DNA from: a virus
Virus record (IMG/VR): IMGVR_UViG_3300042449_000187
Span: 1-22,980 of that record
Length of the DNA stretch: 22,980 nt
Direction: 5' to 3' (one strand)
The position numbers and the translations under genes were made by a program. How positions within the stretch are numbered: the stretch's first letter is position 1; each line of letters begins with the position of its first letter. The notes below the pieces were generated by a model, which ran no database searches, was not told the origin of the DNA, and worked only from the letters and a program-made list of their open reading frames with translations. This document shows positions 1-22,980 of this stretch, one piece after another.

Positions 1-2
1 TC

Positions 3-923
3 AAGGCCAAGATGGAAGGTAACATGGAGAGACTGACGAAGGAGGTAGAGTTTCTAAACGAGAATGATACTTGTCCGACTTGTCATCAATCCATTGATGC
101 TTCATTCAAAGAAAATAGACTTGAGGAGATGGATTCCAAAGCAAGTGAACTATCAAGAGGACTAAATAAGATTGCTGACCAAATCGATGGCGTATTGGCA
201 GAAATCGAGAAGATAGATGAAGTTCTCCGTAACATCAATCAGATTAAAATGGATCTTTCATCTGCTAAAACTTCCTATAACCATATGGCTAATAATCTTA
301 GTCAAGTCACTAAACAGATTGAGGAGTTTGCCATATCTGACAAGACTACCCAAGAGTCGGAACGACAACTCACCGCAGTCCAACATGATATTTCCACCCT
401 CGAAGAAGAAAAGAAGGCCCTTTTAGATGATAGACAATATATTGACTTGGCAACAACTCTACTTAAGGATGGTGGAATCAAGACTAAGATCATTAAACAG
501 TATCTACCAATCATCAATAAGCATATCAACAAATACTTGGCAAAACTGGGTTTCTTTGTCAACTTTCACATCAACGAATCTTTTGAGGAGTCTATCAAGT
601 CAAGATACCGAGACGAGTTCTCCTATCAAAACTTCTCCGAAGGAGAGAAACTAAGAATCGATCTTGCTATTCTGCTAACATGGCGTCAAATAGCAAAACT
701 CAAAAACTCTGTGAACGTGAACATTCTGGTGTTTGATGAAATCCTTGATCGTGCTATGGACGCCACAGGCATTGACGAGTTTATCAAAATCATGTGGGAG
801 ATGGGTGACAAAGGTACCAACATCTTTGTTATCTCACATAAGGATACAATGACCGATAGATTCCAGAGAACTATCAGGTTTGAAAAGATAAAGAATTTTT
901 CGGTCTTGACAAAAGAACCATAA
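3..923 (+). CDS. 46: gp46-like recombination ATPase (Rad50/SMC type), C-terminal part
   Basis: The frame is open to the left edge, so this is the C-terminal part of a larger protein; the first ATG at 12 is probably internal. Counting from that ATG, a zinc-hook CPTC lies at residues 21-24. It is followed by a coiled-coil-like stretch rich in Glu, Lys and Gln, an ABC signature (FSEGEK), a Walker B/D-loop segment (VFDEILDRAMD) and a switch histidine (ISHKD). This is the layout of T4 gp46 and Rad50, which with gp47 (Mre11-like) resects DNA ends for recombination-dependent replication. The N-terminal Walker A lies outside the window. The downstream promoter begins inside its last codons. Family call is firm; the partner gp47 is presumed upstream. 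Confidence 0.93.
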   Translation, partial: KAKMEGNMERLTKEVEFLNENDTCPTCHQSIDASFKENRLEEMDSKASELSRGLNKIADQIDGVLAEIEKIDEVLRNINQIKMDLSSAKTSYNHMANNLSQVTKQIEEFAISDKTTQESERQLTAVQHDISTLEEEKKALLDDRQYIDLATTLLKDGGIKTKIIKQYLPIINKHINKYLAKLGFFVNFHINESFEESIKSRYRDEFSYQNFSEGEKLRIDLAILLTWRQIAKLKNSVNVNILVFDEILDRAMDATGIDEFIKIMWEMGDKGTNIFVISHKDTMTDRFQRTIRFEKIKNFSVLTKEP

Positions 924-934
924 TGTTATATGAT
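906..934 (+). promoter_or_regulatory. Sigma70-type promoter for the accessory operon
   Basis: TTGACA at 906-911 and TATGAT at 929-934 with 17 bases between them. It overlaps the end of the gp46 gene. The predicted start near 941 gives a short leader with an AAAGGA ribosome site before the ATG at 960. Confidence 0.75.
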
Positions 935-959
935 GTATGTCTAGCTGAAAGGAATAGAT

Positions 960-1280
960 ATGTTAGACAAAGAAATCCTCCGTGCCATGGCGAAAGCCGA
1001 ACGAATGATGGATAGCGGAGAAATTCCATGGGTGTGGGCTCCAGGTCCTGAAGGTACACCTGAGCGCCTTGCTGTTTCGGAAGAAGTTATGAAAGACCTT
1101 GATCTTGAGACAGGACAGAATGTGAATAGCATGATCCGTGATGCTATTATGATTATCAATCTAGAAAAGCTAGGTGAAAGATTACAAAAGTTAGCACAAA
1201 AGATGGAAGACTCACAGTTGAACGAAAACTTTGATTTCCGTGGCATGATGGGAGACGACAATGCTAATGATCCTGAATGA
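960..1280 (+). CDS. Hypothetical phage protein, 106 aa
   Basis: I do not recognise a family. The ATG at 960 follows AAAGGA (948-953) at good spacing and a near-consensus promoter, so it is the first gene of a transcription unit. The product is soluble-looking and acidic at its C-terminus (GDDNANDPE). Its middle has a predicted helical stretch around residues 55-85 (NLEKLGERLQKLAQKMEDS) that could form a coiled coil. An N-terminal Met/Ala/Glu-rich helix is followed by a Trp-Pro-Gly segment (IPWVWAPGPEG). There are no membrane segments. The next small gene overlaps its end by 20 bases. Confidence 0.75.
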   Translation: MLDKEILRAMAKAERMMDSGEIPWVWAPGPEGTPERLAVSEEVMKDLDLETGQNVNSMIRDAIMIINLEKLGERLQKLAQKMEDSQLNENFDFRGMMGDDNANDPE

Positions 1281-1371
1281 TATCAAATACGGTTATCAGA
1301 CTTACAATCTAGATAACCTATGGACAGGTCTCTCTCAAATGGGATGGGTTGATGAAACATCTGTTCTATGA
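1261..1371 (+). CDS. Small hypothetical protein, 36 aa
   Basis: This short frame starts at an ATG six bases after GGGAG (1250-1254), a better ribosome site than many neighbours have. It overlaps the gene before it by 20 bases and the methyltransferase start after it by about 20 bases, which fits coupled translation. The product is rich in Asn, Tyr and Trp and has no recognised motif. It may be a real microprotein, or the frame may simply carry ribosomes to the weakly signalled methyltransferase start at 1352. Confidence 0.45.
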   Translation: MLMILNDIKYGYQTYNLDNLWTGLSQMGWVDETSVL

Positions 1372-2005
1372 AGATTGGACTAACAAGAGAGTCAAAAGAC
1401 TCATTGACATTTTTGGTAAAAGTTGGTTCAAAGGCAAGACAGTATTAGAACTTGGTTCAGCACACGGTGACATCGGTATTGAGCTATTGAAACTTGGTGC
1501 TGATGTTACGTTCACAGATGTTAGAAACGAACACCTCGAAAGCATAGTTAATAGATTAAGAGATATGAACTTTTCTCCCAAAGTTTGTAGAATCAATCAA
1601 AATGAATCTTATGATTTACTAGCAACATTTGATTTGATTCTACATATCGGTGTTCTGTATCATGTAGAAAATTGGCAGCAAGACTTAGAATGCGCTTTAA
1701 AACATTCTAATACAATGATATTAGAATCCGCTGTTCATCCTTCGCCTAGTTTGAAACATCCGATATATGGACCTTATGAATGTGATAATCCTTCACTGAC
1801 GGAAGAAGGTATAGAAGAACATTTAACTAATCTAGGATGCAAGTTTCTTCGTTTTGATATTCTTGAGTTAGATTCTATAGGACATTGGCTAACAACCGAT
1901 GTTAGAGATAATCATCATTACAGTTGGAATCAAAACAACGTGAACAACTCACAGCATTATGGTGAAGTCAATCATTATAGACGATATTGGCTAGTTTTAC
2001 GATGA
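1352..2005 (+). CDS. Class I SAM-dependent methyltransferase
   Basis: A Rossmann-type methyltransferase of 217 aa. SAM-binding motif I is VLELGSAHGDIG near residues 30-42, followed by an acidic strand end (TDVRNEH) and a motif IV-like segment (FDLILHIGVLYHVENW). The HIGVLYHV part resembles small-molecule and sugar methyltransferases of the Methyltransf_11/23 type more than the DNA methyltransferase catalytic motifs (no DPPY or PC motif seen). I chose ATG 1352; an in-frame TTG lies one codon upstream and there is no clear ribosome site, so coupling to the small frame before it is likely. The stop overlaps the oxygenase start (ATGA). Substrate unknown. Confidence 0.82.
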   Translation: MKHLFYEDWTNKRVKRLIDIFGKSWFKGKTVLELGSAHGDIGIELLKLGADVTFTDVRNEHLESIVNRLRDMNFSPKVCRINQNESYDLLATFDLILHIGVLYHVENWQQDLECALKHSNTMILESAVHPSPSLKHPIYGPYECDNPSLTEEGIEEHLTNLGCKFLRFDILELDSIGHWLTTDVRDNHHYSWNQNNVNNSQHYGEVNHYRRYWLVLR

Positions 2006-2592
2006 TACATGAAATAGGAACAACAAAAATATTGAGAACTGTTTATCCGAATACAGATAAACTCTTTGCAGATGTTTCTAATAGACTTGAATATATAACA
2101 AGACAACCTAACAATCTTCCACAGTTCATCGAGAATGGTTGCTGTTCGTTCCATAACAAAGATGATAGTGGTAAAAGATTGTATGAATGGACAGAGTTTA
2201 TAGATTTCCTTTCATTCATCAAACAAAATATGAGAGAGTATCTTACAAGCGTGTCTGTGATGGAATCGGATGTTCGTATTGCTGGAATGTGGGCTAATAG
2301 ATATCCTCCTGATACGTTTGTTGGCATACATAATCACAGATATCTAAATGATGATAAAAAGATAATAATCGATATGCTTTACTATATCAAGAGGGAAGAC
2401 AACGCAGGTGATCTAGTCATTGACATTCCTGAATATGGTGAGTATAATGTATTCATGCAGCAAGGCGACGTTATTATTTTCCAATCAACTTTAGATCATT
2501 GGACCACATCAAACAAGAGTGCTAGTGATAAGTATGTTATTGGATTGGAACTTGTTGACGCTGTGGAAGGAAAAAGATTAGATGAAATTTGA
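2002..2592 (+). CDS. Probable 2OG-Fe(II) oxygenase-like protein
   Basis: 196 aa from ATG 2002, which overlaps the methyltransferase stop as ATGA. The middle and C-terminal half resemble the phage 2OG-Fe(II) oxygenase family typified by TIGR02466: a WANRYP strand, HNH at residues 110-112, a YYI strand, GDVIIFQS and a late His166 (LDHWT). The His pair and late His are candidate iron ligands of a double-stranded beta-helix; I cannot verify the 2-oxoglutarate-binding Arg. Such enzymes hydroxylate proteins, nucleobases or small molecules. Position between two methyltransferases suggests a shared modification pathway. It might instead be a cupin without oxygenase activity. Confidence 0.6.
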   Translation: MIHEIGTTKILRTVYPNTDKLFADVSNRLEYITRQPNNLPQFIENGCCSFHNKDDSGKRLYEWTEFIDFLSFIKQNMREYLTSVSVMESDVRIAGMWANRYPPDTFVGIHNHRYLNDDKKIIIDMLYYIKREDNAGDLVIDIPEYGEYNVFMQQGDVIIFQSTLDHWTTSNKSASDKYVIGLELVDAVEGKRLDEI

Positions 2593-2815
2593 CTATGAGT
2601 TCTTTCTAGAATGGACTTCAACGGCACTGGTTATCATTGGCGCCGTTTTAACTGCTTGGAATGTGTATCCTCTAAACCTTGCTGTTCAGTTTGTAGGTAA
2701 CATCGGATGGTTTGCTGTAGGATATATGTGGAAGAAAAAGTCACTAATGGTTATTCAGGCAGTCATTAGTGTCATTTATGTTACTGGCCTGGTATCAAAA
2801 GGAATCATTCTATGA
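2582..2815 (+). CDS. Small membrane protein, 77 aa
   Basis: Two to three hydrophobic segments (about residues 13-30, 34-50 and 56-76) separated by short turns, with a basic MWKKKS loop around residues 49-54. It resembles small multi-span phage membrane proteins of the DUF6552 type (WTSTALVIIGAVLTAWNVYPL in the first segment), but that match is from memory of the pattern only. The start overlaps the oxygenase gene by 11 bases and follows an AAGGAAAA ribosome site. Function unknown; inner-membrane location is inferred. Confidence 0.72.
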   Translation: MKFDYEFFLEWTSTALVIIGAVLTAWNVYPLNLAVQFVGNIGWFAVGYMWKKKSLMVIQAVISVIYVTGLVSKGIIL

Positions 2816-2919
2816 GATACAATCATTGGTTCTGGAATAGTTGGTTTATGGATCGAGTGGCAACATTCGTTGTATATCTAAACAACTATCTCTGGAGTAA
2901 ACAGTATGGAAAAAACTGA
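2812..2919 (+). CDS. Small aromatic-rich protein, 35 aa
   Basis: Starts in an ATGA overlap with the preceding membrane protein, with AAGGAA about eight bases upstream. The product is very rich in Trp, Tyr, Phe and Asn (four Trp in 35 residues) with a short hydrophobic stretch (ATFVVYL). No known family. The overlap arrangement, and the next gene starting inside it, are the main support. Confidence 0.45.
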   Translation: MRYNHWFWNSWFMDRVATFVVYLNNYLWSKQYGKN

Positions 2920-3085
2920 TCCACACAAAACACATTCATATTCACACGATTGGATGTTGATGACTGCCTTTGATTTTGAATTACGCAATCACATTAAAGT
3001 GAATTGCGAACAAACAAATGAAATGACGATCATCCGTGGATATCTGGAAGAAAGAGTAAAAGAGATTAAGGAAAGATGGAAGTGA
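2906..3085 (+). CDS. Small hypothetical protein, 59 aa
   Basis: ATG 2906 follows GGAG (2893-2896) with nine bases spacing and overlaps the preceding small gene by 14 bases; its end overlaps the next gene by 10. The N-terminus is His-rich (several His in residues 7-14) and the C-terminal half is a charged helix (YLEERVKEIKERWK). No family recognised. It lies in a run of tiny overlapping genes typical of T4-like phage early regions. Confidence 0.6.
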   Translation: MEKTDPHKTHSYSHDWMLMTAFDFELRNHIKVNCEQTNEMTIIRGYLEERVKEIKERWK

Positions 3086-3309
3086 GAGAGAACTTTTCGC
3101 CGTTCAAGTCTGGCGATGTTGTAAGAGTGAAAAAGGATTTTCTATATGTAAATCGTGACTTGCTTTTTGGTGAGACATATGTTATAGATAAGATGCTAAG
3201 TGTGGCAGGAGTTGTAACATTGGTTGGTCAGGAACCTGGTAAGACATTTCCGGAAGGAGCATTTGAATTGCTTTATGGAGTAGAGAATGGCGAAGAAACC
3301 AAAGATTGA
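3076..3309 (+). CDS. Hypothetical protein with SH3/KOW-like look, 77 aa
   Basis: Starts after AAGGAAAG. The sequence FKSGDVVRVKKDFLYV followed by alternating strands (FGETYVIDKM, GVVTLVGQEPG) looks like a small beta-barrel of the SH3 or KOW kind; this is a visual resemblance only. The tail is acidic (GVENGEETKD). It overlaps the next gene by 23 bases. No function assigned. Confidence 0.65.
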   Translation: MEVRENFSPFKSGDVVRVKKDFLYVNRDLLFGETYVIDKMLSVAGVVTLVGQEPGKTFPEGAFELLYGVENGEETKD

Positions 3310-3625
3310 TGAAACTACACAATATGAAAACTGTTTGGATGTAAAAGAGTTTGAAGACGGCACTCTAAGCGCCTTTCTTGGTGAAGAAGCTGTTAGAGAT
3401 ATTGAAGAAAAGTTATGGAAGAAACATTGGGTAGGCATGCCTGAGTTTGTTCAGGAAGATAATCCTCCATACAAAAGAATTATTGTATCTTTTCGCACCA
3501 AAGAAGATTATGAGGAGTTTGCCACTCTAATCGGTCAGAACCTATCTGAGAAGACAAAGAGCATTTGGCATCCTAAGCTAGATAGAGAAGCTAACAGTCT
3601 ATTGAGATGGGTGGAGGACGAGTAA
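3287..3625 (+). CDS. Conserved-looking phage protein of unknown function, 112 aa
   Basis: ATG 3287 follows GGAG (3277-3280) at six bases. The middle has WVGMPEFVQED followed by a strand and helix, RIIVSFRTKEDYEEF, and the C-terminal half ends TKSIWHPK. I associate this pattern with small phage proteins sometimes found near DNA-modification or ParB-like genes, but cannot name the family and do not assign a function. The stop overlaps the start of the FkbM gene (TAATG), pointing to shared translation. Confidence 0.72.
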   Translation: MAKKPKIDETTQYENCLDVKEFEDGTLSAFLGEEAVRDIEEKLWKKHWVGMPEFVQEDNPPYKRIIVSFRTKEDYEEFATLIGQNLSEKTKSIWHPKLDREANSLLRWVEDE

Positions 3626-4314
3626 TGAGTAGTGAAGATATTATTGAAGAAGTTACCTTTAAAGATGTAAAAGCATTTGTTAGAAAAGGCACGTCCGATG
3701 CTTTTGTTGTCAAGGAAGTTTTCTCTGGCGAATACAACAAATTGAAGATTACCAGTGACGATGTTATTCTAGATTTTGGTTTGAATATTGGTATGTTCAC
3801 TGCCTTTGCTCTCAAGAAAGGTGCTAAGAAAGTTTATTCATATGAAGCCGATGCGGAGAACTATGAACTAGCTTGTCGCAACATGGAACTGAATGAATTT
3901 GACAAATCTCGTTATGAGTTGTATAATCTAGCTGTTATTGGTAATGATGATCCTACAAGAGAGTTTTCTATCAATGTCAAAAAGAACAAGGGCGCTCATT
4001 CTCTAATTCATAAGCGAGGTAGAGATGTGACACAGGTACCTTGTATCAACATCAACAAAGTGATAGAAGATTACCGTCCAACCATTATCAAGATGGATAT
4101 TGAAGGTGGTGAGTATGAATGCTTGAAGGCACTAAAGACCTTTGATGGTGTAAGAGAGTTCATTATGGAATTTCATCATGCTCATTTGAATGATATTGAT
4201 ACACATGAAAAGTATAATGAGATTTTAGATTTGCTCCGAGGACACTTTAGTTCTGTGACTGCTAGAGCCGACACTAAGGCTGCCTGGGTGAACATTGTTT
4301 ATTGTGTGAAGTAA
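3625..4314 (+). CDS. FkbM-family SAM-dependent methyltransferase
   Basis: 229 aa from ATG 3625. An earlier in-frame ATG at 3607 exists, but GGAGG at 3613-3617 sits seven bases before 3625, so I prefer the later start. Motifs: ILDFGLNIGMF with Asp50 (SAM motif I), SYEADAENY (acidic ribose-binding strand), and IIKMDIEGGEY around Asp158, the hallmark of FkbM enzymes. Members O-methylate sugars, antibiotics or other small molecules. The next gene is a glycosyltransferase beginning two bases after this stop, so methylation of a sugar is the likeliest role; the target is unknown. Confidence 0.88.
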   Translation: MSSEDIIEEVTFKDVKAFVRKGTSDAFVVKEVFSGEYNKLKITSDDVILDFGLNIGMFTAFALKKGAKKVYSYEADAENYELACRNMELNEFDKSRYELYNLAVIGNDDPTREFSINVKKNKGAHSLIHKRGRDVTQVPCININKVIEDYRPTIIKMDIEGGEYECLKALKTFDGVREFIMEFHHAHLNDIDTHEKYNEILDLLRGHFSSVTARADTKAAWVNIVYCVK

Positions 4315-4315
4315 A

Positions 4316-5218
4316 ATGACTAATCCAATTTATCCTGTTTATATTGTTTCTAAAGGCAGACATGAAAGTATGATCACCTCCAAGTCTCTGGCGAGAATGA
4401 AGGTGCCACATTCTATTGTGATTGAGCCACAAGACGAAGAAAACTACGAATATGCCTTAGATCATTTTGGCATTCGTCCTTACGTTACTCTCCTTGTGGC
4501 TCCTTTCTCTAATCATGGTGATGGTCCTGGTCGTGCCAGAAACTGGGCATGGGATCATTCTATCTCTATTGGTGCCAAGGCACATTGGGTTCTAGACGAT
4601 AACATTTCAGACTTTTATCGTCTTCATAGAAACAAGCGTATTCGTGTGGAGTCTGGTGCCATCTTTCGTGCTGCGGAAGAGTTTGTTGATCGTTATGAGA
4701 ATGTTCCTATCTCTGGCTTTCAATATCGGTTCTTTATTGCGCCTAATAGCAAGTATCCTCCTTTCGTTGCTAACACCCGTATCTATTCAACTCTATTGAT
4801 CCGCAACGATTGTGAGCATCGTTGGCGTGGTCGTTATAACGAAGATACAGATATTTGCCTTCGTGTATTGAAAGATGGTGATTGCACCATTCAGTTCAAT
4901 GCCTTCATGCAAGGTAAATGTGCCACACAAACTGTCAAAGGTGGTAATACACAAGAGTTTTATCATGTCGAAGGCGATCTTGATAAGGAAAAGTGGCGTG
5001 ACGGACAACTGAATCCAGAAGGCACTTGGAACAAATCAAAAATGTTGGTTGACTTACACCCAGATGTTGCTAGAATGGTGTTCAAGTATGGACGCTGGCA
5101 TCATTATGTGGATTATTCACCGTTCAAAAAGAACCAACTCATTTACAAGAAAGATGTTGTGATACCGAAAGGAATCAATAACTACGGTATGAGACTGGAA
5201 ACTAACTTTAGAGGATAA
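4316..5218 (+). CDS. Glycosyltransferase resembling the TET-associated (TAGT) family
   Basis: 300 aa, GT-A fold. Features: N-terminal PVYIVSKGRH (residues 7-16), GPGRARNWAWDHS, a nucleotide/metal-binding LDDN at 93-96, and a later RYNEDTDICLRVL segment. This set matches what I know of the TET-associated glycosyltransferases, a phage family also related to the GREB1 catalytic domain and predicted to glycosylate oxidised pyrimidines in DNA. No TET/JBP oxygenase is visible, although a 2OG-oxygenase-like gene lies 2 kb upstream. Nucleotide or protein glycosylation are both possible. Family assignment is good; substrate is inference. Confidence 0.8.
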   Translation: MTNPIYPVYIVSKGRHESMITSKSLARMKVPHSIVIEPQDEENYEYALDHFGIRPYVTLLVAPFSNHGDGPGRARNWAWDHSISIGAKAHWVLDDNISDFYRLHRNKRIRVESGAIFRAAEEFVDRYENVPISGFQYRFFIAPNSKYPPFVANTRIYSTLLIRNDCEHRWRGRYNEDTDICLRVLKDGDCTIQFNAFMQGKCATQTVKGGNTQEFYHVEGDLDKEKWRDGQLNPEGTWNKSKMLVDLHPDVARMVFKYGRWHHYVDYSPFKKNQLIYKKDVVIPKGINNYGMRLETNFRG

Positions 5219-5222
5219 CATC

Positions 5223-5357
5223 GTGACATTTACGCCTACCGCACATTATTTTGATTTCTACAGTTTACAATCACAATGGGAACATATCATCCACTTGGCA
5301 TTATTTCCATTTCTGGCATACGTTGTTTACAAACTCATCAAGACAATGACCTCATAA
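5223..5357 (+). CDS. Small membrane protein, 44 aa, GTG start
   Basis: A GTG at 5223 follows an AGAGGA ribosome site overlapping the end of the previous gene. The product has one hydrophobic segment (LALFPFLAYVVYKLI) after a polar, aromatic N-terminus. No family recognised. It ends 20 bases before the strong promoter of the VWA gene, so it is probably the last gene of the accessory operon. Confidence 0.5.
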   Translation: MTFTPTAHYFDFYSLQSQWEHIIHLALFPFLAYVVYKLIKTMTS

Positions 5358-5377
5358 GTCGTTGTTTTTGTTATGAC

Positions 5378-5406
5378 TTGACAAATGCGACCGGTTTTGC
5401 TATACT
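5378..5406 (+). promoter_or_regulatory. Strong sigma70-type promoter of the VWA gene
   Basis: TTGACA at 5378-5383, 17-base spacer, TATACT at 5401-5406. The predicted transcript starts near 5413, giving a leader of about 18 bases that consists mostly of the 16-mer shared with the AAA+ gene. Confidence 0.85.
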
Positions 5407-5410
5407 TGTG

Positions 5411-5426
5411 AAAATCGTGAAAGGAA
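5411..5426 (+). repeat. 16-base leader repeat, copy 1 (ribosome site)
   Basis: AAAATCGTGAAAGGAA occurs here and again at 7713-7728, in both cases just after the -10 box and containing the AAAGGA ribosome site. A 12-base part is complementary to 9070-9081. Confidence 0.9.
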
Positions 5427-5430
5427 CACT

Positions 5431-7650
5431 ATGACCGCAATGACCGTAAATTCCAACTCGCTTCTTGCCAAGCTGTTGGCGACCGAGAACATTACTGTTC
5501 AGCATAAGAGCGGTATCAAAACCGCTATGTTCGACCTCAAGAACCGTGTTCTTATGCTGCCTATGTGGCATGATATTTCGCAGGATCTTGAGCATTTGCT
5601 TATCGGTCACGAAACGGCTCATGCTATTGATACGCCTTCAGGCGAAGAGTATAAAAAGGCATATGAGGATATTGCTAATCGTGTATTCGGTTCCGAAGTT
5701 AGCGATCAGCTAAAGCGCACCGTCCAGGGCTTCGTTAATGTTATCGAAGATGTCCGTATTGACAAGCGCCAGAAGCGCCGTTATCCTGGTCTTCGTCGTA
5801 ACTATCTCGCTGGTTATAAAGAACTTATTGACCGTGACTTCTTCGGCACGAAGGGTCGTGATATCAATTCTATGAACTTTATCGACCGTGTCAATGTCTA
5901 CTTCAAGGGTGGTAACATCAATCTCAATATTGAGTTTACTCCCGAAGAGCGAGTGCTTCTAAAGCAGATTGAAAATATTGAAACTTTCGCAGAGGTTGTG
6001 GAAGTTGCCGAGAAGGTGTATCGTTTTTGTAAAGATAAGATTGAAAACGATATTCATAACGACCTCGGTCTTGGCGAAAGCGAAGATGGAGACAAAGGAG
6101 ACTCCTATGACATTGACGATTTTTCCGATGATGCTGACGATTGGGATGGTGACCTTGATGGTGATGATTCCGAAGAAGATGCCGAAGACGGTGAAGGTGA
6201 CGAAGGTGAAGGTAAATCCGACGCTGTAAAGGGCGAAGGTGATATCGGTGATAATGGTTCTGGTAATACCTCTGATGGTGCTGGTGCCAGTTCCGATGAA
6301 ATCAAGGCTCCCGAGTCTTATACTGACCGTGTTTGGGAAGAAAAAGTTCAGGAACTAGTCAAAGACGATAATACCGATTATGTCTATGTCACCCTTCCTG
6401 ATGTAAACTGGGACAAGGCTATTCACGATTATAAGCGAGTTCTTAGTGATTGGCGTCGTCTGGTTGGCGCTGGTTACTACGGACACTTTTCTAAGAAGAC
6501 CTTTGAAGAAGGTCGTGCCGCTTTCAACCAGTGGCGTCAAAAAGAAAAAGATAGCATTTCGTTTCTTGTAAAAGAGTTTGAGCAGCGCAAGGCTGCGGAA
6601 ATGTATTCTCGCATTTCTGTGGCTAAGACTGGTGTTATTGACACTAATAAACTCCACTCTTACAAGTTCAATGATGATATCTTCCGTCGGTTGACTACAG
6701 TGCCGGAAGGCAAGAACCATGGCTTTATCATGTTTCTTGATTGGTCTGGTTCTATGGATAGAAACCTGAAGTATACTCTTCGGCAGTTGTTTACTCTGGT
6801 TCTGTTTTGTAAGCAGATCCAAGTGCCGTTCGAGGTGTATGCCTTCAAGGATTCTGGTGCTGAAAATCCATTCTCTTATCTTGGTAAAGAGAATGTTATT
6901 GGTCTTGGTAACGTGGTGCTTCGCCAGTTTCTATCTTCCAAGATGACTCTTGCGGAACTAAACGAGGCTATGACGTTTCTTTCTATGGTTGGTGGTCATA
7001 GTCGTCTTTATACTGATGGTCTCGGTGGCACGCCTCTCAATGAGGCAGTTATTCTTGCTCCTAAGATTATCAACGACTTCCGTGCCAAACATAAGTTGGA
7101 AATCGTCAACACTATTTTCCTTACCGATGGTGAGTCAAACGGTCTTGGTGGTATCAAAAATTGTACCGGTGTTCAACCTGGTCGTAAGGTTATGTATAAG
7201 TATGTTGATAAGTCTTCTGGTAAGACTTACGATATCAGCCTTTACGGTTGGGGTGATGGTGCAAACACCACTAACAAGTTTCTAAAGATGCTAAAGGATC
7301 AGACTGATTGTAATCTGATTGGTTTCTTTCTGTCTGATTCCAACATCAAACGGTTCTTGTCTCGCTTTGGTATGAATGATGGTACCAACTATCACTACGT
7401 CGAAAAGGTTGTCAAGTTCTGGAAAGAAAACAAGTTCTATCCAGTCAAGAATGAAGGTTATGATGAATATTATGTGATCAATTCCAATGTTCTTCGTGAA
7501 ACGGAGAACGAATTGGAAATCGACAATACAAAGTCCACGAAATCCATGGCCAAGGCATTCTCCAAGTTTGCCGCTAAAAAGTCCATCAATCGTGTCCTTC
7601 TGCGTCAGTTCATCAATAACGTTACGCAACAGTCCAAGAAGATTGCGTAA
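5431..7650 (+). CDS. Metallopeptidase-like/VWA protein (CobT- or DUF2201-like)
   Basis: 739 aa. Domains in order: an N-terminal domain with HETAH at residues 60-64, a zinc-peptidase-type HExxH motif; a charged middle; a strongly acidic, Gly/Asp/Glu-rich linker at about 211-290; and a VWA domain with a complete-looking MIDAS, DWSGS at 437-441, Thr534 (GGTPL) and Asp566 (TDGES). This order resembles DUF2201-type and CobT-like proteins, which work with MoxR/CobS AAA+ ATPases; the matching ATPase is the next gene. CobT itself serves cobalt chelation, but no CobN is seen, so a chaperone-like or metal-inserting role on another target is equally possible. Codons (CGT, CTT, GCC) look more highly expressed than in neighbours. 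Activity of HETAH is unproven. Confidence 0.85.
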   Translation: MTAMTVNSNSLLAKLLATENITVQHKSGIKTAMFDLKNRVLMLPMWHDISQDLEHLLIGHETAHAIDTPSGEEYKKAYEDIANRVFGSEVSDQLKRTVQGFVNVIEDVRIDKRQKRRYPGLRRNYLAGYKELIDRDFFGTKGRDINSMNFIDRVNVYFKGGNINLNIEFTPEERVLLKQIENIETFAEVVEVAEKVYRFCKDKIENDIHNDLGLGESEDGDKGDSYDIDDFSDDADDWDGDLDGDDSEEDAEDGEGDEGEGKSDAVKGEGDIGDNGSGNTSDGAGASSDEIKAPESYTDRVWEEKVQELVKDDNTDYVYVTLPDVNWDKAIHDYKRVLSDWRRLVGAGYYGHFSKKTFEEGRAAFNQWRQKEKDSISFLVKEFEQRKAAEMYSRISVAKTGVIDTNKLHSYKFNDDIFRRLTTVPEGKNHGFIMFLDWSGSMDRNLKYTLRQLFTLVLFCKQIQVPFEVYAFKDSGAENPFSYLGKENVIGLGNVVLRQFLSSKMTLAELNEAMTFLSMVGGHSRLYTDGLGGTPLNEAVILAPKIINDFRAKHKLEIVNTIFLTDGESNGLGGIKNCTGVQPGRKVMYKYVDKSSGKTYDISLYGWGDGANTTNKFLKMLKDQTDCNLIGFFLSDSNIKRFLSRFGMNDGTNYHYVEKVVKFWKENKFYPVKNEGYDEYYVINSNVLRETENELEIDNTKSTKSMAKAFSKFAAKKSINRVLLRQFINNVTQQSKKIA

Positions 7651-7662
7651 AATCAAAGACTT

Positions 7663-7689
7663 AGGAAGGGGTTGACAAGATCCCTTCCT
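7663..7689 (+). terminator. Hairpin after the VWA gene, possible weak terminator
   Basis: AGGAAGGG (7663-7670) pairs with CCCTTCCT (7682-7689), loop of 11. No T-run follows, so it is not a classical terminator. The -35 box of the next promoter lies within its loop. Confidence 0.4.
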
Positions 7690-7700
7690 TGTGGTATAAT
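7672..7700 (+). promoter_or_regulatory. Consensus promoter of the AAA+ gene
   Basis: TTGACA at 7672-7677, 17-base spacer and TATAAT at 7695-7700, with an extended -10 TG one base ahead. This matches the sigma70 consensus at every core position. The -35 sits in the loop of the hairpin at 7663-7689. Confidence 0.92.
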
Positions 7701-7712
7701 ACATCATAATCG

Positions 7713-7728
7713 AAAATCGTGAAAGGAA
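7713..7728 (+). repeat. 16-base leader repeat, copy 2 (ribosome site)
   Basis: Identical to 5411-5426 and placed at the same point of the AAA+ leader. Positions 7717-7730 are perfectly complementary to 9068-9081. Confidence 0.9.
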
Positions 7729-7737
7729 AGTTTCGAT

Positions 7738-8961
7738 ATGGCTAAATCTACCGATAACCGTTCTGTGTTTCTGGACAAGGTCCGCTTTGAGTTTGGTGCC
7801 ATTCGTGAAATCACCCGTCAGCAAATTTTGACCATTCACGAAAAGTATGGTATTTATCCTGCTTGGCTTGTGAAAGATCCCTCTCTCCGTGTTGGTCGTG
7901 GTGTTTATGCTTTGACCGATCACGGTGTAAATCTTGCTCCCGTTGCTGAAAAGACGGTTGCTCCTCGTAAGACTGCTAAGATCCAGTCTGATATTCCTGT
8001 TGTTGAGTCCGTTGTTGCTATGGCTCCTTCCTCTACGATTGCTATGGCTGCGGCTTCCACTTCTGCTTCTGCCGAGGTTTCGCTAGTGCCTGAAAAGGCG
8101 AATGGCTATGTGCCGTTCGGTAACTTTAGCGATGTTCGTTCTATCATCAAGTCTAAGAAGTTTTATCCTGCTTACGTTACTGGTCTTTCTGGTAACGGTA
8201 AGACGATGATGGTCGAACAGGTTTGTGCCGTTGAAAAGCGTGAGTGCGTCCGTGTCAATATTACTATTGAAACCGACGAAGATGATCTTATTGGTGGTTT
8301 CCGCCTTGTCGATGGTGCTACTGTCTGGCAGGATGGTCCTGTTATTGTTGCCATGCAGCGTGGTGCTATTCTTCTTCTGGACGAAGTTGACCTTGGCTCC
8401 AATAAGCTAATGTGTCTCCAGCCTGTTCTCGAAGGCAAGTCTGTTTATCTCAAAAAGATTAACCGTCTTGTCCATCCTGAAAATGGTTTCAACGTTATTG
8501 CTACGGCGAATACCAAGGGTAAGGGTTCCGACGATGGTCGCTTTATCGGCACCAACGTTATGAACGAAGCGTTCCTTGAGCGTTTCTCTATCACGATGGA
8601 ACAGGAATATCCTTCGACTAAGATTGAAACCAAAATCCTCAACAATGTTCTTGGTGCTTCTGGTATCGAGAGTGCCGAATTTGTTGAGAAGTTGGTGACT
8701 TGGGCAGATGTTATTCGCAAGTCCTTCTATGAAGGTGCCTTGTCTGAAATCATCTCCACTCGCCGTCTGGTTCATATCTGCGAGGCATTTGCCATCTTTA
8801 ATCAGAACCGTATGAAGGCTATAGAACTTTGTCTCAACCGCTTTGATGTGGATACTAAGAATGCGTTTATGGAACTCTATAAGAAAGTCGATGAAACCGT
8901 TGATCCGCAACCTGTTCCGCAACCGGAAGCAACCATCACTGGTGAGGAAGTTGCTTTCTGA
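7738..8961 (+). CDS. AAA+ ATPase of the MoxR/CobS type
   Basis: 407 aa. An N-terminal region of about 75 aa, then an Ala/Ser/Val-rich linker (about 80-120), then the AAA+ core: Walker A GLSGNGKT (149-156), a GATVWQDGPV insert, Walker B ILLLDEVD with Asp215-Glu216, a sensor region (NVIATANT) and an arginine-bearing RFIGTN/LERFS section. These are the traits of CobS and other MoxR-family ATPases, which form hexamers and act with a VWA partner, here the preceding gene. Phage CobS homologues are known from T4-like cyanophages and pelagiphages. A strong own promoter and efficient ribosome site suggest high expression. Client protein unknown. Confidence 0.9.
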   Translation: MAKSTDNRSVFLDKVRFEFGAIREITRQQILTIHEKYGIYPAWLVKDPSLRVGRGVYALTDHGVNLAPVAEKTVAPRKTAKIQSDIPVVESVVAMAPSSTIAMAAASTSASAEVSLVPEKANGYVPFGNFSDVRSIIKSKKFYPAYVTGLSGNGKTMMVEQVCAVEKRECVRVNITIETDEDDLIGGFRLVDGATVWQDGPVIVAMQRGAILLLDEVDLGSNKLMCLQPVLEGKSVYLKKINRLVHPENGFNVIATANTKGKGSDDGRFIGTNVMNEAFLERFSITMEQEYPSTKIETKILNNVLGASGIESAEFVEKLVTWADVIRKSFYEGALSEIISTRRLVHICEAFAIFNQNRMKAIELCLNRFDVDTKNAFMELYKKVDETVDPQPVPQPEATITGEEVAF

Positions 8962-8995
8962 ATAGATGAATACGGTTTACAGATAGACAAAAACG

Positions 8996-9015
8996 GAGTC
9001 GCATGGCTGTGACTC
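8996..9015 (+). terminator. Hairpin after the AAA+ gene, possible terminator
   Basis: GAGTCGCA and TGTGACTC form an eight-pair stem (one G-U) around a TGGC loop. Followed by TATAAT rather than a T-run, so termination would be inefficient or factor-dependent. Confidence 0.4.
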
Positions 9016-9038
9016 TATAATGAATGCCCGTGTATAAT
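9009..9038 (+). promoter_or_regulatory. Candidate promoter in the 8962-9118 intergenic region
   Basis: Perfect TATAAT at 9033-9038, with a weak -35 (GTGACT, 9009-9014) at 18 bases. A second TATAAT lies at 9016-9021 without a good -35. The first would start RNA near 9045, at the start of the second inverted-repeat arm. Confidence 0.4.
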
Positions 9039-9093
9039 AAAATGATGCTGGTGGTTATACACGGGTCCTTTCCTTTCACGACCACCAGCATCA
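9027..9093 (+). repeat. Interleaved inverted repeats (A-B-A'-B')
   Basis: Arm A CCCGTGTATAA (9027-9037) is perfectly complementary to A' at 9055-9065 (11 bp). Arm B TGATGCTGGTGGT (9043-9055) is perfectly complementary to B' at 9081-9093 (13 bp). Because B lies in the loop of A and A' lies in the loop of B, the RNA can fold either way, or as a pseudoknot. They share only base 9055. Could also act as overlapping DNA operators. Confidence 0.85.
9068..9081 (+). ncRNA. Antisense segment to the AAA+/VWA ribosome sites
   Basis: CTTTCCTTTCACGA is the exact complement of 7717-7730 (14 of 14) and its last 12 bases of 5415-5426. It lies in the loop of stem B. An RNA carrying it could mask the ribosome sites of both mRNAs. 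That such an RNA exists is inference. Confidence 0.4.
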
Positions 9094-9118
9094 AAAACTT
9101 TGAATGGAGAAATATATA

Positions 9119-9340
9119 ATGGCTACTAATCGTAAGTCTCAGATTGAGAAGATTGAGAACGTTCTTCGCAAGTATAACACTGGTGCTGGTGTTACTGCCG
9201 ATAAGGTTGCTTCACTAGCCCGTGTTCCTCGTGAGAATGTTTCCAAGCGTGTTTATGATCTTCGTGAGTATTACACAATCTATACAAACTATCGTGACGT
9301 AGACGGTCGCCGCACTGCTTTCTATCGCTTTGCTGGCTAA
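9119..9340 (+). CDS. Small helix-turn-helix protein, 73 aa
   Basis: I take ATG 9119, nine bases after GGAG (9106-9109); the ATG at 9104 overlaps that ribosome site. The basic N-terminus is followed by a helix (IEKIENVLRKYN), a turn (GAGVTADKVASLAR) and a recognition-like helix (PRENVSKRVYDLREYY), then a strand pair with GRRTAFYRF, as in small winged-helix proteins of phages. It probably binds nucleic acid, either as a regulator or as a structural protein. The adjoining upstream inverted repeats are candidate binding sites. Role unproven. Confidence 0.75.
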   Translation: MATNRKSQIEKIENVLRKYNTGAGVTADKVASLARVPRENVSKRVYDLREYYTIYTNYRDVDGRRTAFYRFAG

Positions 9341-9360
9341 TACGAAAAACTAAACTATAT

Positions 9361-9394
9361 AATAGCGTAGGGGCTTAGTTGCTCCTGCGCTATT
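9361..9394 (+). terminator. Long hairpin between HTH and glycosyltransferase genes
   Basis: 14-pair stem: 9361-9374 with 9381-9394, loop TTAGTT, only two G-U pairs and no mismatch. No T-run follows. It ends 17 bases before the next start codon, so it may attenuate, process or stabilise mRNA. Confidence 0.55.
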
Positions 9395-9411
9395 CGTGTA
9401 TGGAGAACAAT

Positions 9412-10218
9412 ATGGAAATCAAAATTTCAAGTGAAGACCTAAGAAAGAAAAGAATATTCGTTGCCACCCCATGTTACGGCGGTCAGTGTTTTGGACTTTA
9501 TGCTAAGGCTTGTTTAGACCTTCAAGCCACATGTATTCAGTATGGCATCGAGTGCCGCTTTTCTTTTATCTTTAATGAGTCGCTAATCACCCGTGCTAGA
9601 AACTATCTGGTTGACGAGTTTCTAAGATCAGGCTGCACTCACCTACTATTCATCGACTCCGATATTCAGTATAATCCACAGGACATTCTTGCTCTATTGG
9701 CATTAGACCGTGACATTATCGGTGGTCCATATCCAAAGAAGTCAATCAACTGGTCAAACATTGTGAATGCTGTAAAGCGTAATGTTGATAACGAGAAGTT
9801 CAATCCAGGTGATCTAGATCAGATTACTGGCGATTTCGTTTTCAATCCGGTTCCTGGTACAACATCTTTTAGAGTAACGGAACCTGTTGAGGTTATGGAG
9901 ATTGGAACAGGCTTCATGATGGTCAAGCGTGAAGTTTTTGATAAGTTTCAGGAAGAATATCCACACCTTCATTATAAGCCAGATCACGTTGGTCAGGCTA
10001 ACTTTGATGGTTCAAGATACATTCATGCTTTCTTTGATACTGTTATTGATCCAAAGTCACATCGTTATCTTTCGGAAGATTATATGTTCTGTCAGTATGC
10101 CCGTGAGATTGGCTTTCATGTTTGGCTATGTCCATGGATGAAGACAACCCACGTCGGTACATATGGCTTCCAAGGTGATCTACCAGCGGTCGCAGCATTG
10201 AGTGGTAATCTACGATGA
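9412..10218 (+). CDS. GT-A glycosyltransferase-like protein
   Basis: 268 aa from ATG 9412, six bases after GGAG (9402-9405); the ATG at 9400 lies upstream of this ribosome site. N-terminal RIFVATPCYGG, then a helix and TRARNYLVDEF, and the metal-binding DSD at 82-84 inside LLFIDSDIQYNP, followed by GGPYPKK. A late histidine-containing segment (CPWMKTTHVG) ends the catalytic core. This is a common T4-like and cyanophage glycosyltransferase type. Substrate unknown: DNA, virion protein and envelope sugars are all possible. ATGA overlap with the next gene. Confidence 0.82.
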   Translation: MEIKISSEDLRKKRIFVATPCYGGQCFGLYAKACLDLQATCIQYGIECRFSFIFNESLITRARNYLVDEFLRSGCTHLLFIDSDIQYNPQDILALLALDRDIIGGPYPKKSINWSNIVNAVKRNVDNEKFNPGDLDQITGDFVFNPVPGTTSFRVTEPVEVMEIGTGFMMVKREVFDKFQEEYPHLHYKPDHVGQANFDGSRYIHAFFDTVIDPKSHRYLSEDYMFCQYAREIGFHVWLCPWMKTTHVGTYGFQGDLPAVAALSGNLR

Positions 10219-10808
10219 TCATAGGTCTTGTTGGGTACATTGGATCCGGCAAGGGCACGGTTGGTGATATTCTTGTGAGACACCATGGATATCACCAGTT
10301 TGCTTTTGCTGACGCATTGAAGGATGCAGTTGCATCTATCTTTCTATGGCCTCGTGGTCTACTAGAAGGAGACTCAAACGCATCAAGAGCATTTCGTGAA
10401 AGGGTTGACCCTTGGTGGTCACATAAGTTTGGATATGAGGTGACTCCTCGTCTCATTCTCCAGAAGATGGGTACCGAAGCATGTCGTCATGGTATTGCGG
10501 ATAACATTTGGATTGCCGCATTAGAGAAACGCATTGCTGGATATCAAGACGTGGTTATATCCGACGTTCGTTTTCCTAATGAAATTGATTTCGTTCGGAG
10601 TGCCGGTGGTGTCCTTGTTCGTGTCAAACGTGGAGAAGATCCTACGCCTGAACAACTTTCCACGATGCATATTTCAGAGACAGCATGGAACTCATATGAA
10701 CCGGACAGGACTATTCATAATGATAAGAACATTGATGAACTGAAAATGTGCGTTTCAGACCTCTTGACAGGTCTCGAAAAAGAATATAAAATGATGCATA
10801 CACTCTAA
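10215..10808 (+). CDS. 1: Deoxynucleoside monophosphate kinase, gp1-like
   Basis: 197 aa. Walker A GYIGSGKG (7-14) directly after the first strand, FAFADALKDAV, RLILQKMGTEACR and VISDVRFPNE, which together mark the phage dNMP kinase family (T4 gp1, 241 aa). The enzyme phosphorylates dNMPs, including modified ones in some phages, to feed replication. This copy is a little short compared with T4 gp1. It starts as an ATGA overlap with the glycosyltransferase; its own end contains the promoter of the sliding-clamp gene. If this phage carries modified bases, substrate range would be of interest. Confidence 0.85.
   Translation: MIIGLVGYIGSGKGTVGDILVRHHGYHQFAFADALKDAVASIFLWPRGLLEGDSNASRAFRERVDPWWSHKFGYEVTPRLILQKMGTEACRHGIADNIWIAALEKRIAGYQDVVISDVRFPNEIDFVRSAGGVLVRVKRGEDPTPEQLSTMHISETAWNSYEPDRTIHNDKNIDELKMCVSDLLTGLEKEYKMMHTL
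10764..10792 (+). promoter_or_regulatory. Promoter of the sliding-clamp operon
   Basis: TTGACA at 10764-10769 and TAAAAT at 10787-10792 with a 17-base spacer (an alternative TATAAA at 10785-10790 would have 15). Lies within the end of the dNMP kinase gene. Confidence 0.6.
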
Positions 10809-10820
10809 CAGGAGCATATA

Positions 10821-11474
10821 ATGAAGCTAAGTGAAAATACCCTTTCCGTTCTAAAGAACTTCGCATCCATCAATAGCGGAGTCGTTCTAAAGGCAGGAAC
10901 AGTTCAGAAAACAATCTCACCTGAAAAGTCTATTCTTGTGGAAGCGATTCTAGAAGATAACATTCCGCAGGAGTTTGGCATCTATGATCTAAATCAGTTT
11001 CTAGGTATCGTTACCACTCTAAAGAATCCTGATATCTCATTTGGTGATAATCTGGTTGTTCTAAATGATGGTGAACTATCAGTTTTCTATCGTGGTTGTT
11101 CTACCAATCTTGTTATCACTCCTCCAGATAAGGAACTTGTTCTCAAGGATATCACCACAAAGTTCTCTCTACCAAGTGCTACTTCACAGAAACTTCTAAA
11201 GGTAGCAACCATGATCAATCTACCTAATCTTTCTGTTGTCGGCAAGGAAGGCACTTTGCTTCTCAAGATTCATGAGAAGGCAAACGACACATCTAACGAT
11301 GGTGTTATGAAGATTGGCGACTATGCTGGTTCAGACTTCACAGCCACATTCAAGACCGAAAATCTAAAGTTGCTTCCTGATGATTACAATGTTGAGATTC
11401 AGGCAGGTGCTTTTGCTAAGTTTGTGAATGCTAATGGTAATCTAAAGTATTTCATCGCACTGGAGACAAAGTAA
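10821..11474 (+). CDS. 45: DNA polymerase sliding clamp, gp45-like
   Basis: 217 aa (T4 gp45 is 228). The N-terminus MKLSENTLSVLKNFASINSG is close to the T4 protein, followed by IYDLNQFLGIV and further clamp-like strands. It forms the trimeric ring that tethers the phage polymerase and also acts in late transcription. The ribosome site is AGGAG, and transcription can start at the promoter at 10764. Its stop overlaps the next gene's start (TAATG). The gene is followed by DsbA-like, gp44, gp62 and RegA in T4 order. Confidence 0.95.
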   Translation: MKLSENTLSVLKNFASINSGVVLKAGTVQKTISPEKSILVEAILEDNIPQEFGIYDLNQFLGIVTTLKNPDISFGDNLVVLNDGELSVFYRGCSTNLVITPPDKELVLKDITTKFSLPSATSQKLLKVATMINLPNLSVVGKEGTLLLKIHEKANDTSNDGVMKIGDYAGSDFTATFKTENLKLLPDDYNVEIQAGAFAKFVNANGNLKYFIALETK

Positions 11475-11478
11475 TGAA
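11461..11478 (+). repeat. 18-base direct repeat, copy 1
   Basis: TGGAGACAAAGTAATGAA occurs here and at 11619-11636, exactly 158 bases apart. It contains a GGAG ribosome site, the stop of the preceding gene and the start of the next. Confidence 0.9.
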
Positions 11479-11632
11479 ATCATTTCTATACTTCTTGGCA
11501 GGTGTCGTTGTCACATTCATATTCGTTTTGTTTTATGGAGCTGGCGTTGTGGAAGAGGAATGTAAAGATGCTGGTGGCGTTCTAGTAGGAACCACTTGTA
11601 TCAATCCTTCGGCAATCGTGGAGACAAAGTAA
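11474..11632 (+). CDS. Small membrane protein with a Cys pair, 52 aa (paralogue 1)
   Basis: ATG overlaps the clamp stop, eight bases after GGAG. One membrane segment at about residues 4-24 (LYFLAGVVVTFIFVLFYGAG) followed by a short tail with Cys30 and Cys42 in CKDAGGVLVGTTCINPSA. Cys-x11-Cys tails exported after a single span are common in small phage membrane proteins, and a periplasmic disulphide is plausible. The next gene is a duplicate of this one. Function unknown. Confidence 0.75.
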   Translation: MKSFLYFLAGVVVTFIFVLFYGAGVVEEECKDAGGVLVGTTCINPSAIVETK

Positions 11633-11636
11633 TGAA
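11619..11636 (+). repeat. 18-base direct repeat, copy 2
   Basis: Second copy of the 11461-11478 sequence, at the junction of the two small membrane genes; it supplies the ribosome site and start of the second. Confidence 0.9.
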
Positions 11637-11790
11637 GTGTTTCTTTTTTGTTCCTATGGCTCTAGTGACGATTTTGATGGTCTATCTAATCATCATGGAT
11701 ACAAAGTGGAATAAGAAATGTCTTGATGCTGGCGGTGTTCCTGTCGCCAACAATTGTGTAAATCCTTCGGCAATCATTGAGGTGGACTAA
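11632..11790 (+). CDS. Small membrane protein with a Cys pair, 52 aa (paralogue 2)
   Basis: Same length and layout as the preceding gene: membrane segment about residues 3-23, then CLDAGGVPVANNCVNPSA with the Cys-x11-Cys spacing kept. The two share the CxDAGGVxV...CxNPSAI pattern, and a 15-base exact stretch (AATCCTTCGGCAATC) in the DNA, so they are tandem duplicates that have diverged most in the membrane segment. A further upstream TTG at 11596 is in frame, but the ATG follows the repeated ribosome site. Function unknown. Confidence 0.75.
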   Translation: MKCFFFVPMALVTILMVYLIIMDTKWNKKCLDAGGVPVANNCVNPSAIIEVD

Positions 11791-12086
11791 TGGGTATGAT
11801 CGGTCATAATAGTGCGACTACTTCTGTTGAGGCTCTTTCTCCAGAAGACAAGAAGGTGCTTCGCAAGGCAATCATGGAGATGAATGACTCCATGACCCGT
11901 GTTGGTGCCGAGCGTGATCTCCAGAAGGAGATTATCAACGAGACATTTGATAAACTCGGTGTTGATAAGAAGATGATCCGTCGTCTCGCCAAGGTATATT
12001 TCAAGGCCAACTTCAATGATGAAGTGGAAGAGAACAATCAGTTTGAATCCTTCTATGATGAAGTTTTGAGGAAGACAGGACCATGA
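11790..12086 (+). CDS. dsbA: DsbA-like double-stranded DNA-binding protein
   Basis: 98 aa, TAATG overlap with the preceding gene. A Ser/Thr-rich N-terminus (MGMIGHNSATT) is followed by an acidic helix (DKKVLRKAIMEMNDSM) and a conserved-looking core FDKLGVDKKMIRRLAKVYFK ending in FYDEVL. This core resembles T4 DsbA, a small late-promoter DNA-binding protein, as I recall it. In T4 dsbA lies near genes 32/33, so its place here, between 45 and 44, is a different arrangement. A related helical replication accessory protein remains possible. Confidence 0.6.
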   Translation: MGMIGHNSATTSVEALSPEDKKVLRKAIMEMNDSMTRVGAERDLQKEIINETFDKLGVDKKMIRRLAKVYFKANFNDEVEENNQFESFYDEVLRKTGP

Positions 12087-12241
12087 TGGCACTAATCTTT
12101 GAGATTATGGGAGCAATAGACTTTATCTTGGCAATGTATTTTTGGATTGTTGATCACAACGATATCAATCATTGGTTGCCTTTCCTTCTAATCTCTATTA
12201 TAATGTATATGAATGCTATGCGATATGAGGACAATGAATGA
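12083..12241 (+). CDS. Small membrane protein, 52 aa
   Basis: ATGA overlaps at both ends (DsbA-like before, gp44 after), so it is embedded in the replication operon and probably translated with it. Two hydrophobic segments, about residues 4-23 and 32-45, separated by a polar turn (DHNDINHW). The C-terminus is acidic (RYEDNE). No family recognised. Its fixed position before the clamp-loader gene might be used for coupling alone. Confidence 0.65.
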   Translation: MMALIFEIMGAIDFILAMYFWIVDHNDINHWLPFLLISIIMYMNAMRYEDNE

Positions 12242-13176
12242 GTGAAGAATTTCTATGGGTTGAGAAGTATCGTCCTCACAAAGTTGAGGATTGCGTTCTT
12301 CCTGACCGCATCAAGAAAACGTTTCTACAGTATGTAAAAGACGGAGAGATTCCAAATCTTCTCCTATCAGGTCCTGCTGGCTGTGGTAAAACTACAGCCG
12401 CTATGGCAATGTGTGATGAAATCGGTTGTAACTATCTTTTCATCAACTCCTCAGAAGAAAGAGGTATCGATGTTCTAAGAACTAAGGTTGTGGGTTATGC
12501 GTCAACCGTATCGCTAACTGGTGGTCGTAAGGTTATCATTCTAGACGAAGCCGACGGTCTTACACCAGATACGCAAGATGCTCTTAGAGGCGTTATTGAA
12601 AAGTTTTCGTCCAACTGTTCTTTCATTTTCACATGTAACTTCAAGGCAAAGATCAAAGACGCTATTCATTCTAGATGTTCCGTCGTTGACTTTACCTTGA
12701 AGAATACCGAGAGACCTTCCATGGCCTCGAAGATGTTCAAGCGGCTACAGCAAATCCTAAATGATGAAGGTGTTGAATATGATAAGCAAGTCCTTGTCAA
12801 GGTTGTTGAAAAGTATTTTCCAGACTATCGTAGGACTCTCAATGAACTACAACGGTATTCTGTTTCTGGAAGCATTGATGCTGGTCTTGCTGCTCAACTT
12901 GACAGCGTTCGCAGCCTTGACGATCTAATCAAAGCACTAAAGGGTAAAGACTTTACCGCTATGCGTAAGTGGGTTGTGCTAAACTCTGACATTGATCCAT
13001 CACGCATTTATCGTTCCGTGTATGATAACCTGTATGAGTATCTAAAGCCAGAAACAATACCTGCCGCTGTTGTTACACTGGCAAAGTATCAGTATCAGGC
13101 AGCGTTTGTTGCTGACCAAGAACTAAATCTGGTTGCTTGTCTAACTGAAATCATGATTGAGTGTGAGGTAAAATGA
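12238..13176 (+). CDS. 44: Clamp loader large subunit, gp44-like AAA+ ATPase
   Basis: 312 aa (T4 gp44 is 319). N-terminal EEFLWVEKYRPH, the usual start of replication factor C-type ATPases; Walker A GPAGCGKT at 45-52; Walker B with DEAD at 103-106; sensor 1 (FTCNFKAKI); and an SRC arginine-finger motif at 145-147. Four copies pair with gp62 to open and load the gp45 ring. Stop overlaps the gp62 start. All key residues present. Confidence 0.95.
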   Translation: MSEEFLWVEKYRPHKVEDCVLPDRIKKTFLQYVKDGEIPNLLLSGPAGCGKTTAAMAMCDEIGCNYLFINSSEERGIDVLRTKVVGYASTVSLTGGRKVIILDEADGLTPDTQDALRGVIEKFSSNCSFIFTCNFKAKIKDAIHSRCSVVDFTLKNTERPSMASKMFKRLQQILNDEGVEYDKQVLVKVVEKYFPDYRRTLNELQRYSVSGSIDAGLAAQLDSVRSLDDLIKALKGKDFTAMRKWVVLNSDIDPSRIYRSVYDNLYEYLKPETIPAAVVTLAKYQYQAAFVADQELNLVACLTEIMIECEVK

Positions 13177-13589
13177 GCGATCTATTCAAGGACATTATAC
13201 CATCTATTCTCTATACCAAAAATCATGTCCTTGAGAATGACAAGGACTATTCTGCTTTCGTAGTGAACCGGGCAATCTCGTTTCACTACGATTGCGTTTT
13301 ACAAGCCAACGAAATGAACCAGTATCCAAGTCTTCCTGCTAACATGCAATATCAGTTTTTGCTAAATAGCATTAGAGGGTATAAGCGCCCTTTTCGTAAA
13401 TGGGAGAAGCGTGAAACCATTGAAAACCTGGAAGCTGTGAAGGAGTATTATAACTACTCCAACGAAAAGGCAAAAGAGGCTTTGGTTCTGCTAGACGCTA
13501 CCCAGATTGAAACTATAAAGAAGAAACTCAATAAAGGTGGCTTAAATGACAGCAAATCTAGAAGACTTCGTGGAAGTAAGGCTTCCTGA
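13173..13589 (+). CDS. 62: Clamp loader small subunit, gp62-like
   Basis: 138 aa, shorter than T4 gp62 (187). LFKDIIPSILYTKNH and SAFVVNRAISFHYD at the N-terminus, then GYKRPFRKW, match the phage clamp-loader small subunit, which caps the gp44 ATPases. It follows gp44 in an ATGA overlap. The final 14 or so residues are encoded within the overlap with RegA, are basic (RRLRGSKAS) and may be a by-product of that overlap. The missing T4 C-terminal part suggests a reduced collar domain. Confidence 0.85.
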   Translation: MSDLFKDIIPSILYTKNHVLENDKDYSAFVVNRAISFHYDCVLQANEMNQYPSLPANMQYQFLLNSIRGYKRPFRKWEKRETIENLEAVKEYYNYSNEKAKEALVLLDATQIETIKKKLNKGGLNDSKSRRLRGSKAS

Positions 13590-13956
13590 CCCACAAGCCT
13601 TTTTGAAGGTGAAGGAGACGCTAACCAGAATTGGCGTGGCATCAAAGAAAGATAAGACTCTATACCAGTCTTGTCATATTCTACATAAGCAGGGTCGTTA
13701 CTACTTGGTACATTTCAAAGAAATGTTTATGCTAGATGGCAAACCAACAGACTTCTCGGAAGAGGATCGTGGTCGTCGTAATACGATTGCCAATCTACTA
13801 GCAGAGTGGGAACTAGTAACTCTGGTCGACCCAGACAAGAGTAAAGAACCTCTAACACCTCTCAATAGAATCAAAATCATTTCATACATGGAGAAGCCAG
13901 AGTGGAATCTGGTTGCCAAGTATTCTCTAGGTAAAAAGAGACACGAAACAGAATAA
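13546..13956 (+). CDS. regA: RegA translational repressor
   Basis: 136 aa (T4 RegA is 122). A long section, FLKVKETLTRIGVASKKDK through YQSCHILHKQGRYYLVHFKE, is close to T4 RegA as I know it. RegA binds the initiation regions of early phage mRNAs, including those of the clamp and loader genes, and lowers their translation. It follows AAAGGTGG at five bases and overlaps the gp62 gene by 44 bases, unusually deep for this window. Polymerase gene 43, which follows regA in T4, is absent: dUTPase comes next. Confidence 0.96.
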   Translation: MTANLEDFVEVRLPDPQAFLKVKETLTRIGVASKKDKTLYQSCHILHKQGRYYLVHFKEMFMLDGKPTDFSEEDRGRRNTIANLLAEWELVTLVDPDKSKEPLTPLNRIKIISYMEKPEWNLVAKYSLGKKRHETE

Positions 13957-13971
13957 GAAAGTGAGTTTATT

Positions 13972-14592
13972 ATGACACAGTTGAAAATTTGGAAAACGCA
14001 TCCTTATAATCAGATTCCAAAGAAGCAGACCGAAGGTTCTGCCTGCTTTGATTTACAGTTTCAGAGTGCCGGTAAGGTAGAGTATAAAGGCTTTTCACGA
14101 AGCAATAAAGCCTTTACTCGCCCTATGAGTGGTATGATTAGCATTCAGCCTGGTGATAGGATTATGGTTCCCACAGGTCTCATTCTGGACATTCCCGAAG
14201 GTTATTCTGTCCGTGTTCACGCCCGGTCAGGTCTATCACTAAAGCAAGGTCTTGTTCTGGCTAATGCCGAAGGCGTTATTGATTCAGACTATGTAGAAGA
14301 ATTGATGGTTCTTATTTGGAATATCTCCGACAATGCCATCAACATTCATACAGGTGATCGTATCGCACAGGCCGAACTAATCAAAGACGAAACTTATTCT
14401 ATTGTAGAAACCGCAGCACGACCTGGGGTAAAGACAAGTCGTGTCGGTGGTATGGGATCAACAGGTATTCAAGACGAAGGTGATACAGTTGTGATAAATA
14501 TTCCACAGTTACAAGTTGTAGAAATGAGAAAAATAAACGAAGCCCCAAAGAGGGGAAGAGGACGACCTAAAACTAATGCCAAAAGTTCATAG
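13972..14592 (+). CDS. dut: Trimeric dUTPase with C-terminal AT-hook
   Basis: 206 aa. All five dUTPase motifs are present: ACFDL (24-28), RSGLSL from Arg85, GVIDSDY (101-107), GDRIAQ (128-133) and RVGGMGSTG (157-165). The enzyme hydrolyses dUTP to dUMP, keeping uracil out of DNA. There is an insert between motifs 1 and 2 (FSRSNKAFTRPMSG) compared with minimal dUTPases. After motif 5 a linker of about 27 aa leads to GRGRPK at 195-200, an AT-hook-like minor-groove-binding motif, not typical for the family. The PAAR gene overlaps its last 17 bases. Confidence 0.93.
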   Translation: MTQLKIWKTHPYNQIPKKQTEGSACFDLQFQSAGKVEYKGFSRSNKAFTRPMSGMISIQPGDRIMVPTGLILDIPEGYSVRVHARSGLSLKQGLVLANAEGVIDSDYVEELMVLIWNISDNAINIHTGDRIAQAELIKDETYSIVETAARPGVKTSRVGGMGSTGIQDEGDTVVINIPQLQVVEMRKINEAPKRGRGRPKTNAKSS

Positions 14593-15121
14593 AGTAACAG
14601 ATCCTAGATTGTGTGGAGCCGTAACGGTTGACACAGGATTAAATACAAAAGTTCTCGCTGATAACTTGCTAGTAGCTGTTCAGGGAACACTAAACAGTCA
14701 TATGAATCTTGGAGCATTGATATCTTTATCACCACAAAAAATTTTGGTACAAGGTATACCGATGATTGTTTCTTTGATGGATCAAGGCGCTCCTGATATG
14801 GTCAATCCTTTACTAACACATGTTGAGGGATTGCCTACGCCTGCTGGAGGTTCTAATAAAGTTACTGCATATGGTGGATTAGGTTCCTTCGGTGGTGGAC
14901 TAGGTTCTTTTGGTATGTCTGGTATACCAGGTGTCGGTGAGATTATGCAGATTGGTTCGCAAGTCATGGGTCAAGTATCCAGAGTAGCAAATCAAGGTGG
15001 TGGTCAAGGTGTTTTGGTTATGAATAACATGACTTCGCAAACAGGTATTGGACCAGGATCAACTGTCACAAGCGCCAATACAGGAAGAACATTTACCTTT
15101 TCCGAGTATTATACATCTTGA
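14576..15121 (+). CDS. PAAR-like spike-tip protein
   Basis: 181 aa. Residues 1-95 have PAAR-like repeats: VHRVTDPRLCGAV, LADNLLVAVQGTLNSHMNLG, ILVQGIPMIVSLMDQG. These fold into a cone that caps baseplate or type VI spikes (compare T4 gp5.4). The C-terminal half is Gly/Ser-rich (GGLGSFGGGLGSFG) and could be a spike-associated or linker domain. The family call is from pattern, with no His/Cys zinc triad checked. It is a virion gene in the midst of replication genes and its end contains the hsp20 promoter. AGA/TTA/GGA codons look commoner than in the dUTPase gene. Confidence 0.7.
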   Translation: MPKVHRVTDPRLCGAVTVDTGLNTKVLADNLLVAVQGTLNSHMNLGALISLSPQKILVQGIPMIVSLMDQGAPDMVNPLLTHVEGLPTPAGGSNKVTAYGGLGSFGGGLGSFGMSGIPGVGEIMQIGSQVMGQVSRVANQGGGQGVLVMNNMTSQTGIGPGSTVTSANTGRTFTFSEYYTS

Positions 15122-15147
15122 CAACCGCATAAAGTTTACTATATAAT
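15118..15147 (+). promoter_or_regulatory. Promoter of hsp20
   Basis: TTGACA at 15118-15123 overlapping the PAAR stop, an 18-base spacer and TATAAT at 15142-15147. Predicted transcript start near 15154, giving a leader of about 50 bases. Confidence 0.82.
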
Positions 15148-15151
15148 ACTA

Positions 15152-15205
15152 GAATGATACCAAGAGGTATCGTTCCTTACTTCTCGCTAACTATAGGAGA
15201 AACAC
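15152..15205 (+). ncRNA. ROSE-like RNA thermometer in the hsp20 leader
   Basis: Hairpin I: GAATGATACC (15152-15161) pairs with GGTATCGTTC (15166-15175), loop AAGA, one G-U. Hairpin II: TTCTC (15181-15185), bulged G15186, CTA (15187-15189), loop ACTA, TAG (15194-15196), GAGAA (15197-15201). UCGCU (15184-15188) pairs with AGGA of the ribosome site with G15186 bulged out, as in the ROSE UYGCU signature. Confidence 0.65.
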
Positions 15206-15745
15206 ATGGGTAATAATAATCGTTCCACAGACCGTTTCTGGTTTGATCCTTTCACATTTGCTAACGACATTTCAAAGGGCGCTATCGGCTTTGATCGGGT
15301 GCTCCAGCAAATCGCCGAGGCAAATGAATATGTTCCAAAGATTCCATCTTATCCTCCATACAATGTAAAGAAGATTGATGAGGAACATTATGTGATCGAA
15401 ATGGCTGTTGCTGGTTTTGGTAAGCATAACCTTGATATCGAACTAAAGAATGATGTCCTGTCTATTACAGGAAGCACTGAGGCAGAGGAAGGCGACTACC
15501 TTCACAAAGGAATTGCTAATCGTGCTTTCACTCGGAAGTTCACCATTGCTGATAAGGTCGAAGTCAAGAATGCGGAACTTGCCAATGGTATGCTAAAGAT
15601 TTTCTTGGAGCGTTTTGTTCCAGAAGAGAATAAGGCCAAGAAGATTGACATTCTTGATCCGTTTGGTGTTCAGGAAGCAACGAAGCAATTTCTGACCGAA
15701 GGCGTAAAAAGTTGGACAGATGCTCTAACACCAAAGACTAAATAA
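15206..15745 (+). CDS. hsp20: Small heat-shock protein, Hsp20/IbpA-like
   Basis: 179 aa. The alpha-crystallin domain spans about residues 48-150: YPPYNVKKIDEEHYVIEMAV then AGFGKHNLDIELKNDVLSI, TRKFTIADKV, and the late MLKIFLERFVPEE strand; the IEMAVAG segment resembles bacterial IbpA. It is an ATP-independent holdase; hsp20 is a typical gene of T4-like cyanophages and pelagiphages, where it is thought to help virion assembly. A long C-terminal tail (EATKQFLTEGVKSW) exceeds the bacterial form. Ribosome site AGGAG at 15195-15199 lies in the ROSE-like hairpin. Own promoter at 15118. Confidence 0.92.
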   Translation: MGNNNRSTDRFWFDPFTFANDISKGAIGFDRVLQQIAEANEYVPKIPSYPPYNVKKIDEEHYVIEMAVAGFGKHNLDIELKNDVLSITGSTEAEEGDYLHKGIANRAFTRKFTIADKVEVKNAELANGMLKIFLERFVPEENKAKKIDILDPFGVQEATKQFLTEGVKSWTDALTPKTK

Positions 15746-15754
15746 GAATAACAC

Positions 15755-15793
15755 GGCAGGGGCCTCTGCTTACGCAAGTCCCTGTCTTCTCTT
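15755..15793 (+). terminator. Probable rho-independent terminator after hsp20
   Basis: GGCAGGG (15755-15761) pairs with CCCTGTC (15780-15786), one G-U, with an 18-base loop that may hold a small inner stem. Followed by TTCTCTTT. It separates hsp20 from the sugar cassette. Confidence 0.55.
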
Positions 15794-15807
15794 TATGAGG
15801 TTATATT

Positions 15808-16554
15808 ATGAAGCTAGTGATCGAAAAGCCTGTAACTGTAATCACGCCTACTATTGGTTCTCCAAAACTAAAAGATGCTATTGAGTCTGTAAGAAATCAG
15901 ACATATAATTGTCAGCATCTAATTGTAATTGATGGTCCTGGATATTGGAAAGAAGCATCTAAACATATTCCCACTCTTGATGATAACACAAAAATGGTTG
16001 TCTCGCCAGAGAACACAGGCAAGACAGGTGGCAACTTCTACGGTCATCGCATCTATGCTGCCTATCCACATCTAATCAATTCAGATTACATTCTATTTCT
16101 AGACGAAGACAACTGGTATGAACGAGACCATGTTGAAACGCTAGTCAAGACTATTGAAGAAAAGGACCTTGACTTCGCTTATTCACTCCGTCAAATCTAT
16201 TCTCCTGATCGCCGCTTCCGTTGTAATGACAACTGTGAAAGTCTAGGCAAGTGGCCAATCTTTATGTCTCGGAGTTCACCACATGGTCCGCAGTTTCTAA
16301 TAGATACATCTTCGTTCTGTTTCAAGCGAGAGTTTATCCAGAAAACATGTCACTTCTGGCATACAGGATGGGGTGGTGATAGACACTTCCTCTATGCGGT
16401 AAAAGACCATGCTAAGTATGATACGAATGGCAAGCATAGTCTTTGCTATCGTTTAGATGGCAATCCTAACTCGGTGACAGAACAGTTTTTCATCGAAGGT
16501 AACAAAACACAAGAGCAATATTATGGAGGAAGATATCCGTGGCAAAAGATTTGA
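15808..16554 (+). CDS. Family 2-type glycosyltransferase
   Basis: 248 aa. N-terminal VTVITPTIGSPKLKDAIESV then QTYNCQHLIVIDGPG, the GT2 nucleotide-sugar fold entry, and a metal-binding DEDN at 99-102 inside ILFLDEDNWYE. A C-terminal HFWHTGWGGDRHF acceptor-side motif follows. It starts after GAGG at eight bases and is the first gene behind the terminator at 15755. The end overlaps the next gene by 16 bases. Donor and acceptor unknown; the cassette includes deoxysugar and uronic-type sugar synthesis. Confidence 0.87.
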   Translation: MKLVIEKPVTVITPTIGSPKLKDAIESVRNQTYNCQHLIVIDGPGYWKEASKHIPTLDDNTKMVVSPENTGKTGGNFYGHRIYAAYPHLINSDYILFLDEDNWYERDHVETLVKTIEEKDLDFAYSLRQIYSPDRRFRCNDNCESLGKWPIFMSRSSPHGPQFLIDTSSFCFKREFIQKTCHFWHTGWGGDRHFLYAVKDHAKYDTNGKHSLCYRLDGNPNSVTEQFFIEGNKTQEQYYGGRYPWQKI

Positions 16555-17450
16555 TAGTTGGCGTAGTAGATAACTACGACTGGGACAAGATAAAGTATTG
16601 GTCAAACTCCATTGAGCAATCTGGTTTCGACGGATACAAGGCACTAATCGTTTATAATATGGATGCTGCTACAGCAAAGAAACTTACCGAGAAACAGTTT
16701 ATGTTGATCGGTTGTAGCGAGTATGATGAAACTAAAGGTTTTGTGTTTGAGAACAAAAGCAACATCATGGTGGATAGGTTCATGTATATCCATCATTTTC
16801 TTTCTATGCTTCAAACTCCAGATGACGTGAATAGAGTTATCATCACCGATGTTAGAGATGTTGTGTTTCAGACTAATCCAACAACATGGTTAGATGAATA
16901 CTTTATCCATGACGCAAACATTCTCGTTGGTTCTGAAAATCTAACATATGAAAATGAACCATGGGGAAAGAACAATATCAAGACAGCCTTTGGTGAATAC
17001 TTCTACGAAAAGCATAAGGATCTTCCTATTTACTGTGCTGGTGTTATTGCTGGTGAGTTGAATGCTATAAGTGATTTGTGTCAGAACATTTGGCTTATCT
17101 GTCGTGGTCTAAATCCTCATGTCGAAGGTGGTGGTGGTCCTGATCAGGCGGCACTAAACATCATTCTAAATTTGGAAGTATATAGTTTTTCTACATACTT
17201 TTCCAGTCCCGCTTGTGCATGGGTGCTTCACGCAGGAACATCTATGAATGCCATCAAGGCTGGTTCTGGTGGTATCGGAGAAGAATATATTAGAAATCCT
17301 AATATGAAGATTGACTTTATAAATGACTTAGAATATACTGTCATAGATAATAAAGTATGTTGGACGGATAAACCGATTACAGTTCTACACCAATGGGATC
17401 GTGTTCCCGAATGGAAAAAGATGATTGAGGAAAACTATGGCGCTAACTGA
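16539..17450 (+). CDS. Glycosyltransferase-like protein, GTG start
   Basis: 303 aa. GTG 16539 follows GGAGGA at eight bases, stronger than any ATG nearby. N-terminal DLIVGVVDNYDWDKIKYW resembles the opening strand of GT-A enzymes, and DVRDV from Asp104 (VIITDVRDVVFQTNP) is a probable metal/nucleotide site. IYCAGVIAGE and GGGGPDQAALN look like the acceptor/donor-binding parts. It fits DUF616- or GT8-like enzymes, but I cannot choose. Overlaps the methyltransferase gene by 14 bases. Confidence 0.7.
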   Translation: MAKDLIVGVVDNYDWDKIKYWSNSIEQSGFDGYKALIVYNMDAATAKKLTEKQFMLIGCSEYDETKGFVFENKSNIMVDRFMYIHHFLSMLQTPDDVNRVIITDVRDVVFQTNPTTWLDEYFIHDANILVGSENLTYENEPWGKNNIKTAFGEYFYEKHKDLPIYCAGVIAGELNAISDLCQNIWLICRGLNPHVEGGGGPDQAALNIILNLEVYSFSTYFSSPACAWVLHAGTSMNAIKAGSGGIGEEYIRNPNMKIDFINDLEYTVIDNKVCWTDKPITVLHQWDRVPEWKKMIEENYGAN

Positions 17451-18021
17451 CGAAGACTTTATGACTATTGAGGAACTGGGTAGCAAGTGGCCCTATGATT
17501 GGGTTTCTACAAAAGGACTTGCTCCCTATATCAAACGACTTGGCGAGAATGTTACCGGTATTGAGATTGGTACCTGTCGTGCCGAGTCTACCGCTTATCT
17601 GCTAGAGAAGTGTCCAAACATTCAGCGTATCTTTACTATTGATCCTTACAAGGCGTATCAGGATTGGAATGGTGAGATTACACAGAATGATGTTGATAGA
17701 TTTATGGATGCTGCCAAGAAGAACCTAGAGCCATATGGTGATCGGGTTAGGATGATTAGAGAAACATCCACAGAGGCAGCAAGTAACTTCACTGATACAC
17801 TAGTTGACTTTATCTTTGTTGATGGCGATCATTCATACGAAGCGACACTAGCTGACTGTGAGGCATACTATCCATTTCTAAAGCCAGGTGGTTTCTTTTG
17901 TGGACACGATTATAGTTCTATCGATGCTGTTTATCGTGCTGTGAATGATTTCAGAGACAAGCACAAGATTACTTCACCTATCAATCTATCTACCAACTCC
18001 ACTTTCTTCTGGTACAAGTAA
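17437..18021 (+). CDS. SAM-dependent methyltransferase, Methyltransf_24-like
   Basis: 194 aa from ATG 17437, six bases after GAGG (a TTG at 17425 is also in frame). GIEIGTCRAESTAYL (SAM motif I), IFTIDPYKAY (acidic strand end), FIFVDGDHSYEATLAD and a C-terminal FLKPGGFFCGHDY mark the Methyltransf_24 type, often acting on sugars or other secondary-metabolite groups. With glycosyltransferases on both sides, O-methylation of a sugar is the likeliest role. TAATG overlap with the next gene. Confidence 0.85.
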   Translation: MALTDEDFMTIEELGSKWPYDWVSTKGLAPYIKRLGENVTGIEIGTCRAESTAYLLEKCPNIQRIFTIDPYKAYQDWNGEITQNDVDRFMDAAKKNLEPYGDRVRMIRETSTEAASNFTDTLVDFIFVDGDHSYEATLADCEAYYPFLKPGGFFCGHDYSSIDAVYRAVNDFRDKHKITSPINLSTNSTFFWYK

Positions 18022-18899
18022 TGAAGATTTTACGACTAGGATTTTCTGATACATTCTCTACGGCTATAAACTTCTTTACCGAGGCACTGGGTCGTAGATT
18101 TCAGATTGTTCGTGACGATGAAAATCCAGAGTATCTAATCTATGGTGAAGGAGTCTATGGACATAATCACCGTAGATTCGGACCAGAAGTCACTAAGGTC
18201 TTTTATACTGGCGAGAATGTTAGACCACCATGGGGTGAGTGTCAGTTTGCTATGACCTTTGACCATGAGAATAGTTCTCGCCATTATCGTCTACCTCTTT
18301 ATGCGATTGATATGTGGGGTGCGGTCACCGAAGGATGGACCAAAGACTATTATCAGTTGGTTCATCTGAATCATGATTATGAAATAGAATATGATACCAG
18401 AGGATTTTGTTCTTTCGTTGTATCTAATCCTAATCAAGAAATGAGAAACAAAGCATTTCATTTCATCAATGATTATAAGCAGGTCAACTCCGCAGGTCCT
18501 CATTATAATAACGTTGGCTATGTTTTACCAAGAGATAAACTAGTTCACAAGTTGATGTTTTTGGATAGATATCGGTTCAACATTTGTTTCGAGAATAGTT
18601 CATATCCTGGCTATGTAACCGAAAAGATATTGAATGCTCTACAGGTAAAGACTATGCCAATCTATTGGGGATCACCAACAGTTGAAAGAGATTTCAATAC
18701 ACGTGCCTTTATCAATGCATCGGATCATGGTGATTTCAACAAACTAGTAGACTATATCAGACATCTAGACTCGACCGCCGGCAAAAAAGAGTATCTAGAT
18801 ATTATTAGTCAGCCCGCCTTTAAGAATGATGTTCCTAACTGTTATACCAGTATGAATAATCTTAGCGCCTGGTGGGAAGCGTTCGTATGTGGAGATTGA
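18021..18899 (+). CDS. Fucosyltransferase-like protein, GT10 family
   Basis: 292 aa. The GT10 donor-binding core FNICFENSSYPGYVTEKIL lies at residues 186-204, with Glu191-Asn192 and Tyr198-Val-Thr-Glu-Lys202, followed by MPIYWGSPTVERDFN and AFINASDHGDF. GT10 enzymes transfer fucose from GDP-fucose to sugars. The next gene makes the GDP-fucose precursor, which supports fucose, or a related 6-deoxy sugar, as donor. The N-terminal domain (about 1-150) is less conserved, as usual for acceptor binding. Confidence 0.88.
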   Translation: MKILRLGFSDTFSTAINFFTEALGRRFQIVRDDENPEYLIYGEGVYGHNHRRFGPEVTKVFYTGENVRPPWGECQFAMTFDHENSSRHYRLPLYAIDMWGAVTEGWTKDYYQLVHLNHDYEIEYDTRGFCSFVVSNPNQEMRNKAFHFINDYKQVNSAGPHYNNVGYVLPRDKLVHKLMFLDRYRFNICFENSSYPGYVTEKILNALQVKTMPIYWGSPTVERDFNTRAFINASDHGDFNKLVDYIRHLDSTAGKKEYLDIISQPAFKNDVPNCYTSMNNLSAWWEAFVCGD

Positions 18900-18900
18900 T

Positions 18901-19917
18901 ATGAAGAAAGCTATTATAACAGGAATTACTGGTCAAGATGGATCATATCTTGCAGAGCTACTACTAGAGAAAGGATATGAGGTCTACGGTTTTGTCCGTA
19001 GATCATCTGTGCCTAACTTAAAGAATATTGAAAGTATCAGAGACAATCGAAATCTAACACTCGTATATAACGATCTGACATCACCTTCTTCTGTTATTGA
19101 TAATATTCTGGATATAAATCCAGATGAAACATATAATATAGCAGCACAGTCGGATGTTAGAGTTTCATTTGACATTCCTGAATATACTATGGAATGTATT
19201 GCAGTAGGAACAACTGGTATTCTTGAAGCGTTACGTAAGATAAAGATAAAAGGTGGAAATCCTAAATTTTATCAAGCATCTACATCCGAACTTTTTGGTT
19301 TGGTTCAGGAGACACCTCAGAAAGAAACGACTCCTTTTTATCCTCGTTCGCCATATGGTTGTGCTAAACTAGCGGCGCACTGGATGACAGTTAATTATCG
19401 TGAATCATATGACATGTTTAACTGTAGTGGAATACTTTTCAACCATGAGAGTCCTCGTAGAGGTATTAATTTTGTTACTCGTAAGATTACACATGGCTTA
19501 AAAAGAGTAGCACTTGGAAAACAGTCTATTGTATCTATGGGTAATTTGGATTCACAGAGAGATTGGGGACACGCTAAAGATTATGTGAAAGCCATGTATA
19601 TGATGTTACAGCATGATAATCCTGATGATTATGTTGTCTCTACAGGAGAACTACATACAGTTAGAGAGTTTATTGAGATTACAGGTAAACATTATGATAT
19701 GGATATTGTGTGGCAGAATAAAGGAATATATGAAATAGGAATTGATCGTAAAAAGAATGTTCCTGTTATCAACGTTGATCCTTATTTTTATCGTCCCGCC
19801 GAAGTTCAGATCCTCTTAGGAGACTCGTCTAAGATTCGTAATAACCTGAGTTGGAGACCAGAATATGATTTTGAATCTCTAATTGAAGATATGTGTGCTA
19901 ATGAAAAAGGTGAGTAA
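18901..19917 (+). CDS. gmd: GDP-mannose 4,6-dehydratase
   Basis: 338 aa from ATG 18901, six bases after GGAG. NAD(P)-binding GITGQDG at 8-14, STSE at 127-130 and the catalytic Tyr152-x3-Lys156 (SPYGCAK), with NHESPRRG and a late GHAKDYV, all as in Gmd. The enzyme makes GDP-4-keto-6-deoxymannose, precursor of GDP-fucose, GDP-rhamnose and GDP-perosamine. The next step needs a reductase/epimerase; the partial epimerase at 22232 is a candidate but lacks the usual SACIYP-type signature. Base use here and in the next gene (AGA, TTA, ATA) is more AT-rich than in the neighbours. Confidence 0.93.
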   Translation: MKKAIITGITGQDGSYLAELLLEKGYEVYGFVRRSSVPNLKNIESIRDNRNLTLVYNDLTSPSSVIDNILDINPDETYNIAAQSDVRVSFDIPEYTMECIAVGTTGILEALRKIKIKGGNPKFYQASTSELFGLVQETPQKETTPFYPRSPYGCAKLAAHWMTVNYRESYDMFNCSGILFNHESPRRGINFVTRKITHGLKRVALGKQSIVSMGNLDSQRDWGHAKDYVKAMYMMLQHDNPDDYVVSTGELHTVREFIEITGKHYDMDIVWQNKGIYEIGIDRKKNVPVINVDPYFYRPAEVQILLGDSSKIRNNLSWRPEYDFESLIEDMCANEKGE

Positions 19918-20867
19918 TGTCTAATATATTATTTGTGGTTCATAGATATGCTCCTTATCCAGGAGGCAGTGAGATTAATGTCCAGAATATGGCCGAAGGT
20001 CTTCTTGCTCGTGGTCACGATGTTACTGTATTAGCAGAAACGCATAAAGGTGATTATAATAATGTCAAAGTTACAAGCGATTATCAAAGACTTGCTGATC
20101 CCTGGGATTTAATAGTCGTTCATGGAGGAGATGTTTATTATCAAAACATTGTTCATCTAAACGGTCGTAGAATTTCATCTCCTGTTCTTTATCTTATCAT
20201 AAAGCCTAGCGAAACGGATATATGTATGCTAGGACTTCATTCGCATCGTTTTATAGGATACGGAATGACGGATGAAATCAATCACATTAAAAAACATAAT
20301 GTGATTAAGAAAGCACGACGAATAAGATACGGCATAAGACATGAAGGAATCATTAAGACTAAATCTCTTTCAAGCGATAAGAAGATTTTTGTTTCCGCAG
20401 GAGGGTTTTCTACTCACAAAGGTATGAAACCATTGGCTGCCGCTTTTGAATCTTCTGATATACACAATGCAGAATTACATCTATACGGTTATTGTAATCA
20501 AGAACTAATGCCTAAACAGACGGATAAAGTCAAAGTCTTTTTCGGATTAACAAAAGACGAAGTATATCAGGCGATGGCAAATGCCGATGCATATATTATG
20601 AACTCTTATGATGATGGATTTGGACTGGTTTTATTAGAAGCGATGATGAATAAGACACCTTGGTTCGCTAGAGATATTTCGGGCGCCCATGATATGGCTC
20701 GTTGGGGAACCCTGCATAGCACCGAACATGAGCTAATGAATAATCTTCGCAACTTCGAACGTGATGATAAGAAGATTGAAGATGCCTACGATTATGTGAT
20801 GGCAAATCATACCGTTCAGGATACCTGTAATGATATAGAAGACGTTTTGTTGGAGACTTTACGATGA
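19917..20867 (+). CDS. GT4-like glycosyltransferase (GT-B fold)
   Basis: 316 aa. N-terminal RYAPYPGGSE (10-19) is the GT-B acceptor-side loop. The C-terminal donor domain starts at IFVSAGGFSTHKGM and contains the EX7E-like pattern DGFGLVLLE from Asp233 to Glu241. Family 4 usually has Glu at the first of these positions; here it is Asp. TAATG overlap with gmd and ATGA overlap with the dehydrogenase. The donor is unknown. The gene has the same AT-rich codons as gmd. Confidence 0.87.
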   Translation: MSNILFVVHRYAPYPGGSEINVQNMAEGLLARGHDVTVLAETHKGDYNNVKVTSDYQRLADPWDLIVVHGGDVYYQNIVHLNGRRISSPVLYLIIKPSETDICMLGLHSHRFIGYGMTDEINHIKKHNVIKKARRIRYGIRHEGIIKTKSLSSDKKIFVSAGGFSTHKGMKPLAAAFESSDIHNAELHLYGYCNQELMPKQTDKVKVFFGLTKDEVYQAMANADAYIMNSYDDGFGLVLLEAMMNKTPWFARDISGAHDMARWGTLHSTEHELMNNLRNFERDDKKIEDAYDYVMANHTVQDTCNDIEDVLLETLR

Positions 20868-22102
20868 AGGTAGCAGTTATTGGTGCAGGTGGTCATGTTG
20901 GCTTTCCATTCTCTTGTGTTATCGCTAATGCTGGTCACACAGTTTATGGTATTGATATCAATCAGGACGCTGTAGACTTACTAAACAGAGGCATTGTTCC
21001 TTACATAGAGGAAGGCGCCGCAGATATTCTAAATGAGAATCTACGAAAAGAGCGCCTACTATTTACAACAGATTTTGATTTCATCAAAGATGCTGACGTG
21101 GTTGCTATTATGATTGGCACGCCAGTTGATGGCGAAGGTAACGCCAGACTAGATGACTTATTCAACTTTGTTGATGCTACTCTTATTCCTCGCATGAAGA
21201 CAGGTCAGTTGATTGTTCTACGGTCTACTGTATCACCAGGAACAACAGAGGTTCTTCGCAAACACATTTCATATAAGCATGGATGGGCAGAAGGAGGCGA
21301 TTATCATCTTGTATTCTGTCCTGAAAGAGTTGTTCAAGGTAAGTCTATGGTCGAAACATCTAAACTGCCACAGTTGATTGGCGCATTCAATCATCATTCA
21401 TTTGATGTTGCTAAGGACTTTTTTAGCACATTCATCAAGAATGAAATATTTTATCTAACGCCAAGAGAAGCAGAAGTTGGTAAACTCATGACGAACATGT
21501 ATCGTTATGTTACCTTTGCTTTCGCTAACGAGTTTTGGATGATCGGAGAGAAACATGGAATCAACATTGACAAAGTTATTGACGCATGTAACCACGATTA
21601 TCCTCGTATGTCTGTACCACACCCTGGTCCTAATGTGGGTGGTCCTTGTCTTTTCAAAGATGGTAAGTTTCTTCTTTCTGACATTCCTTTTGGCGATCTT
21701 ATCAATACTTCGTTCCTTATCAACGAAGGCATGCCGGATTATATCTTCAATCGGATCAGAGAAATCAATCCAAAGGTAGATAAGGTTCTTATTCTAGGTG
21801 CGACATTCAAGAAAGATTGCGACGATACAAGAAACAGTCTATCATTCAAGATGCGTAAGGTATGTAAGAAGCACGGTGTAGAAGCATATATGGATGATAA
21901 GTTTTACATCGATAGTCTAGCAAAGTTTCCAGATGCTATCAAGTTTGATGCTGTTATTGTTATGACACCTCATACAGGAACGGAAGTTGATTGGCCATTA
22001 GACCAGTTTAGAAAAGATTGTATCATTGCTGATATCTGGAAGATGTATCCAGAAAGCAAACTAAGTAATACGGGCATTTATAAAGTTGGAGATGTGCTAT
22101 GA
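20864..22102 (+). CDS. Nucleotide-sugar dehydrogenase (UDP-glucose/UDP-ManNAc type)
   Basis: 412 aa. NAD-binding GAGGHVG (7-13), substrate strand VAIMIGTPVD, LRSTVSPGTTE, FCPERVVQGK, and catalytic Cys262 in GGPCLFKD. It oxidises the sugar C6 alcohol of a UDP- or GDP-sugar to a uronic acid through the Cys. Family members include Ugd, WecC and AlgD; FCPERVVQGK and the NVGGPC context lean toward the WecC/WbpA-like group, but substrate cannot be fixed from sequence. Starts nine bases after GGAG. Confidence 0.9.
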   Translation: MKVAVIGAGGHVGFPFSCVIANAGHTVYGIDINQDAVDLLNRGIVPYIEEGAADILNENLRKERLLFTTDFDFIKDADVVAIMIGTPVDGEGNARLDDLFNFVDATLIPRMKTGQLIVLRSTVSPGTTEVLRKHISYKHGWAEGGDYHLVFCPERVVQGKSMVETSKLPQLIGAFNHHSFDVAKDFFSTFIKNEIFYLTPREAEVGKLMTNMYRYVTFAFANEFWMIGEKHGINIDKVIDACNHDYPRMSVPHPGPNVGGPCLFKDGKFLLSDIPFGDLINTSFLINEGMPDYIFNRIREINPKVDKVLILGATFKKDCDDTRNSLSFKMRKVCKKHGVEAYMDDKFYIDSLAKFPDAIKFDAVIVMTPHTGTEVDWPLDQFRKDCIIADIWKMYPESKLSNTGIYKVGDVL

Positions 22103-22230
22103 GCGATGAAATCAAAAAGGCAATAGAGTTTGCTGTTATGAAAACCCTTCGTGAAATTGGATTAGAACAGTTCAAAAAGACTTCCTTTTTCGTCGGTAGT
22201 AAAAAGAAAAAATATAAGAAAGGATTATAA
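22099..22230 (+). CDS. Small basic protein, 43 aa
   Basis: ATGA overlap with the dehydrogenase and GGAG at seven bases. A charged helix (residues 3-27) leads to a Lys-rich tail (SKKKKYKKGL). It could bind nucleic acid or simply be a coupled small protein. No family recognised. The next gene starts one base after its stop. Confidence 0.6.
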   Translation: MSDEIKKAIEFAVMKTLREIGLEQFKKTSFFVGSKKKKYKKGL

Positions 22231-22231
22231 A

Positions 22232-22980
22232 ATGCGAGTTCTGGTTACAGGCAGTGAAGGTTCACTAATGCAGGCGGTCATTCCGCTACTACTAAAGAAG
22301 GGTCATGTTGTTTATGGTGTGGACAATCTAGCCCGATACGGCGAGCGCCTAGGTATTGCTGGTAATGATTATCAGTTCATCAAGTGTGACTTGACTGATG
22401 GTATTAGTGTTTTAAAACTATTTGAACAGGTGAAGCCTGATTATGTTATTCAGGCGGCTGCTACGATCTACGGAGTCGGCGGTTTCAATAAGTATTGTGG
22501 TGAGATGTATAAGGACATTTCTTTACATGATAACGTCCTTCGTGCCGCCGCCGCATATAGTGTATTGAAGGTTATCTATATTTCATCTTCTATGGTCTAT
22601 GAGAACTGTCCACAAGATATCGCATATCCTGTAAAAGAAGATATTGTTGGAAACTATCCTGCGCCTTATACAGATTACGGACTCTCAAAGTTTGTTGGTG
22701 AAAGAGTATCCCATGCTTATCATAGACAGCATGGTCTAAAGTATACCATCTGGCGCCCATTCAACATCATTACACCATATGAAAAGAGTGAATCCGAAGA
22801 AGTTGGTATCTCACATGTCTTTGCTGATTACATCAAAAACATTGTGATTGAAAAGAAGAAGCCGCTACCTATCCTAGGTGATGGTTATCAGATTCGGTGC
22901 TTCACATGGATTGATGAAGTTGCCGCTGCTATTGCTGACTATTCTTTCTCCGAAAAGACTGATAACAAGACTTACAATCT
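22232..22980 (+). CDS. NAD-dependent epimerase/dehydratase, N-terminal part
   Basis: 249 codons, cut by the right edge. Extended short-chain dehydrogenase fold: N-terminal VLVTGSEGSLM, a GxxGxxG loop whose third Gly is Met13; VYGVDNLARYG; FIKCDLTDG; SSSMVY; catalytic Tyr149-x3-Lys153 (DYGLSK); WRPFNII. Such enzymes epimerise or reduce nucleotide sugars. It could complete the gmd pathway or make another sugar, but the serine region (SSSMVYE) is not the GDP-fucose synthase signature, so I leave the reaction open. Confidence 0.88.
   Translation, partial: MRVLVTGSEGSLMQAVIPLLLKKGHVVYGVDNLARYGERLGIAGNDYQFIKCDLTDGISVLKLFEQVKPDYVIQAAATIYGVGGFNKYCGEMYKDISLHDNVLRAAAAYSVLKVIYISSSMVYENCPQDIAYPVKEDIVGNYPAPYTDYGLSKFVGERVSHAYHRQHGLKYTIWRPFNIITPYEKSESEEVGISHVFADYIKNIVIEKKKPLPILGDGYQIRCFTWIDEVAAAIADYSFSEKTDNKTYN

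Follow-up and report, generated by a model that had tools for sequence, protein, structure and literature searches.

A ROSE-like two-hairpin leader, a putative RNA thermometer, before the hsp20 gene of T4-like aquatic phages

Results

The stretch of DNA analyzed here, referred to throughout as the window, is a 22,980-base virus record of a T4-like phage that encodes a sliding clamp, a clamp loader and members of the PHROG families 'peptidase' and 'porphyrin biosynthesis', which we take to be CobT and CobS. An hsp20 gene on the plus strand (15206–15745) encodes a small heat shock protein of 179 aa (Pfam HSP20, 64.9 bits; PHROG 432), and is followed by a run of sugar-modification genes (15808–22102) that includes a glycosyltransferase of family 2, a TylF-type methyltransferase, a fucosyltransferase and a UDP-glucose/GDP-mannose dehydrogenase. 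The hsp20 gene is described as a cyanophage core gene, for which the capsid scaffolding role proposed in the same source is a guess (PMC3037559).

On the same strand, a sigma-70-type promoter (TTGACA-18-TATAAT, 15118–15147) matching the consensus at 12 of 12 positions is followed by two predicted hairpins. Hairpin I (15152–15175), a stable 5′ hairpin of 10 pairs with an AAGA loop, lies at the likely start of the RNA, about 54 nt from the hsp20 start codon. In hairpin II (15181–15201), positions 15181–15185 and 15187–15189 form eight pairs with 15194–15201 around an ACUA loop (15190–15193), masking the Shine-Dalgarno (SD) sequence AGGAG (15195–15199). Its anti-SD strand holds a U(U/C)GCU core, here UCGCU (15184–15188), which faces AGGA (15195–15198) and leaves G15186 bulged. 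The first-pass annotation of this DNA had described the promoter ahead of the hairpins, the hairpin at 15152–15175, the eight-pair hairpin over the ribosome site of hsp20 and the single bulged G between UCGCU and AGGA, and the sequence and minimum free energy (MFE) folds bear out each of these elements. The observation is real and far above chance: the MFE of 15140–15230 is −20.4 kcal/mol against a shuffled mean of −12.17 (z −3.06; 1 of 200 shuffles as good), and the pattern CTCGCTN{2,9}AGGAG occurs once in the window against 0.02 expected occurrences.

Phage hsp20 loci were drawn by protein similarity, 40 with the protein of the window and 240 with three small alignments (best 80 matches listed for each), so that the leader had no part in the choice of loci; start codons were those with the best SD, chosen by script. 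The core, defined as U(C/U)GCU located 2–14 nt before AGGA, GGGA or AGGG, itself 2–14 nt from the start, is present in 199 of 238 distinct phage hsp20 leaders (among the matches listed), compared with 10 of 698 control ORFs from these loci, each of at least 120 aa with an SD, taken from either strand and possibly including false ORFs. A few of the 199 are chance matches inside the preceding gene (L208 and probably L235, where the element lies one gene upstream of hsp20). The 39 leaders lacking the core were sorted by inspection of the lists into six groups: in 18 the element lies 215–319 nt upstream, ahead of a small gene preceding hsp20; three are cut or mis-started genes; 12 carry A-GACGCU..GGAGG-UCU instead; three keep the helix by compensatory change, as CUCGCC..GGGAG (L282, L284) or CUCGCA..UGGAG (L295); two read CCUUGCU..GGAGG; and the remaining one (L238) fits no clear group. 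In the variant leaders (L335–L340, L342, L343, L345, L356, L360, L407 and L169, the phage DSL-LC02), AGAYGCU pairs with the SD and the bases that follow it, GGAGRUCU; the leader of DSL-LC02, AGAUGCU..AGGAGAUCU, differs from A-GACGCU..GGAGG-UCU by a compensatory C-G to U-A change.

The core was also found in eight of nine records of the phages collection, with leaders such as UCUUGCU..AGGAGA in Melnitz, CUCGCU..AGGAG in HTVC115P, S-CREM1 and ACG-2014f, AUCGCU..AGGAU in HTVC103P, and CUUUGCU..AGGAGG in HTVC008M and Mosig, and in 14 of 14 further cyanophage-type records, picked among 40 listed to differ by name and including P-RSM6, P-SSM5, Syn9, S-RIM2 and S-CAM1. The conservation of UYGCU and AGGA in related phages, on which the earlier thermometer proposal depended, is hence strong. 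Since ACG-2014e adds GUCGCU..AGGAC, the pair two below the variable pyrimidine of the core (the Y site) can be C-G, U-G, A-U or G-C. Clustering of 283 leaders, a set that leaves out those of L011, L034, L040, L170 and L277 and any with less than 75 nt upstream, yielded 102 representatives, in five of which this pair is a G-G mismatch; at the Y site, 55 representatives have C and 39 have U, and eight lack the motif. Among bacterial contigs, which were selected because they resemble phage Hsp20 and may in part be phage-derived, the core is present in 72 of 74 hsp20 leaders, and the Y site of 73 such leaders is C in 22 and U in 49. What is, judged by sequence, a ROSE-like element precedes hsp20 in most of the related water-borne phages examined, and the predicted element is common to phage and bacterial hsp20 leaders.

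The bulged hairpins themselves recur well above the controls. In MFE folds, we counted hairpins whose 5′ strand carries a single bulged G 2–4 pairs from the loop. Such a hairpin occurs upstream (hairpin I) in 69 of the 102 representatives, over the SD (hairpin II) in 57 and at both places in 40; the corresponding counts are five, two and zero in 1020 shuffles, and two, zero and zero in 728 other ORFs. Anchored counts and aligned-loop subsets were used for covariation because differing loop lengths shift the SD columns in whole-leader MAFFT/RNAalifold alignments, an attempt from which, and only there, nine representatives were excluded. Hairpin I could be anchored on GCC...GG in 79 of the 102 representatives, and each of the five pairs outside the bulge forms in 76–79 of these 79, with four to six pair types each (shuffled control: 69.1 for the innermost pair, 31.4–38.1 for the other four). 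Alignments A5 (43 sequences) and A6 (21) were derived from 56 leaders picked by a sequence motif that fixes two inner G-C pairs and leaves the five outer pairs free. With 43 sequences aligned by sequence only, 99.7% of the cells of hairpin I are paired, and its covariation score is 0.837, compared with 0.203 when shuffled and at most 0.160 when slid. Compensatory changes, proposed earlier as a check, were thus found in both hairpins: hairpin I covaries strongly, and hairpin II, which is less variable because the SD fixes its sequence, is changed in AUCGCU..AGGAU, GUCGCU..AGGAC, CUCGCC..GGGAG and CUCGCA..UGGAG. Hairpin I of the window is a perfect stem, whereas that of most relatives has a bulged G of its own within a second ROSE-type core, YGCC...GGR, also seen in the E. 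coli ibpA leader (L491), so that the two hairpins seem to repeat a single fold. At the level of primary sequence and predicted fold, the analysis demonstrates both hairpins and the bulged G, shows that they are conserved and covary, and links them to hsp20 or its operon.

The RNA probably starts near the base of hairpin I. The heptamer ATAAATA, the core of the T4 late promoter, is found no more than 75 nt from the start in 24 of the 102 representatives, compared with 23 of 727 other ORFs. In the 23 representatives measured, it ends upstream of the fifth pair of hairpin I at a distance of 4–7 nt (12 nt in one case). The window carries its sigma-70 promoter at this same place, suggesting that the promoter class changes while the hairpins stay. 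A late promoter is given as TATAAAT in PMC3037559. A tree built by a short search from one random subsample, with 56 Hsp20 proteins from phages and 37 from bacteria, contains five changes of label, at least three of them forced by well-supported branches, and the window protein falls in an all-phage set of 25. The idea that the phage acquired gene and sensor together fits the interleaving of phage and bacterial Hsp20 proteins and the presence of the core on both sides, the direction of transfer aside.

The element is largely specific to hsp20. Of 20 phage records, 19 contain CTCGCTN{2,9}AGGAG a single time and one contains it twice; given this low frequency and the 10 of 698 other ORFs bearing the core, we rejected the idea that it is a leader motif common to the genes of these phages. 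A pattern that allows either Y and includes a start codon gives a single match, at hsp20, in five of eight isolated phages; in Melnitz it matches hsp20 and a second site, in HTVC103P a single site away from hsp20, and in DSL-LC02 nothing. The looser TYGCTN{2,9}AGGAGN{3,13}ATG yields 34 matches in 20 records against six for a reversed control, so some of these are due to chance. A blind motif scan returned at least 122 sites, of which, among the matches listed, 39 lie directly before hsp20, five have hsp20 within 1.5 kb and 78 have none; in at least three of the latter (L074, L135, L142) an hsp20 gene is truncated by the end of the contig, and many of the others look like chance matches.

Model R1, a covariance model built from 21 other phage leaders with the window excluded, has its best match in the window at 15153–15202 (17.2 bits, E 0.0021), the next reaching 8.7 bits (E 0.56). 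When R1 was run on 49 of the 80 bacterial-contig loci and the E. coli region, all 35 matches at E ≤ 1 fell at hsp20-type leaders, the only one in the E. coli region lying at ibpB (14.9 bits). As a twin-core covariance model, R1 picks up hsp20 leaders that lie below the Rfam ROSE cut-offs. R1 also matches the leaders of rubredoxin-hsp20 operons (L113, L159, L035), with rubredoxin confirmed by Pfam in L113 and L159, and those of operons in which a small gene precedes hsp20 (L108, L150, L157). At L113:91–286, L159:2229–2427 and L035:1876–2101, a rubredoxin gene leads the hsp20 operon and bears the twin-hairpin leader, L035 having a second copy of the element about 190 nt after the first. At L217:2153–2446, L227:2153–2377, L249:2230–2445, L235:2242–2463 and similar loci, a gene of 72–98 aa sits between element and hsp20, and the element therefore heads a two-gene operon. 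Four of these small proteins were compared with Pfam and stayed below every cut-off, the gene has no clear PHROG assignment, and the label 'phasin-like' was dropped, no phasin family appearing among the Pfam matches.

Other leaders of this kind were noted apart from hsp20. A phage ahpC-ahpF pair (L072:1907–2526, minus strand) has a full twin-hairpin leader (R1, 31.3 bits) in a 26-kb record with no hsp20. Weaker R1 matches in two records lacking hsp20 (L156, 18.9 bits; L116, 18.1 bits) are unexplained or due to chance. In L301, an ORF near 3003, downstream of hsp20, is by eye a DnaK-like candidate of 630 aa preceded by UUUGCU..AGGAGG, and its leader gave no R1 match at E ≤ 0.1.

The ROSE covariance models, the search suggested in the first-pass annotation, gave a divided answer. 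In the window, no Rfam family was found at cut-off, none of ROSE, ROSE_2 and ROSE_3 reached its gathering score, ROSE_3 had no match at E up to 10, and the matches at E up to 10 were to three unrelated families. The ROSE families likewise stayed below gathering score in ten phage and ten bacterial loci and in a set of 20 phage loci. The favorable part of the answer lies in relatives: in three of the 20 phage loci, ROSE_3 has a sub-threshold match that coincides exactly with the hsp20 leader (Melnitz, 34.1 bits, E 0.0017; P-RSM6, 23.7; S-CAM9, 20.0), and in five of 11 bacterial loci sub-threshold ROSE or ROSE_3 matches lie at the hsp20 leaders, those of ROSE_3 coinciding exactly with the leaders of three bacterial loci; ROSE_2 scores 100.4 bits on E. 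coli ibpA. The position of these sub-threshold matches on hsp20 leaders argues for kinship with the ROSE class and shows that current models fail to cover the element. The element is outside the Rfam ROSE models, and the ROSE-like class, as described in PMC3669281 and PMC11342760, is wider than those models.

Computed melting of the window's SD is slight. Its predicted open fraction reaches 0.03 (37 °C) and 0.04 (42 °C), and that of the published E. coli ibpA thermometer, among the best studied of the ROSE-like class (PMC3669281), is likewise low (0.15 and 0.18). The open fraction computed for Melnitz grows from 0.17 (20 °C) to 0.77 (42 °C), and with the coding sequence included the SDs of Mosig and HTVC008M are predicted to be largely open already at 20 °C (0.98 and 0.75). 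For 101 representatives, the median is 0.13 at 20 °C and only 0.27 at 42 °C; the corresponding values for other ORFs are 0.35 and 0.43.

Discussion

The most probable reading of these data, to which we assign a likelihood of about three in four, is that the hsp20 leader of the window is a short, two-hairpin ROSE-like RNA thermometer controlling translation of the phage's own Hsp20. The ROSE-like interpretation of the first-pass annotation is supported, with thermosensing as a predicted property. Transcription would start near the base of hairpin I, which would fold at once and stay folded, while UCGCU in hairpin II would pair with the SD around the bulged G and exclude the ribosome; warming would then open the helix of hairpin II, free the SD and allow the chaperone to be made. 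That hairpin II of the window opens with temperature within the range of the host is suggested by the layout it shares with the Pseudomonas ibpA leaders; in those, hairpin II is reported to respond to heat by itself, and hairpin I stays closed (PMC3669281). Points against the thermometer are the slight computed opening of the SD, the prediction that some relatives are open when cold, the lack of any Rfam family at cut-off in the window, and the Y site of the window, which is C as in the U38C mutant of P. putida, reported to have lost its response, though U43C in P. stuartii oppF is reported to have had little effect (PMC3669281, PMC11342760).

A second signal may come from the chaperone itself. 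Bound Hsp20 may add negative feedback to the thermometer, as in E. coli, where IbpA is reported to repress its own leader via R93, with R97, K98 and Y34 (PMC10474464). Because the window protein has all four residues (R93, R97, K98 and an aromatic residue at 34), this feedback is a serious companion or rival to the thermometer, binding to the leader being a prediction. Taken as a rival, the argument would be that the hairpins are mainly Hsp20's own binding site, with free chaperone repressing its synthesis and unfolded clients titrating it away, so that the leader would report chaperone demand in infection, not temperature. We regard this as unlikely, although it deserves attention: among the 102 representatives, R93 is R in 100, position 34 is aromatic in 102 and position 97 is R or K in 101, but K98 is kept in only 14, the residues may be kept for chaperone structure, and a bulged SD helix fits a thermometer without any protein. 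Furthermore, self-repression and a thermometer can coexist.

The weak computed melting speaks for another reading, in which the hairpins do no more than hold translation at a low, constant rate or protect the 5′ end of the mRNA, and the bulged G has no sensing role. This explanation appears improbable, since the unusual bulged-G core is specific to hsp20 leaders and is common to bacterial heat-shock leaders and tested thermometers (PMC3669281). Lastly, the notion that hairpin I serves the upstream gene as an intrinsic terminator, incidentally placed before hsp20, has next to no chance and is rejected: a loose scan lists hairpin I of the window as terminator-like, and of 93 scorable representatives 13 have a T run of at least five after it, but in the window it is not followed by a U-run, the other 80 lack one, a promoter directly precedes it, and hairpin II would be left unexplained.

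With the thermometer as the preferred reading, a broader proposal can be put forward tentatively, at rather less than even odds. A twin-core ROSE element, with YGCC...GGR in hairpin I, YGCU...AGG in hairpin II and one bulged G in each, might be a near-universal regulator of the hsp20 gene or operon in T4-like aquatic phages, read by temperature and by the phage's own Hsp20, so that chaperone supply would follow folding demand; it would also head rubredoxin-hsp20 operons, operons led by a small gene of unknown function and one phage ahpC-ahpF pair. One ROSE-like class precedes hsp20 in about 200 distinct phage leaders (among the matches listed), including all 14 further cyanophage-type records; if the element senses temperature, warming would directly change the protein output of common aquatic phages. 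Among the matches listed from the open-licence PMC literature, we found no report of a thermometer before a phage hsp20, and no open-licence PMC paper combining bacteriophage, hsp20 and RNA thermometer; in the available text of two cyanophage hsp20 papers (PMC3827213, PMC3037559), neither 'thermometer' nor 'untranslated' appears.

Phage thermometers of other kinds have been described, namely lambda cIII, SP-beta blyA and a Caudoviricetes sigma-70 gene (PMC11182007). As presented there, blyA and the sigma-70 gene are of the fourU type and lambda cIII acts, by the title cited, through alternative mRNA structures; none of those described is ROSE-like or precedes hsp20. A fourU identity is ruled out for the window, where the anti-SD strand is UUCUCGCUA and not four or more U paired with the SD. 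ROSE-G shares with the window the bulged G opposite the SD, but is reported before ABC transporter genes and reads CUGCU, its SD strand having a bulged G as well (PMC12857270); the UCGCU and single bulge of the window rule out this identity. ROSE_3 (RF02523) matches some phage leaders below threshold, its gathering score of 43 being unreached by all loci tested. The E. coli ibpA ROSE element (ROSE_2, RF01832) holds the same two cores, CGCC-UGAU-GGG and UCUCGCU...AGGAG, so the twin-core layout is not peculiar to phages; its leader is longer, however, and ROSE_2 had no match in the phage loci tested.

The window shares with the ROSE-like class the bulged G15186 opposite the SD in the MFE fold and an arrangement of two hairpins with the SD in the last, the class having two to four. 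Its likeness to the Pseudomonas ibpA leader, as described in PMC3669281, extends to the small heat shock gene, the two hairpins (in a leader of 61–62 nt there and about 54 nt here), the stable first hairpin and the U(U/C)GCU sequence imperfectly paired with the SD in the second. The two systems differ in that Pseudomonas ibpA has a sigma-32 promoter and the phage gene a sigma-70 or T4-late-like one, in that the phage Y site is more often C than U (55 C, 39 T of 102), and in that the temperature response was measured there and is predicted here. The ROSE-like class is thus known, and its two-hairpin form is known in Pseudomonas; the leader analyzed here would add to it a phage-borne, widespread member that probably senses temperature in the same way.
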